Assembly (NCBI RefSeq): GCF_016756535.1
Contig: NZ_AP023247.1
Span: forward strand, 806,001-870,000
DNA from: Mesorhizobium sp. 131-2-1
GTDB taxonomy: Bacteria > Pseudomonadota > Alphaproteobacteria > Rhizobiales > Rhizobiaceae
Direction of reading: 5' to 3'
DNA: 64,000 bases
Positions 1-64,000 of this stretch are shown here, piece after piece. The notes below the pieces were generated by a model. It was not told where the DNA came from, did no database searches, and saw only the letters and a list, made by a program, of their open reading frames with translations. A program made the position numbers and the translations under genes. Positions within the stretch are counted from its first letter, which is position 1. Every line of letters starts with the position of its first letter.

Positions 1-171
1 GTCGTCGGCGACCACAGCGTCATCCTGGCCGGCACCGGCGAACGCATCACGCTTTCCCACCATGCCGAGGACCGGGCGATCTTCGCGCGCGGCGCTGTAA
101 AAGCGGCGCTTTGGGCCCGTGCGAGGAAGCCAGGTCTCTACTCAATGCGGGACGTGCTCGGCCTGAGCTGA
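1..171 (+). CDS. dapB: 4-hydroxy-tetrahydrodipicolinate reductase, C-terminal end (partial)
   Basis: The gene enters from the left edge in frame 1 and stops with TGA at 169-171, so only the last 56 residues are present. They include the stretch [20 protein letters not shown], which fits the conserved C-terminal domain of DapB, the NAD(P)H-dependent reductase of the diaminopimelate/lysine pathway. The protein is cytoplasmic. It lies about 90 bp before gpmA on the same strand; dapB followed by gpmA is a gene order I recall from rhizobia. The N-terminal Rossmann domain lies outside the window, so the name rests on the tail and the neighbour. Confidence 0.8.
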
Positions 172-200
172 GGCGGCCTCTCCAAATATTTTGTCCTTAC

Positions 201-246
201 GCAATTCCGGACGGAAAACCGCTGCCCACTTTTCCTGGAATTGCTC
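201..246. repeat. Dispersed palindromic repeat, family C, copy 1
   Basis: The arms GCAATTCCGGACGG and CCTGGAATTGC form an imperfect inverted repeat around a GC-rich centre. Related copies lie at 6535-6602 and 58961-59000. This copy ends 18 bp before the gpmA ATG, so it is probably in the gpmA leader. Confidence 0.7.
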
Positions 247-264
247 AAACTCGAAGGAGCAGAC

Positions 265-885
265 ATGTCGAGAACCCTCGTGCTCGTGCGCCACGGCCAG
301 AGCGAATGGAACCTGAAGAACCTGTTCACCGGCTGGCGCGACGTAGATCTGACCGAGCAGGGCCATGCCGAGGCCAAGGCCGCCGGCCAGAAGCTGAAGG
401 CGCGCGGGCTGAAATTCGACATCGCCTTCACCTCGGCGCTGATCCGGGCGCAGAAGACCTGCCAGCACATTCTCGACGCGGTCGGCCAGAGCGATCTCAA
501 GACCATCCGCGACCAGGCGCTGAACGAGCGCGATTACGGCGACCTCTCCGGCCTCAACAAGGACGACGCGCGCAAGAAATGGGGCGAGGAGCAGGTGCAT
601 ATCTGGCGCCGCTCCTACGACGTGTCGCCGCCCGGCGGCGAAAGCCTGAAGGACACCGGCGCGCGCGTCTGGCCCTATTACCTGCACGATCTGCAGCCGC
701 ATGTGCTGCGCGGCGAAACGGTACTGGTGGCGGCGCACGGCAATTCGCTGCGGGCGCTGATCATGGCGCTGGACGGCAAGTCGGGCGAGGAGATCGTCAA
801 GCTCGAGCTCGGCACCGGCGTGCCGGTGATCTACACGCTCAACGCCGATTCGACCGTGGCGTCGAAGGAAGTGCTGGAAGGCTGA
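265..885 (+). CDS. gpmA: 2,3-bisphosphoglycerate-dependent phosphoglycerate mutase
   Basis: This glycolytic enzyme interconverts 3- and 2-phosphoglycerate in the cytoplasm. The 206-residue protein opens with the histidine phosphatase motif RHGQSEWN; H10 is the expected phosphohistidine. [12 protein letters not shown] and the second catalytic histidine in [12 protein letters not shown] follow. It is shorter than the roughly 250 residues of enterobacterial GpmA, as is usual for alphaproteobacterial members. The start was set at ATG 265 because GAAGGAG sits just upstream; an in-frame TTG at 241 lies inside a palindromic repeat and is unlikely. The dapB neighbour supports the assignment. Confidence 0.93.
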
Positions 886-897
886 TCGTCATTTGGT

Positions 898-929
898 CCC
901 CGCCGACCGGCCAATGAGGTCCGGCGGGG
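898..929 (+). terminator. Possible gpmA terminator hairpin
   Basis: An 8-bp perfect stem (CCCCGCCG / CGGCGGGG) with a 16-nt loop lies 13 bp after the gpmA stop. There is no clear T-tract, so termination is a guess. Confidence 0.35.
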
Positions 930-1004
930 GCTCTCGCACAAGCTGTAAGCCGGCAAGCGTAGACGCGGTCCTTCGGTTCGGGTCATGCTCTCGAAAAAAG
1001 CGCG

Positions 1005-1033
1005 TTGACACACATCGCTTGCCCGCTTACATG
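1005..1033 (+). promoter_or_regulatory. Promoter of tRNA-Leu
   Basis: A perfect -35 TTGACA at 1005-1010 is followed after 17 bp by TACATG at 1028-1033. The tRNA begins 12 bp downstream, a fitting distance for a sigma-70-type promoter. Confidence 0.65.
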
Positions 1034-1044
1034 AGCCCGCACCA

Positions 1045-1129
1045 GCCCAGATGGCGGAATTGGTAGACGCGCACGGTTCAGGTCCGTGTTCCGCAAGGAG
1101 TGGAGGTTCGAGTCCTCTTCTGGGCACCA
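1045..1129 (+). tRNA. tRNA-Leu (anticodon CAG)
   Basis: The 7-bp acceptor stem GCCCAGA/TCTGGGC closes the gene and an encoded ACCA follows. The D-arm contains TGGTAGACGC. The anticodon stem CACGG/CCGTG encloses the loop TTCAGGT with anticodon CAG. A long variable arm and GGTTCGAGTCC in the T-arm complete a class II tRNA, as expected for leucine. It reads CUG codons. It has its own promoter and a strong terminator, so it is probably monocistronic. Confidence 0.97.
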
Positions 1130-1170
1130 AATTCCCGTTTCGGACCGTCTGACGCGGTTCAGAGACATAA

Positions 1171-1203
1171 GAAAAAAGCCCGGTTCGTCCGGGCTTTTTT
1201 CTT
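1171..1203 (+). terminator. Rho-independent terminator of tRNA-Leu
   Basis: A GC-rich stem AGCCCGG/CCGGGCT around TTCGT is preceded by an A-tract and followed by TTTTTTCTT. This is a classic bidirectional-looking intrinsic terminator. Confidence 0.9.
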
Positions 1204-1260
1204 GGGCTGATATTTGCCTTGCACGATCCGACGGCCGGATCAGAGCCATAGCCGGCGGTC

Positions 1261-2328
1261 CTACACCTCGCCAAAGTGAGAACTGAACCAGTCCAGCACC
1301 AGCTGCGGGTTCTTGCCGAAGTAATTGTATCCTTCGAAGCGCTGGTCAGTCCCTTCGATCCAGAACAGTTTCTTGTCCTGAGAGGAAATGGTTTCGTAGA
1401 TTTCCTGCACGTTGGAGGGTTTGGTCAGGAAGTCGTTGCGAACCTGGGCCACGAGTGTCGGAACGGTCACCGCCCTGGCATATTCCATCGGCCAGACGTC
1501 AGCGAGGTGGAAGCCAGTCCGCTTGTGAAAGGCCGTGTCGAACCGCTCCAACCCATTTGCGATCTTCTGGTTCTCCACCGCTGTCTGGACAAACACGCTC
1601 GGCGACACCGGCTGCAAGGCGATCATCGCCTTGATGTGCTTGAATTCCTCGGGGTGCTTTTTCATGCCCACGATCGTGGCATTGGCTCCCAGGCAACGGC
1701 TGTACAGGGCCGTCTTCATGTCCCTGGTATCGGGCCGTGACTTCGCGTAACGCAGCGAGCCGATGACGTCCCGATATTCCAGCACGCCGTGGCCATTTAC
1801 GCCGCTACTGCCCATGCCGCTGCGGCCATGGTTGCGCATGTCGTAGGTGATGATGTTGTAGCCGGCATCGTGCAGGAGCTTGTATTCCGGCAGGAAGTTC
1901 ACCTCGAAGCCGCCAAAGTTGGTCCAGGGCTCCAAATGCCCCGGATAACCGTAGCGGTTGCAGGGCATGGGGTGATTGAAGATGAGCAACCTGTCCGAAG
2001 CGGCGGGAATGAACCAGCCTTCGATCGTCACCCCGTCCATCGCCGGGAAGAAAATCTCTTCATAGTCCATGCCATATTCATGCGGCCACCGCAGAATGGG
2101 CGTGCGGGTCGAATGGGCCATCAGATCGGCCATGCCGTTTATGAAGTCTTCGGAATTTGCATCGGTCATGATTGCACCATTTGTCGTTTGGTTGTCGGCA
2201 GCCTGCACAGCTGCAGAGGTCGCGGCGATGATGGGGAGAGTGGCGAGTGCGGCGCCGGCTTTCAAAACTTGACGCCGGCTGCTCGATGGGGCGTCGTCCT
2301 GAACGGCAATGTCACGTTGGGTGCCCAT
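1261..2328 (-). CDS. Tat-exported alpha/beta hydrolase with a cysteine nucleophile elbow
   Basis: The 355-residue protein starts with a twin-arginine type leader (SSSRRQVLK, then a hydrophobic stretch to about residue 43), so it is probably exported folded. The body is an alpha/beta hydrolase. The oxyanion-side HP motif is near 119-120. The nucleophile elbow reads S210-R-C212-L-G214, which suggests Cys rather than Ser as nucleophile, as in dienelactone hydrolases. The substrate is unknown. An internal ATG at residue 54 starts where many cytoplasmic relatives seem to begin. The outer start was kept because AAGGAG precedes it. It is the last gene of a minus-strand group with a DUF1330 protein, an SDR and a LysR regulator. 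Confidence 0.8.
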   Translation of the reverse strand: MGTQRDIAVQDDAPSSSRRQVLKAGAALATLPIIAATSAAVQAADNQTTNGAIMTDANSEDFINGMADLMAHSTRTPILRWPHEYGMDYEEIFFPAMDGVTIEGWFIPAASDRLLIFNHPMPCNRYGYPGHLEPWTNFGGFEVNFLPEYKLLHDAGYNIITYDMRNHGRSGMGSSGVNGHGVLEYRDVIGSLRYAKSRPDTRDMKTALYSRCLGANATIVGMKKHPEEFKHIKAMIALQPVSPSVFVQTAVENQKIANGLERFDTAFHKRTGFHLADVWPMEYARAVTVPTLVAQVRNDFLTKPSNVQEIYETISSQDKKLFWIEGTDQRFEGYNYFGKNPQLVLDWFSSHFGEV

Positions 2329-2416
2329 GTCAGGCTCCTTGGTTCTTGAGAAGGGATGTGTCGGCTACATATGAGGAGCAGGGCGTGCTCGCGGCCGCGC
2401 CCGCTTCCCGCACCGG

Positions 2417-2800
2417 TTACTGCTTCGGAGGAACAAAGCCTTCGGTGATGACGACCGAGCCTTCGGTCGATGCAACGCGGAACTTCCTGGCAGCGGTGTA
2501 TTCCGGCGAGTTGTAGAAGCGCTGCGCAGCCGCCACGCTCGGGAATTCGGCGATGGCCATGACCTTTTTCGGCTCGCCTTCCACAGCGGTGGCGTTGAGG
2601 TTGAAGACGATGATCTTGCCGCCGAATTTCGGAGCCAGCGGACCTGCCTCCTCCATGTACTTGTTGTAGCCGGCCTGATCCTTGATCGTGTAGTTCGCGA
2701 TCATGTAGCCGTGCGGCTGCGTGTCCTGCGCGTGGCCGGTTGCGGCAAGGGCGATGGTGACGGCGGCGGCCGCCGCCGCGCCGATAACGAGCTTCTTCAT
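2417..2800 (-). CDS. Secreted DUF1330-domain protein
   Basis: The 127-residue product has a clear Sec signal peptide (MKKLVIGAAAAAAV, cleavage probably after GHAQ near residue 25). A single DUF1330 domain follows, with the dimeric alpha/beta-barrel pattern GYMIANYTIKDQAGYNKY and FPSVAAAQRFYNSPEY. DUF1330 proteins resemble ABM/EthD-like ferredoxin folds; their reaction is unknown. Most family members I know of lack a signal peptide, so a periplasmic form is slightly unusual. It lies between the hydrolase and SDR genes on the same strand with short gaps, so co-transcription is likely. Confidence 0.8.
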   Translation of the reverse strand: MKKLVIGAAAAAAVTIALAATGHAQDTQPHGYMIANYTIKDQAGYNKYMEEAGPLAPKFGGKIIVFNLNATAVEGEPKKVMAIAEFPSVAAAQRFYNSPEYTAARKFRVASTEGSVVITEGFVPPKQ

Positions 2801-2833
2801 TGTATGAGTTCCTTTGATTTCGAGTTGGGATGA

Positions 2834-3670
2834 TCAGAACGAGCCGTCAGTCGATCGGGACAGGTCCTCGTAGGCGCTGAGCTCTTCCAGGCGTGCTTCG
2901 AGGACGGGCTTGAATGCCGCCAGGGCGTCGCTGCCGGCCAGGAACTGCCTCGGCGGATTCTCCATCGCGGCGAGCTTCACAAAGACGTCGCCGAGCCTGG
3001 CCGGATCACCCTGCTGCTTGCCGTCATAGCCCGACCACATGTCTTCGGGGCTGCCTTCGGCGGCGTAGTCCTCGATAGCGCTGGCGCCATACTTGGCGTT
3101 CTGCGCATCGAGGAGGTCAGTCCGGAAGAAGCCCGGTTCCACCACCACGACCCTGATGCCGAACTGTTCGACCTCCTCGGCCACCGAAATCGAAAGGCCT
3201 TCGACGGCGAACTTGGCGGCGCTGTAGGCCCCGCAATGCTTGAAGCCCATTATTCCGGCCAGCGAACTGATGTTGATGATCCGGCCCGACCGCTGCTTGC
3301 GCATGACCGGGAGGACGGCACGCTTGACGTGGATCACGCCGTAGAGATTGGTCGAGATCAGCCCCTCGATCTGCGCGGTGCTCAGCTCCTCGAAATTGCC
3401 GAGCAGGCTGTAGCCGGCGTTGTTGACCAGAACGTCGATGCGGCCGAAGGTTTTGATCGTCTCGTCGACCGCCGCCTTCGCCTGGGCCTCATTGGCGACG
3501 TCCAGTCGAACCAAGGCAAGCCTATCGCCTGCGATATCGCTCAGGGCGCTGCGGACCTTGTCGAGATTGCGGCCTGTCGCGATCACCCGATCGCCTGCCC
3601 TCAAGGCCGCCCTGGCAGTGGCGGCGCCGATGCCGCTACCGGCACCCGTAATGAACCAGACCTTGCTCAT
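2834..3670 (-). CDS. Short-chain dehydrogenase/reductase (SDR) family oxidoreductase
   Basis: This is a classical SDR of 278 residues. The cofactor motif TGAGSGIG is at residues 8-15, NNAG near 83-86, the catalytic Ser near 136 and YSAAK at about 149-153. The basic residues after the first beta strand (RN) hint at NADP(H) preference, but this is not certain. The substrate is unknown. The ATG at 3670 was chosen over a TTG six bases upstream because AGGAG is correctly spaced from it. It is divergent from nothing and reads with the LysR gene upstream, which may control it. Confidence 0.88.
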   Translation of the reverse strand: MSKVWFITGAGSGIGAATARAALRAGDRVIATGRNLDKVRSALSDIAGDRLALVRLDVANEAQAKAAVDETIKTFGRIDVLVNNAGYSLLGNFEELSTAQIEGLISTNLYGVIHVKRAVLPVMRKQRSGRIINISSLAGIMGFKHCGAYSAAKFAVEGLSISVAEEVEQFGIRVVVVEPGFFRTDLLDAQNAKYGASAIEDYAAEGSPEDMWSGYDGKQQGDPARLGDVFVKLAAMENPPRQFLAGSDALAAFKPVLEARLEELSAYEDLSRSTDGSF

Positions 3671-3752
3671 GTCCAACTCCTGTTTTCGATGAACAGTGAG
3701 GTAGACCTTCTCGCTCTATCTGATTAGCCGGTATAATCTGCATGTAGTTAGA

Positions 3753-3774
3753 AGGCGCATTTATGAATGCGCCT
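3753..3774 (-). terminator. Hairpin after the LysR gene
   Basis: A 9-bp perfect stem (AGGCGCATT / AATGCGCCT) with a TATG loop lies 12 bp past the LysR stop on the minus strand. There is only a weak T-rich tail. It probably separates the regulator from the SDR transcript. Confidence 0.5.
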
Positions 3775-3786
3775 CCTCGGTTGCCA

Positions 3787-4680
3787 TCAGCCTTTGTAGC
3801 GGAGCGCTTCGAGCAGGAGGGCGAAGGCCGGCGTGTGCTGTCGCCGGCTTGGATAATAAAGATGATAGCCAGGGAATGGCGGGCACCAATCTTCCAGCAC
3901 GCGGATCAGACGTCCGTCGGCAACGTGCGGAGCAACCTGACTTTCGAAGGTGTAAACCAGCCCCAGTCCACCAAGCGCGGCGTTTACCAGCATCTCGTTG
4001 TCGTTGATGACGATCGGTCCGCTGACCCGGACGTCAAGCTCGACGCCGTCTCGCTCGAACTCCCACGCATAGAGCCCGCCTCCGGTACTTTGTCGGTAAC
4101 TTATGCATTTGTGGTTGCTCAAATCGCGCGGTGTTTGCGGGACCGCCCTGTCGGCGAAGTAGGATGGCGAGCCGACCACGGCCATACGGATATCAGGGCT
4201 CACCCGAACCGCCACCATGTCCTTCTCGACTTGCTCGCCGACGCGGATGCCGGCGTCGAACCGGCCGGCGACGATGTCGGTCAGGCCTTCATCGACATTG
4301 ATCTCGACAACGATGTCCGGATAGTCCGGCAGGAGCTTTGTCAGGACAGGCCAGAGCACAGTTCTTGCGGCATGGCGGAAGGTCGTGATTCGGACAGTGC
4401 CCGCGGGCTTGTCGTGAAGCGCGGTGAGCGCGGCCAGCTCACTGTCGATATGATCGAATGCCGGACGCAGGCTGTGCAGCAGCCTTTCTCCCGCGTCGGT
4501 CAGCGACAGGCTGCGCGTCGTTCGTGAGATCAATCTTATCTTGAGCCGTTCCTCGAGCATGCGGACCGCGTAGCTGAGCGCCGACTGGGAGAGGCCGAGC
4601 TTCGCGGCCGCCCGTGTAAAGCTGCCCTCTTCGGCAACCGCGATGAACACGGCCAGCTCGCTGAAGTCGCCTTTTCTCAT
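3787..4680 (-). CDS. LysR-family transcriptional regulator
   Basis: The 297-residue protein has an N-terminal winged HTH (residues 1-60, with SFTRAAAKLGLSQSALSYAVRMLE as recognition region). A periplasmic-binding-protein-like effector domain follows from about 90. It matches the subgroup of LysR proteins that commonly sit beside SDR or aldo/keto reductase genes. It is transcribed towards the SDR/DUF1330/hydrolase genes and away from the flavoprotein gene at 4866. Either the downstream group or the divergent gene could be its target. The ligand is unknown. Confidence 0.9.
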   Translation of the reverse strand: MRKGDFSELAVFIAVAEEGSFTRAAAKLGLSQSALSYAVRMLEERLKIRLISRTTRSLSLTDAGERLLHSLRPAFDHIDSELAALTALHDKPAGTVRITTFRHAARTVLWPVLTKLLPDYPDIVVEINVDEGLTDIVAGRFDAGIRVGEQVEKDMVAVRVSPDIRMAVVGSPSYFADRAVPQTPRDLSNHKCISYRQSTGGGLYAWEFERDGVELDVRVSGPIVINDNEMLVNAALGGLGLVYTFESQVAPHVADGRLIRVLEDWCPPFPGYHLYYPSRRQHTPAFALLLEALRYKG

Positions 4681-4865
4681 CTATCAACCTCAATTCTAAA
4701 TCTGCGCGGATTATAGAGGGTCTTCAGCATGATCGCCTCGGCTATTTTCCAACCCCAGTTGCACAGAGGCGAGGCGCGCAACACCACCGTCACCCAACCT
4801 CCCCATCCGGCCAGTCCCCCAACAAACCCCTTCAAACTCGTCGACCGGGGCGCTACGGTCGCGCC

Positions 4866-6557
4866 ATGGCCCCGTCCGTTAGCCCGATCATCGTCGCCCG
4901 CCGTGACCAGATGTTTCCCATCCTGGCCGAGGCTGACATCGAGCGCATGCGGCGGTTCGGCGAGGCCAGCTTCTATGCCGCCGGCGAACAGATCGTCACG
5001 GCCGGCGACGTGTCGCCCGGCCTGATCGTCATCCTGTCCGGCAAGGTCGACATCACGCAGGCCGGCGGGCTCAGCCCGCGCGAGGCGATTATATCCTACG
5101 GCCCGGGCAACTTCATCGGCGAGCTGGCGCAGCTTTCGAGCCGCCCGTCGCTGATCAATGCGGCGGCGGCCGAGCCGGTCGAGGCCTTCGTCATCCCCTC
5201 GCAACGGCTGCGCGACCTGATGGTGCAGGAGGCAAATCTCGGCGAGCGGATCATGCGCGCGCTGATCCTGCGCCGTGTCGGCCTGCTGGAGAGCGGCATC
5301 AGCGGGCCGATCATCATCGGCCCGCCCGGCAATGGCGATGTGCTTCGGCTGCAGGGCTTTCTCACCCGCAGCGGCCTGCCGCACCGGGCGCTCGATTCCG
5401 ACACCGACCCTTGCGCCAAGACGCTGATCGAGCGTTTTCACGTCGACCCGCATCATTTGCCGATCGTGCTTTGTCCGAACGGCAAGCTGCTGCACAATCC
5501 GGGCGAGAACGAGCTCGCCCGCTGCGTCGGCCTGCTGCGGCCGGTCGATGCCGGAAAGATCTACGACGTGGCGATCGTCGGCGCCGGACCGGCGGGACTG
5601 GCCGCCGCCGTCTATGCGGCCTCCGAAGGGCTGTCGACGATCGTGCTCGACTGCCGCGCCTTTGGCGGGCAGGCTGGCGCCTCCGCGCGCATCGAGAACT
5701 ATCTCGGTTTCCCGACCGGCATCACCGGCATGGCGCTGATGGCGCGCGCCTACAACCAGGCGCAGAAATTCGGTGTCGAGATGGTCATCCCCGACGAGGC
5801 CAAGCTGCTCAGCGCCGCCGATGACGGTGCCCGCTACAGGCTCGATGTCGGCGACGGCGAGACGGTGCGCACGCGCACGGTGGTGATCGCGAGCGGCGCG
5901 CGCTACCGCCGCCTCGACATCGCCAATCTGGCGCAGTTCGAGGGCACGTCCGTGCATTATTGGGCGTCGCCGATCGAGGCCCGGCTTTGCCGGGATCAGG
6001 AGGTGGCGCTGGTCGGCGCCGGCAATTCGGCTGGCCAGGCGGCGGTCTTCCTGGCCAGCCAGGTGCGTAAGGTGACGCTGCTGGCGCGCCGGGGCAGTCT
6101 CAACGAGACCATGTCGCGCTATCTGGTCGAGCGCATCGAGGCGCAGCCGAACATCGAGGTGCTGACCGGGACCGAGATCGCGGCGCTGGAAGGCCACGAG
6201 GGCAACCTTGAGCAAGTGCGCTGGCGCAACCGCGCGACCGGCGCGGAGACCACGCGGCCGATCCGCCATCTCTTCCTGTTCATCGGCGCCGACCCGAATA
6301 CGGACTGGCTGGCGAAATGCAACGTGGCGCTGGACGCCAAGGGTTTTGTCCGGACCGGAGCGGAGGTGGCACAGGGACATGGCCAGATGGAAACGAGCCG
6401 CAGCGGCGTGTTTGCCATCGGCGACGTTCGCTGCGGCTCGATCAAGCGCGTCGCGGCAGCCGTCGGCGAAGGCGCCCAGGTGGTGGCGGCGCTGCATGCC
6501 TATCTTGCGCGAGACAGCGGCAACGGCGCTGAAAGCAACTCCAGGAAAACCGGGTAG
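4866..6557 (+). CDS. Cyclic nucleotide-binding domain / thioredoxin reductase-like flavoprotein
   Basis: This is a three-part protein of 563 residues. A cNMP-binding domain occupies about 10-135, with a phosphate-cassette-like FIGELAQLSSRPS at 83-95. A small thioredoxin-like region lies at about 148-222. A thioredoxin reductase-like FAD/NAD(P) module follows from about 233 (GAGPAGLAAA at 239-248, second GAGNSAG dinucleotide motif near 385). The redox-active CXXC of true thioredoxin reductases is absent; the equivalent segment reads SPIEARLC. It is therefore unlikely to reduce thioredoxin directly. Activity might be gated by cAMP or cGMP. The last codons are supplied by a family C repeat. A UBP zinc-finger gene follows 82 bp downstream. 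Confidence 0.85.
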   Translation: MAPSVSPIIVARRDQMFPILAEADIERMRRFGEASFYAAGEQIVTAGDVSPGLIVILSGKVDITQAGGLSPREAIISYGPGNFIGELAQLSSRPSLINAAAAEPVEAFVIPSQRLRDLMVQEANLGERIMRALILRRVGLLESGISGPIIIGPPGNGDVLRLQGFLTRSGLPHRALDSDTDPCAKTLIERFHVDPHHLPIVLCPNGKLLHNPGENELARCVGLLRPVDAGKIYDVAIVGAGPAGLAAAVYAASEGLSTIVLDCRAFGGQAGASARIENYLGFPTGITGMALMARAYNQAQKFGVEMVIPDEAKLLSAADDGARYRLDVGDGETVRTRTVVIASGARYRRLDIANLAQFEGTSVHYWASPIEARLCRDQEVALVGAGNSAGQAAVFLASQVRKVTLLARRGSLNETMSRYLVERIEAQPNIEVLTGTEIAALEGHEGNLEQVRWRNRATGAETTRPIRHLFLFIGADPNTDWLAKCNVALDAKGFVRTGAEVAQGHGQMETSRSGVFAIGDVRCGSIKRVAAAVGEGAQVVAALHAYLARDSGNGAESNSRKTG

Positions 6558-6602
6558 CGGTTAGGCTCGGCGCCTTCGCCGTAGCCTTCCGTCCGGAATT
6601 GC
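6535..6602. repeat. Dispersed palindromic repeat, family C, copy 2
   Basis: This is an inverted copy of the 201-246 repeat with an extra centre: CTCCAGGAAAACC on the left and TTCCGTCCGGAATTGC on the right. Its left half encodes the last residues and stop of the upstream flavoprotein gene. Confidence 0.65.
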
Positions 6603-6639
6603 GCACGAACAAATAGCCCGAACCAGCCAGGAGACCGCG

Positions 6640-6945
6640 ATGGATGAATGCAGGCATACGAGCGACATCAAGGACGTGACGCCGAGCGCGCTCGGCTGCG
6701 AGGAGTGCCTGAAGAGCGGATCCTGGTGGGTGCATCTCAGGCTCTGCCGCACCTGCGGCCATGTCGGCTGCTGCGACGACTCGCCCAACCGCCACGCCAC
6801 CAAGCATTTCCATGCCACCAGCCATCCGGTCATCGAGGGCTACGATCCGCCGGAAGGCTGGGCCTGGTGCTATGTCGACGAGGTGTTCATCGACCTCGGC
6901 GAGCGCACGACACCGCAGAACGGCCCGATCCCAAAGTTTGTTTGA
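6640..6945 (+). CDS. UBP-type zinc finger protein
   Basis: The 101-residue protein carries the Cys/His ladder of a ZnF-UBP domain (CRHTSDI, CEEC, CRTCGHVGCCD, HATKHFHATSHP). In eukaryotes this fold binds the free C-terminus of ubiquitin. Bacteria of this kind have no ubiquitin, so here it may bind another peptide tail or serve as a small zinc module. A weak RBS (AGGAGACCGCG) precedes the ATG. Its position directly after the cNMP/thioredoxin-reductase-like gene is an association I recall from other genomes and suggests a shared function. Confidence 0.88.
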   Translation: MDECRHTSDIKDVTPSALGCEECLKSGSWWVHLRLCRTCGHVGCCDDSPNRHATKHFHATSHPVIEGYDPPEGWAWCYVDEVFIDLGERTTPQNGPIPKFV

Positions 6946-6975
6946 GGCTGAACCGCAGGCAGGCCGCCGAGCGGC

Positions 6976-7155
6976 CTACTTCACCGAACTGGTGACGGTG
7001 CGGTCGATGGCGTCGGGAACGGATTTGCGCTCGTTGCCGGCGAGTGCCGCGATGATCAGCAGGCTGGCGACGACCGGAACAAACAGCAAGGCGACGCGCG
7101 CCTGGACATAAAAGATCGCGCGCCATTCGCTGCGCTTTTCGGGGCTGTCGCTCAT
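6976..7155 (-). CDS. Small single-span membrane protein (59 aa)
   Basis: This short ORF begins MSDSPEKRSEWRAIF, has one hydrophobic helix (about residues 19-40, ARVALLFVPVVASLLIIAAL) and ends with a polar tail. GGGAGG lies about 20 bp before the ATG and the codon use looks typical of the region. I do not recognise a family. It lies convergent to the zinc-finger gene, and a 7-bp hairpin (AGGCCGC/GCGGCCT at 6961-6977) sits at the junction. It could be an inner-membrane small protein or spurious. Confidence 0.5.
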   Translation of the reverse strand: MSDSPEKRSEWRAIFYVQARVALLFVPVVASLLIIAALAGNERKSVPDAIDRTVTSSVK

Positions 7156-7263
7156 CGTGCTCTCTCTGTCCTGCCTCCCGAGGCGGACATAGAAGCGAAC
7201 CGTTAAGCAACCCCTTCCGATTCGGTTAACGCGCGGATTTCAATCTGCCCGCAAGGCTGGGGA

Positions 7264-8067
7264 TCAGCTCGCAGGCAAGGCAAACAGCCTGCCGCCGGCC
7301 GGCACGACATCGTCGATGCCGGCGAGCCGCAGGCAGTGCCAAGCCATGGCGTGGTTCGAGGAAGTGACGGGAATGCCGATGCGCTGCTCCAGTACGGCCA
7401 CCGCTTCGGCGACGCGCAGGCTGGTGCAGGAGATGAAGATCGCGTCCACGCCCGGCACGGCGGCCATGCGCTCGGCGGCCGCCTCGATCGAGGCCAGCGA
7501 GATGCGGGCGGCTTCGCGGTCGTCGCGGCGGTCGAAGGTGGCGACGGCTGCGATGTCGAGGCCGCGGCCGGTGAAATAGGCGACCAGGCCGCGGTTGATC
7601 TCGGGCGCGTAGGGCGTCAGCAGGCCGATGCCCCTGGCGCCGAGCGCCTTGAAAGCGGCGAGCGCGCCGGTGACCGGGGTGGTGCAGGCGACACCCGGCC
7701 GCGCCTTGTGGATCTCGGCGAACACCGCCTCCTCGCCGAGCGTCATCGTCGCCGAGGTGCAGCCGAAGCCGACGACGTCGAGCGGGATGCTGGGCAGGAT
7801 CAGGTCGACCGTCGGCGCGATGCGCGGGCCGATGGCGCGCAGCGTTTCCGGCGTGATGTCGTTGTCGTTGAAGAGGCGGGCCTCGTAGAAGGCGACGCCA
7901 GGAATGCGCACCAGCGCGCGGAACTCGTGCTCCAGCGTCTGGTCGGTGGCGAGGATCGCAAGCCCGATCGCCGCGCGCGAGGCGAGGCCGCCGTCGATCT
8001 CCGAGGGCAGCACGCCGAGATCGACCGGCCCCGAGACGGGGAGACTGGAGGCAAGGTTGGCGGACAT
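7264..8067 (-). CDS. Aspartate/glutamate racemase superfamily protein (maleate isomerase-like)
   Basis: The 267-residue protein has the paired catalytic cysteines typical of the Asp/Glu racemase superfamily, in GFGCTSATM and ISCTSLRV, each followed by T-S. The layout resembles maleate cis-trans isomerases and arylmalonate decarboxylase relatives more than MurI. The substrate cannot be read from sequence. It sits 54 bp downstream of a D-amino-acid dehydrogenase gene on the same strand, so an amino-acid racemase role followed by oxidation of the D-isomer is plausible. Confidence 0.8.
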   Translation of the reverse strand: MSANLASSLPVSGPVDLGVLPSEIDGGLASRAAIGLAILATDQTLEHEFRALVRIPGVAFYEARLFNDNDITPETLRAIGPRIAPTVDLILPSIPLDVVGFGCTSATMTLGEEAVFAEIHKARPGVACTTPVTGALAAFKALGARGIGLLTPYAPEINRGLVAYFTGRGLDIAAVATFDRRDDREAARISLASIEAAAERMAAVPGVDAIFISCTSLRVAEAVAVLEQRIGIPVTSSNHAMAWHCLRLAGIDDVVPAGGRLFALPAS

Positions 8068-8121
8068 GGCGTTCCCTTTCTTGTCCGGGCGGGGACCGGC
8101 CCCGCTTTCGGGATCATGCTC

Positions 8122-9363
8122 TCAGTTCAGCAGTCCATCCATCGAAATGGCCGGCTTGCGGCCGGCGATGAGGTCGGCGGTGATGCGGGCTGAACCGTGC
8201 GACATGGTCCAGCCGATATGGCCGTGCCCGGTGTTGAGGTAGAGGTTGCGCAGGCGCCGCTGGCCGAACTCGGGCAGGTTGTTCGGCGTCATCGGCCGCA
8301 AGCCCGCCCACATCTCGGCGCGGTCGTAGTCGGCGCCCTCGGGATAGAGCTCCTCGGTCACGCCCTTCATGAAGGCGAAATCGGCCGGTTTGTGGCTGGT
8401 GTCGTAGCCGGCGAACTCCGCCGTGGCGGTGACCCGCAGGCGGTCGCCGAAGCGAGAGATGGCGACCACATTGTGCTCGTCGACCGAAGCGATGGTCGGC
8501 GGCGCCGGCCGATTGCCGACGGGGATGGTCAGCGAATAGCCCTTGATCGGATAGATCGGCAGGCTGATGCCGATCGTTTTTGCCAGCAGCGGGCTGTAGG
8601 AGCCGAGCGCCAGCACATAGGCATCGCCCTTGAAGGCGCCCCTGTCGGTCATCACCTGCGCGACGCCATCGCCCGACGTCTCGATGCCGGTGATGGTGGT
8701 GCCGGTGTGGATTTCGCCGCCGCGCTCGACGATTTTCGCCACCAGCGCCCGCGTGAACTTCGCCGGGTCGCCGGTCTCGTCGGTCGGGCAGTAGATGCCG
8801 CCGGCGATTTTTTCCTTCGCCGAGGCCAGCGACGGATCGAGCGCGACGACACCGTCGCGATCCAGAACCCTGATCTCCTGCCCGTCGGATTCCAGCAGCT
8901 TCATGTGCTCGACGCCCTTGTCGAGCGCCTGCTGGCTGCGATGGAAATAGAGGATGCCGCGGTCGTTGCGGTCGTAGTCGATCGCCTCGTCGGCGATGAC
9001 CTGGTGCAGGACGGATTGCGAATAGGCGGCGAGCCGATGCTTGAGCAGCGTGTTGCGCCTGGCCTTCTCGGCCGTGCACTCCAGGAGGAATAGCCACGAC
9101 CAGCTGTAGAGCCTCGGGTCGGCTGACATCCTGAAGCGCAGCGCCTGGTCCTTCAGCACCAGCGATTTCAACAGGATCATGGGCGCCCTGGGCGACGACC
9201 AGACGAAGGAATGGCCGGGCGCGATCATGCCGGCATTGCCCCAGCTGGTCTCGGCGGCGACCTGGGCCCGGCGCTCGATGAGCGCCACCTCATGGCCGTC
9301 CTTCTGCAGCTGGTAGGCGGTGGTGACGCCAACCACGCCGCCACCCAGCACGATCACGCGCAT
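8122..9363 (-). CDS. dadA: D-amino acid dehydrogenase, small subunit type (FAD)
   Basis: The 413-residue protein belongs to the DAO family. An N-terminal FAD motif GGGVVGVTTAYQL begins at residue 7, followed by ETSWGNAGMIAPGH, characteristic of DadA. The C-terminal GLRPMTPNNLPEFG and NTGHGHIGWTMSHG segments are the usual FAD-contacting end. DadA oxidises D-amino acids to 2-oxoacids and ammonia and passes electrons to the respiratory chain at the membrane. The downstream racemase-like gene may feed it. No alr/dadX gene is nearby, so the exact substrate is open. Confidence 0.88.
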   Translation of the reverse strand: MRVIVLGGGVVGVTTAYQLQKDGHEVALIERRAQVAAETSWGNAGMIAPGHSFVWSSPRAPMILLKSLVLKDQALRFRMSADPRLYSWSWLFLLECTAEKARRNTLLKHRLAAYSQSVLHQVIADEAIDYDRNDRGILYFHRSQQALDKGVEHMKLLESDGQEIRVLDRDGVVALDPSLASAKEKIAGGIYCPTDETGDPAKFTRALVAKIVERGGEIHTGTTITGIETSGDGVAQVMTDRGAFKGDAYVLALGSYSPLLAKTIGISLPIYPIKGYSLTIPVGNRPAPPTIASVDEHNVVAISRFGDRLRVTATAEFAGYDTSHKPADFAFMKGVTEELYPEGADYDRAEMWAGLRPMTPNNLPEFGQRRLRNLYLNTGHGHIGWTMSHGSARITADLIAGRKPAISMDGLLN

Positions 9364-9532
9364 GACGCCTCCGGAGATCGCGAGTCAGCTTACTTTAGAG
9401 TGTGAATCTCGGCCTGCAATGGCACACATACCGAGATGTCGGCGGAACAGCGCCCTCTCGTGGGCAGGACGATCGCAAATGGCGCTTCGTCATTCTAGGG
9501 CGGAGCAAGGAGCGAAGCGACGCGCGCAGACC

Positions 9533-10302
9533 CTAGGGCGTGGACTCAACGTGTCGCAGCCATATTCGGAGCGATGCGAGATTGAGGATGGCCAGGTAGT
9601 TGCGTGCGAGCTTGTCAAAGCGGGTTGCGGCCCGGCGGAATTGCTTGAGCCTGCAGAAGAAGCGTTCGATGCGGTTGCGCTCCCGGTAGAGCTCTGGCGG
9701 AACCACACGTTTATTCTTGACGTGACGGCGGGTTGGAATGTTGGCCGAGCCACCGGTTCTGGCAATGAGAGCAACCAACGGCCAGCTGTCGTAGCCTTTG
9801 TCAGCGACAAGCGCCTTTGCCGGCGGCAACCCTTCAATCAGCTGCGGGGCGATGGTCTTATCGGATGCCTTGCCCTCGGTGATAAGCAAACGGATGGGCA
9901 GACCATCCTGATCGACAAGGGCATGAACCTTGGTGCTTAGTCCGCCATGAGAACGGCCAATGGCGTTATCCGGACCCCCTTTTTACCGCCCGCGGCATGC
10001 TGGTGAGCGCGGATTATCGAACTGTCGATTAAGTGCAAAGACTGTGGTGACTTAGCCGCCAGGGCTTCAAACATCGCCAACCAGACACCTCTCTTGGCCC
10101 AGCGGTTGAAGCGATTGTAGACCGTGGTGTAGGGGCCATACCGTTCGGGCAGATCGCGCCAAGGCGATCCGGTCCTCAAAACGTAAAATATGCCATTTAC
10201 CACCCGCCGATCATCGACCCGCTTCTTGCCCAAACCGTGCGGCGGCAGAAGCGGCTCCACGATTTGCCATTCCGTCTCGCTTAGATCGTAGCGTGCCATC
10301 AT
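9533..10302 (-). CDS. IS5-family transposase, two overlapping frames joined by a -1 frameshift (copy 1)
   Basis: The first frame (10302 to 9937) starts MMARYDLSETEWQIVEPLLP and holds the N-terminal DUF4096-like HTH region and the first DDE aspartate (HLIDSSIIRAH). The second frame (to 9533) continues GPDNAIGRSHGGLSTK and carries the second Asp (VADKGYDS) and the catalytic Glu (RNRIERFF). The frames join at a slippery A AAG GGG heptamer, as in other IS5-family elements. The stop TAG lies within the CTAG at the insertion border. Both domains look intact, so the enzyme may be active. Confidence 0.85.
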
Positions 10303-10364
10303 CGCCTCCAAATCAAGGCGTTGAATCACTGCTTCAAACGTCGTGCAAGGGTTGAGTACGCGCT
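9537..10364 (-). mobile_element. IS5-family insertion sequence (IS427-like), copy 1
   Basis: This 828-bp element is flanked on both sides by CTAG (9533-9536 and 10365-10368), a target duplication of TA or CTAG. Imperfect terminal repeats GGGCGTGGACTCAAC and GAGCGCGTACTCAAC match at 12 of 15 positions. It is an inverted copy of the element at 13756-14583; length and encoded proteins are identical. It interrupts the left arm of the GIY-YIG repeat element. Confidence 0.88.
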
Positions 10365-10445
10365 CTAGAATCCATGCCGTGACCTTGGCCAAGAACGCAA
10401 CGGTCCAGAATAGCCGCCGATGACTGCGCCAGCTAAGATCGCCAG

Positions 10446-10730
10446 ATGACCGGCTACGTCTACATGGCCGCAAGCCAGAAAGGCGGCACAATCTATATCG
10501 GTGTCACCAATGACCTTGCTCGTCGGATGCCCGAGCACAAGACCGGCCAAGGCTCCAGCTTCACCAGCCGTTATGGTGTGCAGCGTCTGGTCTGGTACGA
10601 GGAATACTTCGACATCACCGATGCTATCCAGCGTGAGACATCACTGAAGCGCTGGCCACGCCGATGGAAGGTCGAGCTGATCGAGAAGACCAATCCGGAA
10701 TGGTTCGAGCTATTTCGCGGAATTGGCTAG
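10446..10730 (+). CDS. GIY-YIG nuclease family protein
   Basis: This 94-residue single-domain endonuclease has the signature halves YVY at residues 4-6 and YIG at 17-19, the conserved Arg in NDLARR (26-27) and the metal-binding Glu in IQRETSLKRW (E64). It resembles the small stand-alone GIY-YIG proteins that are abundant in Rhizobiales and usually described only as UvrC-like. No DNA-binding domain is attached. The gene lies between two inverted 65-bp arms of repeat family A, which suggests it belongs to a mobile repeat. The ATG follows GATCGCCAG, with no strong RBS. Confidence 0.88.
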   Translation: MTGYVYMAASQKGGTIYIGVTNDLARRMPEHKTGQGSSFTSRYGVQRLVWYEEYFDITDAIQRETSLKRWPRRWKVELIEKTNPEWFELFRGIG

Positions 10731-10886
10731 TGAACGTTCTGCACCGCTGCGATGCTCGTGCGTCGCGGCATGGATTCTAGGATCTGCGCGCGTCGCTTCG
10801 CTCCTTGCTCCGCCCTAGAATGACGAATGATACGCCCACATGATTGAGGGGAGCGCGAAGGATCACGACGATTGCGCCCAAGACCC

Positions 10887-12062
10887 TCACCCCTTCAACG
10901 CCTGCTCCAGATCCGCTATCAGATCGTCGCCGTCCTCGATGCCGGCTGACAAACGCACCAGCGAATCGGAGATGCCGATGGCGCCGCGCTTTTCCGCCGG
11001 AATCGAGCCGTGCGTCATCAGCGCCGGATGCTCGATCAGGCTTTCGACGCCGCCGAGGCTTTCGGCGAGCGTGAACAGCTGCGTGCGTTCGAGGAAGCGC
11101 TTTGTACCGGCAAGGTCACGGTCGAGATCGACCGAGATCATGCCGCCGAAGGCGTGCATCTGGCGTTTCGCGATCTCGTGCTGCGGGTGGCTGGCGAGGC
11201 CGGGATAGATGACGCGGCGGACATCCTTCCGCGCCTCCAGCCATTGCGCGATCTTCAGGCCGTTGGCGGAGTGGCGCTCCATCCTCAGCGCCAGGGTCTT
11301 GATGCCGCGCAGCGCCAAAAAGCTGTCGAAGGGGCCGGAGATGGCGCCGATGGCGTTCTGCAGGAATTTCAGCCGGTCGGCGAGGTCCTTGTCGTCGCCG
11401 ACGACCGCGACGCCGCCGACCATGTCGGAATGGCCGTTCAGATATTTGGTCGTCGAATGGACGACGATGTCGATGCCGAGCTCCAGCGGCCGCTGGATGT
11501 AGGGGCTGCAGAAGGTGTTGTCGGCAACGCTGAGCAGGCCCTTGCGCTTCGCCAATGCGGCGACCGCTTCGAGGTCGACGATGCGCAGCAGCGGGTTGGT
11601 CGGCGTCTCGACCCAGAGCAGTTTTGTCTCCGGGCGGATCGCGGCTTCGACGGCGGCAAGGTCGGTGAAGTCGGCGAAGCTGACCTGCAATCCGGCCGAG
11701 CGCTTGCGCACCCGCTCCAGCAAGCGAAAAGTGCCGCCATAGATGTCGTCGGTGGCGACGATGTGGTCGCCGGCATCGAGCAGTTCCAGAACGGTCGAGA
11801 TCGAAGCCAGGCCGGACGCGAAGGCGAAGGCTTTCGTGCCGCTTTCGAGATCGGCCACCGCGCGTTCGAAGGCGAAGCGCGTCGGGTTCTGGCTGCGGGC
11901 GTATTCGAACCCTTTGTGCACGCCGGGCGACTGTTGGCCATAGGTGGAGGTGGCGTAGATCGGCACCATCACCGCGCCCGTGGTCGGGTCGTGGCTCTGG
12001 CCGCCATGGATGGTGCGGGTCGAAAAGGCCAGGCGGTTCTTGCCCGTTGCATTGCTGGTCAT
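10887..12062 (-). CDS. mccB: Cystathionine gamma-lyase (trans-sulfuration PLP enzyme)
   Basis: This is a Cys/Met metabolism PLP-dependent enzyme of 391 residues. The PLP lysine is K206 in STTKYLNGHSD; YSRSQNPTR-like YARSQNPTR (55-63) and the ETPTNP loop (152-157) bind cofactor and substrate. Sequence alone does not separate gamma-lyase from gamma-synthase. The four-base overlap (ATGA) with the upstream cystathionine beta-synthase gene makes the reverse transsulfuration role, homocysteine to cysteine through cystathionine, more likely. Expected to be a cytoplasmic tetramer. Confidence 0.85.
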   Translation of the reverse strand: MTSNATGKNRLAFSTRTIHGGQSHDPTTGAVMVPIYATSTYGQQSPGVHKGFEYARSQNPTRFAFERAVADLESGTKAFAFASGLASISTVLELLDAGDHIVATDDIYGGTFRLLERVRKRSAGLQVSFADFTDLAAVEAAIRPETKLLWVETPTNPLLRIVDLEAVAALAKRKGLLSVADNTFCSPYIQRPLELGIDIVVHSTTKYLNGHSDMVGGVAVVGDDKDLADRLKFLQNAIGAISGPFDSFLALRGIKTLALRMERHSANGLKIAQWLEARKDVRRVIYPGLASHPQHEIAKRQMHAFGGMISVDLDRDLAGTKRFLERTQLFTLAESLGGVESLIEHPALMTHGSIPAEKRGAIGISDSLVRLSAGIEDGDDLIADLEQALKG

Positions 12063-13501
12063 CTTGCGCGGCGCCTCAGATGGTTGATCAGGTCGATGCG
12101 GGTTATCAGGCCGATGAACTCGTCGCCATCGAAGACGATGGCGACCTCGTTGCGGTCGAACACCGGCAGCAGCGCATCGAGCGTCTGGCTGGCCTGCAGC
12201 GTGTGCAGGTTGGAGGTCATGGCGGTGCGCACCGGGCCATTGAAGCGGTCCCAGCGGCCGTCATAGGGGCCGTCGACCTTGGCCAGGATGTCGCCCTCGT
12301 CGACGATGCCGACGAGCTTGCCATTGTCGAGCACCGGCAGTTGCGAGACGTCCGAGCGGCGCATGCGGCCATAGGCGTTGAGCAGGCTTTCGTCCGGGCC
12401 GACCCAGACGGTGTCGCCGGTGCGGTGCGAGCGCATGACGAGGTCGCGCAAATCGCCATGCTGCTCCTGCTCGGCCAGGCCCTGCTCGGCCAGCCAGAAA
12501 TCGTCGAAGACTTTCGACAGGTATTTGTTGCCGCTGTCGCAGACGAAGGTGACGACGCGCTTCGGCACCGTCTGCTCGCGGCAATAGCGCAGTGCTGCCG
12601 ACAAAAGCGTGCCGGAGGACGAACCGGCGAGGATGCCCTCGCGGGACAAAAGATCGCGCACCGCCAGCATGCTCTGCTTGTCGGGGATGGAGTAGGCCTT
12701 CCTGACCAGCGACAGGTCGGCATTGGGCGGCACAAAATCCTCGCCTATGCCTTCGACGGTCCAGCTGCCGGCCTCTTCCATCTTGCCGGTCTTGATCAGC
12801 GGCGCCAGCACCGAGCCGACCGGGTCGGCCAGCACCATCTCGGTCTTCGGCGAATGTTTCGCGAAATAACGGCCAAGCCCGGTCAGCGTGCCGCCGGAGC
12901 CCACGCCGACCACCGCCGCGTCGACATCGCCGTCGAGCTGGGCGAGGATTTCCGGGCCGGTCGTGGTCTCGTGCGCCAGCGGGTTGGCCGGATTGGCGAA
13001 CTGGTTGGCGTAGAAGGCGCCAGGCGTTTCGGCGGCGATCTTCTCGGCCATGTCCTGGTAATATTCGGGATGGCCCTTGCCGACATCGGAGCGGGTCATG
13101 CGCACCTCGGCGCCGAGCGCGCGCAGATGCTGGATTTTTTCGCGCGACATCTTGTCGGGGACGACGAGGATGATGCGATAGCCCTTGGGGATGCCGACCT
13201 GGGCAAGACCGAGGCCGGTATTGCCCGCGGTCGCCTCGACGATGGTGCCGCCGGGGCGCAGCTTGCCCTGCCTTTCGGCGGCGGCGATCATCGACAGCGC
13301 GATACGGTCCTTGATCGAGCCGCCGGGGTTCTGGCTTTCGAGCTTGATGAACAGCCGGCACTTGCCGGTGTCGAATTTGGTCAGCTCGACGATAGGCGTC
13401 TGGCCGATCAGGTCGAGCACCGAGGCATAGGGCGGGCGCAGGCGGGAGAGGGTGCTCTCCGGCGGGGCACTGCCGGGTGCGGCTTTCCTGTGCTCGCTCA
13501 T
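12059..13501 (-). CDS. cbs: Cystathionine beta-synthase
   Basis: The 480-residue protein has an N-terminal cysteine-synthase-like PLP domain (PLP lysine K64 in GGSIKDR; substrate loop TAGNTG; phosphate loop GSGGTLTG). A C-terminal pair of CBS domains follows from about residue 345 (SQLPVLDNGKLVGIVDEGDI; VAIVFDGDEFIGLITRIDL). It lacks the N-terminal haem-binding extension of animal CBS. It condenses serine with homocysteine to give cystathionine. The CBS pair may sense adenosyl ligands. The gene is first in a two-gene operon with the gamma-lyase gene and begins 250 bp from IS copy 2. Confidence 0.9.
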   Translation of the reverse strand: MSEHRKAAPGSAPPESTLSRLRPPYASVLDLIGQTPIVELTKFDTGKCRLFIKLESQNPGGSIKDRIALSMIAAAERQGKLRPGGTIVEATAGNTGLGLAQVGIPKGYRIILVVPDKMSREKIQHLRALGAEVRMTRSDVGKGHPEYYQDMAEKIAAETPGAFYANQFANPANPLAHETTTGPEILAQLDGDVDAAVVGVGSGGTLTGLGRYFAKHSPKTEMVLADPVGSVLAPLIKTGKMEEAGSWTVEGIGEDFVPPNADLSLVRKAYSIPDKQSMLAVRDLLSREGILAGSSSGTLLSAALRYCREQTVPKRVVTFVCDSGNKYLSKVFDDFWLAEQGLAEQEQHGDLRDLVMRSHRTGDTVWVGPDESLLNAYGRMRRSDVSQLPVLDNGKLVGIVDEGDILAKVDGPYDGRWDRFNGPVRTAMTSNLHTLQASQTLDALLPVFDRNEVAIVFDGDEFIGLITRIDLINHLRRRAR

Positions 13502-13755
13502 GTCAGGCGCTCCATGGGTGAAAACCTAGCGTCTTTTCCAGCCGATCGCAGTCGGAAAGAAGATAGATCGTGCCAATCGGAGGACCAGACGGGGAATGGA
13601 ATTCCAGACCCTGCCGTCGTCATCCTCAGGCTTGACCCGAGGATCCATGCCGTGCCCGAGGCCGGGGAATGCAGCGTTCCAGTACCATCACCGTCCGACC
13701 GGCCAAAGTCTTTCTGCACCGCTGCGGCGTTCGCAGGTCACGGCATGGATCCTAG

Positions 13756-14583
13756 AGCGCGTACTCAACCCTTGCACGACGTTTGAAGCAGTGATTCAAC
13801 GCCTTGATTTGGAGGCGATGATGGCACGCTACGATCTAAGCGAGACGGAATGGCAAATCGTGGAGCCGCTTCTGCCGCCGCACGGTTTGGGCAAGAAGCG
13901 GGTCGATGATCGGCGGGTGGTAAATGGCATATTTTACGTTTTGAGGACCGGATCGCCTTGGCGCGATCTGCCCGAACGGTATGGCCCCTACACCACGGTC
14001 TACAATCGCTTCAACCGCTGGGCCAAGAGAGGTGTCTGGTTGGCGATGTTTGAAGCCCTGGCGGCTAAGTCACCACAGTCTTTGCACTTAATCGACAGTT
14101 CGATAATCCGCGCTCACCAGCATGCCGCGGGCGGTAAAAAGGGGGTCCGGATAACGCCATTGGCCGTTCTCATGGCGGACTAAGCACCAAGGTTCATGCC
14201 CTTGTCGATCAGGATGGTCTGCCCATCCGTTTGCTTATCACCGAGGGCAAGGCATCCGATAAGACCATCGCCCCGCAGCTGATTGAAGGGTTGCCGCCGG
14301 CAAAGGCGCTTGTCGCTGACAAAGGCTACGACAGCTGGCCGTTAGTTGCTCTCATTGCCAGAACCGGTGGCTCGGCCAACATTCCAACCCGCCGTCACGT
14401 CAAGAATAAACGTGTGGTTCCGCCAGAGCTCTACCGGGAGCGCAACCGCATCGAACGCTTCTTCTGCAGGCTCAAGCAATTCCGCCGGGCCGCAACCCGC
14501 TTTGACAAGCTCGCACGCAACTACCTGGCCATCCTCAATCTCGCATCGCTCCGAATATGGCTGCGACACGTTGAGTCCACGCC
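13756..14583 (+). mobile_element. IS5-family insertion sequence (IS427-like), copy 2
   Basis: This 828-bp element lies in the opposite orientation to copy 1, flanked by CTAG at 13752-13755 and 14584-14587. It encodes the same transposase. Together with copy 1 it encloses the GIY-YIG gene and the cbs/mccB operon. Confidence 0.88.
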
Positions 14584-14587
14584 CTAG
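13818..14587 (+). CDS. IS5-family transposase, two frames joined by a -1 frameshift (copy 2)
   Basis: Frame one runs 13818-14183, starting at ATG after GGAG at 13811. Frame two is open to the TAG at 14585-14587. The heptamer A AAG GGG at 14138-14144 sits in the correct phase for a -1 slip, after which the peptide reads GGPDNAIGRSHGGLSTK, as in continuous IS5-type transposases. DDE residues lie in HLIDSSI, VADKGYDS and RNRIERFF. The encoded protein is the same as copy 1. The stop codon falls in the duplicated CTAG target rather than inside the element. Confidence 0.87.
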
Positions 14588-14656
14588 GGTCTGCGCTGCG
14601 TCGCTTCGCTCCTGCTTTGCCCTAGGATGACGAAGGGAGGGGCCCAAAAGCCCTGC

Positions 14657-16000
14657 CTACCCCAGCAACAGCTTGCTCAACCTCGCACACTGGACGCGGA
14701 TATCGGGGATGGCGTCGATCTCGAAGAAGGTGCCGCGCGTCAGCGGGCCGACGGCGAGGATCTTGGCCGAGACGGTGCCGTCGCCGGCGATGATCTCGCA
14801 ATTGGCTGACACGTCGAGGCCGAGGCGCAGCGGATCGGGCCGCGCCAGCCCACGGTCGACCAGCGAGCGGACAACGCTGTTCGAGGTGGTCGAGATGTCC
14901 CTGGCGATACCAGTGCAGTCGTAGATGCGGGCGACCTCCAGCGTCTCGAGCGCCTGGGTGTGGCGGGACTGGATCTCCACCGAAAATGAGTCGCCCGCCT
15001 CGATGCCGACGACACGGCCGGCGACAGGGCGGATGCGGCCGGACTGCACCGCCTCGGTGACGCGGGCATGGACCTCCGGCGCCAGGCGATGCCGGTGGAT
15101 GTCCCACCAGGCCTTGGTGTGCTCGACGAAGCGGCGCTTGGCCGAGGACGGCCAGTTCTGCCAGATCTTCTGGTTGAAGGGCCGCAGACCGTCGACGACG
15201 TCGCGCCAGTCGATGCCGGCCTTCTGATTCTCGCGGATCAGGTCGCGGAACCAGCCAACGAAATAGGAAAGCTGGGTGCCGAGCGGAATGTCGGCGACGT
15301 CGAGCTTGATCGGATTGCCCTTGCGATGCGGCGAAGGCAGGAGGCCGCGCCGGGACACGGCGACGATTTCGCCGCGATGGCCGCGCTGCTCCAGCGACAG
15401 GAAGGCGTCGACCATGCTCAAGCCCGTGCCCAGCACCAGCACCCGGTCGTCCGGGTCGATCGCGGTGTCGGCCTCCGTACCCATGCGGATCGCATGGCCC
15501 TGGCCGGCGCCCGGCCGCTCGTCATGGCCGGTGGCGAGCACGGCAAGATGAGCGACCACGCTGGTGCCGTTGGCTAAAGCCACCTCGACCCCGGACGCGG
15601 TCGGCGAGATCGACAGGCTTTCTTCGCGGATCAGGCGCAGCCGGCCGGTCTCGCGTTCGCGGGCCTCGAGCTCGTCCAGCAATTCCTTGAGATAGCGGGC
15701 ATAGAGGCTGCGCGGCGCGTAAAACGGCCCCTGGTCCGGACTGGCGAGACCGCGCTGCAGCAGCCAGCGCGCGAAATCGCCGGGGTCGTCGGCATAGGCG
15801 CTCATGCCGGAGGCGTTGACATTCAGCACATGGGCGGAAAGCAGCGTCGAATAGGCCATGCCCTGTCCGAAATGCGGGCGCTTCTCGATCAGCGTGACGC
15901 GCAGGTCGGGATTGGCCGATTTGAGCAGGTGCGCGGCAAGCACGACGCCGCTGGCGCCGCCGCCGACAATGATGATCGAGTTGACGCGCGCGCTGCTCAT
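14657..16000 (-). CDS. FAD/NAD(P)-binding protein (YdhS-like)
   Basis: The 447-residue protein opens with the FAD motif IIIVGGGASGVVLAAHLL, and FGQGMAYSTLLSAHVLNVNA matches the NAD_binding_9/YdhS-type family. A second dinucleotide motif (LVLGTGLSMVDAFLSL) lies near residue 195. The reaction is unknown; relatives are probably monooxygenase- or oxidoreductase-like. It starts 28 bp after the Rrf2 regulator gene on the same strand. The divergent sulfonate genes suggest, without proving, a role in sulfur metabolism. Confidence 0.78.
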   Translation of the reverse strand: MSSARVNSIIIVGGGASGVVLAAHLLKSANPDLRVTLIEKRPHFGQGMAYSTLLSAHVLNVNASGMSAYADDPGDFARWLLQRGLASPDQGPFYAPRSLYARYLKELLDELEARERETGRLRLIREESLSISPTASGVEVALANGTSVVAHLAVLATGHDERPGAGQGHAIRMGTEADTAIDPDDRVLVLGTGLSMVDAFLSLEQRGHRGEIVAVSRRGLLPSPHRKGNPIKLDVADIPLGTQLSYFVGWFRDLIRENQKAGIDWRDVVDGLRPFNQKIWQNWPSSAKRRFVEHTKAWWDIHRHRLAPEVHARVTEAVQSGRIRPVAGRVVGIEAGDSFSVEIQSRHTQALETLEVARIYDCTGIARDISTTSNSVVRSLVDRGLARPDPLRLGLDVSANCEIIAGDGTVSAKILAVGPLTRGTFFEIDAIPDIRVQCARLSKLLLG

Positions 16001-16028
16001 GCGCGCACCTGCCTGTGCGGCGGCCGGC

Positions 16029-16481
16029 TCAGGCCTTGATCTTGAGCTCGAGCGAAAGGTCGTCGTCGCCAGCGATGTCGCGCATCTCGGCGAGGCTGCG
16101 CTGATCGAGCACCTCGGCGATCGCCTGCCGGACCTCCAGCATCAGATGACGGACTTGGCATGTCGCCTCGTTGCAGTCTTCACAGCGCTGATATTGGGTG
16201 CGGCTGGCGCAAGGAATGGGGGCAAGCGGCCCGTCGAGCACGCGCACGACATGGCCGACCTTGATCTCGTCGGCCGGCCGCGCCAGGCGGTAGCCGCCCT
16301 CCTTGCCCTTGCGGCTCTGGACGAAGCCGGCATTGCGCAGTTCGCCGAGAATGGCGTCGAGGAATTTCTTCGGGATGTTGTTGGCGGCGGCGACATCGCC
16401 GACGAAGGCAAGCTGCCCGGCCGGCAATTGCGCCAGATGGACCAGCGCCTTGAGGCCGTACTTGCCTTTTTTCGTAAGCAT
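16029..16481 (-). CDS. Rrf2-family transcriptional regulator with a cysteine cluster
   Basis: The 150-residue protein has an N-terminal winged HTH (KKGKYGLKALVHLAQL; NNIPKKFLDAILGELRNAGFV) and the wing SRKGKEGGYRLARP. Cysteines at 91, 100, 103 and 108 resemble, but do not exactly match, the Fe-S-binding Cys triplet of IscR. A redox or Fe-S sensor is therefore possible. CymR-type sulfur regulators belong to the same family, and this gene is divergent from the tau/ssu genes. It is likely to control the FAD protein downstream and perhaps the sulfonate genes. Confidence 0.87.
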   Translation of the reverse strand: MLTKKGKYGLKALVHLAQLPAGQLAFVGDVAAANNIPKKFLDAILGELRNAGFVQSRKGKEGGYRLARPADEIKVGHVVRVLDGPLAPIPCASRTQYQRCEDCNEATCQVRHLMLEVRQAIAEVLDQRSLAEMRDIAGDDDLSLELKIKA

Positions 16482-16627
16482 GGACCGAACGATTCTCTGT
16501 CATGCGATGGCCGGCGGCCATCGACCATCGAGCGCCGGGCACGCATTTCGACGGCGTCCGGGCATCCATGACACATAAATTCTAGTGACATGATATACAA
16601 GCCAGAGCTGTTGATATTGCTTCGTTT

Positions 16628-16729
16628 TCAGGCGACTGCGGCGATTTCACACCGCATCGCCGGGATGTCCGCGAGGTGGATGGCCACGCCACGAGCGATT
16701 GGCTGAGCATGATAGGTCGGATCGCTCAT
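16628..16729 (-). CDS. Candidate small ORF / leader peptide (33 aa) upstream of the Rrf2 gene
   Basis: ATG at 16729 is preceded by GGGAGTTGAGAACG, a well-placed ribosome binding site. The ORF encodes MSDPTYHAQPIARG to CEIAAVA and contains one Cys near its end. It lies 147 bp upstream of the Rrf2 gene on the same strand and directly after a perfect 8+8 palindrome. It could be a regulatory leader or a decayed gene. I know of no family. Confidence 0.4.
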   Translation of the reverse strand: MSDPTYHAQPIARGVAIHLADIPAMRCEIAAVA

Positions 16730-16748
16730 CGTTCTCAACTCCCTAATG

Positions 16749-16773
16749 TCGATAAGGATACTGTACTTATCGA
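16749..16773. promoter_or_regulatory. Palindromic operator candidate
   Basis: TCGATAAG and CTTATCGA form a perfect inverted repeat separated by 9 bp. It sits between the Rrf2-side small ORF and the sulfonate transport genes, where an Rrf2 protein could bind. The match to any known box is not clear. Confidence 0.45.
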
Positions 16774-16928
16774 GCAAGAGAGGGAACGCGGTTCCAATTC
16801 AGGCGCCATTTGAGGCATGGATTTGCGGGATTGTGGCATCACGAGGAATTCCGGTTCGCATCGCTGCCTCTGATCGCAATAGCGGCCTTCGTTGCCGGCG
16901 CCGGAGAACGGCGCGAACGCTTATCACT

Positions 16929-17136
16929 TCGTCATTCCAGGGCGAAGGCAGGAGCGAAGCGACGTCGCGGAGACCCTGGAATCCATGCCGTGACTTCCGC
17001 CGACGAATGCATTGGCGCAGAATGAAGGCCATCGCTTCCCAAAAGAGGGTTCTGCACCGTAGGCTACGCTCTGATGTCACGGCATGGATCCCAGGGTCTG
17101 CGCTCCGCTTCGCGTCGCTCCGCCCAGGGATGACGA
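16929..17136. repeat. Repeat family A, short form with two long arms
   Basis: The left arm TCGTCATTCCAGGGCG to ATCCATGCCGTGAC (16929-16993) faces a right arm from GTCACGGCATGGATCCC to GGATGACGA (17076-17136). The spacer again contains TTCTGCACCG. The rest of the 870-bp gap between the Rrf2 gene and tauA shows only the small ORF and the palindrome. Confidence 0.8.
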
Positions 17137-17352
17137 AGCTCGGAGGCTTCGGCCAATCGCGGACCGTCCCGCTCCTGCAACCAGCCACCGACGCTTGGCC
17201 AATCCCAACCACCTTTCCGTTCCCTCCGCCCATCGCCAGCAGCTTTTTTCCGCTCACCCCGCTTCGGTTGAAAGAATTTAACTCCACAAACCCGATAGAA
17301 TTAGCTGACTATGAAAAGGCAATCCTGTTTCTCGCCTTTTATGGAGCCTTTC

Positions 17353-18366
17353 ATGTCAACCATTTCACGACGCATTGTCCTGCTGTCGTCGGCCGCACTC
17401 GCCGGCGCTGCCTTCCTCGGTCCGGCGCAGGCCGACGACCTCAAGATCACTATCGGCTACCAGACGGTGGTCGAACCCTCGAAAGTGGCGCAGGCCGACG
17501 GCACCTATGAGAAGGCGACCAAGGCCGCGATCGACTGGCGGAAATTCGATTCCGGCGCCGACGTGATCGCCGCCGTCGCTTCCGGCTCGGTCGATATCGG
17601 CTATGTCGGGTCGAGCCCGCTGGCGGCCGCCGCCAGCCGCGAGCTGCCGATCCAGACCATCTTCATCGTCGGCCTGATCGGCGAATCGGAAGCGCTGGTC
17701 GCCCGCAACGGCGCCGGCATCGAGAAGGTCGCCGACCTCGCTGGCAAGAAGGTGGCGGTGCCGTTCGTCTCGACCACGCATTACAGCCTGCTTGCGGCGC
17801 TGAAGCACGAAAACGTCGATCCGAAGTCGGTCGAGATTCTCAACCTCAGACCGCCGGAAATCGCCGCCGCCTTCGCACGCGGCGACATCGACGCGGCCTA
17901 TGTCTGGGATCCGGCGCTCGGCCAGATCAAGACGACCGGCAAGGTGGTGCTCGATTCCTCGCAGGTCGCCGCCTGGGGCGCGCCGACCTTCGACGCCTGG
18001 ATCGTGCGCACCGACTTCGCCGACAAGCATCCGGAGGCGGTGCGCGACTTCGTCAAGGTGACGGGCGACGCCTATGCCAAGTTCCTGGCCAAGCCCGACG
18101 CGTGGTCGGTGTCGTCGCCCGAGGCCGCCAAGATCGCCAAGCTCACCGGCGCCAAGGTGGAGGAGGTGCCGCAACTGCTCAAGGGCTACGTCTTCCCGAC
18201 GCTCGAGGAGCAGGCTTCCGACAAGTTCCTCGGCGGCGGCACCGTCAAGGCGATCGAGGCGGCGTCGGCCTTCCTCAAGGAGCAGGGCAAGATCGACGCC
18301 GTGCTGCCCGACTACTCGAAATATGTGTCGTCGAAATATGTCAGCGAGGCGCTGGCCTCGAACTGA
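17353..18366 (+). CDS. tauA: Taurine ABC transporter, substrate-binding protein
   Basis: The 337-residue periplasmic binding protein has a signal peptide (MSTISRRIVLLSSAALAG, cleavage near QADD at about 27). It follows E. coli TauA closely in memory-based comparison: VDWRKFDSGA-like IDWRKFDSGADVI, GSSPLA, VPFVSTTHYSLLAALKH, and WGAPTFDAWIVR. It captures taurine or a similar sulfonate for TauBC. ATG 17353 was chosen because GGAG is seven bases upstream; an in-frame ATG at 17311 would spoil the signal peptide. It is first in a tauABC set. Confidence 0.92.
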   Translation: MSTISRRIVLLSSAALAGAAFLGPAQADDLKITIGYQTVVEPSKVAQADGTYEKATKAAIDWRKFDSGADVIAAVASGSVDIGYVGSSPLAAAASRELPIQTIFIVGLIGESEALVARNGAGIEKVADLAGKKVAVPFVSTTHYSLLAALKHENVDPKSVEILNLRPPEIAAAFARGDIDAAYVWDPALGQIKTTGKVVLDSSQVAAWGAPTFDAWIVRTDFADKHPEAVRDFVKVTGDAYAKFLAKPDAWSVSSPEAAKIAKLTGAKVEEVPQLLKGYVFPTLEEQASDKFLGGGTVKAIEAASAFLKEQGKIDAVLPDYSKYVSSKYVSEALASN

Positions 18367-18520
18367 GGCATGGGCCTGGAACTGGCCTCCGGTTCCGGAC
18401 GTGCACTATCCCAAACGCGCGTCCTCTTCCCTGACGCCGCGCGCTGCCTGCCCCGAGACCGTCGACGAGGATCGGTTCCGGGGCAGGCGGAACTTTTGCT
18501 CTCAACCTCCGGAGCAGCCG

Positions 18521-19294
18521 ATGTCGCATCTCGTGCTCGACAAGGTCTCGGTCCACTATGACGGCCAGGCCGCACCCGCCATCGAGCGTGTCTCGCTCGA
18601 CATGGCCAAGGGCGATTTCGTCGTGTTGGTCGGCCGCTCCGGCTGCGGCAAGACCTCGCTGCTCAATGTCGCCGCCGGCCTGGTCGAACCGGCGCGCGGC
18701 GCGGCCTCGATCGGCGGCAGGCCAATCACCGCGCCCGGACCGGACCGCGCCGTCGTGTTCCAGAACGACGCGCTGTTTCCCTGGCTGACGGCGCGGGAAA
18801 ATGTGGCCTTCGCGCTTCGGCTGCGTGGCGTTCATCCTCAGGAACGGGCACGGCGCGCCGACGCGCTGCTGAAACTGGTCAAGCTCGACAATGCCGGCGA
18901 CAAGCACATCTGGGAACTGTCCGGCGGCATGCGCCAGCGCATAGGCCTGGCCCGGGCGCTGGCCGCCGAACCGGAATTCCTGCTGCTCGACGAGCCGCTC
19001 GGCGCGCTCGACGCGCTGACGCGCGAGCGCATACAGACGACGCTGCTCGATCTCTGGGCGGCAGCCCAGGTCGGCGTGCTGATGGTCACGCATGGCATCG
19101 AGGAAGCGCTGGTGCTCGCCACCCGCATCGTCGTGCTGGCGCCTGGACCAGGGCGTGTCGTGCGCACATTCGAGACCGGATTCAGCCGGCGCTACGCCGC
19201 CGGCGAACCCATCCGCAGCATCAAGGCCGATTCGGCTTTTGCCGCGGCCCGCGCAGACCTGACCGACGCGATCGTCGAGGGAGAGGCAGCGTGA
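18521..19294 (+). CDS. tauB: Taurine ABC transporter, ATP-binding protein
   Basis: This is an ABC ATPase of 257 residues. Walker A GRSGCGKT is at about 37-44, the Q-loop is in VVFQNDALFPWLT, the signature is LSGGMRQRIGLARAL, Walker B is [12 protein letters not shown] and the H-loop is in MVTHGIEEAL. The LFPWL and GALDALTRE pattern is typical of the nitrate/sulfonate/taurine importer class. ATG 18521 follows GGAGCAGCCG; the open frame extends further upstream, but only into the tauA region. It energises TauAC at the inner membrane. The stop overlaps the tauC start. Confidence 0.92.
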   Translation: MSHLVLDKVSVHYDGQAAPAIERVSLDMAKGDFVVLVGRSGCGKTSLLNVAAGLVEPARGAASIGGRPITAPGPDRAVVFQNDALFPWLTARENVAFALRLRGVHPQERARRADALLKLVKLDNAGDKHIWELSGGMRQRIGLARALAAEPEFLLLDEPLGALDALTRERIQTTLLDLWAAAQVGVLMVTHGIEEALVLATRIVVLAPGPGRVVRTFETGFSRRYAAGEPIRSIKADSAFAAARADLTDAIVEGEAA

Positions 19295-20151
19295 GCGTGA
19301 CCTCCTACACCGAGCGGCCGACATCCAAGGCGGACGAGACCGACGCGCTCTCCGTGCCGTGGTCACCGTCGCGACCGAAGCGGCGCGGGGTCTCGGCGCG
19401 CGCGGTCAGCGCGGTGACGATATTGGCGGTGCTGGCGGCGTGGACGCTGGCGGCCCGGCTGCAGCTTGTGTCGCCGGTCTTCCTCCCTTCGCCGGCAGCC
19501 GTGTGGGCCAAGTTCGTCTCGGTCGCCCGCGACGGCTTCGTCGACGCGACGCTGGTCCAGCACATTGCCGCCAGCCTCGGCCGCGTGTTCGCCGCACTGG
19601 TCGCGGCGCTGCTGGTCGGCGTTCCGGTCGGCCTTGCCATCGGCATCAGCACCATCGGGCGCGGCATCTTCGATCCGCTGCTCGAGTTTCTGCGGCCAAT
19701 CCCGCCGCTCGCCTATTTGCCGCTGGTCGTCATCTGGTTCGGCATCGGCGAGCCGTCGAAGATCCTGGTGATCACGATTGCCATGCTGGCGCCGGTGGCG
19801 CTGTCGACGGCGTCCGGCGTGCGCGGCGTCTCGCAGGAGCGCATCAACGCGGCGCGCTCGCTCGGCGCCACGCGCACGCAGCTTGTCCGCCACGTTATCC
19901 TGCCCAGCGCGCTGCCCTCCATCCTCACCGGCCTGCGCATCGCGCTCGGCGCCGGCTGGTCGACGCTGGTCGCCGCCGAGCTGGTAGCGGCGACGCGCGG
20001 GCTCGGCTTCATGATCCAGTCGGCGGCCCAGTTCCTCGTCACCGACGTCGTCGTGATGGGCATACTGGTGATCGCGGCCATCGCCTTCGTGCTGGAATTC
20101 ATCATCCGCCGGATCGAGCGCGTGCTCGTTCCCTGGGCGGGACGGGAGTGA
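19291..20151 (+). CDS. tauC: Taurine ABC transporter, permease
   Basis: The 286-residue integral membrane protein has about six hydrophobic segments after a polar N-terminus of about 45 residues. The cytoplasmic EAA loop reads NAARSLGATRTQLVRHVILPSALPSILTG, contacting TauB. The GTG start at 19291 overlaps the tauB stop by four bases, implying translational coupling. Family features (IPPLAYLPLVVIWFGIGE) match SsuC/TauC-type permeases. It forms the channel for taurine or related sulfonates. Confidence 0.92.
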   Translation: MSVTSYTERPTSKADETDALSVPWSPSRPKRRGVSARAVSAVTILAVLAAWTLAARLQLVSPVFLPSPAAVWAKFVSVARDGFVDATLVQHIAASLGRVFAALVAALLVGVPVGLAIGISTIGRGIFDPLLEFLRPIPPLAYLPLVVIWFGIGEPSKILVITIAMLAPVALSTASGVRGVSQERINAARSLGATRTQLVRHVILPSALPSILTGLRIALGAGWSTLVAAELVAATRGLGFMIQSAAQFLVTDVVVMGILVIAAIAFVLEFIIRRIERVLVPWAGRE

Positions 20152-20173
20152 CCAACCGGAAAAGCAGGAGAGA

Positions 20174-20365
20174 ATGATGATGACCCATTCCACCGCCGTG
20201 CTGTTCGCCCATGTTGGCAACTGGCTGCTGGCCTGGAACAGGCAGGGCCGGCCGCTCGAGGACCAGCCCAAATCGCCGGTCCCGGTCCGGCTGGACACCG
20301 ACCGCGACCGGCTGCCACCGCGTGACGAGAGTTTTTATTGGGCGTGGCAATACTGGTCGCAGTGA
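20174..20365 (+). CDS. Small protein of unknown function in the sulfonate cluster (63 aa)
   Basis: Three ATG codons in a row follow AGGAGAG, an excellent RBS. The product (VGNWLLAWNRQGRPLEDQP to FYWAWQYWSQ) is rich in Trp and has no signal peptide or membrane span. It lies 22 bp after tauC and before ssuA, so it may be the last gene of the tau transcript. I do not recognise the family. Small size and strong RBS favour a real gene. Confidence 0.6.
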   Translation: MMMTHSTAVLFAHVGNWLLAWNRQGRPLEDQPKSPVPVRLDTDRDRLPPRDESFYWAWQYWSQ

Positions 20366-20510
20366 AGGGGTTGGGTTAGCCACGAAAACCGGAATCCGGC
20401 AGAAAACAATTCCACGCTTTCTAGGCAACTTGCAAAATCGTTCCTCTACTAAATTTATAGACTTACCTAGCCTGATCTCATCTTCCGGCACGCAGCGATG
20501 GAGTGGGATC

Positions 20511-21473
20511 ATGTTCAACCTGACAAGACGCGTTTTCGGCCTCGGCCTGCTGGCGGCGACCGTCGCCCTCGGCACTACCTCCTTCGGCGCCGCCGCCGAG
20601 GACCTCAAGCAGTTCAACATCGGCTACCAGAAGACCGGCCTGCCGGTCATCGCCAGGCAGCAGCAGTTCATCGAGAAGGTGCTTGCCGACAAGGGCGTGA
20701 CGGTCAAATGGGTCGAGTTCACCGCCGGCCCGCCGCTGGTGGAAGCGCTCAACGTCGGCGCCATCGATGTCGGCTGGACCGGCGACGCGCCGCCGATCTT
20801 CGGTCAGTCGGCCGGCGCCAACATCGTCTACGCCGCCGCGCTGCCGTCCAACGGCCAGGGCGAGGCGATCTTCGTCAAGCCGGCCTCGCCGATCCAGTCG
20901 CTCGCCGACCTCAAGGGTAAGCGCATCGGCGTCGGCAAGGGCACCAGCGCGCACAATCTTGTCGTAGCTGCGCTCGAGAAGGCCGGCATCCCCTTCGACC
21001 AGATCACGCCCGTCTATCTCAGCCCCGCCGACGCGGCGGCCGCCTTCGCCAGCGACCAGATCGACGCCTGGGCGGTGTGGGATCCGTTCTTCGCCATCGC
21101 CGAGACGCGCTACCAGCCGCGCGTGCTTGTCCGCTCCAGCGACGTGCTCAAGGTCAACACCTATTTCCTCGCCAACAAGGATTTCGCCAAGGCGCATCCG
21201 GACTTCGTCTCGACGACGATCGCAGCCCTCGGCGAGGCGGCGAAATGGGCCGACCAGAACCGCGACAAGGTGGCCGCGGCGCTGCATGAGGTGACCGGCG
21301 TGCCGCTCGACGCGCAGACGATCGCCGCCAACCGCATCAAGTTCGGCATCTACCCGATCACCGACGAGATCGTCGCCGGCCAGCAGGCGACCGCCGACCG
21401 CTTCTTCAAGCTCGGCCTGATCCCGAAGGCGGTCAGGGTCTCGGACGCCGTATGGACCGCCCCCGGTAACTGA
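20511..21473 (+). CDS. ssuA: Aliphatic sulfonate ABC transporter, substrate-binding protein
   Basis: The 320-residue periplasmic protein has a signal peptide ([21 protein letters not shown], mature from about AAEDLKQF). It matches SsuA features: [55 protein letters not shown] and WAVWDPFFA. It binds alkanesulfonates for import by SsuBC. ATG 20511 was chosen for the GGAG ten bases upstream and the signal peptide. It precedes ssuD by 65 bp. An upstream stretch of AT-rich DNA (20400-20470) probably holds the promoter. Confidence 0.92.
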
Positions 21474-21538
21474 TCTTTTTTCGCCAGCGGCGCCGGGCAG
21501 CACTGTCCGGCGCCGCCTCCGCTTGGACCTCATCCCCG

Positions 21539-22705
21539 ATGGAAGCCATGACAACCAACGCCGCGCCGCTCGATTTCTTCTGGTTCATCCCGACGCATGG
21601 CGACGGCTCCTACCTCGGCTCGGAGAAGCAGCAGCGGCCGCCGGAGTTCGGCTACTTCAAGGAGATCGCGCAGGCCGTCGACCGGCTTGGCTTTCCGGGC
21701 GTGCTGCTGCCGACCGGCCAGAACTGTGAGGATTCCTGGATCACCGCCACCGGCCTGGCGACGCTGACCGAGAAGCTGAAATTCCTGGTGGCGCTCAGGC
21801 CCGGCGTGACGCTGCCGACCTTCGCCGCGCGCCAGACCGCGGCGCTCGACCGGCTGAGCAATGGCCGCCTGCTGCTCAATGTCGTGGTCGGCGGCAATCC
21901 GACCGAGCTTGCCGGCGACGGCGTGTTCCTGCCGCATGACGAGCGCTATGCGCAGGCGCGCGAATTCCTCACCATCTGGCGCGGCCTGGTGTCCGGCGAG
22001 CGGGTGAATTTCGACGGCAAGCATTACCGCGTCGAGAACGGCCGGCTCGACCTTCTGCCGCTGCAGGAACGGCCGCCGCTCTATTTCGGCGGCTCTTCCG
22101 ATGCCGGACAGGAGCTCGCCGCCGATCTGGTCGACATGTACCTGACCTGGGGCGAGCCGCCGGCGCAGGTCGCCGAGAAGATCGCCTCGGCGCGCGACAA
22201 GGCCGCAGCGCGCGGCCGCAAGCTGCGCTTCGGCATCAGGCTGCATTTCATCGTCCGCGAGACCGAGGCGGAGGCCTGGAGCGCCGCCGAACGCCTGATC
22301 AGCCATGTCACCGACGCGCAGATCGAGAACGCGCAGGCGCGCTTCCTCAAGGAAATGGATTCGGTCGGGCAGCGGCGCATGGCGGAACTGCATGGCGGCC
22401 GCCGCGACAGGCTGGTCGTCTCGCCCAACCTGTGGGCCGGCGTCGGCCTGGTGCGCGGCGGCGCGGGCACGGCGCTGGTCGGCACGCCGGACCAGATCGT
22501 CGAGCGCATCCGCGAATACCAGGCGATCGGCATCGACACCATCATCGGCTCCGGCTACCCGCATCTGGAGGAAGCCTACCGCGTCGCCGAACTCTTGTTC
22601 CCGCGCCTCGGACTCGGCACAAAGCGGCTCAACGCCCACCGAGACATTGCCAACGAATTCTCGGTCGGCTTCCACGGCGCCAACCGCCTGCAGGCCTCGT
22701 CATGA
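21539..22705 (+). CDS. ssuD: FMNH2-dependent alkanesulfonate monooxygenase
   Basis: The 388-residue bacterial luciferase-like TIM-barrel protein shows SsuD hallmarks: [16 protein letters not shown] at the start, [27 protein letters not shown] and the flexible-loop Arg region ([32 protein letters not shown]). With FMNH2 and O2 it cleaves the C-S bond to release sulfite and an aldehyde. No ssuE flavin reductase gene is in the window, so one must be elsewhere. The start could be ATG 21539 or 21548. The stop overlaps ssuC by four bases. Confidence 0.93.
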
Positions 22706-23490
22706 GCCTCGCCGCGCGCCTCACCGCGCCTCTCGGCAGGAACGGCATTGGCTGGCTGCTGCCAGCAGCGATCATCGCCGGCTGGGAGATCGCCAGCCGC
22801 GCCGGCCTCATGCCGGCCAACGTACTGCCGGCGCCGAGCGCGGTGGCGGAAGCCTTCTGGCGGCTGACGCTCTCCGGCGAACTGATCCGCAACATCGGCG
22901 TCTCCACGGCGCGCGCGCTGTCCGGCTTTGCCATTGGCGGCTCGATCGGCTTCGCGCTGGGGCTGGCCAACGGGCTGTCGCGGCTCAGCCGCGGCCTGAC
23001 CGACACGACGCTGCAGATGATCCGCAACATCCCGCATCTGGCGCTGATCCCACTGGTTATCCTCTGGTTCGGCATCGACGAGGAGGCCAAACTCTTCCTG
23101 GTGGCGCTCGGCGTGTTCTTCCCGATCTACGTCAACACGCTGCTCGGCATCCAGGGCGTCGACCCGCATCTGGTCGAGATGGGCCGGGTCTACGGCATGG
23201 ACCGGCGCGCGCTGTTCGGGCGTGTGATCCTGCCCGGCGCGCTGCCTTCGATCTTCGTCGGCCTGCGCTATGCGCTGGGCATCATGTGGCTGACGCTGAT
23301 CGTGGCCGAGACGATCTCGGCCAGCTCCGGCCTCGGCTACATGGCCATGCAGGCGCGCGAGTTCCTGCTGATCGACGTGGTCGTGCTGTCGATCCTGATC
23401 TACGCGCTGCTCGGCAAGCTCGCCGACAGCCTCGCCCGCCTGCTCGAGCGGCTGTCGCTCGGCTGGCACCCCGCGTTCCAGAACGGATGA
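22702..23490 (+). CDS. ssuC: Aliphatic sulfonate ABC transporter, permease
   Basis: The 262-residue membrane protein has about six spans. The EAA loop is [29 protein letters not shown], and [18 protein letters not shown] is typical of SsuC. ATG 22702 overlaps the ssuD stop (ATGA). It works with SsuA and SsuB to import alkanesulfonates. Confidence 0.92.
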
Positions 23491-23497
23491 GCTTTCG

Positions 23498-24289
23498 ATG
23501 CCTGCCGCCAGCCTGACCGCCGTCCGCGCCTTCGTCGCCACGCCAACGCCGGCGCGCCCGACGAGATCCGTCGAGGGACGGCGGGCCTTCGCCTTCAAGG
23601 GCGCGGGGAAACGCTTCGGCGACAAGCTGGTGCTCGACGGCATCGACCTCGACGTCCCGGCCGGGCAGTTCCTCGCCGTCATCGGCAAGAGCGGCTGCGG
23701 CAAGAGCACGCTGCTTCGGCTGCTCGCCGGGCTCGATCGGCCGACGGCGGGCTCGCTGACGCTGGGCGCCGAGGAGGAAGGCCGCACGCGCTTCATGTTC
23801 CAGGAGCCGCGGCTGTTGCCCTGGGCCAGCGTGGCGAAGAATGTCGAGGTCGGGCTGACCGGCCTCGCCGCCGGCAGGGAAGCGCGGCAGCGCGCGCTGG
23901 CCCTGCTCGGCAAGGTCGGTCTCGCCGACCGCGCCGACGAATGGCCCTCGGTGCTGTCCGGCGGCCAGAAGCAGCGCGTGGCGCTCGCCCGCGCGCTGGT
24001 CGGCCAGCCGCGCATCCTGGCGCTGGACGAGCCGCTCGGCGCGCTCGACGCATTGACCCGCATCGAAATGCAGCAGCTTCTGGAACGCATCTGGCTCGAT
24101 CAGAAATTCACCGCCGTGCTGGTGACGCATGACGTCGCCGAGGCCGTCGCGCTGGCCGACCGGGTGGTGGTGATCGGCGAAGGACGGATCGCGCTCGACC
24201 TCGATGTGCCGGTGGCGCGGCCGCGCCGGCGCGGCTCGGTCGAGCTCGCGAGCATCGAGGGGCGGATCCTCGATCACCTCTTCGCTTAG
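23498..24289 (+). CDS. ssuB: Aliphatic sulfonate ABC transporter, ATP-binding protein
   Basis: This is an ABC ATPase of 263 residues with a 25-residue N-terminal extension before the ATPase core. Walker [10 protein letters not shown] is near 64-72, signature [15 protein letters not shown], Walker [14 protein letters not shown] and H-loop [10 protein letters not shown]. The [12 protein letters not shown]-loop is typical of SsuB. It begins 8 bp after ssuC and closes the ssuADCB order. The short distances imply one operon. Confidence 0.92.
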
Positions 24290-24296
24290 GCTATGT

Positions 24297-24315
24297 CGGC
24301 ATCCATGTGATGCCG
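24297..24315. terminator. Hairpin between convergent genes
   Basis: A 7-bp perfect stem CGGCATC/GATGCCG with loop CATGT lies 8 bp after ssuB and 5 bp after the stop of the convergent small membrane gene. It may end both transcripts, though no T-tract is seen. Confidence 0.4.
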
Positions 24316-24319
24316 GCGG

Positions 24320-24505
24320 TCAGATGCGGGAGCGGCTCGCCCAACCGAGTCCGAGCAGCCCCACCAGCATCGTCAGTATTCCGATATAGAGCCAATGCGT
24401 CTGGCCGGTCATGAAGCTCCCCCGGACAAGACCGAGACCCTGAAGGGACCAGAGCAGGCCGATCGCAAAGACAATCAGCGCCAGAACAAACCGCATCAGT
24501 CGCAT
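24320..24505 (-). CDS. Small two-span membrane protein
   Basis: The 61-residue protein starts MRLMRFVLALIVFAIGLLWS, with a second hydrophobic span (WLYIGILTMLVGLLGLGW) and a basic tail. The GLLWSLQGLGLVRGSFMTGQ linker is a pattern I recall from small conserved inner-membrane proteins of proteobacteria. The function is unknown. It lies convergent to ssuB. An RBS-like GGGAA precedes the ATG. Confidence 0.7.
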   Translation of the reverse strand: MRLMRFVLALIVFAIGLLWSLQGLGLVRGSFMTGQTHWLYIGILTMLVGLLGLGWASRSRI

Positions 24506-24813
24506 CGGTGGAATTCCCTTCCCAAGTCGATCGTCAACTCAGTCACGGCGGCAATGAAAGAGCAGAAGGAAGCGATCCAATCGCACCCGTCTGTACTTGC
24601 GTATTGATGCCCGATCTAGCCTGACAAGACCAGAAGACTGGTGCGAATGACCATCGAAAATACGCCGCCCGGGCGGCAAGACTCATGACAAACTGTTTCC
24701 CGGCGACTCCAAACGTGTGCCATTGCCATGGAACCGCCAGATGACGGCCGCATTTCCTGCCTTAATTCATTCTTAACGGCTGGGGTCTGTCCAAACGGAG
24801 CCATTCCCCAAAG
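24506..24813. other. Intergenic region
   Basis: This is a 308-bp gap between the divergent small membrane gene and rlpA. It should hold both promoters. An AT-richer part (24755-24790, CCTTAATTCATTCTTAACGG) precedes rlpA. I see no gene or repeat. Confidence 0.4.
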
Positions 24814-25173
24814 ATGATGAAGACAAAACAGACCGCGCTTGTCGCGGTAACGGTAGCGGCTGGCCTGATGGTCGGCGCCTCCGCCTCGTCCGCCGCCGCG
24901 CAATGCGGCCGCGCCTCCTGGTACGCGCTGCACTCCCGCACCGCTTCCGGGGAGCGTATGAACCCGTCGGCGCTGACCGCCGCGCACCGCACCTTGCCCT
25001 TCGGCACCAAGCTCAAGGTCACCAACAAGAACAACGGCCGCAGTGTCGTCGTGCGCATCAACGACCGCGGCCCGTTCATCAAGGGGCGCGTGCTCGATCT
25101 CTCCAAGGGCGCAGCCAGCCAGCTCGGATTCATCGGCTCGGGCCACACCGCCGTGTGCATGGCGCGCGTGTGA
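24814..25173 (+). CDS. rlpA: RlpA-like septal ring lytic transglycosylase family protein (short)
   Basis: The 119-residue secreted protein has a signal peptide to about residue 29 (ASSAAAQCG). A single double-psi beta-barrel domain follows: [38 protein letters not shown] and [20 protein letters not shown], with the conserved Asp of NDRGPF. Family members act on or bind peptidoglycan, RlpA proper on denuded glycan at the septum. This protein lacks the C-terminal SPOR domain and the lipobox, so it is a short periplasmic relative. Its cysteines in QCG and VCM might form a disulfide. Confidence 0.82.
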
Positions 25174-25183
25174 TATGTCTGAC

Positions 25184-25207
25184 ATGTCCGGCAAGGGGGC
25201 CGGACAT
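25184..25207 (+). terminator. Terminator of rlpA
   Basis: A 9-bp perfect stem (ATGTCCGGC/GCCGGACAT) with AAGGGG loop follows the rlpA stop by 10 bp and runs into ATTTCC. Confidence 0.6.
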
Positions 25208-25408
25208 ATTTCCTACACACTTCGGCAACGCACAGTGAGCCGGCTCGGCCGTTCAAGGCGGATTTCCAACGCTTTAGACGAAAGAAGCATTGATCACTCG
25301 ACATGACGTATTGCATCGCAACAATATCTTGTTAACCTCGCCGCGAGACATTCAAGGCTCGGCGCTGCTCGTCGTTCTTTGGTGGCAGGCAGCAGCGGGG
25401 TCTTCTCG

Positions 25409-26686
25409 ATGTACTACCAGCTCTACGAAATGAACCACGCTGCGCTGCAGCCCGCCCGCGTCTATGCCGACGCGGTGCGGATGTTCTACACCAACCCGCT
25501 CAACCCGATCTCGCACACGCCCTGGGGCCGCTCGGTCGCGGCGACCGCCGAACTGTTCGAGCGCACGACGCGCCGCTACGGCAAGCCGCAATTCGGCCTG
25601 ACCAAGACCACGGTCGACTGGAAGACCGTCGACGTCAGCGAAAAGACCGTGTGGTCGAAGCCTTTCTGCAACCTGATCCGTTTCGAGCGGGCCGTTCCCG
25701 CCGGGCGCAAGCCCGATCCGAAGCTTCTGATCGTGGCGCCGATGTCGGGCCACTACGCGACGCTGCTGCGCGGCACGGTGGAGGCGATGCTGCCCTATGC
25801 CGACGTGCACATCACCGACTGGGTCGATGCGCGTATGGTGCCGGTCGCCGAGGGCAGCTTCGATCTCGACGACTATATCGACTACATCATCGAGATGTTC
25901 CACGCGCTCGGGCCCGACACCCATGTGATGGCGGTGTGCCAGCCTTCGGTGCCGGTGCTGGCGGCGGTGGCGCTGATGGAAAGGAGGGGCGACCCCTTCG
26001 TGCCCTCGACCATGACGCTGATGGGCGGGCCGATTGACACGAGGCGCAACCCGACGGCGGTGAATTTGCTTGCCGAGCAGAAGGGCATCGGCTGGTTCCG
26101 CGACAACGTCATCATGCAGGCGCCGTGGCCGGTGCCCGGCTTCGGCCGCGAGGTCTACCCCGGCTTCCTGCAGCTTTCGGGCTTCATGAGCATGAATCTC
26201 GACCGCCACATCATCGCCCACAAGGACTTCTTCATGCACCTTGTGAAGCATGATGGCGACAACGCCGAGAAGCACCGCGATTTCTACGACGAATATCTGG
26301 CGGTGATGGACCTGACGGCGGAATTCTACCTGCAGACGGTCGACACTGTGTTCGTGCGCCATGCCTTGCCCAAGGGCGAGATGATGCATCGCGGCGATCC
26401 GGTCGACACCTCGGCGATCCGCAACGTCGCACTGTTCACGGTCGAGGGCGAGAACGACGACATTTCCGGCCTCGGCCAGACCCAGGCCGCGCACGATCTG
26501 TGCGTCAACATCCCGGCCGACCGGCAGGCCCACTACATGCAGCCGGCGGTCGGCCACTACGGCGTCTTCAACGGCTCGCGCTTCCGCTCTGAGATCGTGC
26601 CGCGCATCGTCGATTTCATCACCAGCTACGGCCGCCAGACCCGCGTCGCGGCGAAGCCGAGGCTGGTGCGCTCGGCCAAGGGCTGA
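25409..26686 (+). CDS. phaZ: Intracellular polyhydroxyalkanoate depolymerase
   Basis: The 425-residue cytoplasmic enzyme degrades native PHB granules to mobilise stored carbon. It has no signal peptide and begins MYYQLYEMNHAALQPAR, a typical start of intracellular PhaZ. The nucleophile elbow is V176-C177-Q-P-S, a Cys nucleophile as in the Ralstonia enzyme. The C-terminal VGHYGVFNGSRFR supplies the catalytic His, and an Asp near VEGENDD is probable. It stands alone, with terminator-like DNA upstream. PHB cycling is common in rhizobia. Confidence 0.92.
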   Translation: MYYQLYEMNHAALQPARVYADAVRMFYTNPLNPISHTPWGRSVAATAELFERTTRRYGKPQFGLTKTTVDWKTVDVSEKTVWSKPFCNLIRFERAVPAGRKPDPKLLIVAPMSGHYATLLRGTVEAMLPYADVHITDWVDARMVPVAEGSFDLDDYIDYIIEMFHALGPDTHVMAVCQPSVPVLAAVALMERRGDPFVPSTMTLMGGPIDTRRNPTAVNLLAEQKGIGWFRDNVIMQAPWPVPGFGREVYPGFLQLSGFMSMNLDRHIIAHKDFFMHLVKHDGDNAEKHRDFYDEYLAVMDLTAEFYLQTVDTVFVRHALPKGEMMHRGDPVDTSAIRNVALFTVEGENDDISGLGQTQAAHDLCVNIPADRQAHYMQPAVGHYGVFNGSRFRSEIVPRIVDFITSYGRQTRVAAKPRLVRSAKG

Positions 26687-26867
26687 GCGAGGCGGAAGAT
26701 CGGGGCGCCGTCACGGCAGCCTTCGGCGCGTCCCGGTCGTCCTGTTGCACAAGTGCCGCTGTCAGGATCGCGGAAGTAACCATGCCGCCAATCAGGTCAG
26801 ACTCATAATTGACACGGACTGTAAATCGCCCTTAACGTTTCGTTAACAACAAGGGCGAACGGGGACA

Positions 26868-27485
26868 ATGATTTCCTCACCGATGGCACGGACGCTGCGC
26901 TTGTGTGCGGTCGCAGGGCTGGCGATTTCGGGATTGTGGGCGGCGCCCGCATCCGCCGCGGGAGCGATGGTCACCGGCGGCCTGACCTCGCAGCCGATCG
27001 GACATTACGATTTCTGCAAGGCAAATCCCGGCGAATGCTCGATCCGCCCGGCCAATCTGGCGCCGGCCAAGATGACGGATGCCTTCCTGCGCAAGCTCGC
27101 CAGCGTCACCGCCAGGGTCAACGCCGCCGTCAAGCCGATGAGCGATTTCGACATCTACGGCAAGGATGAGGTCTGGGCCTATCCCGACAACGGCGTCGGC
27201 GACTGCGAGGACTATGTGCTGGAAAAGCGGCGCCAGCTCTACCGCATGGGCGTATCGCTCGCCGACCTGCTGATCACCGTTGTGCGCAAACCCGATGGCG
27301 AAGGCCATGCGGTGCTGACTGTGCGCACCGACGAGGGCGACTATGTGCTCGACAATCTGAACGACAAGGTCAAGGCCTGGGACGAGACCGGCTACCGCTT
27401 CCTCAAGCGGCAGGCGATCGACAACACCGGGCGCTGGGTGTCGATCCGCGGCGGCCAGCAGGTGCTGGTCGGAGCCGTGCAGTAG
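26868..27485 (+). CDS. Transglutaminase-like cysteine peptidase (BTLCP family), exported
   Basis: The 205-residue protein has a signal peptide ending near APASAAG (residue 31). The predicted triad is C113 (GDCEDYVLEKR), H147 (GEGHAVLTV) and D162 (YVLDNLND), as in bacterial transglutaminase-like Cys proteinases. Relatives such as LapG cleave periplasmic targets, but no lapD gene is seen. DUF920-type members in rhizobia are mostly uncharacterised. A TTGACA at 26809-26814 is a candidate -35 element. Confidence 0.85.
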   Translation: MISSPMARTLRLCAVAGLAISGLWAAPASAAGAMVTGGLTSQPIGHYDFCKANPGECSIRPANLAPAKMTDAFLRKLASVTARVNAAVKPMSDFDIYGKDEVWAYPDNGVGDCEDYVLEKRRQLYRMGVSLADLLITVVRKPDGEGHAVLTVRTDEGDYVLDNLNDKVKAWDETGYRFLKRQAIDNTGRWVSIRGGQQVLVGAVQ

Positions 27486-27721
27486 TTTCAGCTGTGATTC
27501 ATTTCGATTTGCGCCGTTGACGCGGGCGTCCCGCCGCGCGGTCTGATTTCTCCAACCAGGTCGTCCGATGCTGCCCTCAAGGGCGGCATTGCATTGGATG
27601 AGATTTCGGCGGGCAGCGCAGTGCACCGCCTTCCCAACAATTTCTTTGCGGTCTCCGTGAACCAAACCGTCTCTGCCGGCGACACACAGCCGCGTACAGA
27701 AACCAACCCTGGAGACTTCAA

Positions 27722-27937
27722 ATGACTGCTTTTCTGCGAAATGCCCTGCTCGCCGCCGTCGCGGTGTCGTCCATGGCCGGATCCGCCCTGGCGGACCAGA
27801 CCGTCAGTTGCAGCCAGACGTCGACCAACGACGTGTGGGCCGGCCGCTGTTGCGCTACCGGCGACTCGAGCTGCCTCGGCGGTGGACACGAGCATGGCGA
27901 TCACGGCGGTCGCGGCGGCCACACCGGCGCAAAGTGA
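27722..27937 (+). CDS. Small secreted Cys/His/Gly-rich protein
   Basis: The 71-residue product has a signal peptide (MTAFLRNALLAAVAVSSMAGSALA). The mature part has four cysteines (SCSQ, RCCATGDSSC) and a tail GGGHEHGDHGGRGGHTG rich in His, Asp and Gly. The ATG follows CTGGAGACTTCAA. The His/Gly tail could bind metal ions such as Ni, Zn or Cu, and the cysteines could form two disulfides; both are inference. No family is recognised. A strong hairpin follows the stop. Confidence 0.6.
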   Translation: MTAFLRNALLAAVAVSSMAGSALADQTVSCSQTSTNDVWAGRCCATGDSSCLGGGHEHGDHGGRGGHTGAK

Positions 27938-27945
27938 TCTGGCGA

Positions 27946-27976
27946 CATGCCCGCTGGCTACCCGCCAGCGGGCATG
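27946..27976 (+). terminator. Long perfect hairpin after the small secreted protein
   Basis: CATGCCCGCTGGC and GCCAGCGGGCATG form a 13-bp perfect stem with a 5-nt loop. It lacks a T-tract but is placed as a terminator. Confidence 0.55.
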
Positions 27977-28055
27977 CTTGCGGTGAAACGAATGCCGGCG
28001 CCCGAGAAACAGCTATCCGCCCGGAATCGCGTCAAAACAACGAGATGGCGTGAGA

Positions 28056-28424
28056 TCAGGCCCGCCGCCCCAGCGCCGCGCGGACCGACGTCGTGATCCG
28101 GCGAAGCTCGGCCTCATCCAGCTTCTCGATGTTTTCAGCCAGGAGATTGGCGAGTTCGGTGGCGGCGGGCGTCAGGCCCGACGTGTCGATCCGCACCCGC
28201 GGATGCGAGGCCTCGGCGAGGCGCGCCAATTCCTCGGCATCGTCCCAGATGACGTTGAAATAGCCGATGATCTTCTGGATCAGCGTCCAGGTCGGCGCGC
28301 CGCGGCGGCCGTGCTCCAGCGCCGACAGATAGGCGGCGCTGACGCCGATCGCCTCGGCCATCGCCTTCTGGCTGAGGCCGCGCTCGGCGCGCAGCGCGCG
28401 CAGCTTTTCGCCGAACGGGGTCAT
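28056..28424 (-). CDS. XRE-family helix-turn-helix regulator
   Basis: The 122-residue protein has an N-terminal HTH_XRE domain (GEKLRALRAERGLSQKAMAEAIGVSAAYLSALEHGRRG). A helical tail follows (ATELANLLAENIEKLDEAELRRIT). The start was set at the ATG whose product is MTPFGEK because the upstream codons overlap the smr gene. It is the last gene of a minus-strand set with smr, mltA and timA, with 10 bp to smr. The target genes are unknown. Confidence 0.85.
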   Translation of the reverse strand: MTPFGEKLRALRAERGLSQKAMAEAIGVSAAYLSALEHGRRGAPTWTLIQKIIGYFNVIWDDAEELARLAEASHPRVRIDTSGLTPAATELANLLAENIEKLDEAELRRITTSVRAALGRRA

Positions 28425-28434
28425 GGGGTAAATC

Positions 28435-28959
28435 TCATGCGCGCGTCCGCCGCAGCCGGACATAGAGTGCGCCGGAGCCGCCATGGTTGCGCGCGGCGTG
28501 GTCGTGGCTGGAGACCAGCGGCCGGAAGGCCGGCGTCGAAAGCCAGGCCGGCACGGCGCGCCGCAAGACGCCGTCGCCGCCCGAAGACGAGCCCTTGCCG
28601 GTGATGATCAGCACGTAGCGGATGCCGCCGGCGTGCGCGCGGTGCAGGAACGAAAACAACAGCGAATAGGCCTCGTCCTGGGTCATGCCGTGCAGGTCGA
28701 CGCGGCCCTCGATCGGCAGGCGGCCCTTCGCAAGCTTGTTCAGCGTCTGGTCGTCCAATGCGTGCGAGACGTGCTGCGTCTTCGGCTTGGCGGCCGCGGC
28801 CGGACTGGCAGCGGCGGGAGCCGGCGGCGGCACCGGCTTGGCCTCGACCACCATGTCGGGCATGTCGACGGCCTTGCCCTTCAGCGGTTTCGCGGTGCGC
28901 GCCACCAGGTTCCACAGGATGCGGTCGTCCTCGCTCAGCCGGTCGATGCGGCGGGTCAT
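28435..28959 (-). CDS. Smr/MutS2-domain protein
   Basis: The 174-residue protein has a charged, Pro/Ala-rich first half (residues 1-80). A C-terminal Smr domain follows, with the motif DLHGMTQDEAYSLL and the GKG loop in VLIITGKGSSSGGDG. Smr domains nick DNA or RNA; the stand-alone forms of proteobacteria are poorly characterised. ATG 28959 overlaps the mltA stop (ATGA), so translation is probably coupled. Confidence 0.88.
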   Translation of the reverse strand: MTRRIDRLSEDDRILWNLVARTAKPLKGKAVDMPDMVVEAKPVPPPAPAAASPAAAAKPKTQHVSHALDDQTLNKLAKGRLPIEGRVDLHGMTQDEAYSLLFSFLHRAHAGGIRYVLIITGKGSSSGGDGVLRRAVPAWLSTPAFRPLVSSHDHAARNHGGSGALYVRLRRTRA

Positions 28960-30062
28960 GGCAACGCCCCCGAAACGAGTTGGCGCGGGATCAGCGCATA
29001 GAAATCGGCGGCGTTGCGGACGACGCCGGCGATCTCGCCAGCGGCGTCGCCGCTGCCCGCAAAGAGATCGCCCCGCGCCGGACCGGTGATGGCCGAGCCG
29101 GTGTCCTGCGCGATCATCAGGCGGCGGAACGGGCCGTCGCCGAAAGCGGCGAGCGTCGGCGCGTCGATGTAGAAGGGCGTGCCGAATGTGTGCAGCAGCC
29201 GGTCGACGGCGAGCGAGCGGCCGGGCGTCAATGGCACCTTGGCGGCGGCGATCGGGCCAAGCCCGGCATCGTCGACCGGCGCTTCGCGGAAGAAGATATA
29301 GGAGCGGTTCTGCCAGAGGATCTCGTCGACGCGGTCCGGGTGCGCCTTGAACCAGGCGCGGATCGACTGCATCGTCACCTTCGCCAGCGGTATTTCGCCG
29401 ATCTCGCTCAAGATCTTGCCGGGCCCTGTGAAGCGCTGGCCGGACTTGGCGGCATAGGTGACGCGGCAAAGCCGGCCATCGGTCAGCTTCAGCCGCGCCG
29501 CGCCCTGGACATGGATGAAGAAGGCGTCGACCTTGTCGGCGAGCCAGGCGATCTCCAGCCCCTGGCCATCAAGCGCGCCGCGCTCGATGGCGGCGCGGTC
29601 GAAATACTCGGCCAATCCATCCGACGCCTGCCGGGCAAAAGCGAGATAGGGATCCATGCCGGACGGCCGGCTGGCGTCGTCGACGTCGACCAGATCGGCC
29701 GGGCGGGAGAGCAGCGGCACCGTGAAGCGGTCCGTCCGCACCGGCGAGGCCTCGGCCTCGGGCTCATAGAAGCCGGTGACGAGACCGGCGCCGCCGGTTT
29801 CCGCAGCGACATGGGCGGGAACGAAATGCCGTTCGAAGAAGGATCGCGCCTCGGACCGATTCGGCGCCGGAACGGCACGCGCCTCGCGATAGGCCTCGGC
29901 GAACGCGTCGAAGCCAACGCCGAGCGAGCCGGTGCGATAGGGTTTGGTCAGGACATGGAAGGCCGAGCGGCGGAACGCGGCATAGGCGACACAGTGGTCG
30001 TCCTCATCCCAGCCGGGCAGTTCGCCAAAGGTTTTTTCGCTGAAAAGGGAAGAGAGCGACAC
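28956..30062 (-). CDS. mltA: Membrane-bound lytic murein transglycosylase A
   Basis: The 368-residue protein has the MltA domain (GLVTGFYEPEAEASPVRTDRFTVPLL) and the C-terminal 3D domain with conserved aspartates (LMIAQDTGSAITGPARGDLFAG), the catalytic Asp region. It cleaves glycan strands to 1,6-anhydroMurNAc products. The sequence begins MSLSSLFSEKTFGELPGW with no evident signal peptide or lipobox. Either the start lies upstream or export occurs another way. It begins 15 bp after timA and overlaps smr. Confidence 0.88.
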   Translation of the reverse strand: MSLSSLFSEKTFGELPGWDEDDHCVAYAAFRRSAFHVLTKPYRTGSLGVGFDAFAEAYREARAVPAPNRSEARSFFERHFVPAHVAAETGGAGLVTGFYEPEAEASPVRTDRFTVPLLSRPADLVDVDDASRPSGMDPYLAFARQASDGLAEYFDRAAIERGALDGQGLEIAWLADKVDAFFIHVQGAARLKLTDGRLCRVTYAAKSGQRFTGPGKILSEIGEIPLAKVTMQSIRAWFKAHPDRVDEILWQNRSYIFFREAPVDDAGLGPIAAAKVPLTPGRSLAVDRLLHTFGTPFYIDAPTLAAFGDGPFRRLMIAQDTGSAITGPARGDLFAGSGDAAGEIAGVVRNAADFYALIPRQLVSGALP

Positions 30063-30077
30063 CGCCGCCGCCCGGGC

Positions 30078-30785
30078 TCAATCTTCTTCTTCGGTGGCGA
30101 CGAGCTTCCAGTTCGGATCGCGCGAGCGCGTGTCGCGGGCAAAGGTCCAGACGTCCTTGACCTCGGCGACGGTTTCGGGGTCGCCGTCGATGACGGCGCC
30201 GGCCTTGTCGCGGGTCGCCGAAATCAGCTCGCTGACGATGCGCAGCGTGATGTGCGCCTCGCCGCCCTTCATCTCGGCCGCGACAATGTCGGCCTTGTCG
30301 ATGCCGACGAAAGAGGACTGGATCTTCTCCGACTTCGCCTCGCGCTCGCCGATCGCGGCGACGAAACCGTCAAAGACCTCGCGCGACAGCAGGTTCTTCA
30401 GCGTCTTACGGTCGCCGTCGGCGTAGGCCATGACGATCATCTCGTAGGCCATCTTGGCGCCGTCGACAAAACCCTTCGGCTCGAAGGCCGGATCGGCGTC
30501 CTTGATCGTCCTCAGGCCCTTGTTGAGATCGGTGTCGGGCTTGGCGAAGGCATCGATGTCGGCATAGGCGTCGACGGCCGGTTCCCCCGGCGCCCGCTTG
30601 CGCGGCAGCGAAACGACATTCTCCGATTTCTGGGCTGCCTCCTGCTCGCGCGTGCGGCTCGCCGCATAGGGGTCAAAGGGCGGGCGCTCGCTGCCCGTGC
30701 GACGGCCCAGCACGTTGCGCAGCTGGAAAAAGATCACAACCGCCGCAATCAGAAAGAAAATCGTGCCGAAGTCGAAGAAACCCAT
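30078..30785 (-). CDS. Tim44/TimA-family membrane-associated protein
   Basis: The 235-residue protein has one N-terminal hydrophobic span (MGFFDFGTIFFLIAAVVIFFQLRNVLG), a polar linker and a C-terminal Tim44-like domain from about 90 (FVDGAKMAYEMIVMAYADGDRKTLKNLLSREVFDGF). It is the bacterial relative of mitochondrial Tim44. The ATG at 30785 places the membrane span first; an ATG further out would add 36 unlikely residues. It is divergent from fxsA and secB. Its role is probably at the inner membrane in protein handling. Confidence 0.85.
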   Translation of the reverse strand: MGFFDFGTIFFLIAAVVIFFQLRNVLGRRTGSERPPFDPYAASRTREQEAAQKSENVVSLPRKRAPGEPAVDAYADIDAFAKPDTDLNKGLRTIKDADPAFEPKGFVDGAKMAYEMIVMAYADGDRKTLKNLLSREVFDGFVAAIGEREAKSEKIQSSFVGIDKADIVAAEMKGGEAHITLRIVSELISATRDKAGAVIDGDPETVAEVKDVWTFARDTRSRDPNWKLVATEEED

Positions 30786-30985
30786 ATCGTCCGCCAATTC
30801 GATCCCTGTCCTGGCCGGACCGCCAGCCAGAGAGCGGGCCGTGGTCGCATAGCGTTCAACATCCAAAGCATATAGAACGCTAGGCGCAATCATTCAAATC
30901 AAAGGCAGGCATACCTATCTAACGGTTCCAGTACCAGCGGCGATTGCACGCTGGGCGGGAAAACACGGAAACGATCGGCCAAGAC

Positions 30986-31483
30986 TTGCGTATTTCACTG
31001 CTTCCTTTGTTCCTTCTGGCGCTGCCGCTGCTGGAAATCGCCGGTTTCGTCGTTGTCGGCCGCCAGGTCGGCGCGCTGGCGACAGTCGGGCTTGTGCTGG
31101 CCTCGAGCATTGCCGGCAGCCTGCTTTTGCGACACCAGGGCTTCGGCGTGATGACGCGGGTGCGGGCCGAGATGGATGCTGGGCGCGACCCGAGCAGCCA
31201 GCTGGCGCATGGCGCCATGATCGTGCTGGCGGCGATCCTTCTGATCATTCCCGGCTTCATCACCGACATCCTCGCCATCCTGCTGCTCCTGCCGCCGGTG
31301 CGCGAGCTCGCCTGGCGGATGCTGAAGAGCCGCATCGTGCTGGCCACCAGCTTCAGCGGCGGGTTCCAGGCGCGGTCGCGCGGCAAGACCATCGATCTCG
31401 ACGACAGCGACTATTCGCGCGCCGACGACTACAAGCGCGGTCCAGATCACAATTCGCCCTGGCGGCGTCTCAAGGACGACTAG
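30986..31483 (+). CDS. fxsA: FxsA-family cytoplasmic membrane protein
   Basis: The protein is about 165 residues with three to four hydrophobic segments. ISLLPLFLLALPLLEIAGFVVVG, LGLVLASSIAGSLLLRHQG and MIVLAAILLIIPGFITDILAILLLLP are typical of FxsA. The C-terminal tail is polar. The best start is TTG 30986, giving MRISLLPLF; the open frame extends to 30944 without support. In E. coli FxsA overproduction relieves phage T7 exclusion by F; its normal role is unknown. It precedes secB. Confidence 0.8.
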   Translation: MRISLLPLFLLALPLLEIAGFVVVGRQVGALATVGLVLASSIAGSLLLRHQGFGVMTRVRAEMDAGRDPSSQLAHGAMIVLAAILLIIPGFITDILAILLLLPPVRELAWRMLKSRIVLATSFSGGFQARSRGKTIDLDDSDYSRADDYKRGPDHNSPWRRLKDD

Positions 31484-31650
31484 AGCGGATTCCTGTCGGA
31501 TAAGCGTGGGACACTTTTCGGACTCCGTCTTGGCTCACAGTGTGATCCCGCGCCGAGGCGGCAAACCTTGTCTTGTCATGCCGACCATGGTAGCGAACGC
31601 CCGATTTCAATCCGGTCAGCAAGGCTGCCCAGGCAAAAGGACAAAGGCTC

Positions 31651-32148
31651 ATGGCCAGCAACGACGACGCGCCGACCGGCGCCGCAAACGGCAACAGCAA
31701 CGCGCAGCCGACGCTCAACGTGCTCGCCCAGTATGTGAAGGACCTGTCGTTCGAGAGCCCCGGCGCGCCGAATTCGCTGCGCGGCCGCGACAAGGCCCCC
31801 GGCATCGCCATCAACGTCAATGTCAACGCCAATCCGCTCTCGGACAAGCAGTTCGACGTCAACCTGACGCTGAACGCCAAGGCTTCCTTCGACCAGGAAG
31901 TGCTGTTCAACGTCGAGCTGGTCTATGGCGGCGTCTTCGCCATCAGCGGCTTCCCGCAGGAGCACATGCTGCCGATCCTGTTCATCGAATGCCCGCGGCT
32001 TCTGTTCCCCTTCGCCCGCCAGATCATCGCCGAGGCAACCCGCAACGGCGGCTTCCCGCCGCTGATGCTCGACCCGATCGATTTTGCGCAGATGTTCCAG
32101 CAGAAGCTGGCCGAGGACCAGGCGGCGTCCAAGGTCAAGGTGAGCTGA
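31651..32148 (+). CDS. secB: Protein-export chaperone SecB
   Basis: The 165-residue protein fits Sec[42 protein letters not shown] and the C-terminal [36 protein letters not shown]. The homotetramer holds presecretory proteins unfolded for SecA. The alpha-class N-terminal extension ([15 protein letters not shown]) is normal. An intrinsic terminator follows. Confidence 0.95.
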
Positions 32149-32173
32149 GGCGGTTAGCTTCGTGGCTTTTGAA

Positions 32174-32204
32174 GAACCCGGCCTTTGTGCCGGGTTTTTT
32201 GTTT
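32174..32204 (+). terminator. Rho-independent terminator of secB
   Basis: The stem AACCCGGC/GCCGGGTT with a short loop is followed by TTTTGTTT, 25 bp after the secB stop. Confidence 0.85.
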
Positions 32205-32238
32205 AGAACGTCGGAGATTCGCGACGACATCCGTTCCG

Positions 32239-32396
32239 TCGTCATCCTAGGGCGGAGCAAGGAGCGAAGCGACGCGGCGCAGACCCTGGGATCCATGCCG
32301 TTTCATCAAAGCGTTGCAGCGTTCCAGAATTCTGCACCGTTGCATCCACGGCAAAGGTCACGGCATGGATCCTCGGGTCAAGCCCGAGGATGACGA
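32239..32396. repeat. Repeat family A, short form (long left arm, short right arm)
   Basis: The left arm TCGTCATCCTAGGGCGG to GGGATCCATGCCG is followed by spacer AGCGTTCCAGAATTCTGCACCG. The right arm GGTCACGGCATGGATCC carries the short hairpin CCTCGGGTCAAGCCCGAGG. It lies between the secB terminator and dnaQ. Confidence 0.8.
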
Positions 32397-32446
32397 AGTG
32401 ACAGGCGCATCTGCAAATCGCTCAGGGTGGAGCAAGGAGTGGGCGT

Positions 32447-33154
32447 TCAGCCCGCAGCAGCCACTTTCAGCCACAGCGCCTTTTCGCCGAGCGTGCCCAC
32501 CAGGCCGGCATGCGCCGCGCGCTCGGCCTCGGTCAGGCGCGGCGGCAGGGCGATCGGCCGCGCGCCGATGGAGATGTCGATATCGGCCACCTCGCCGGCG
32601 CCGTTGACCTGCGCCGCCACCGCATCGAGGATCAGCGCCGCCTGCTTGCCGCCGATCAGCTCGATATAGACCTCGGCCAGCAATTCGGAGTCGAGCAGCG
32701 CGCCGTGCTTGGTGCGGTGGGTGTTGTCGATGCCGTAGCGGCGGCAGAGCGCGTCCAGCGAATTCGGGCCCATCGGATGCTTGCGGCGCGCCAGCGCCAG
32801 CGTGTCGACGACGCGACCAACATCGATGGCGGGATGACCCAGCCGGCCGAATTCGAGATTGAGGAAGCCGATGTCGAAATTGGCGTTGTGGGCGATCAGC
32901 TTGGCGCCGTCGGTAAAGGCCAGCCATTCCTCGGCGATTTCCGAAAAGATCGGCTTGCCGACCAGGTCGGCGGCGCTGATACCGTGCACGGCCTGCGCCT
33001 CGGCGTGGACCGCGCGCCCCTGCGGGTTGATGAATTTGTGGAAGGTGCGGCCGGTCGGGAAGCGGTTGACCAGCTCGACGCCGCCGAGCTCGATGATGCG
33101 GTCTTCGCGCATGTCGAGGCCGGTGGTTTCCGTATCGAAGATGATCTCGCGCAT
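32447..33154 (-). CDS. dnaQ: DNA polymerase III subunit epsilon (3'-5' exonuclease)
   Basis: The 235-residue protein is of the DEDDh type: IIFDTETTGLD (first D and E), LIAHNANFDIGFLNLEF (third D), and H/D in RTKHGALLDSELLAEVY. The C-terminal part (LTEAERAAHAGLVG) is the proposed alpha-binding tail. It proofreads for the replicative polymerase. It starts 75 bp after coaE, and coaE-dnaQ is a conserved order in many Proteobacteria. Confidence 0.94.
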   Translation of the reverse strand: MREIIFDTETTGLDMREDRIIELGGVELVNRFPTGRTFHKFINPQGRAVHAEAQAVHGISAADLVGKPIFSEIAEEWLAFTDGAKLIAHNANFDIGFLNLEFGRLGHPAIDVGRVVDTLALARRKHPMGPNSLDALCRRYGIDNTHRTKHGALLDSELLAEVYIELIGGKQAALILDAVAAQVNGAGEVADIDISIGARPIALPPRLTEAERAAHAGLVGTLGEKALWLKVAAAG

Positions 33155-33229
33155 CGAATCAGTCCGCTCTAAGCGAGCAGAATCATCGACCGGAACAAAA
33201 TGGCAATGGGCAATGCTGACAGGGGGGCG

Positions 33230-33835
33230 TCAGGAGCCAGCCTGGCCGGACTTATCCCCGGAGAGTTCGGCGATGATGGCGCCGACCGCGGCGCGCGCGG
33301 CGTCAAAGCCCTGGCCGGTGTCGACGATGAAATCGGCCTGGCGGCGTTTCTCGGCATCGGGAACCTGCTTGGCGAGGATCGCGGCCAGCTTTTCCTCGTT
33401 CATGCCGGGGCGCGCCAGCACGCGCGCGCGCTGGACTTCGGCCGGGGCGGTGACGACAACGACCTTGTCGACGCGGTCGCGGCCGCCGGTCTCGAACAGC
33501 AGGGGAATGTCGAGCACAGCGATCGGCGTGCCGGCGGCGCGCTGCCTGGCAAGGAATGCGTCGGCGTCGGCGCGGACCAGCGGGTGGACGATCGCTTCCA
33601 GCTGCTTCAAGGCCGCGGCGTCGCCGAGCACGCGCGCGCCGAGCTTGGCGCGATCCACCACGCCTGAACTGGCAGTGCCGGGAAAAGTCGCCTCGACAAG
33701 GGGGGCCGCCTTGCCGGCATAGAGGCGGTGCACGGTCTCGTCGGAATCATGCACCGGCACGCCGGCGTCGGCGAACATCTTCGCCGTCGTCGATTTGCCC
33801 ATGCCGATCGATCCGGTGAGGCCGAGCACGATCAT
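33230..33835 (-). CDS. coaE: Dephospho-CoA kinase
   Basis: The 201-residue P-loop kinase has [17 protein letters not shown] (Walker A), [13 protein letters not shown] and [13 protein letters not shown], all typical of CoaE. It performs the last step of CoA synthesis. ATG 33835 was chosen because the protein then begins [11 protein letters not shown]; the longer frame runs into aroE. It is 14 bp from aroE, forming maf-aroE-coaE-dnaQ. Confidence 0.93.
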
Positions 33836-33849
33836 ACCGCTACGCCTCC

Positions 33850-34683
33850 TCAATGGGCTTCGATATCGGCAACGATTATCCGCCTGAGCTCGGCGGTGAC
33901 CTCGGGCCGCTTGCCGAACCAGCGTTCGAAGCCGGGCACCGCCTGGTGCAGCAGCATGCCGAGCCCGTCGACCGCCCACAGGCCGCGCGCCCTGGCGGCG
34001 GCGAGCAGCGGTGTTTCCAGCGGGACGTAGACGATGTCGGTGACGATGGCATGGGCAGGCAAAGCGGCCGGATCGGCGGACAGGCCTTCATTGCCATGCA
34101 TGCCGAGTGCCGTGGTGTTGACGAGCAGGCCGGCATCGGCGAGCAGCTCGCCGGTGGCATCCGCGCCATGCGCGGAGACGCCGGCGCCAAAGCGGCGACT
34201 GAGTTCCTCGGCCCGCGCCAGCGTGCGGTTGACGATACGGATGTCGCTGACGCCGCGCTCTTTCAGCGCGTGGATGACCGCGCGCGACGCACCACCGGCG
34301 CCAAGCACCACGGCGGGGCCATTCGAAGCCCAGCCCGGCGCGTAATCGTCGAGATTGGCGGCGAAGCCGTGGGCATCGGTGTTGCCGCCCCACAATTTGT
34401 CGTCCTCGAACCAGAGCGTGTTGACGGCGCCGATCGCTTCGGCCGCCTCGTCGCGGCGCTCGACCAGAGCGAAGGCAGCCTCCTTGTGCGGGATGGTGAC
34501 ATTGCCGCCCTGGAAGCCATTGTCCCAAAGCCCTTTCAAGAAGGCGGCGAAATCGGCCGGCGCGACATCGATCGCCTGGTAGGTCCCGTCGATGCCGTAT
34601 TTGGCCAGCCAGTGGCCATGGATTTTCGGCGAGCGCGAATGCGCGATCGGGTGGCCGGTGACGAAGGCCTTCTTCTCAGCCAT
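33850..34683 (-). CDS. aroE: Shikimate 5-dehydrogenase (NADPH)
   Basis: The 277-residue protein shows AroE motifs: [21 protein letters not shown], the catalytic Lys in [20 protein letters not shown] and the NADP-binding [13 protein letters not shown], with [11 protein letters not shown] marking NADPH preference. It reduces 3-dehydroshikimate in aromatic amino acid synthesis. The start overlaps the maf stop by eight bases. Confidence 0.94.
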
Positions 34684-35275
34684 CGATCGCTCCCAGCGCG
34701 CGCAGCTCTTTCAGCACCGGCAACAGCGGCAGGCCGACGATGGTGAAATAATCGCCTTCGATCTTTTCGAACAGCTGGATGCCTTCGCCCTCGATCTGAT
34801 AGGCGCCGACGCTCGCCAGCGCCTTGGCGCCGACGCGCGCCAGATGCCGGCCGATGAAGGTGGGATCGAGCTTGCGCATGGTGAGGCTGGCGACGCCGAC
34901 ATGCCGCCACAGCACCTCGCCGTCGCGGGCAAGCACGGCGGCGCTGTTGAGCTGGTGGGTCTTGCCCGACAGCGCCAGAAGATGGCGGCGCGCGCCTTCC
35001 ATGTCGGCCGGCTTGTGAAAGACCTCGTCGCCGAGCGACAGCGTCTGGTCGCAGCCGAGCACCAGCGCGCCCGGCCTGCGTTCGCTGACCTCGGTGGCCT
35101 TGGCCTCGGCAAGCACCAGCGCAACATCCTCCGGCGACACGCCGCTATCCTTGAGCGGCGCCTCGAGCGCGCGCTCGTCGACATCGGCCGGGACGGCTTC
35201 GATCTCGATGCCGGCATTGACGAGCATCGCCTTGCGGAATGGGCTGCCCGAAGCGAGGATGATTTTCTCGGTCAT
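34676..35275 (-). CDS. maf: Maf-family nucleoside triphosphate pyrophosphatase
   Basis: The 199-residue protein starts [18 protein letters not shown], the standard Maf N-terminus, and has [19 protein letters not shown] with the conserved Asp. Maf proteins hydrolyse non-canonical or pyrimidine nucleotides such as dTTP, UTP or m7GTP, depending on subfamily. The missing YhdE-type signature suggests the YceF-like group, but this is weak. It overlaps aroE. Confidence 0.92.
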
Positions 35276-35317
35276 GATCTTTTCGCGCGGTAGCGTCCCG
35301 ATTATCGGGGCATTGGG

Positions 35318-36148
35318 TTATCTGTTCTTCCCGCGCAGGGCAACGATCGCCGCCGCCGTTTCCTCGATCGAGCGGCGGCTGACGTCGATCATCGGCCAGC
35401 CGTGCCTTGTACAGATCTGGCGGGCGTAGGCGAGCTCCTCGTTGATCGCGGCGCGGTCGACATAGTCGGAGGGCACATAGGTGCTGGTGTTGCCGAGGAT
35501 GCGGTTCTGGCGCACATGCGAGATGCGCTCGGCGGTGGCGATCAGGCCGACGATCAGCGGCGTCTTGGCGTTGACCAGGCTTTCCGGCACCGGCACGCCG
35601 AGCACGATCGGGATGTTGGCGGTCTTGATGCCGCGGTTGGCGAGATAGATGCTGGTCGGCGTCTTCGACGTGCGCGAGATGCCGATCAGCACGATGTCGG
35701 CGTCGTCCATATTGGCAGGCAGTTGCCCGTCATCATGCTCCATGGTGAAGTTCAACGCGTCGATGCGGCGGAAATATTCGGCGTCGAGCACGTGCTGGGC
35801 GCCGACGCGGCGACCGGCCGGCGTGCCGAGATAGGACTGGAAGACGGCGAGCACCGGCTCCAGCACGGAGACGCAAGGCAGGCCCATCGTCGCGCAGCGC
35901 TCATCGATGCCGCGCGCCAGCTTCTGGTCGACGACGGTGTAGAGGATGATGCCCGGTTCCTCCTCGATGTCCTCGAACACCTTGGCCACCTGCTTTTCGG
36001 TGCGGATGAGCGGATAGATGTGCTCGATGGCGCGCGCATCCTTGTATTGCGCTGAGGCGGCGCGGCCTGCTGCCAGCAGCGTCTCGCCGGTGGCATCCGA
36101 AATCAGGTGCAGGTGAAAGAAGCTTTGGGGTTTGTTCACAGGGGTCAT
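35318..36148 (-). CDS. Pyruvate, phosphate dikinase regulatory protein (PPSR/DUF299)
   Basis: The 276-residue bifunctional kinase/pyrophosphorylase has [18 protein letters not shown] at the N-terminus and the phosphate-binding loop [20 protein letters not shown]. It phosphorylates and reactivates PPDK or PEP synthetase at a Thr. The start is uncertain: ATG 36148, or GTG 36139 that would give [14 protein letters not shown]. Its 5' end abuts the putative origin. The gene beside hemE is the RP001-type neighbour seen at alphaproteobacterial origins. Confidence 0.9.
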
Positions 36149-36540
36149 TCCAGGCTGTGGGCGGCTGTGGATAAGGCGGGCTGGAAAACCAGGGCCGGCC
36201 GCAGCGACTGTATCAGAAGGCTGGTTGTCCACAATTCACCCTGCTGTCAGCTTCATCCGAGGGCTGGGGACAAAAATGGGGACGGTCTTTCTTGCCTTGA
36301 TATCGTCCACAGGGCGAATGGCTTCGCGTAGGGTAGCAAGCCGCTGACTTCGCAACCGAATTTTGATCTGTCCCCAGAACTGTCCCTATCGTCCGGAGAA
36401 GCGCGCGACAATATGCTGACTGGCCTTTTCGAGCGCTTGGCGGGACAGGTCGCAACCACCACAACCAACAGACTCTTAGAATCAGAAGATTCTTTAAAAA
36501 TAAGATATTTGATTAAAGGGAAGTCTGGAGAGGCAAGCGC
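36120..36540. other. Predicted chromosomal replication origin (oriC)
   Basis: The gap between the PPSR gene and hemE holds several DnaA-box-like 9-mers: TTGTTCACA at 36132, a perfect box TTATCCACA (minus) at 36166-36174, TTGTCCACA at 36225-36233, TGGGGACAA at 36265, TCGTCCACA at 36303 and CTGTCCCCA at 36368. An AT-rich stretch (36473-36520) with three CcrM GANTC sites (36471, 36479, 36488) follows beside hemE and could be the unwinding region. Origins next to hemE are known in Caulobacter and rhizobia. Confidence 0.8.
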
Positions 36541-36543
36541 CGA

Positions 36544-37575
36544 ATGGCTGAGAAGCAGATCATGCTGGACGTCCTGAAGGGCAATACGGTCTCACCGCCG
36601 CCCATCTGGATGATGCGTCAGGCCGGCCGCTACCTGCCGGAGTATCGCGAGACCCGGAAGCGCGCCGGTTCCTTCCTCGATCTTTGCTACGACCCGGACC
36701 TTGCCGTGGAAGTGACGCTGCAGCCGATCGAGCGCTTCGGCTTCGATGCCTCGATCCTGTTCTCCGACATTCTTGTCGTGCCCAACGCGCTCGGTCGCGA
36801 CGTCCGCTTCGAGGAGGGTAGAGGGCCGATGCTGACGCCGATCTCGGCTTCGGAGATTTGGGCTCTGGAAGGCAAAACGTTTCACGTGAATCTCGAACCG
36901 GTCTACGAGACGGTTCGCCGGCTGCGTGCCAAACTGCCGGACCAGACGACGCTGATCGGCTTCTGCGGCGCGCCGTGGACGGTGGCGACCTATATGATCG
37001 CCGGCCAGGGCACGCCGGACCAGGCGCCGGCTCGGCTTTTCGCCTATCGCGAGCCGGAGGCCTTTGCCCGGCTGCTGAAAGTGCTTGCCGACCATTCGGC
37101 CGCCTATCTCATCCGCCAGATCGAGGCCGGCGCCGACGTGGTGCAGATTTTCGACTCATGGTCGGGCGTGCTCGACGATTCGTCCTTCCAGGCTTTCTGC
37201 GTCGAGCCCGTCGCCGACATTGTCAGGCAGGTGAAGGCGGTGCATCCGGATGTGCCGGTCATCGGTTTCCCGAAAGGGGCAGGCGAGCGCTATCGCGACT
37301 ACCGCGCGAAGACCGGGGTGACCGGGCTTGGCCTCGACTGGACCGTACCGCTCTCCATGGCGAAGGAGCTGCAGCGTGGCGGCGCCGTGCAGGGCAATCT
37401 CGATCCGCTCAGGCTGGTAGCCGGCGGCAAGGCGCTGGCCGAGGGCGTGGATGCCATCCTGAGGACGCTGGGCGGCGGGCCGCTGATCTTCAACCTTGGG
37501 CATGGCATCACGCCGGAGACGCCGATTGCGCATGTCGAGGCGATGGTGAAGCAGGTGCGGAGCGCGACACGCTGA
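36544..37575 (+). CDS. hemE: Uroporphyrinogen decarboxylase
   Basis: The 343-residue cytoplasmic enzyme decarboxylates uroporphyrinogen III to coproporphyrinogen III. Motifs are [28 protein letters not shown] (catalytic Asp in FSDI), [13 protein letters not shown] and [19 protein letters not shown]. It begins 4 bp past the AT-rich end of oriC, so its promoter must lie in the origin. It shares one base with the hemJ start. A parS-like sequence lies in its coding region. Confidence 0.95.
36878..36893. promoter_or_regulatory. parS-like site within hemE
   Basis: CGTTTCACGTGAATCT matches the centre TTTCACGTGAA of the parS consensus TGTTTCACGTGAAACA, with changes at both ends. Weak compared with the sites near mnmG. 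Confidence 0.45.
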
Positions 37576-38111
37576 TGGCTGAGATGGAGAACACCAACAG
37601 CACCGGCCAGGCAATGAAGCGCATGGTGGTCGGCATCGCCGCTTTGGGCGTGCTGACCGCGCTGCTCTTTTTCGTGGCGCCGGACGGTTTCTACCTCTGG
37701 GCCAAGGCCATCCATGTCATCGCCGTCATCTCCTGGATGGCCGGCATGCTCTATCTGCCGCGGCTCTTCGTCTATCACGCCGATGCCGAGAAGGGGTCGG
37801 CGCAGTCGGAGACCTTCAAGGTGATGGAGCGCCGGCTGCTCAGGGCCATCATCAATCCGGCGATGACCGCGACCTGGGTCTTCGGCCTCTGGCTGGCGTG
37901 GAAGGGATTCGGTTTCCATGGCGGCTGGCTGCACGCCAAGATCGGCGCGGTGTTCCTGCTTTCGGCGTTGCATGGCTATCTCGCCGGCGCGGTGCGCAAA
38001 TTCGCCGAGGACCGCAACGAAAAGCCGGCGCGCCACTGGCGGATCGTCAACGAGATCCCCACATTGCTGATGATCGTCATCGTCATCTTGGTCATCGTGA
38101 AGCCGTTCTGA
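37575..38111 (+). CDS. hemJ: Protoporphyrinogen oxidase HemJ
   Basis: The 178-residue protein has about four membrane spans (FVAPDGFYLWAKAIHVIAVISWMAGMLYLPRLFVYHA; INPAMTATWVFGLWL; AKIGAVFLLSALHGYLAGAV; LLMIVIVILVIVKPF). The conserved His in AIHVIAVISWMAGMLYLPRL is a HemJ hallmark. It oxidises protoporphyrinogen IX late in haem synthesis. It starts on the last base of hemE, so the two are co-translated. Confidence 0.9.
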   Translation: MAEMENTNSTGQAMKRMVVGIAALGVLTALLFFVAPDGFYLWAKAIHVIAVISWMAGMLYLPRLFVYHADAEKGSAQSETFKVMERRLLRAIINPAMTATWVFGLWLAWKGFGFHGGWLHAKIGAVFLLSALHGYLAGAVRKFAEDRNEKPARHWRIVNEIPTLLMIVIVILVIVKPF

Positions 38112-38279
38112 GGCTTCCCACGACGGCGCAAAAGGCGGCTTGCTCTTTCAGACGACCGACGATAAAAGACGGGTCTTCCTTCCCGTCATGCGCCGCCCCA
38201 TTTTTTCGCTTTCGGCCGCGCCCGGCATTTGTCGCATCCAGCCGATTTTTCTCCCCAAAGCCTACCCAGAGTCCATCTA

Positions 38280-39545
<1,266 letters not shown>

Positions 39546-39551
39546 TTGGAC

Positions 39552-39576
39552 AAGGCGGGGGAGCACCCCTCGCCTT
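39552..39576. terminator. Hairpin between convergent rho and yyaL-like genes
   Basis: AAGGCG and CGCCTT close an imperfect stem with extra GGG/CCC pairs; it starts 7 bp past the rho stop. The T-tract is weak. Confidence 0.5.
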
Positions 39577-39579
39577 CGT

Positions 39580-41598
<2,019 letters not shown>

Positions 41599-41659
41599 GA
41601 CGGCAAGCTCGGTTAACGAAGTTGCGCGGGAAGCTAGGGCGGTTCGGTAGAGCGGGCAA

Positions 41660-42985
41660 ATGATTTCGGGCGATTCCATCGTAGCACTGTCCAGCGGGCG
41701 TCTGCCGGCCGGCATTGCCGTCATCCGTATCTCTGGTCCGAAGACTCGATTCGTAGTCGAAACGATTGCCGGATCCGCTGTTAAGGAGCGTCGTGCGGCC
41801 TATCGCAAGCTGACGGCCGCTGATGGATCGGTGATCGACCGCGGTTTGGTTCTGTTCTTGCCGGGACCCGGCAGTTTTACGGGCGAGGACATTGCCGAGT
41901 TCCAGGTTCATGGCGGCCGCGCCGTGGCGGCCAAGATGCTGGAGACGATCGCCGGCTTCGACGGCGTAAGACTTGCCGAACCCGGCGAGTTCACGCGCCG
42001 CGCCTTTCTCAACGGCAGGCTCGACCTGGTCGAAACCGAGGCGCTGGCCGATCTTGTCAACGCCGAGACCGAGGCGCAGCGGCGCTTTGCGGTGCGCAAT
42101 GCCGAGGGAGCGCAAAGCCAGCTCTACGCCGGCTGGCGCCGGCGGCTGATCCATGCGCGGGCGATGATCGAGGCCGAGATCGACTTTGCCGATGAGGAAG
42201 ACGTGCCCGGCTCCGTTTCGGAGACGGTTTGGTCGGATGTGCGGGCGATGATCGGCGAAATCGATCGCCATATCGATGGCTTCCGGTCGGCCGAGATCAT
42301 CCGCGACGGGTTCGAGGTGGTTATCCTCGGCGCACCAAATGCTGGAAAGTCCAGCCTGTTCAACGCCCTCGCCCGGCGCGAGGCGGCGATCGTTACCGAC
42401 GAGCCCGGGACGACGCGCGACTTGCTCGAAGTGGTTCTGGATCTCGACGGCATGCGGGTCCGGATCGTTGACACCGCCGGTCTGCGTGAGGCGGCGGGCA
42501 AGGTGGAAGCGATCGGCATCGAAAGGGCACGGACGAAGGCGGGTGGCGCCGACCTCCTGCTTCTGCTCGAAGATATGGCGGTGCCCGTCGATGCCGGCGC
42601 GGTGCCGTCCGATGCGCCATTGCTGAGGATCGGCACGAAGGCGGACCTGGTCGGAGACGGGCAGTTGGCTGCTCGCTCGGCGGTCTATGACGCGGTGATC
42701 TCGACCAGGGATGGCACCGGGCTGGCAGAATTGCTGGCCGAGATCGGCAACCGCGCGGCCGCGGCTGTCGGCGACATTGGCGATGTCCTGCCGTCGCGGC
42801 TGCGCCATGTCGAATTGCTCAGGGAGACGGAGGGCTTCCTGGCGGCGGCGCTGTCGGACCAGGGACAGGAACTGCGGGCTGAGGAGCTTCGTCTGGCTGC
42901 GGGTCGGCTCGGGCGAATCACCGGGGCGGTCGACGTGGAGGACCTGCTCGACGTCATCTTCTCGCAATTCTGCATCGGTAAATGA
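41660..42985 (+). CDS. mnmE: tRNA uridine-5-carboxymethylaminomethyl modification GTPase
   Basis: The 441-residue GTPase modifies U34 of certain tRNAs together with MnmG. An N-terminal tetrahydrofolate-binding domain (SSGRLPAGIAVIRISGP), a helical middle and a G domain from about 210 (GAPNAGKSSLFNAL, DEPGTTRD, DTAG, TKADL) are visible. The C-terminus is CIGK, with the catalytic Cys. It is the first gene of the mnmE-mnmG-rsmG-parA-parB row. Its stop lies in a parS-like site. Confidence 0.95.
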   Translation: MISGDSIVALSSGRLPAGIAVIRISGPKTRFVVETIAGSAVKERRAAYRKLTAADGSVIDRGLVLFLPGPGSFTGEDIAEFQVHGGRAVAAKMLETIAGFDGVRLAEPGEFTRRAFLNGRLDLVETEALADLVNAETEAQRRFAVRNAEGAQSQLYAGWRRRLIHARAMIEAEIDFADEEDVPGSVSETVWSDVRAMIGEIDRHIDGFRSAEIIRDGFEVVILGAPNAGKSSLFNALARREAAIVTDEPGTTRDLLEVVLDLDGMRVRIVDTAGLREAAGKVEAIGIERARTKAGGADLLLLLEDMAVPVDAGAVPSDAPLLRIGTKADLVGDGQLAARSAVYDAVISTRDGTGLAELLAEIGNRAAAAVGDIGDVLPSRLRHVELLRETEGFLAAALSDQGQELRAEELRLAAGRLGRITGAVDVEDLLDVIFSQFCIGK

Positions 42986-42998
42986 CTCACGTGAAACA
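42983..42998. promoter_or_regulatory. parS-like site 1
   Basis: TGACTCACGTGAAACA differs from the consensus TGTTTCACGTGAAACA at two positions on the left side. It overlaps the mnmE stop codon. Confidence 0.7.
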
Positions 42999-43022
42999 TT
43001 GCCGGGCATCGTTCGATGTGGG

Positions 43023-43038
43023 TGACTCACGTGAAACA
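43023..43038. promoter_or_regulatory. parS-like site 2
   Basis: This is a second identical TGACTCACGTGAAACA, 40 bp from the first, so the pair is a direct repeat. Confidence 0.7.
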
Positions 43039-43061
43039 CCGGGGCCGGACGCCGACAGGAT

Positions 43062-43077
43062 TGTTTCACGTGAAACG
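43062..43077. promoter_or_regulatory. parS site 3
   Basis: TGTTTCACGTGAAACG matches the ParB-binding consensus at 15 of 16 positions. It lies between mnmE and mnmG. Confidence 0.92.
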
Positions 43078-43154
43078 ACTCCGCCCTTACGTTCTTGACA
43101 GCGGTGCCGCGCAGGGACATGTCTCCGGCAACTTCAGGCTTTGGAATCGAAAAA

Positions 43155-45029
43155 ATGAACGATCACTATGATGTGGTTGTGGTGGGCGGTGGCCATGCCG
43201 GCTGCGAGGCGGCAAGCGCTGCCGCGCGCGCCGGGGCCAAGACGGCGCTGGTGACACTGCGCTTCGACACGATCGGCGTCATGTCCTGCAATCCTGCGAT
43301 CGGAGGTCTTGGCAAGGGACATCTGGTGCGCGAGATCGACGCGATGGACGGGCTGATGGGTCGCATCGCCGATGCGGCTGGCATCCAGTTCCGTTTGCTC
43401 AACCGCCGCAAGGGTCCGGCCGTGCGCGGTCCGCGCACGCAGGCCGACCGCAAGCTCTATCGGCTGGCCATGCAGGCCGCGATCCGTGAACAGGCCGATC
43501 TCGATGTGGTCGAGGGCGAGGTCCTGGATTTTGAGATCAATGACGGCCGTGTCTCGGCTGTGCTCCTCGCGGGCGATCGCAAGTTGGCCTGCGGCGCCGT
43601 GGTGCTGACCACCGGCACCTTCCTGCGCGGGTTGATCCATATCGGCGAAAGGAAGATCGTCGCCGGCCGCATGAACGAGCAGGCCAGCCTCGGCCTGTCG
43701 GCGACGATGAGCCGTGCTGGATTTGCGCTGGGTCGGCTCAAGACCGGCACGCCACCGCGGCTCGATGGCCGCACCATTGACTGGGCCTCGCTGGAAAGCC
43801 AAGCGGCGGATGAAGATCCAGTGCCGTTCTCGCTCATGACCGATGCCATCCAGAACCCGCAGATTCATTGCGGCATCACGCGCACGACGCCGGCGACGCA
43901 TGAGCTGATCCGCGCCAATCTCGGCCGCTCGGCGATGTATTCCGGCTCGATTGAGGGCGTTGGACCGCGCTATTGCCCCTCCATCGAAGACAAGATCGTC
44001 AAATTCGGCGATCGTGAAGGCCATCAGATCTTTCTCGAGCCGGAAGGGCTCGACGACGACACCGTCTACCCGAACGGCATCTCGACTTCGCTGCCGGAAG
44101 ACGTGCAACTCGACATCTTGAAGACGATCCCCGGCCTGGAACGGGCGACCATGCTGCAGCCGGGCTATGCCATCGAATACGATCACGTCGATCCGCGCGA
44201 ATTGCTGCCTACGCTGGAGACGAAGCGGGTCGGCGGCCTGTTCCTCGCCGGGCAGATCAACGGCACGACCGGCTATGAAGAGGCCGGCGCGCAAGGTTTG
44301 CTTGCCGGGCTCAACGCCGCGCGCAAGGCAGCCGCGAGCGAGCAGATCGTGCTCAGCCGCACCGAAGCCTATATCGGCGTCATGGTTGACGACCTAACCA
44401 GCCGCGGCATTGCCGAGCCCTATCGCATGTTTACCTCGCGGGCCGAGTTCCGGCTTTCGCTGCGGGCCGACAATGCCGACGAGCGGCTGACGCCGATGGC
44501 GGACCGGCTAGGAATCGCTTCACCGGGGCGGATGCGGCGCTTCAACGACATGAACGAGGAGCTTGCAAAGGCGAGGGAGCTGACATCGAGCGTTCTCTTC
44601 ACGCCTAACGAAGCGGCACGCCACGGGCTGGAGATCAACAGGGACGGCGTGCGCCGCTCCGCCTATGAACTGCTCGCCTATCCCGGTGTCGATCTGGCCT
44701 GGCTGGCCCGCATCGAGCCGCGCTTCGCGGCGATCGATGGCAAAACCGCCGAGCGTCTCGAAACGGAGGCGAAATATTCGGTCTATCTGGATCGCCAGCA
44801 AGCCGACGTGGCGCAGATCAGGCATGAGGAAGGCCGGCTGATCCCAGAGTCGCTTGATTTCGCCGATGTGCCCGGCCTGTCCAATGAGTTGAAGCAGAAG
44901 ATGAAGACGCGGCAGCCGCGCTCCATCGCCGATGCGCAGCGCATGGAAGGGATGACGCCGGCGGCACTCGCAATCATCGTCGCGCATGTCCGCAACGCCG
45001 AGGCCGCCGCGCAGAGGCATGTCGCGTGA
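43155..45029 (+). CDS. mnmG: tRNA uridine-5-carboxymethylaminomethyl modification FAD protein
   Basis: The 624-residue MnmG/GidA has an FAD motif [20 protein letters not shown] at the N-terminus, [39 protein letters not shown] and the C-terminal helical domain. With MnmE it installs cmnm5 on U34. The start is ATG 43155; the frame extends upstream to 43095 through parS DNA without RBS. The stop overlaps rsmG. Confidence 0.95.
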
Positions 45030-45663
45030 GCGCTGCCTCATGGGAGAGCCTGCAAGAAGCGGCAGGCCCGGTTTCACGTGAAACATTCGAACGCCTGGTA
45101 GCGTTCGAACAGGTCTTCTTGAAATGGAACCGCAGCATCAATCTTGCCGCGCCGTCGACGCTGGACGATGCCTGGCGCCGGCACATTCTGGACAGCGCCC
45201 AGCTCGCCCGAATCGAGCCCACGGCCAGGCGCTGGGTCGACCTCGGCTCGGGCGGCGGCTTTCCCGGCCTGGTGCTTGGTTTCCTGCTTGCCGAGCGCAC
45301 GGGCGCCTCGATCGACCTGGTCGAAAGCAACCGCAAGAAGGCTTCGTTCCTGCAAGCCGTCATCGGCCAGTTCGGCCTGCCGGCGCGTGTGGTCGCGCGG
45401 CGCATCGACGACAGCTATCCGCTTGTTTTGGAACCGGAAATCGTAACCGCGCGGGCGCTTGCGGCGCTGCCGGCGCTGCTCGATCTGGCGGCGCCCTGGC
45501 TGACCAACGGGGCGCGCGCGCTCTTCCATAAAGGCCGGGATTACCGCGCCGAAGTGGAAGAAAGCACTCACCGCTGGGCCTTCGATCTGGTAGAACATCC
45601 AAGCATGACCGACCCCCACGGCGTCATCCTGGAAATAACCGATCTGCGACCGGCGAAACCGTA

Positions 45664-45664
<1 letters not shown>
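45026..45664 (+). CDS. rsmG: 16S rRNA (guanine527-N7)-methyltransferase
   Basis: The 212-residue SAM methyltransferase has the SAM loop [22 protein letters not shown] and the family motif [21 protein letters not shown] 45026 overlaps the mnmG stop. A parS site (45070-45085) is embedded early and encodes PVSRET. The stop TAA shares a base with parA's start. Confidence 0.94.
45070..45085. promoter_or_regulatory. parS site 4 (within rsmG)
   Basis: GGTTTCACGTGAAACA matches the consensus at 15 of 16 positions and lies inside the coding sequence of rsmG. Confidence 0.9.
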
Positions 45665-46482
<818 letters not shown>

Positions 46483-46533
46483 TGCCGCTCCCCTTTTGAC
46501 GCCGATTCGATACCGAAACGATCTGGACAGATT

Positions 46534-47418
46534 ATGAGTGAAGACCTTTCAAGAAAGAGACTTGGCCGTGGCCTTGCGGCGCTGATCGGCGAGATCGACC
46601 GTCCGGCAGTCCCGGAAAAGCAGAGCATGGCGGCCGACGGCAAGGTGCCGATCGAATTCGTCAGCCCCAATCCGAAGAACCCGCGCCGGCATTTCGGCGA
46701 AGCCGAGCTCACCGATCTGGCGCAGTCGATCCGCGAGCACGGCGTGGTGCAGCCGGTGGTGGCGCGGCCTTCGCCGACGCAGCCCGGCCGCTACGAGATC
46801 ATCGCTGGTGAGCGGCGCTGGCGGGCGGCGCAGCGCGCCGGCCTGACCGAGCTGCCGATCATCGTGCGCGAGGTCAACGACCGCACGGCGCTGGAGCTGG
46901 CGATCATCGAGAACGTCCAGCGCGCCGACCTCAACCCGGTCGAGGAGGCGCAGGGCTATCAGCAATTGATCGACGAGCACGGCTATACCCAGGCCGATCT
47001 CGGCCAGGTGATCGGCAAGAGCCGCAGCCATGTCGCCAACACGCTGCGACTCCTGAAGCTGCCCAACGTCATCCACGACATGCTGGTCGACGGCGCGCTG
47101 TCGGCGGGGCATGCCCGCACGCTGGTGACGGCCGAGGATCCGGCCGGGCTGGCCAAGCGCATCGTCGAGGAAGGGCTTTCGGTGCGTCAGGCCGAAGCGC
47201 TGGCGCAGATGCCGGCAGGTCCGACGCCGGCCAAGGCAAAGAAGGCCGAGCCGGCTGAGAAGGACCCCGATACGCTGGCGCTGGAGAAGCTGCTCACCGA
47301 TACGATCGGCATGATCGTCTCGATCGAGCACAAGGAGCGCGGCGGTACAATTCGCGTCAACTACCGGACGCTGGACCAGCTCGACGAGCTCTGCCGGCGG
47401 CTGAAAGACGAGCGGTAG
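46534..47418 (+). CDS. parB: Chromosome partitioning protein ParB
   Basis: The 294-residue protein has the N-terminal ParA-interacting start RKRLGRGLAALIG. The CTP-binding ParB/Srx domain follows (SPNPKNPRRHFGEAEL, GERRWRAAQRAGL box) and an HTH (YTQADLGQVIGKSRSHVANTLRLLKL). The C-terminus is the dimerisation domain. It binds the parS sites near 43000 and 45070. An intrinsic terminator follows 86 bp later. Confidence 0.95.
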   Translation: MSEDLSRKRLGRGLAALIGEIDRPAVPEKQSMAADGKVPIEFVSPNPKNPRRHFGEAELTDLAQSIREHGVVQPVVARPSPTQPGRYEIIAGERRWRAAQRAGLTELPIIVREVNDRTALELAIIENVQRADLNPVEEAQGYQQLIDEHGYTQADLGQVIGKSRSHVANTLRLLKLPNVIHDMLVDGALSAGHARTLVTAEDPAGLAKRIVEEGLSVRQAEALAQMPAGPTPAKAKKAEPAEKDPDTLALEKLLTDTIGMIVSIEHKERGGTIRVNYRTLDQLDELCRRLKDER

Positions 47419-47504
47419 GTCGTTGAGGCGGCAGGCTATTTAGCCGGCAAATAAACTTCAGGCTTAGGAACAAGCGAGCCTGATATATTGGTGATAGACT
47501 GTAC

Positions 47505-47532
47505 AAAGGCCGGCGGCTCCGCCGGCCTTTTT
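47505..47532 (+). terminator. Rho-independent terminator of the parAB operon
   Basis: A perfect stem AAGGCCGGCGG/CCGCCGGCCTT with loop CTC-like centre ends in TTTTTC. Confidence 0.9.
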
Positions 47533-47677
47533 CGTTGGCGGCGGCGATTGGCTATAGCGACAGACCAGACGGTTGCGAAGGAATTGGCAGTCATAGCCGT
47601 CTATGCCGCGACGCCAAGGCATAGCAACAGTTCGGAATTCTTTTCTGCCGCACTTTCTGGCAGTCGTCACGGCATGG

Positions 47678-48788
47678 CAACTGTGTTCATGCGAAGGCCG
47701 TTTTGTCTCGAATGATGGCATTGAGAGTGACTAGGAGCTTCCTTGCGACAGCGACGATGGCAAGTTTCTTCGATCCGGAGCGCGCGGCGAGCGCAGTGTA
47801 GAAAGTTCTGAAGCGATCGTTGGCGCGGATGGCGCCCAGCGCCGCCATGTAGAGGGCGCGGCGCACGCGCGGGCGGCCACCGCTGATCTTGCTCTTGCGC
47901 TTGGCCTTGCCGCTCTCGTTGTCGAGCGGGGCAAGGCCTGCAAGTGCCGCGATCGACTTGGGCGAGCGCCGGCCGAGCTCGGGCATGTGGGCCAGCAGCG
48001 AAAGCGCGGTGATGGTGGAGACGCCTGGTACAGAGACCATCAGCGTGTAGTCGAGAGCGGTGTCCTCGGCTTCGCGAATGGCTTTGGCAATCCGGCTTTC
48101 GAGTGCATCGATGCGTGTGTCGAAGTCGGCGATCAGACTTTCAGTCTCGGTTATGACGTCCTCATCGAAGGCCTCGCTGAGATATCTCTTCAACCTTGCC
48201 CGGATCTCAACAAGATGGTCGCGGTGGCGGGCAAGCGACTGAAGGCGTTCGCCTTTCTCGCAAGGTGCCGCCTCGGCCGCAGGCTGGTAGCGACGACCGT
48301 AGCTGCTCAGCATCCGGGCATCGAGACGATCGGTCTTGGCGCGCTGGGTCGCCGACTTCGCGTAGTGGTGGGTGTGCGCCGGATTGTGCCGCGAGAACGC
48401 AATGCCGGCCTTGCCCAGCGCATGGCGCAGCAGCCGGTCATGGACCCCGGTCGCCTCCATGACAACGAAGTCACGACCAGCGCAAAGGCCTGCCACATAG
48501 GCTTCTATCGCTTCAGCCTGGTTGGCGATCCGCTGGTAGCGGCCGCTTGCCTCATCAAAGAAGTCGAGCCTCGCTTTGGAGATGTCGCAGCCGACATAGT
48601 TCTGCACTATCATGGCCATGCCTCTTCCTGTGGTGCGGGGTCTGCTGAAGACAGCCCCGTGCAACTGTTCAGGTTGATGGTTCATTGGTGGGAAGGGACC
48701 GAGCCATGCCGCGGCCTGTCCTCGAAGGGACGACCAGGATCCTCTCGGCCTCCTTCCCACTTCAACCATAGCACTGAGCAAACACACA
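47678..48788 (-). mobile_element. IS110-family insertion sequence with bridge RNA leader
   Basis: The element is 1,111 bp between GG dinucleotides on the plus strand (47676-47677 and 48789-48790; CC in the element's own sense). That is the core shared by target and donor. It has no inverted terminal repeats, a long 5' non-coding end of about 170 bp and only about 9 bp after the transposase. This is the layout of the IS110 group rather than IS1111. Confidence 0.88.
47687..48619 (-). CDS. IS110-family transposase (DEDD recombinase)
   Basis: The 310-residue protein has an N-terminal RuvC-like DEDD domain (D in GCDISKARLDF, E in VMEATGV, KTDRLDARML with the last two acidic residues). The C-terminal transposase_20 domain has the serine-containing VPGVSTITALSLLAHMPELG and SGKAKRKSKISGGRPRVRRALYMAALGA. 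The start is ATG 48619 after AGGAAGAGG; ATG 48613 also fits. It works with the bridge RNA encoded just upstream. It appears intact. Confidence 0.9.
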   Translation of the reverse strand: MAMIVQNYVGCDISKARLDFFDEASGRYQRIANQAEAIEAYVAGLCAGRDFVVMEATGVHDRLLRHALGKAGIAFSRHNPAHTHHYAKSATQRAKTDRLDARMLSSYGRRYQPAAEAAPCEKGERLQSLARHRDHLVEIRARLKRYLSEAFDEDVITETESLIADFDTRIDALESRIAKAIREAEDTALDYTLMVSVPGVSTITALSLLAHMPELGRRSPKSIAALAGLAPLDNESGKAKRKSKISGGRPRVRRALYMAALGAIRANDRFRTFYTALAARSGSKKLAIVAVARKLLVTLNAIIRDKTAFA

Positions 48789-48790
48789 GG
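48625..48790 (-). ncRNA. Predicted bridge RNA of the IS110 element
   Basis: Read on the minus strand, a stem GTGGGAAGG/CCTTCCCAC (48752-48760 with 48688-48696) plus CCGAG/CTCGG closes a target loop. Its 5' side carries GAGGATCC (48737-48744) and its 3' side CGGCATGG (48704-48711), around a small GTCC-GGAC hairpin. These match the left target GAGGATCC and the complement of CCATGCCG on the right. A second loop has ACAGTTGC (48661-48668), matching the element's right end, and CACAGG (48627-48632), pairing with its left end, around a GGGG/CCCC hairpin. The donor guide overlaps the transposase ribosome binding site. Confidence 0.85.
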
Positions 48791-48818
48791 ATCCTCGGGT
48801 CAAGCCCGAGGATGACGA

Positions 48819-49156
48819 CGCTTTTGACGGACAGGCGCCCCACCTATGGTCTACCGACAATCCCCCTCTGCGAGCCGAGAAGGGGGAGATCGATCAATCG
48901 CAGCCGCGCAGCTTGCCGGCGCCTCGGACAGATCGGTCTTTGCGGGACTGTGGCACCTCGGCCCCGACGGGTTCCGCGTCGGAGCCCTCGGCTTGACAGT
49001 ACAGGCTAACGGCGTACCCTCTTTTAGGTACAACTAAAATTATGCCCTAGCGTGCCGGTCAGTCGCGGTGAGGGCTATCTGCCGTTCCTGCAAGATTCGT
49101 GAATGGCACCGCCTCGCCTTACCGATATGCCGATGCGCCTGATTTGGGAGGTGTAA
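48819..49156. other. Gene-free stretch
   Basis: The stretch holds a hairpin TCCCCCT/AGGGGGA at 48861-48887, a fragment of repeat family B, and then nothing I recognise up to the DUF1326 gene. ORFs here are short and unsupported. Confidence 0.4.
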
Positions 49157-49783
49157 ATGGCAGTCAGTTGGCAGTTGTCCGGTAGTTACTTCGAAAATTG
49201 CAGCTGCGATGTCGTGTGTCCTTGCCTGCTGTCCACCAACGCGCAGCTGACTTCGAAGCCGACGAGAGGCGTTTGCGACGTCGGTTTGGTCTTCCATATC
49301 GACAAGGGCACCTACGGCGACGTTCGCTTGGATGGGCTCAGTGTCGCATTGGTTGCGCACACACCGGGTCCGATGGCGGAAGGCAACTGGACGGCTGCCG
49401 CCTATATCGACGAACGGGCCGATGACAGCCAAACAGAGGCGCTGGGCGCGATCTTCACCGGCGCCGCCGGCGGCCCCATGGCGGTGTTGGCACCCATGAT
49501 CGGCACGAACCTCGGCGCCAAGAAGGTGCCGATAAACTACCGGATAGACGGCAAGAAGCGGTCGGCGGAGATTGCGGGCGTCATGCAGATGGCGGTCGAG
49601 CCGCTGCCGACAATGCGCGAGGATGGTGAGATGTGGGCAGCCACCGGCCATCCCGTCAACCCCGACTGGCTCGGCATGGCGATGGGGGTCGAAGGCAGCA
49701 CATTCAGCGACCATGGCATGAGCTGGGATAATTCCCGCCGAAACGGGCACTACGCTCCGATCAATTGGTCCGGCCAGCATTAG
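49157..49783 (+). CDS. DUF1326 domain protein
   Basis: The 208-residue protein matches DUF1326: WQLSGSYFENCSCDVVCPCLLST at the start has the characteristic cysteine cluster (NCSCDVVCPC). The rest is a soluble alpha/beta domain ending GHYAPINWSGQH. Function is unknown; the cysteines could bind a metal. RBS GGGAGG lies 8 bp before the ATG. It is followed closely by a DUF2182 membrane protein, a pair I recall as recurring together. Confidence 0.88.
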   Translation: MAVSWQLSGSYFENCSCDVVCPCLLSTNAQLTSKPTRGVCDVGLVFHIDKGTYGDVRLDGLSVALVAHTPGPMAEGNWTAAAYIDERADDSQTEALGAIFTGAAGGPMAVLAPMIGTNLGAKKVPINYRIDGKKRSAEIAGVMQMAVEPLPTMREDGEMWAATGHPVNPDWLGMAMGVEGSTFSDHGMSWDNSRRNGHYAPINWSGQH

Positions 49784-49816
49784 CCCTTGCCCCGCACAGT
49801 CGGAACGGGCTCGCCG

Positions 49817-50605
49817 ATGATGCTGACGCTGCAGCGAAACATTATTCTCGTGCTGCTGATCGCGGCCGCCGCGGCGGCGTGGACCCTGCTTGTCTGGCAG
49901 CGGATGGGCATGGACGCGGGCATGCCGATGGACATGTACTCGCCCACCATGGGCATGAGGGCGTCGCTGTTTCTTGCCGTCTGGATGATCATGATGGTCG
50001 CCATGATGTTTCCGACGGCCGCGCCCATGATCCTGATGTTTCACCAGGTCCAGAGCGGCAAACGGGGCCGCGGCGAGACCTTTATCTCGACCTGGGCGTT
50101 CGTGGCCGGGTACATGCTGGTTTGGGCCGTGATGGGCGTTCTCGCCTTTGCCGGCGCGGCGGGGGCGGAGACGCTTGCCGGGCATGTGGGATTGTCCACG
50201 GCGACGGCGGCGCGCATCGGCGGTGCGCTGCTGATGTTTGCGGGCGCTTACCAACTCTCGCCACTGAAGGATTTGTGCCTGGCCAAATGCCGCACGCCGA
50301 TCGGTTTCATCCTGACCTCATGGCGCGATGGTCAATGGGGCGCGGTCCGGATGGGCCTGCAGCATGGACTTCTTTGCCTGGGCTGCTGCTGGCTTTTGTT
50401 TCTCGCCCTTTTTCCGCTCGGGATCATGAACGTCGCCGCAATGGCTGTGGTCACCCTCCTGATCTTTGTTGAAAAGACCCTTCCGGCCGGAGAGCGGATA
50501 GCAAAGGTGTCGGGGGTCCCCTTGCTGCTTTACGGCGCGGTGGTGCTGGTCTTTCCGCAGGCGCTGCCGACCTTTCAGGCGCCGAACGGAATGATCATGA
50601 ATTGA
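49817..50605 (+). CDS. DUF2182 integral membrane protein (predicted metal-binding)
   Basis: The protein of about 262 residues has six or seven hydrophobic segments. A Met-rich loop (MGMDAGMPMDMYSPTMGM), MMVAMMFPTAAPMILMF, and CLAKCRTPIGFI with a Cys pair are the usual DUF2182 marks. The Met- and Cys-rich segments suggest a metal such as copper, but function is unproven. The start may be ATG 49817 or TTG 49787. It probably forms a unit with the DUF1326 gene. Confidence 0.85.
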   Translation: MMLTLQRNIILVLLIAAAAAAWTLLVWQRMGMDAGMPMDMYSPTMGMRASLFLAVWMIMMVAMMFPTAAPMILMFHQVQSGKRGRGETFISTWAFVAGYMLVWAVMGVLAFAGAAGAETLAGHVGLSTATAARIGGALLMFAGAYQLSPLKDLCLAKCRTPIGFILTSWRDGQWGAVRMGLQHGLLCLGCCWLLFLALFPLGIMNVAAMAVVTLLIFVEKTLPAGERIAKVSGVPLLLYGAVVLVFPQALPTFQAPNGMIMN

Positions 50606-50620
50606 ACCCATGGAAGGCAG

Positions 50621-51664
50621 CTAGCGCTGCCCAAGCCTTGCGCTCTCCACCACGATGCCAAGCAGGGCCTGGCGCGCCAACGCTTCGGACAGGTCCGGCC
50701 TCCGGCGGGTCTGCAGCACGGCGGTCTGCAATCGGTTCAGCGCCCGGCCGAGCGCCTCGACGTTCCAGCGCTCCAGCGCCTTCTCCACCAGCTTGCGCCG
50801 CGAGAAGAAGACCGGCGGGCGTGCCGCCGCGACGACCGAGGCTGCGTTGCGGCCGCCGCTCTCCATCTGGCCGCGCATCGCCTGGATCGCCTGCAATTGG
50901 CGCATCGCCGAGGACAGCACCAGGAACGGATGCCCGCCCGACTGGCAGTGGCGGGTGAACGCGATGTCGAAGTCGGCAATCTTGCCATCGAGCAGCGCGT
51001 CGACGGCATCGTCGAAGGAGGCGCCGGAAACATCGCCCGACGTTGCCCTGACATCGTCGAGGCCGATCTCCTTGAGGCCGTGCGCGTAGAGCACCAGCTT
51101 CTCGATCTCGCCGCGCGAGGCCAGCCGGTCGCCGCCGAGATTGCGGCGTAGCGCCTGGCGCGCCTCCAGCGTCATCGACATGCCGGCCTTGCGCAATTCG
51201 TCGTCGATGACGGTATCGATGTCCCTCGCCTCGTCCGCATAACAGGGCAGGGCAATGGCGTTGCCGGCGGCCTCGACAATGGCGCGCAGGCCGGTGCCCT
51301 TCTTCAGGTCGCCGGCCTCGATGAGGATGATCGCGTCCCGCGCGGGCTCCGTTGTCAGCGCCTTGACGTCTTCGGCCAGCGCCTTCTGCCCGCTGGCATT
51401 GCGCACCCAGAGCAGCCGCCGATCGGAAAACATCGGCACGGTGCGTGCCTCGTCGAGCAGGCGGCCTTCGTCGCGGTCCACCTCCGAGCTATCCAACCGG
51501 ACCACCGAGAACGGATCGTCGAGCGGCAGGCCGGTCTTGCCGGCAAAGGCCTTGGCGCGCTCGGCGACCAGCCCGCGATCGGGACCGTAGAGCAGGACGA
51601 TCGAAATGCGCGGATCAGGCTTCGCGAGCCACGAATCGACCTCGTATCCTTTCTTCTGTGCCAT
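50621..51664 (-). CDS. holA: DNA polymerase III subunit delta
   Basis: The 347-residue clamp-loader subunit has the N-terminal ISIVLLYGPDRGLVAERAKAF, the ATPase-like domain without a working Walker A, and the C-terminal domain (HPFLVLSSAMRQLQAIQAMRGQ; LARQALLGIVVESARLGQR). It opens the beta clamp. In relatives holA lies after parB with lptE and leuS upstream; here neither is visible upstream. It is convergent with the DUF2182 gene. Confidence 0.9.
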   Translation of the reverse strand: MAQKKGYEVDSWLAKPDPRISIVLLYGPDRGLVAERAKAFAGKTGLPLDDPFSVVRLDSSEVDRDEGRLLDEARTVPMFSDRRLLWVRNASGQKALAEDVKALTTEPARDAIILIEAGDLKKGTGLRAIVEAAGNAIALPCYADEARDIDTVIDDELRKAGMSMTLEARQALRRNLGGDRLASRGEIEKLVLYAHGLKEIGLDDVRATSGDVSGASFDDAVDALLDGKIADFDIAFTRHCQSGGHPFLVLSSAMRQLQAIQAMRGQMESGGRNAASVVAAARPPVFFSRRKLVEKALERWNVEALGRALNRLQTAVLQTRRRPDLSEALARQALLGIVVESARLGQR

Positions 51665-51783
51665 GCGGGGTGGTTAGCATGGGGCGGGGACGGAGTGAAC
51701 GGATAAGCGGCCCGTGCCTGATTCCCCGGGAGCATTTGTCCCGCCAACGTGTCAGCACTTGGCTCCGTGGTCCGACCGACGCG

Positions 51784-51940
51784 TCGTCATCCTCGGGCTT
51801 GACCCGAGGATCCATGCCGTGACCACCGCCGTGGAATGCAACCGATCAGATTCTGCACCGTCGCGACGCCTAACCGTAATGGCATGGATTCTAGGGTCTG
51901 CGCGCGTCGCTCCGCTCCTTGCTCCGCCCTAGAATGACGA
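51784..51940. repeat. Repeat family A, intact short form (short left, long right arm)
   Basis: The left arm TCGTCATCCTCGGGCTTGAC to GAGGATCCATGCCGTGAC contains the IS110 target undisturbed (about 51806-51819). The spacer has AATGCAACCGATCAGATTCTGCACCG. The right arm GGCATGGATTCTAGGGTCTG to CCTAGAATGACGA has the IS5 target CTAG undisturbed. It is therefore an empty-site reference for both insertions. Confidence 0.85.
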
Positions 51941-53490
<1,550 letters not shown>

Positions 53491-53492
53491 CC

Positions 53493-54506
53493 ATGCCAAG
53501 ACGGACGATGATCGAGGCGATCCGCGACGCCATGGACGTGTCGATGGGGCGCGACGAACGCGTCGTCGTGTTCGGCGAGGATGTCGGCTTCTTCGGCGGC
53601 GTCTTCCGCTGCACGCAAGGCCTGCAGGCCAAATACGGCAAGAGCCGCTGCTTCGATGCGCCGATCAGCGAGGCCGGCATCGTCGGCGCAGCGATCGGCA
53701 TGGCCGCCTATGGGCTGAAGCCCTGCGTCGAGGTGCAGTTCGCCGACTATGTCTATCCGGCCTATGACCAGATCGTCTCGGAAGCGGCGCGGCTGCGCTA
53801 TCGCTCGAACGGCGATTTCACCTGTCCGATCGTGGTCCGCATGCCGACCGGCGGCGGCATTTTCGGCGGCCAGACGCACAGCCAGAGCCCGGAAGCGCTG
53901 TTCACCCACGTCTCCGGCCTGAAAGTGGTCGTGCCGTCCAATCCGGCCGACGCCAAGGGCCTGCTGATCGCGGCGATCGAGGATCCGGACCCGGTGATCT
54001 TCCTCGAGCCGAAGCGGCTCTACAACGGTCCGTTCGACGGCCATCACGACCGCCCAGTGACGCCCTGGTCGAAGCATGATCTGGGCGAGGTCGCCGACGG
54101 CCACTACACGATCCCGCTCGGCAAGGCGGCGATCCGCAGGCAGGGCTCGGCGGTCACCGTGCTCGCCTATGGCACGATGGTCTATGTCGCCGAGGCGGCG
54201 GCCGCGGAAACCGGCATCGATGCCGAGATCATCGATCTGAGGACGCTGCTGCCGCTCGATCTCGACACAATCGTCGCTTCGGTGACGAAGACCGGGCGCT
54301 GCGTGGTGGTGCACGAAGCGACGCTGACATCCGGCTTCGGCGCCGAGCTCTCGGCGCTGGTGCAGGAGCACTGCTTCTATCACCTGGAAGCGCCGGTGGC
54401 GCGGGTCGCCGGCTGGGACACGCCCTATCCGCATGCGCAGGAGTGGGACTATTTCCCCGGGCCCGCCCGTGTCGGACGCGCGCTCGTCGAAACACTCGAA
54501 GCTTGA
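53493..54506 (+). CDS. bkdA2: Branched-chain 2-oxoacid dehydrogenase E1 component, beta subunit
   Basis: The 337-residue protein fits E1 beta: VVVFGEDVGFFGGVFRCTQGL with the ThDP-contacting Glu, APISEAGIVGAAIGMAAYG, and the C-terminal half with HEATLTSGFGAELSALVQEH. It pairs with the alpha subunit as an alpha2-beta2 tetramer. ATG 53493 is two bases past the alpha stop. Confidence 0.93.
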   Translation: MPRRTMIEAIRDAMDVSMGRDERVVVFGEDVGFFGGVFRCTQGLQAKYGKSRCFDAPISEAGIVGAAIGMAAYGLKPCVEVQFADYVYPAYDQIVSEAARLRYRSNGDFTCPIVVRMPTGGGIFGGQTHSQSPEALFTHVSGLKVVVPSNPADAKGLLIAAIEDPDPVIFLEPKRLYNGPFDGHHDRPVTPWSKHDLGEVADGHYTIPLGKAAIRRQGSAVTVLAYGTMVYVAEAAAAETGIDAEIIDLRTLLPLDLDTIVASVTKTGRCVVVHEATLTSGFGAELSALVQEHCFYHLEAPVARVAGWDTPYPHAQEWDYFPGPARVGRALVETLEA

Positions 54507-54522
54507 AGAGGGGAGGCTGACC

Positions 54523-55839
54523 ATGGGCGAGCACGTCATCAAGCTGCCGGATGTCGGTGAAGGCGTCGCCGAGGCCGAACTGGTCGAATGGCATGTGAAG
54601 GTCGGCGACCTCGTGCGCGAGGACATGGTGCTGGCCGCGGTGATGACCGACAAGGCGACCGTCGAGATTCCCTCGCCGGTCGACGGCGAGATCCTGTGGC
54701 TGGGCGCCGAGATCGGCGACACGGTGGCGATCGGCTCGCCGATCGTGCGGCTGAAGGTTGCCGGCGAAGGCAATGTGAAGCCGCAGAGCGGCCCGGCGGA
54801 AGAGGGCATCAAGGCCGAGCCTCCGACTAAGCTCGCAACGCCGAAGCCCGAGACCGCGCCGGCGAGTCCGAAAGTGGCGCCCAAGGCGAGCGAAGCAAAA
54901 GCGAAGCCGGCGTCGTCTCCGGTGAATGGCGCGGCGCGGGCTTTCGTCTCCGGCGCGCCGCGCCCGGAAGGCGAAAAGCCCCTGGCCTCGCCCGCCGTCC
55001 GGCTGCGCGCCAAGGAAGCGGGCATTGATCTGCGGCAGGTCGCGGGCTCCGGCCCGGCCGGCCGCATCAGCCATGAGGACATCAAGGCTTTCCTGGCGCG
55101 CGGACCGCAGGTCGCGAAAGTGTCCGGTCTTGCCCGCAAGGACAATGTCGAGGACATCAAGGTCATCGGGCTCAGGCGCAAGATCGCCGAGAAGATGGCG
55201 CTCGCCAAATCGCGCATCCCGCACATCACCTATGTCGAGGAGATCGATGTCACCGCGCTGGAGGAGCTGCGCGCGACGCTGAACAAAGAGAAACGGCAAG
55301 ACCGGCCGAAGCTGACGCTGCTGCCGTTCCTGATGCGGGCGATGGTCAAGGCGATCGCCGACCAGCCTGGCATCAATGCGATCTTCGACGATGAGGCCGG
55401 GATCATCCACCAGCATGGCGGCGTCCACATCGGCATCGCCGCGCAGACGCCATCCGGGCTGGTGGTGCCGGTGGTCAAGCATGCCGAGGCGCGCGACCTG
55501 TGGGAATGCGGCGCCGAGGTCAACAGGCTGGCCGAGGCGGCGAAGTCGGGCACGGCGACACGCGACGAGCTGTCCGGCTCGACCATCACCATCACCTCGC
55601 TCGGCGCCATGGGCGGCGTGGCGACGACGCCGGTGATCAACTATCCGGAAGTGGCGATCGTCGGCGTCAACAAGATGATGGTGAGGCCGGTGTGGGACGG
55701 CACCCAGTTCATCCCGCGCAAGATGATGAACCTGTCGTCCAGCTTCGACCATCGCGTCATCGACGGCTGGGATGCCGCGGTCTTCGTGCAGCGGATCAAG
55801 ACGCTGCTGGAGACGCCGGCGCTGATTTTCGTGGATTGA
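54523..55839 (+). CDS. bkdB: Branched-chain 2-oxoacid dehydrogenase E2 (dihydrolipoyl acyltransferase)
   Basis: The 438-residue E2 has a lipoyl domain (residues 1-80, lipoyl Lys in VMTDKATVEIPSP), a Pro/Ala/Lys-rich linker, a peripheral-subunit-binding domain (SPAVRLRAKEAGIDLRQVAG) and a catalytic domain from about 205, ending with the active-site SFDHRVIDGWDAA (His and Asp). ATG 54523 follows GAGGGGAGG. It forms the core of the complex. Confidence 0.94.
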   Translation: MGEHVIKLPDVGEGVAEAELVEWHVKVGDLVREDMVLAAVMTDKATVEIPSPVDGEILWLGAEIGDTVAIGSPIVRLKVAGEGNVKPQSGPAEEGIKAEPPTKLATPKPETAPASPKVAPKASEAKAKPASSPVNGAARAFVSGAPRPEGEKPLASPAVRLRAKEAGIDLRQVAGSGPAGRISHEDIKAFLARGPQVAKVSGLARKDNVEDIKVIGLRRKIAEKMALAKSRIPHITYVEEIDVTALEELRATLNKEKRQDRPKLTLLPFLMRAMVKAIADQPGINAIFDDEAGIIHQHGGVHIGIAAQTPSGLVVPVVKHAEARDLWECGAEVNRLAEAAKSGTATRDELSGSTITITSLGAMGGVATTPVINYPEVAIVGVNKMMVRPVWDGTQFIPRKMMNLSSSFDHRVIDGWDAAVFVQRIKTLLETPALIFVD

Positions 55840-55905
55840 TGCGATGGGGTCGATCTCGAGGCGCGAAAACGATCGCCGCAAGATGCCGGCGTCGGTATGT
55901 GGGCT

Positions 55906-56055
55906 CCCCCTTCTCCCCTTGTGGGAGAAGGTGTCGCCGAAGGCGACGGATGAGGGGTGCTCCAGGGAACGCCAGCGTCTCACTCCGCTGGAACACCCCT
56001 CATCCGTCTCGGCGCTATCGCGCCGATCCACCTTCTCCCACAAGGGGAGAAGGAA
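55906..56055. repeat. Dispersed inverted repeat, family B, copy 1
   Basis: CCCTTCTCCCCTTGTGGGAG faces its complement CTCCCACAAGGGGAGAAGG across about 110 bp that also pair in part (GACGGATGAGGGGTG with CACCCCTCATCCGTC). A large cruciform lies between bkdB and the E3 gene. Confidence 0.8.
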
Positions 56056-56094
56056 AAGGCGCGCCTTCGCCTCCGCCGAAAGGAAGCAGTCGAC

Positions 56095-57492
56095 ATGAAA
56101 GAGATCTCCTGCAAGCTGCTCGTTATCGGCGCCGGGCCCGGCGGCTATGTCTGCGCGATCCGCGCCGGCCAGCTTGGCGTCGACACGGTGATCGTCGAGG
56201 CCGGCAAGCCGGGCGGCACCTGCCTCAATGTCGGCTGCATTCCGTCCAAGGCGCTGATCCATGCGGCGGAGGAATTCGAGAAGGTGGCGCATATGGCCGG
56301 CGGCAAGAGCCCGCTCGGCATTGCGGTCGCGGCACCGACGCTCGATCTGGCGCGCACGGTGACCTGGAAGGACGGAATCGTTAGTCGGCTGAACAGTGGC
56401 GTCGCCGGATTGCTGAAGAAGGCCAGGGTCAAGACCGTGCAGGGCTGGGCGACGTTCCGAGACGGCAAGACCGTCGACGTTGAGACCGAGACCGGGACGC
56501 AGGTGATCCGCGCCGAGACGGTGGTGATCGCGACCGGCTCGGCGCCGGTTGAACTGCCCTTCCTGCGGTTCGGCGGCCCGGTGATCTCGTCCACCGAGGC
56601 GCTGGCGCTCGGCGACGTGCCGAAGAAGTTCGCGGTCGTCGGTGGCGGCTATATCGGGCTGGAGCTCGGCATGGCCTTCGCGAAAATGGGCGCCAAGGTT
56701 ACAGTCGTTGAGGCGCTGCCGCGTGTGCTGGCGCAATACGATGCCGAGCTGACCCGGCCGGTGGTGAAGCGGCTCGGCGAGCTCGGCGTCGAGGTGATGA
56801 CGGGCGCCAAGGCCAGGGGGCTGTCGACCAAAGGCGATGCGCTGCTGGTCGAGACATCGGACGGCAAGAGTGCCAAGGTCGCCGCCGACAGGATCCTGGT
56901 CACCGTCGGCCGCAAGCCGATGACCGAGGGCTGGGGGCTTGAGCAGATCGACCTCGACATGGCGGGAAAATTCATCCGCATCGACGAGCAGTGCCGCACC
57001 TCGATGCGTGGCATCTTCGCCATTGGCGACGTCACCGGCGAGCCGATGTTGGCGCATCGGGCGATGGCGCAGGGCGAGATGGTGGCCGAGATCGTCGCCG
57101 GCCACAAAAGAAGCTGGGACAAGCGCGCAATTCCCGCCATCTGCTTCACCGATCCGGAGCTTGTCACAGCCGGTCTGTCACCGGACGAGGCGAAGGGTCT
57201 CGCCGGCGAGATCAAGATCGGGTTGTTCCCGTTCGCCGCCAACGGCCGCGCCATGACCAAGCAAGGCGAGGATGGCTTCGTTCGGGTTGTGGCTCGCGCC
57301 GACAATCATCTGGTGCTGGGCATCCAGGCGGTCGGGCAGGGCGTGTCGGAACTGTCGGCCGCGTTCGGCCTGGCGCTGGAAATGGGGGCGCGGCTGGAGG
57401 ATATCGCCGGCACCATCCACGCCCATCCGACGCAGGGCGAAGGTTTCCAGGAAGCGGCGCTCAAGGCGCTGGGGCACGCGCTGCATATTTAG
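56095..57492 (+). CDS. lpd: Dihydrolipoyl dehydrogenase (E3)
   Basis: The 465-residue flavoprotein disulfide reductase has the FAD motif [19 protein letters not shown], the redox-active [15 protein letters not shown], the NAD motif [19 protein letters not shown] and the C-terminal [15 protein letters not shown] with the catalytic His. It reoxidises the lipoyl groups of the E2 subunit. ATG 56095 follows AAAGGAAGCAG. It is the last gene of the bkd operon, after the family B repeat. Confidence 0.95.
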
Positions 57493-57499
57493 AGCACCC

Positions 57500-57828
57500 T
57501 GCCCCTTGTGGGACGCAAGGGGAGAGGAACAGTGCGAACCACCAGGCTCCTCCTTTCCACTCCCTCCGGAGGGGGAGAGGTGGCGCTGCGAAGCAGCGAC
57601 GGAGTGGGGGAAGCCGGTCCTCAAATGCGGCGGCGCTGACAACTCTCTGGGCCTCAATCAAGGCGAGATATCGCCCGGCTTGAATAGCAACGCCGGCGCA
57701 GGTCGACCCCCACTCCGTCGAGCTTCGCTCGACACCTCTCCCCCGATCGACGGGGGAGAGGAGAGGCGCGAACCTATTCCGGCCGGCTCCCATCCTTCTC
57801 CCACAAGGGGGAAGGATGAGGGTACAGC
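57500..57828. repeat. Cluster of family B repeats
   Basis: At least two inverted units are seen (CTCCCTCCGGAGGGGGAG, CTCTCCCCCGATCGACGG, and TTCTCCCACAAGGGGGAAGG), with GACGGAGTGGGGG facing CCCCCACTCCGTC across 100 bp. This gap between convergent genes holds no gene. Confidence 0.7.
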
Positions 57829-58932
57829 TCAACCCGCCAGCCGGCTTTCCATCTCGTGCTGCGCGTAGGCGCGGCCGAAGCGGTTGGCGAGGAAGGTGTC
57901 GAGCGCGATGTCCTCCTGCCTGACAAAGCCCCTGGCCGGCCGGCTGCCGTCGGCCAGCATGTCGAGCACGGCGCAGATGCCGGAGGCGGTGGTGATCTGG
58001 ATGGCGCTGCGCACCAAAGTGCCGACACGCTTCGAATAGATCTTGTTGGCGTAGGTTTCCTGCAGCAGGCGGCCGTTCTTGCGGCCAGAGACGGTGACGA
58101 AGACGATGACCACGTCCTGCAGCGTCGCCGGCAGGGCGCTCTCGAAAATGTCCTTCAGCACATCGCGGCGGTGGCGCAGGCCGAGATCGTTGAGCAGCGC
58201 CTTCATGATCGCGGCGTGGCCGGGATAGCGAATGGTGCGGTAGTTAAGCGTGCGCACCTTGCCTTTCAGTGTCTCGGCCAAAGTGCCCAGCCCGCCCGAG
58301 GTGTTGAAGGCCTCGTAGGTGACGCCGTCGAGCGAGAACTCCTCGCGCTCCTCCAGCGGCGGCACCTCGATCAGTTCGCCCTCGACGATCGCCTCGCAGG
58401 GCTCGCAATATTCGTTGATGACGCCGTCGGTGCTCCAGGTCAGGTTGTAGTTCAGCGCGTTGGACGGGTACTGCGGCAGCGCGCCGACGCGCATGCGCAC
58501 GCTTTCCAGCGTGTCGAAACGGCTGGCGAGGTCGTTGGCGACGATCGAGATGAAGCCCGGCGCCAGCCCGCATTGCGGGATGAAAGCGCTCCTGGCGTCC
58601 CGCGCCAGCTCCTTGACCCGGCGGGTGCTGACGACATCCTCGGTGAGGTCGAGATAGTGCACGCCGGTGGCGGCGGCCGCCTCGGCGATGCGCGTGGTGA
58701 GATGGAAGGGGGCGGCGCTCAGCACGGAGAACTTGCCGGCGAGTGCGGCTTCAAGCACGCCCGGCGCGGCGATGTCGAGCTCCATGGTCTCGACGCCGGC
58801 GGGGAGTTCAGCCGCGGCAAGCTGCGCCGCAGCGCGGTCGACGAGGGTAACGTGATAGTCGCCCGTGGATGCGAGCATCTCGGCGATGGTCGAGCCGATC
58901 TTGCCGGCGCCGACGACAACAATGTTCTTCAT
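57829..58932 (-). CDS. Saccharopine dehydrogenase-like NAD(P)-binding oxidoreductase
   Basis: The 367-residue protein starts with a Rossmann motif (MKNIVVVGAGKIGSTIAEMLA). It continues as a Sacchrp_dh_NADP-type protein (YLDLTEDVVSTRRVKELA; GLAPGFISIVANDLA). Relatives include lysine 6-dehydrogenase and saccharopine dehydrogenase. The divergent Lrp/AsnC regulator gene supports an amino-acid substrate, perhaps lysine, but this is inference. ATG 58932 was chosen because the Rossmann motif begins there. Confidence 0.85.
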   Translation of the reverse strand: MKNIVVVGAGKIGSTIAEMLASTGDYHVTLVDRAAAQLAAAELPAGVETMELDIAAPGVLEAALAGKFSVLSAAPFHLTTRIAEAAAATGVHYLDLTEDVVSTRRVKELARDARSAFIPQCGLAPGFISIVANDLASRFDTLESVRMRVGALPQYPSNALNYNLTWSTDGVINEYCEPCEAIVEGELIEVPPLEEREEFSLDGVTYEAFNTSGGLGTLAETLKGKVRTLNYRTIRYPGHAAIMKALLNDLGLRHRRDVLKDIFESALPATLQDVVIVFVTVSGRKNGRLLQETYANKIYSKRVGTLVRSAIQITTASGICAVLDMLADGSRPARGFVRQEDIALDTFLANRFGRAYAQHEMESRLAG

Positions 58933-58960
58933 GATCAATACCCCTGCCAATTCGAGTTGC

Positions 58961-59000
58961 GCAATTCCGGACGGCCTCTTCACACTTTTCCTGGAATTGC
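58961..59000. repeat. Dispersed palindromic repeat, family C, copy 3
   Basis: GCAATTCCGGACGG and CCTGGAATTGC bracket a short centre, as at 201-246. It lies in the divergent promoter region between the dehydrogenase and Lrp genes. Confidence 0.7.
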
Positions 59001-59104
59001 TCGAGTGTTGATGGGAATCATCGCAGCTTGCCTGTCGAAAGGAAGCGTGGAATTGTACGAAACGAAACCGTCTTCTGAACGATACGCCGAAAGGTTTCGT
59101 CGAA

Positions 59105-59533
59105 ATGATCAGTGACGCCGAACAAGCCCTGCTTTCGCTGCTGCGCGCCAACGCGCGCGCCTCGACCGCCGAGCTCGCGAGGCAACTTGGCGTGTCGCGC
59201 ACCACGGTGCAGAGCCGGATCGAGCGACTGGAACAGCGCGGCATCATTGCCGGCTATGGCGTGAGGCTGTCGCCGGACTATGAGCAGGGGCTGGTGAGGG
59301 CGCATGTGCTGCTCACCGTCACGCCGAAGCTCGCCGACAAGGTGGTGCGCGCCTTACAGGCGCTGCCGCCGGTCAGGACGCTGCATTCGGTGAGCGGCAA
59401 TTTCGACATGATCGTCATCGTCGACGCGCCGTCGATCCGCGATCTCGACACGCTGCTCGACCAGATCGGGGCGATGGAGGGGGTCGAGCGAACGTCGTCG
59501 TCGATTATCTTGTCGACACGGATCGATCGGTGA
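59105..59533 (+). CDS. Lrp/AsnC-family transcriptional regulator
   Basis: The 142-residue protein has an N-terminal HTH (LLSLLRANARASTAELARQLGVSRTTVQSRIERLEQRGIIAGYGV) and a C-terminal RAM domain (VRALQALPPVRTLHSVSGNFDMIVIVDAPS). Lrp family members sense amino acids. It is divergent from the saccharopine dehydrogenase-like gene, its most likely target. Confidence 0.92.
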   Translation: MISDAEQALLSLLRANARASTAELARQLGVSRTTVQSRIERLEQRGIIAGYGVRLSPDYEQGLVRAHVLLTVTPKLADKVVRALQALPPVRTLHSVSGNFDMIVIVDAPSIRDLDTLLDQIGAMEGVERTSSSIILSTRIDR

Positions 59534-59540
59534 AGCTGCC

Positions 59541-59710
59541 GATCTCCCCCCTTGCGGGGGAGATGGCCGGCAGGCCGGAGGGGGGTGTGAAGGAATGCTA
59601 CCCTTGGCTTTTTTCGTACACCGCCGCAGCTTGTGGTTAGTCAGGAGAGGTCGGCGGGCCAGCCCCCCCTCTGCCTTGCCAGGCATCTCCCCCGCAAGGG
59701 GGGAGATCGG
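59541..59710. repeat. Dispersed inverted repeat, family B-like, copy 3
   Basis: GATCTCCCCCCTTGCGGGGG faces its complement CCCCGCAAGGGGGGAGATC across 125 bp. It lies between convergent genes. Confidence 0.8.
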
Positions 59711-59767
59711 ACGTCGCGTCGGCTTTCGCCAATCGCCGGAGTCGCGTTCTGAGCGAACCAGTTACAC

Positions 59768-61801
59768 CTAAGCCCGCCGCCGCTCCGGCCCATTGTCCAG
59801 CCAGGCGACATCCTCCGCCGTCAGCGCGATACCCAGCGCCTTGAGGCTGTCCTCCAGCTCGTCCAGCGTGCGTGGGCCGATCAGCGGGACCGACGGGAAG
59901 GGCTGCGCCAGCACATAGGCGAGCGCGACATGGATCGGGCTTTTGCCAAGACGGTTGGCGAGCTCGATGGCGCGGTCGCGGCGGCCGAAATTCTTTTCGG
60001 AATACCAGACCCGCACCAATTCCTCGTTGTCGGTCCGGTCGCGGCCGGCGCGATCGGTGAAGAAGCCGCGGCCCTGGCTCGACCAGGCGAAATTCGGCAT
60101 CTGCCTCGCCGTCAGCCAGGCCTTCCAGTCGTCGGTGGACGAGGTGACGCAGCCGGCCCAGATCGGTTCCAGCATCTCGGCCAGCGAGAAGTTGTTGGAA
60201 AGCGCGCCGGGCTTCTGCTTGCCGGTGCGCTCGGCATAGGCGATCGCCTCGTCCATGCGCTCCATGGTCCAGTTCGAGCCGCCGAACGGGCCGCGGATGC
60301 GGCCGGCCTTGACCTCTGCGTCCATGGCGTCGACGAACTCGCCGACCGGCACGTCCGGATTGTCGCGGTGCATGAAGTAGATGTCGACATGGTCGGTCTG
60401 CAGCCGGTCGAGCGACTGGGCGAGCTGCTTGCCGATCACGTCGGGATAGCAGAGCGGCGAATGCGCCCCCTTGCCGATCACCACCGACTGCTCGCGCACG
60501 CCGCGGTTCCTCAGCCATTGCCCAAGCAGGGTCTCGGTATAGCCGGCGCCGTAGATATAGCCGGTGTCGAACAGATTGCCGCCGGCCTCGAAGAAGGCGT
60601 CGAGCAGGATCGAGCCCGAAGAGAAAGTCCGGAAATCCTCGAAGCCGAGCGCCAGTACGGACACCGGCTTCGGCAGGCCGGGGATGGCGCGCTTGCCGAT
60701 GGCCCTGCCGTCTGTGCGCAGCGGCCGGCCGGCGATGGTGTTGAGGCGCTTAGCCGGCTTCTCGATCTCGTATTCGAGCCCGACCGCGGTGCGCCATCTG
60801 TCGAGAACGCGCAGCGTGCCGAGGCTGTCGGCCCAGGACATGCCCGGCCAGGCGAATTCCGGGCGGCCGGCGAGGATCGCCTCGCCGGCGCCGTCGACCT
60901 CGAAGGAATAGACGTGGCGCGTCTCGTTGACGCTGATGGTCTCGCGTGCGCCGCCGGACCGGATCAGGTCGATCCGGCCCGGCCCGACGTCGCGGTTGCC
61001 ACCGGCGAACCAGAAGTCCGGCACCTCGATGTGACCCTTGGTGCCGAAAATGCGCAGCACATTGTCCTGGTTGAGCGAAATGCTGCAGGAGAGCTCGGCG
61101 ACGATGCCGCCGGCAAAATGCAGCAGCGCCGAGGCCCACTCGTCGACGCCGGACTGGCCGAGGTGGGCGGCGCCCACCACCTTGTCGGGCTCGGCGAAGG
61201 GTAGCCCAGTCGCCGCGCCGGCGATCAGCCGCGCCATCGACACCGGATAGCCGCCGACATCGAGGATGCCGCCACCGGCGAGATCGTTGGCATAGAGCCG
61301 GTGCTCGGGCATGAAGCCCGGCATGGCGAAGCCGAAGCTCGACTTGATCATGCGGACGTCGCCGATGACGCCCGATTTGATCAATTCCACCAGCTTCAGC
61401 GTCTGCGGGTGCAGGCGGTACATGAAGGCTTCGCCGAGGAAGGTGCCGGCCTTGCGCGCGGCATGGATCATCGCGTCGGCCTCGAAGGCGGTCAGCGCCA
61501 GCGGCTTTTCGCACAGCGCGTGCTTGCCGGCCTCCGCCGCCCTGATCGCCCATTCGGCATGGCCGGGATGCGGGATCGAAATATAGACGGCGTCGACGCC
61601 ATCGTCGGCGAGCAGCGCCTCATAGCCGTCGAGGATGCGCGCGCCGGGGAAGGTCTCGGCGAGGCCCGCCTTGCCGGGGTTGCGGGCGCCGAGCGCCACC
61701 ACTTCGCCGGTGCGCGACTGCGCCACGCCGCCGGCAAAGGATTTGGCGATGCTGCCGGGCCCGAGAATGCCCCAGCGGATCTTTTTCGGTGTGGATGTCA
61801 T
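59768..61801 (-). CDS. Gfo/Idh/MocA oxidoreductase fused to an aldo/keto reductase
   Basis: A single 677-residue ORF joins two enzymes. Residues 1 to about 335 are a Gfo/Idh/MocA dehydrogenase (WGILGPGSIAKSFAGG; EKP at 98-100; GGGILDVGGYPVSMARLIAG). From about 350 an aldo/keto reductase follows, with the tetrad visible as Asp and Tyr in FDTGYIYGAGYTETLLG, Lys in VIGKGAH and His in YFMHRDNPD. No stop or frameshift separates them. It may act on a sugar or inositol derivative. It reads with the sugar ABC genes upstream on the same strand. Confidence 0.88.
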   Translation of the reverse strand: MTSTPKKIRWGILGPGSIAKSFAGGVAQSRTGEVVALGARNPGKAGLAETFPGARILDGYEALLADDGVDAVYISIPHPGHAEWAIRAAEAGKHALCEKPLALTAFEADAMIHAARKAGTFLGEAFMYRLHPQTLKLVELIKSGVIGDVRMIKSSFGFAMPGFMPEHRLYANDLAGGGILDVGGYPVSMARLIAGAATGLPFAEPDKVVGAAHLGQSGVDEWASALLHFAGGIVAELSCSISLNQDNVLRIFGTKGHIEVPDFWFAGGNRDVGPGRIDLIRSGGARETISVNETRHVYSFEVDGAGEAILAGRPEFAWPGMSWADSLGTLRVLDRWRTAVGLEYEIEKPAKRLNTIAGRPLRTDGRAIGKRAIPGLPKPVSVLALGFEDFRTFSSGSILLDAFFEAGGNLFDTGYIYGAGYTETLLGQWLRNRGVREQSVVIGKGAHSPLCYPDVIGKQLAQSLDRLQTDHVDIYFMHRDNPDVPVGEFVDAMDAEVKAGRIRGPFGGSNWTMERMDEAIAYAERTGKQKPGALSNNFSLAEMLEPIWAGCVTSSTDDWKAWLTARQMPNFAWSSQGRGFFTDRAGRDRTDNEELVRVWYSEKNFGRRDRAIELANRLGKSPIHVALAYVLAQPFPSVPLIGPRTLDELEDSLKALGIALTAEDVAWLDNGPERRRA

Positions 61802-61868
61802 ATGAAATCTCCATGGATCGCCGCCACGCCTGGCATGCCGGCTAGAAAAGCTGGGCTGCTTTGTTCGA

Positions 61869-61934
61869 GCATGATCTTTTCCGAAAACCGGTTCCCACTT
61901 TTTGCGTTCGCTGACCTTCGGTTCGGGATCATGC
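61869..61934. repeat. Dispersed repeat, family D
   Basis: GCATGATC at the left faces GATCATGC at the right of a 66-bp unit containing TTTTCCGAAAACCGG. Related ends occur at about 970-990 and 8106-8118. Confidence 0.6.
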
Positions 61935-61936
61935 CC

Positions 61937-63022
<1,086 letters not shown>

Positions 63023-63035
63023 CCCGTTCCCTACC

Positions 63036-63872
63036 TTACTTGACCGCGCCGGCGGCGATGCCGGCGATGAAATGACGCTGCAGGAGCACGAAGACGACGA
63101 GCATCGGAACGGTCAGCATGACAGCGCCGGCCATGATGCCGCCCCACGACACTTTGGTCAGGCCGATCAGCGTGCCGAGCGCCACCGGCGCGGTCATCGA
63201 ACCGGGCTGGCTGTTGATCAGCAGCGGCCAGAGATAATTGTTCCACGAGGCGAGGAAGAGGATGATGGCGAGCGCCGCCAGCATCGGCCGTGCCAAGGGC
63301 AGGGCGACGAACAGGAAGATGCGCCATTCCTTGACGCCCTCGACCCGGGCGGCGTCGAACAGATCGGCCGGCATCATCGAGAAGGCCTGCCGCATGAAGA
63401 GCACGCCGAGCGAATTGAACAGCGGCGGCACGATCAGCGCGATCCAGGTGTTGGCGAGCTGGAAGTCGCGCGCGACCATGATGAATTGCGGGATCAGCAC
63501 CACCGAATAGGGCAGCGTGATGGTGCCGAGGATGATCGCCACCACCCCGCCCTTGCCGACAAACTGGTAGCGCGCCAGCGCCCAGCCGGCCATCGAGGTG
63601 AGCAGCACCGACAGGAAGGTGTAGGTCACCGCCACCGAGACGGAGATGCCGATGGCGCCGACGAAATTGGTGTCGCGCTGCAGATTGTTGACGTTTTCGA
63701 TGAAATTGTCGTGCGGCAGAAGTTCGATGCCGGGGCTGAAGATGCCGTTGTCGGGCATGGTCGAGAACACCACCATCATCCACAGCGGAAACAGCCAGAT
63801 CACCGCCAGCGGCGTCAGGAAGAGATGCAGCGCTATGGCGCGGCCGAGCCGGCTTTGCGAACGCGAGGTCAT
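63036..63872 (-). CDS. Carbohydrate ABC transporter permease (MalG type)
   Basis: The 278-residue permease has about six spans. The EAA loop reads DLFDAARVEGVKEWRIFLFVALPLARPMLAA, and the short C-terminal tail ends LQRHFIAGIAAGAVK, typical of MalG-class proteins. The ATG overlaps the stop of the upstream permease gene (ATGA). It lies 13 bp before the ATPase gene. Confidence 0.92.
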   Translation of the reverse strand: MTSRSQSRLGRAIALHLFLTPLAVIWLFPLWMMVVFSTMPDNGIFSPGIELLPHDNFIENVNNLQRDTNFVGAIGISVSVAVTYTFLSVLLTSMAGWALARYQFVGKGGVVAIILGTITLPYSVVLIPQFIMVARDFQLANTWIALIVPPLFNSLGVLFMRQAFSMMPADLFDAARVEGVKEWRIFLFVALPLARPMLAALAIILFLASWNNYLWPLLINSQPGSMTAPVALGTLIGLTKVSWGGIMAGAVMLTVPMLVVFVLLQRHFIAGIAAGAVK

Positions 63873-64000
63873 TTCGGGTCCCTCGTCAGCCAGAGCTGCA
63901 CCAGCGTGATGGCGATGGCGAGGCCCGCCATGGTGTAGGCGACGGCCGAGGCGTAGCCGAAATTGAGCGAACGGAAGCCCTGGCGGTAGAGCAGCAGGCC
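63869..64000 (-). CDS. Carbohydrate ABC transporter permease (MalF type), C-terminal end
   Basis: Only the last 43 residues are present, ending AITLVQLWLTRDPK. They include a membrane span and NFGYASAVAYTMAGLAI, typical of the C-terminal part of MalF-class sugar permeases. The stop overlaps the next permease by four bases. The rest lies past the right edge. Confidence 0.75.
   Translation of the reverse strand, partial: GLLLYRQGFRSLNFGYASAVAYTMAGLAIAITLVQLWLTRDPK

Follow-up and report, generated by a model that had tools for sequence, protein, structure and literature searches.

We have found that a small gene encoding a GIY-YIG nuclease is associated with CGTC repetitive extragenic palindromes (REPs) in bacteria of several phyla, and we regard this association as almost certain. 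In the window (the whole 64,000-nucleotide stretch of DNA analysed here, from the 7.1 Mb genome of Mesorhizobium sp. 131-2-1), the gene lies between two inverted REPs, and we interpret the unit as a gene-bearing ('autonomous') member of the CGTC REP superfamily. Its GIY-YIG protein would be the REP-associated enzyme that mobilizes the superfamily, as RAYT does for the GTAG REPs; mobilization is what we infer, and we put the probability of this reading at roughly 60%. The features of the window that bear on it are as follows.

9487..9536, + strand: outer part of the left arm, a CGTC-tagged hairpin with an expanded loop, head outward, CGTC at 9488
9537..10364, - strand: IS5-family insertion sequence within the left arm, CTAG at both junctions (9533-9536 and 10365-10368), two transposase ORF pieces
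10369..10411, + strand: inner part of the left half, comprising the hairpin end, the CCA tail and ATGCCGTGAC..., with CAGAAT last, at the dyad centre
10446..10730, + strand: GIY-YIG nuclease gene, 94 aa (PF01541, E 1.2e-16)
10737..10770, - strand: inner part of the right half, TTCTGCACCG first, at the dyad centre
10771..10825, - strand: right arm, a CGTC REP with an expanded loop, head outward
13618..14633, no strand: short copy, left REP at 13618-13647, centre at ~13712, right arm split by the window's insertion sequence, remainder of that arm at 14584-14633
16930..17135, no strand: short copy, both arms with expanded loops, longer centre
32240..32395, no strand: short copy, expanded-loop REP and CTTGA-loop REP, dyad centre CAGAATTCTG without insert
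48788..48817, - strand: single CGTC REP, tail CCT (one off consensus)
51785..51939, no strand: short copy, CTTGA-loop REP and expanded-loop REP

The inverted arms that a preliminary description had placed around the GIY-YIG gene are confirmed, as is the 94-aa open reading frame at 10446-10730 with its PF01541 match (E 1.2e-16). The arm match of 63 of 65 positions given there holds once 9487-9536 is joined to the sequence from 10369 onward, with the insertion sequence (IS) skipped, but not for a contiguous arm, since 9487-9536 agrees with the right arm at 49 of 50 positions; a repeat search gave 51 nt at 98% for the window arms. As the left arm is split by an IS5-family insertion of 828 bp, the real unit is 508 bp long, which is its length without the IS. 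A contiguous element of 1340 bp is ruled out because its interior is this insertion; two relatives (G023 and G036) have orthologous units that contain the gene and arms but lack the insertion. The second ORF of the IS, the only piece that scored, matches NF033580 (E 2.8e-28) at 99 bits, under the model cut-off of 110.

The GIY-YIG gene of the window unit occupies the dyad centre of a two-hairpin repeat. The four short copies listed earlier are real, with CGTC tags one base later than first given (13618, 16930, 32240 and 51785), and the suggestion that the gene sits where these copies join their two halves is borne out by the half-site distances of copies in the same genome. Of 34 further stretches taken from this genome, 24 have both half-site motifs (in the other 10 they were not both found), and in these 24 copies they lie 19-32 nt apart in 16, 57-69 nt apart in six and 354-357 nt apart in two, the last class being the two other GIY copies of the genome. 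A gene-free copy consists, in order, of a CGTC-tagged hairpin, the ATGCCGTGAC spacer, a CAGAA/TTCTG dyad, the inverted spacer and the inverted hairpin. Mesorhizobium arms contain hairpins of two kinds, with a CTTGA loop or with an expanded loop of ~30 nt, and a single element may pair one of each. The genome has three small GIY genes, one of which has an internal stop, and each is framed by these arms; a fourth PF01541 match belongs to a frame of 747 aa that we take for UvrC. Six gene-free copies (L046, L047, L048, L055, L057 and L073) have ~30 extra bases at the dyad centre and form a discrete size class, with no obvious sequence shared among the six extra centres. An outer motif near some copies, TTGGCCGA, was rejected, being present in 4 of 30 heads. 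In another alphaproteobacterial genome, an arm (L195, GTCATTGCGAGGAGCGAAGCGACG...GCAATCCAG) has an expanded loop much like those of the Mesorhizobium arms, so REPs of the expanded-loop kind may occur outside Mesorhizobium too.

CGTC REPs were defined in a 2013 survey (Di Nocera, De Gregorio and Rocco; PMC3733652, text available in part) by a CGTC (or TGTC/CCTC) tag outside the stem, an 8-9 bp stem beginning AT, a loop of 4-5 nt and a CCA tail. According to the same partial text, they predominate in alphaproteobacteria, have members in other phyla, may occur as inverted pairs and include dRS3 of Neisseria as well as RPE-4 and RPE-6 of Rickettsia conorii, and in one species, H. neapolitanus, they lie inside larger palindromes (PMC3733652). 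The survey left open what moves these repeats, stating that they 'apparently lack a dedicated transposase', and 'GIY-YIG' does not occur in the available part of it (PMC3733652). The window arms have the CGTC tag, a 9-bp stem beginning AT and the CCA tail. Their CTTGA-loop members (13618, 32366 and 51785) fit the loop of 4-5 nt, whereas the expanded-loop arms that flank the GIY gene, at ~30 nt, do not. The repeat is of a described kind, and it is the enzyme that was not known before. Within the open-access literature (subscription journals and preprints were outside the scope), we found neither a later answer on the mover of CGTC REPs nor a report joining GIY-YIG to REPs. No open-access paper with both 'GIY-YIG' and 'repetitive extragenic palindromic' was found; both words are present incidentally in the accessible text of PMC9465073. 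In the portions available, 'nuclease' and 'GIY' do not occur in RepRanger (PMC12306157), nor do 'palindrom' and 'flank' in a 2006 survey of the GIY-YIG superfamily (PMC1564403).

The unit is like the RAYT (TnpA-REP) genes with their GTAG REPs, and like REPINs, in having a single small gene between inverted REPs, with gene-free pairs elsewhere (PMC3733652, available part). However, RAYT is an HUH tyrosine (Y1) transposase and the enzyme here is a GIY-YIG nuclease, and the tag is CGTC instead of the GTAG of RAYT-associated REPs; because enzyme class and tag both differ, the unit works like a RAYT-REP system but is not a member of it. No RAYT-type (PF01797) gene was found in the window's genome, in a search whose control was positive in 5 of 14 genomes, and RAYT is thereby ruled out as the mover there.

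A Pfam scan of the window protein returned GIY-YIG (PF01541) and a weaker match to T5orf172 only. Five residues (Y17, R27, H31, E64 and N83) are invariant in 23 diverse homologues, with Y6 present in at least 90%, and we take Y6, Y17, R27 and E64 to be candidate catalytic residues; by domain, fold and these candidate residues the protein belongs to the GIY-YIG superfamily. The median dN/dS of 0.054 in 32 intact genus copies (the best matches of their genomes) indicates, from the sequences, that the protein is under strong purifying selection. With the predicted model (pLDDT 89.9), a fold search placed the UPF0213 protein BH0048 closest, as the sole match at E <= 0.001, followed by 1ywl, Slx1-Slx4 and UvrC, each at E >= 0.02. 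Its nearest neighbours in both sequence and fold are the UPF0213 or bacterial Slx1-like GIY-YIG proteins (1zg2 and 1ywl), which, like eukaryotic Slx1, have a stand-alone GIY-YIG domain of ~95 aa; no link of UPF0213/Slx1-like proteins to REPs was found in the literature covered, parts of which were available in incomplete text. GIY-YIG nucleases also serve selfish elements, as GIY-YIG homing endonucleases and in Penelope-like elements. Unlike these, the unit contains no intron, intein or reverse transcriptase, and its gene lies between REPs.

Within the genus, the nuclease was matched in 74 of 119 genomes (E <= 1e-3); one genome had as many as 10 matches, a number of which are fragments or contain stops. 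Arm matches of at least 60 nt lie on both sides at 28 of 30 genus loci, the window's own included, and the right arm is degraded in the other two. The nuclease was also found in 156 of 297 genomes of the order (E <= 1e-15) and in 111 of 398 genomes of the phylum (E <= 1e-12). Outside the genus, three samples were scored by a combined criterion, namely a strict CGTC REP within 250 bp or an inverted-repeat score of at least 36. The order sample held the 24 best-scoring loci outside the genus. The phylum sample held 59 loci, one per genome (54 from the phylum search and five from the order search), from the better-scoring matches, with lower ones and some near contig edges left out; one was dropped for the inverted-repeat test, leaving 58. 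The named sample held the best 80 of 580 confirmed stretches, less two at contig edges. Flanking repeats were found at 20 of 24 loci in the order sample, 51 of 58 in the phylum sample and 72 of 78 in the named sample (best 80 of 580). The preliminary description had asked whether such genes are always flanked by the arms: most homologues have flanking repeats, and far beyond Rhizobiales, but 17 of the 160 loci outside the genus have neither a REP nor an inverted repeat.

Chance flanking is ruled out by controls of density, of other ORFs and of cross-locus pairings. In the phylum sample, strict REPs occur at 2.23 per kb less than 300 bp from the gene (78 in 34,953 bases) and at 0.094 per kb beyond 1 kb (32 in 339,021 bases), a difference of ~24-fold, and the strict detector found none in reversed sequence against 123 in the real one. 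Strict REPs stand on both sides of 21 of 59 nuclease genes, compared with 1 of the 141 other ORFs at those loci, and on at least one side of 30 of 59 compared with 16 of 141; part of this enrichment may reflect intergenic context, since the ORFs used as controls belong to larger genes and often have little intergenic sequence around them. This effect bears less on the inverted-repeat test, where scores of at least 36 were reached by 39 of 58 nuclease genes, 2 of 142 neighbouring ORFs and 169 of 3306 cross-locus pairings (42 nuclease genes versus three other ORFs at a cut-off of 30, and 31 versus one at 45). At 21 phylum loci REPs stand on both sides of the gene, and at 11 of them the nearest two face inward. 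At the named loci (best 80 of 580), a strict REP lies within 250 bp in 68 of 78, on both sides in 44 and as an inward pair in 32, against 1 and 0 of 18 control ORFs, in a sample biased toward REP-associated genes because all five members of its query alignment (A3) themselves have a REP on at least one side. REP-flanked records in this sample (best 80 of 580) include Nitrospira, Planctomycetes, Chloroflexota, Omnitrophota, Elusimicrobia, Ignavibacteria and Sulfurovum; no REPs were found at its Myxococcota record. Eight plasmid loci came from a protein search, four with strict REPs and four with only variant hairpins or other repeats. On a plasmid of Planktothrix agardhii (L361), a homologue is flanked by an MmeI-type restriction gene and drmA (DISARM), amid GTCATTCTGAG repeats.

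The link extends to whole genomes, which were counted with one exact REP pattern per level and with nuclease queries and E-values that differ between levels, the REP-rich sets of 55 and 49 being tallied manually and recounted. In the order, the nuclease is present in 43 of 55 genomes with at least 10 REPs and in 113 of the other 242 (Fisher p 2e-5); in the phylum, the figures are 30 of 49 genomes with at least five REPs and 81 of the other 349 (Fisher p 2e-7). Six of the 12 REP-rich, gene-negative genomes of the order have no match at E <= 1e-3 (the other six have fragments or weak matches), as have 14 of the 19 in the phylum (the other five have weak matches), so that 20 REP-rich genomes have no detectable homologue, with one genome (G330) counted in both the list of 12 and the list of 19. 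Nuclease fragments (L229-L240) showed no strict REP within the ~1.5-kb flanks fetched. Repeats spread through genomes without the gene had been named beforehand as grounds for abandoning the idea. Such genomes do exist, yet REP-rich genomes carry the gene more often; the link between gene and REPs is thus strong but not strict. When REP loop type was mapped on a nuclease tree in which few branches are well supported, 15 changes were counted against a shuffled mean of 23.8, and none of 500 shuffles was as low; the tree covers 123 of 185 distinct proteins, 59 having been dropped for want of a strict REP nearby and three for another loop. Strict co-evolution of nuclease and loop type is ruled out, since there is clustering only, with frequent switches.

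Several observations bear on the limits of the unit and on its presence or absence at comparable sites. In 31 genus units, conservation starts and stops at the CGTC tags, within 1-2 bases, and the flanks are unrelated, and paralogous units of one genome (G101) have only blocks of 511-514 bp in common and sit at unrelated sites. Among the 31 units, arm distances rise with ORF distances (Mantel r 0.74 and 0.55), which fits a unit travelling as a whole, though host phylogeny contributes. On a plasmid of Azospirillum lipoferum 4B (L357), the gene lies between two complete REP dimers in the suf cluster, between sufB and sufC, where it may possibly affect suf gene expression; the same site is empty in A. 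ramasamyi, A. oryzae and strain B510. The position of the gene therefore varies, inside one dimer in Mesorhizobium and between two in Azospirillum. On Sphingobium plasmids, the unit lies between fnrL and a response-regulator gene and has variant hairpins, missed by the strict detector, whose stems begin AC, unlike those of the CGTC REP definition. The fnrL site contains a single hybrid hairpin in TomTYG64 and neither unit nor hybrid hairpin in TomTYG72. The hybrid looks like a deletion between short repeats common to both hairpins, though the change may have run the other way; this is the one site that directly suggests the origin by deletion first proposed for the short copies. One intergenic region holds a gene-bearing copy in G014 and a gene-free copy, perhaps a separate insertion, in five genomes (G000, G002, G003, G011 and G015), and the unit of G036 sits in the middle of another inverted repeat, giving nested palindromes. 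MITEs have terminal inverted repeats together with target-site duplications, and inverted repeats are present here. The search for empty sites and target duplications recommended in the preliminary description yielded occupied and empty sites but no duplication, none being resolved in three locus sets because the flanks of the available species-level relatives are too diverged; no dated transposition event was found.

How might such a unit move? REP hairpins would form in single-stranded or cruciform DNA, the nuclease, with its fold like that of the branch-cutting Slx1 nucleases, would recognize the hairpin and nick it at or near the CGTC tag, and host repair would copy the element into the break. 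GIY-YIG enzymes hydrolyse DNA and we know of none that rejoins it, so that host repair would be needed for this last step. Gene-free copies could spread with the enzyme acting in trans, or arise by internal deletion. As a tentative proposal, to which we would give somewhat less than even odds, a single GIY-YIG nuclease would spread the CGTC REP superfamily of bacteria unaided by any transposase, recombinase or reverse transcriptase in the unit, by nicking palindrome hairpins or cruciforms so that host repair copies the element in. Such nicking would explain elements nested in palindromes, as in G036 and, according to the partial text of PMC3733652, in H. neapolitanus.

The main rival to mobilization by the nuclease is that the gene is a homing-type parasite, a free-standing homing endonuclease that enters existing REP pairs, in Mesorhizobium at their dyad centre, with the REPs themselves spread by something else. 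GIY-YIG is also a homing-endonuclease fold, and the location of the gene at the exact centre of a two-REP element would be compatible with a homing endonuclease lying in its own recognition site. The intergenic region that is gene-bearing in G014 and gene-free in five genomes (perhaps through separate insertions) and the existence of REP-rich genomes without the gene point the same way. We nevertheless consider this explanation unlikely, because REP abundance goes with the presence of the gene, arm distances correlate with ORF distances (host phylogeny contributing), some sites in relatives have no element at all, and the Azospirillum gene lies between two complete dimers, not inside one.

The patchy and multi-copy distribution of the gene in the genus (74 of 119 genomes, up to 10 matches in one of them, fragments included), with copies at unrelated sites, is the behaviour of a mobile gene, and makes it improbable that the protein is a structure-specific housekeeping nuclease of the host, which trims or resolves REP hairpins and cruciforms and is kept near REPs for regulation or by selection without spreading them, even though its closest folds are UPF0213 and Slx1, a branched-DNA nuclease, and purifying selection on it is strong. 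We attach a similarly low probability to a passenger role, in which the nuclease gene would be cargo and the elements MITE-like remnants left by a transposon that used a different transposase. The lack of a strand-joining enzyme in the unit and the 20 REP-rich genomes without a nuclease homologue would suit such a passenger; against it, the same nuclease family recurs beside CGTC REPs in distant phyla, the window's genome has no RAYT-type gene, and the available part of the 2013 survey reports no associated transposase (PMC3733652). The GIY-YIG protein as the mobilizer of CGTC REPs remains the reading we prefer, since REPs are abundant more often where the gene is present, the CGTC tags bound the unit and the window's genome lacks a RAYT-type gene. 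The RAYT-like role first suggested for the gene is strongly supported as an association, well outside Rhizobiales, with a link that is not strict.

The association provides one candidate protein for the whole CGTC REP superfamily. If a lone nuclease does spread these REPs, elements could transpose with a nuclease alone, and REPs would be driven by a second class of enzyme. The association also suggests that many multi-copy genes annotated as 'GIY-YIG nuclease', 'putative endonuclease' or 'excinuclease ABC subunit C' belong to mobile repeats and are not repair genes.

Two other kinds of element were seen at or near these repeats. A second palindromic family, CTCTGGCCTGCCGGCC, mostly around ATCTCCCCC...GGGGGAGAT, is found at the same intergenic sites in relatives (L089, L091, L092 and L327-L330), as a palindrome within a palindrome. 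Several near-identical copies of the window's IS lie elsewhere in its genome, four or more of them occupying a CTAG in other copies of the arm, and each of the three GIY units, like other copies, has an IS5-family element at CTAG in its arms (window 9537-10364; L002, L003, L066 and L069), as if the arm repeat were a preferred target of this element.
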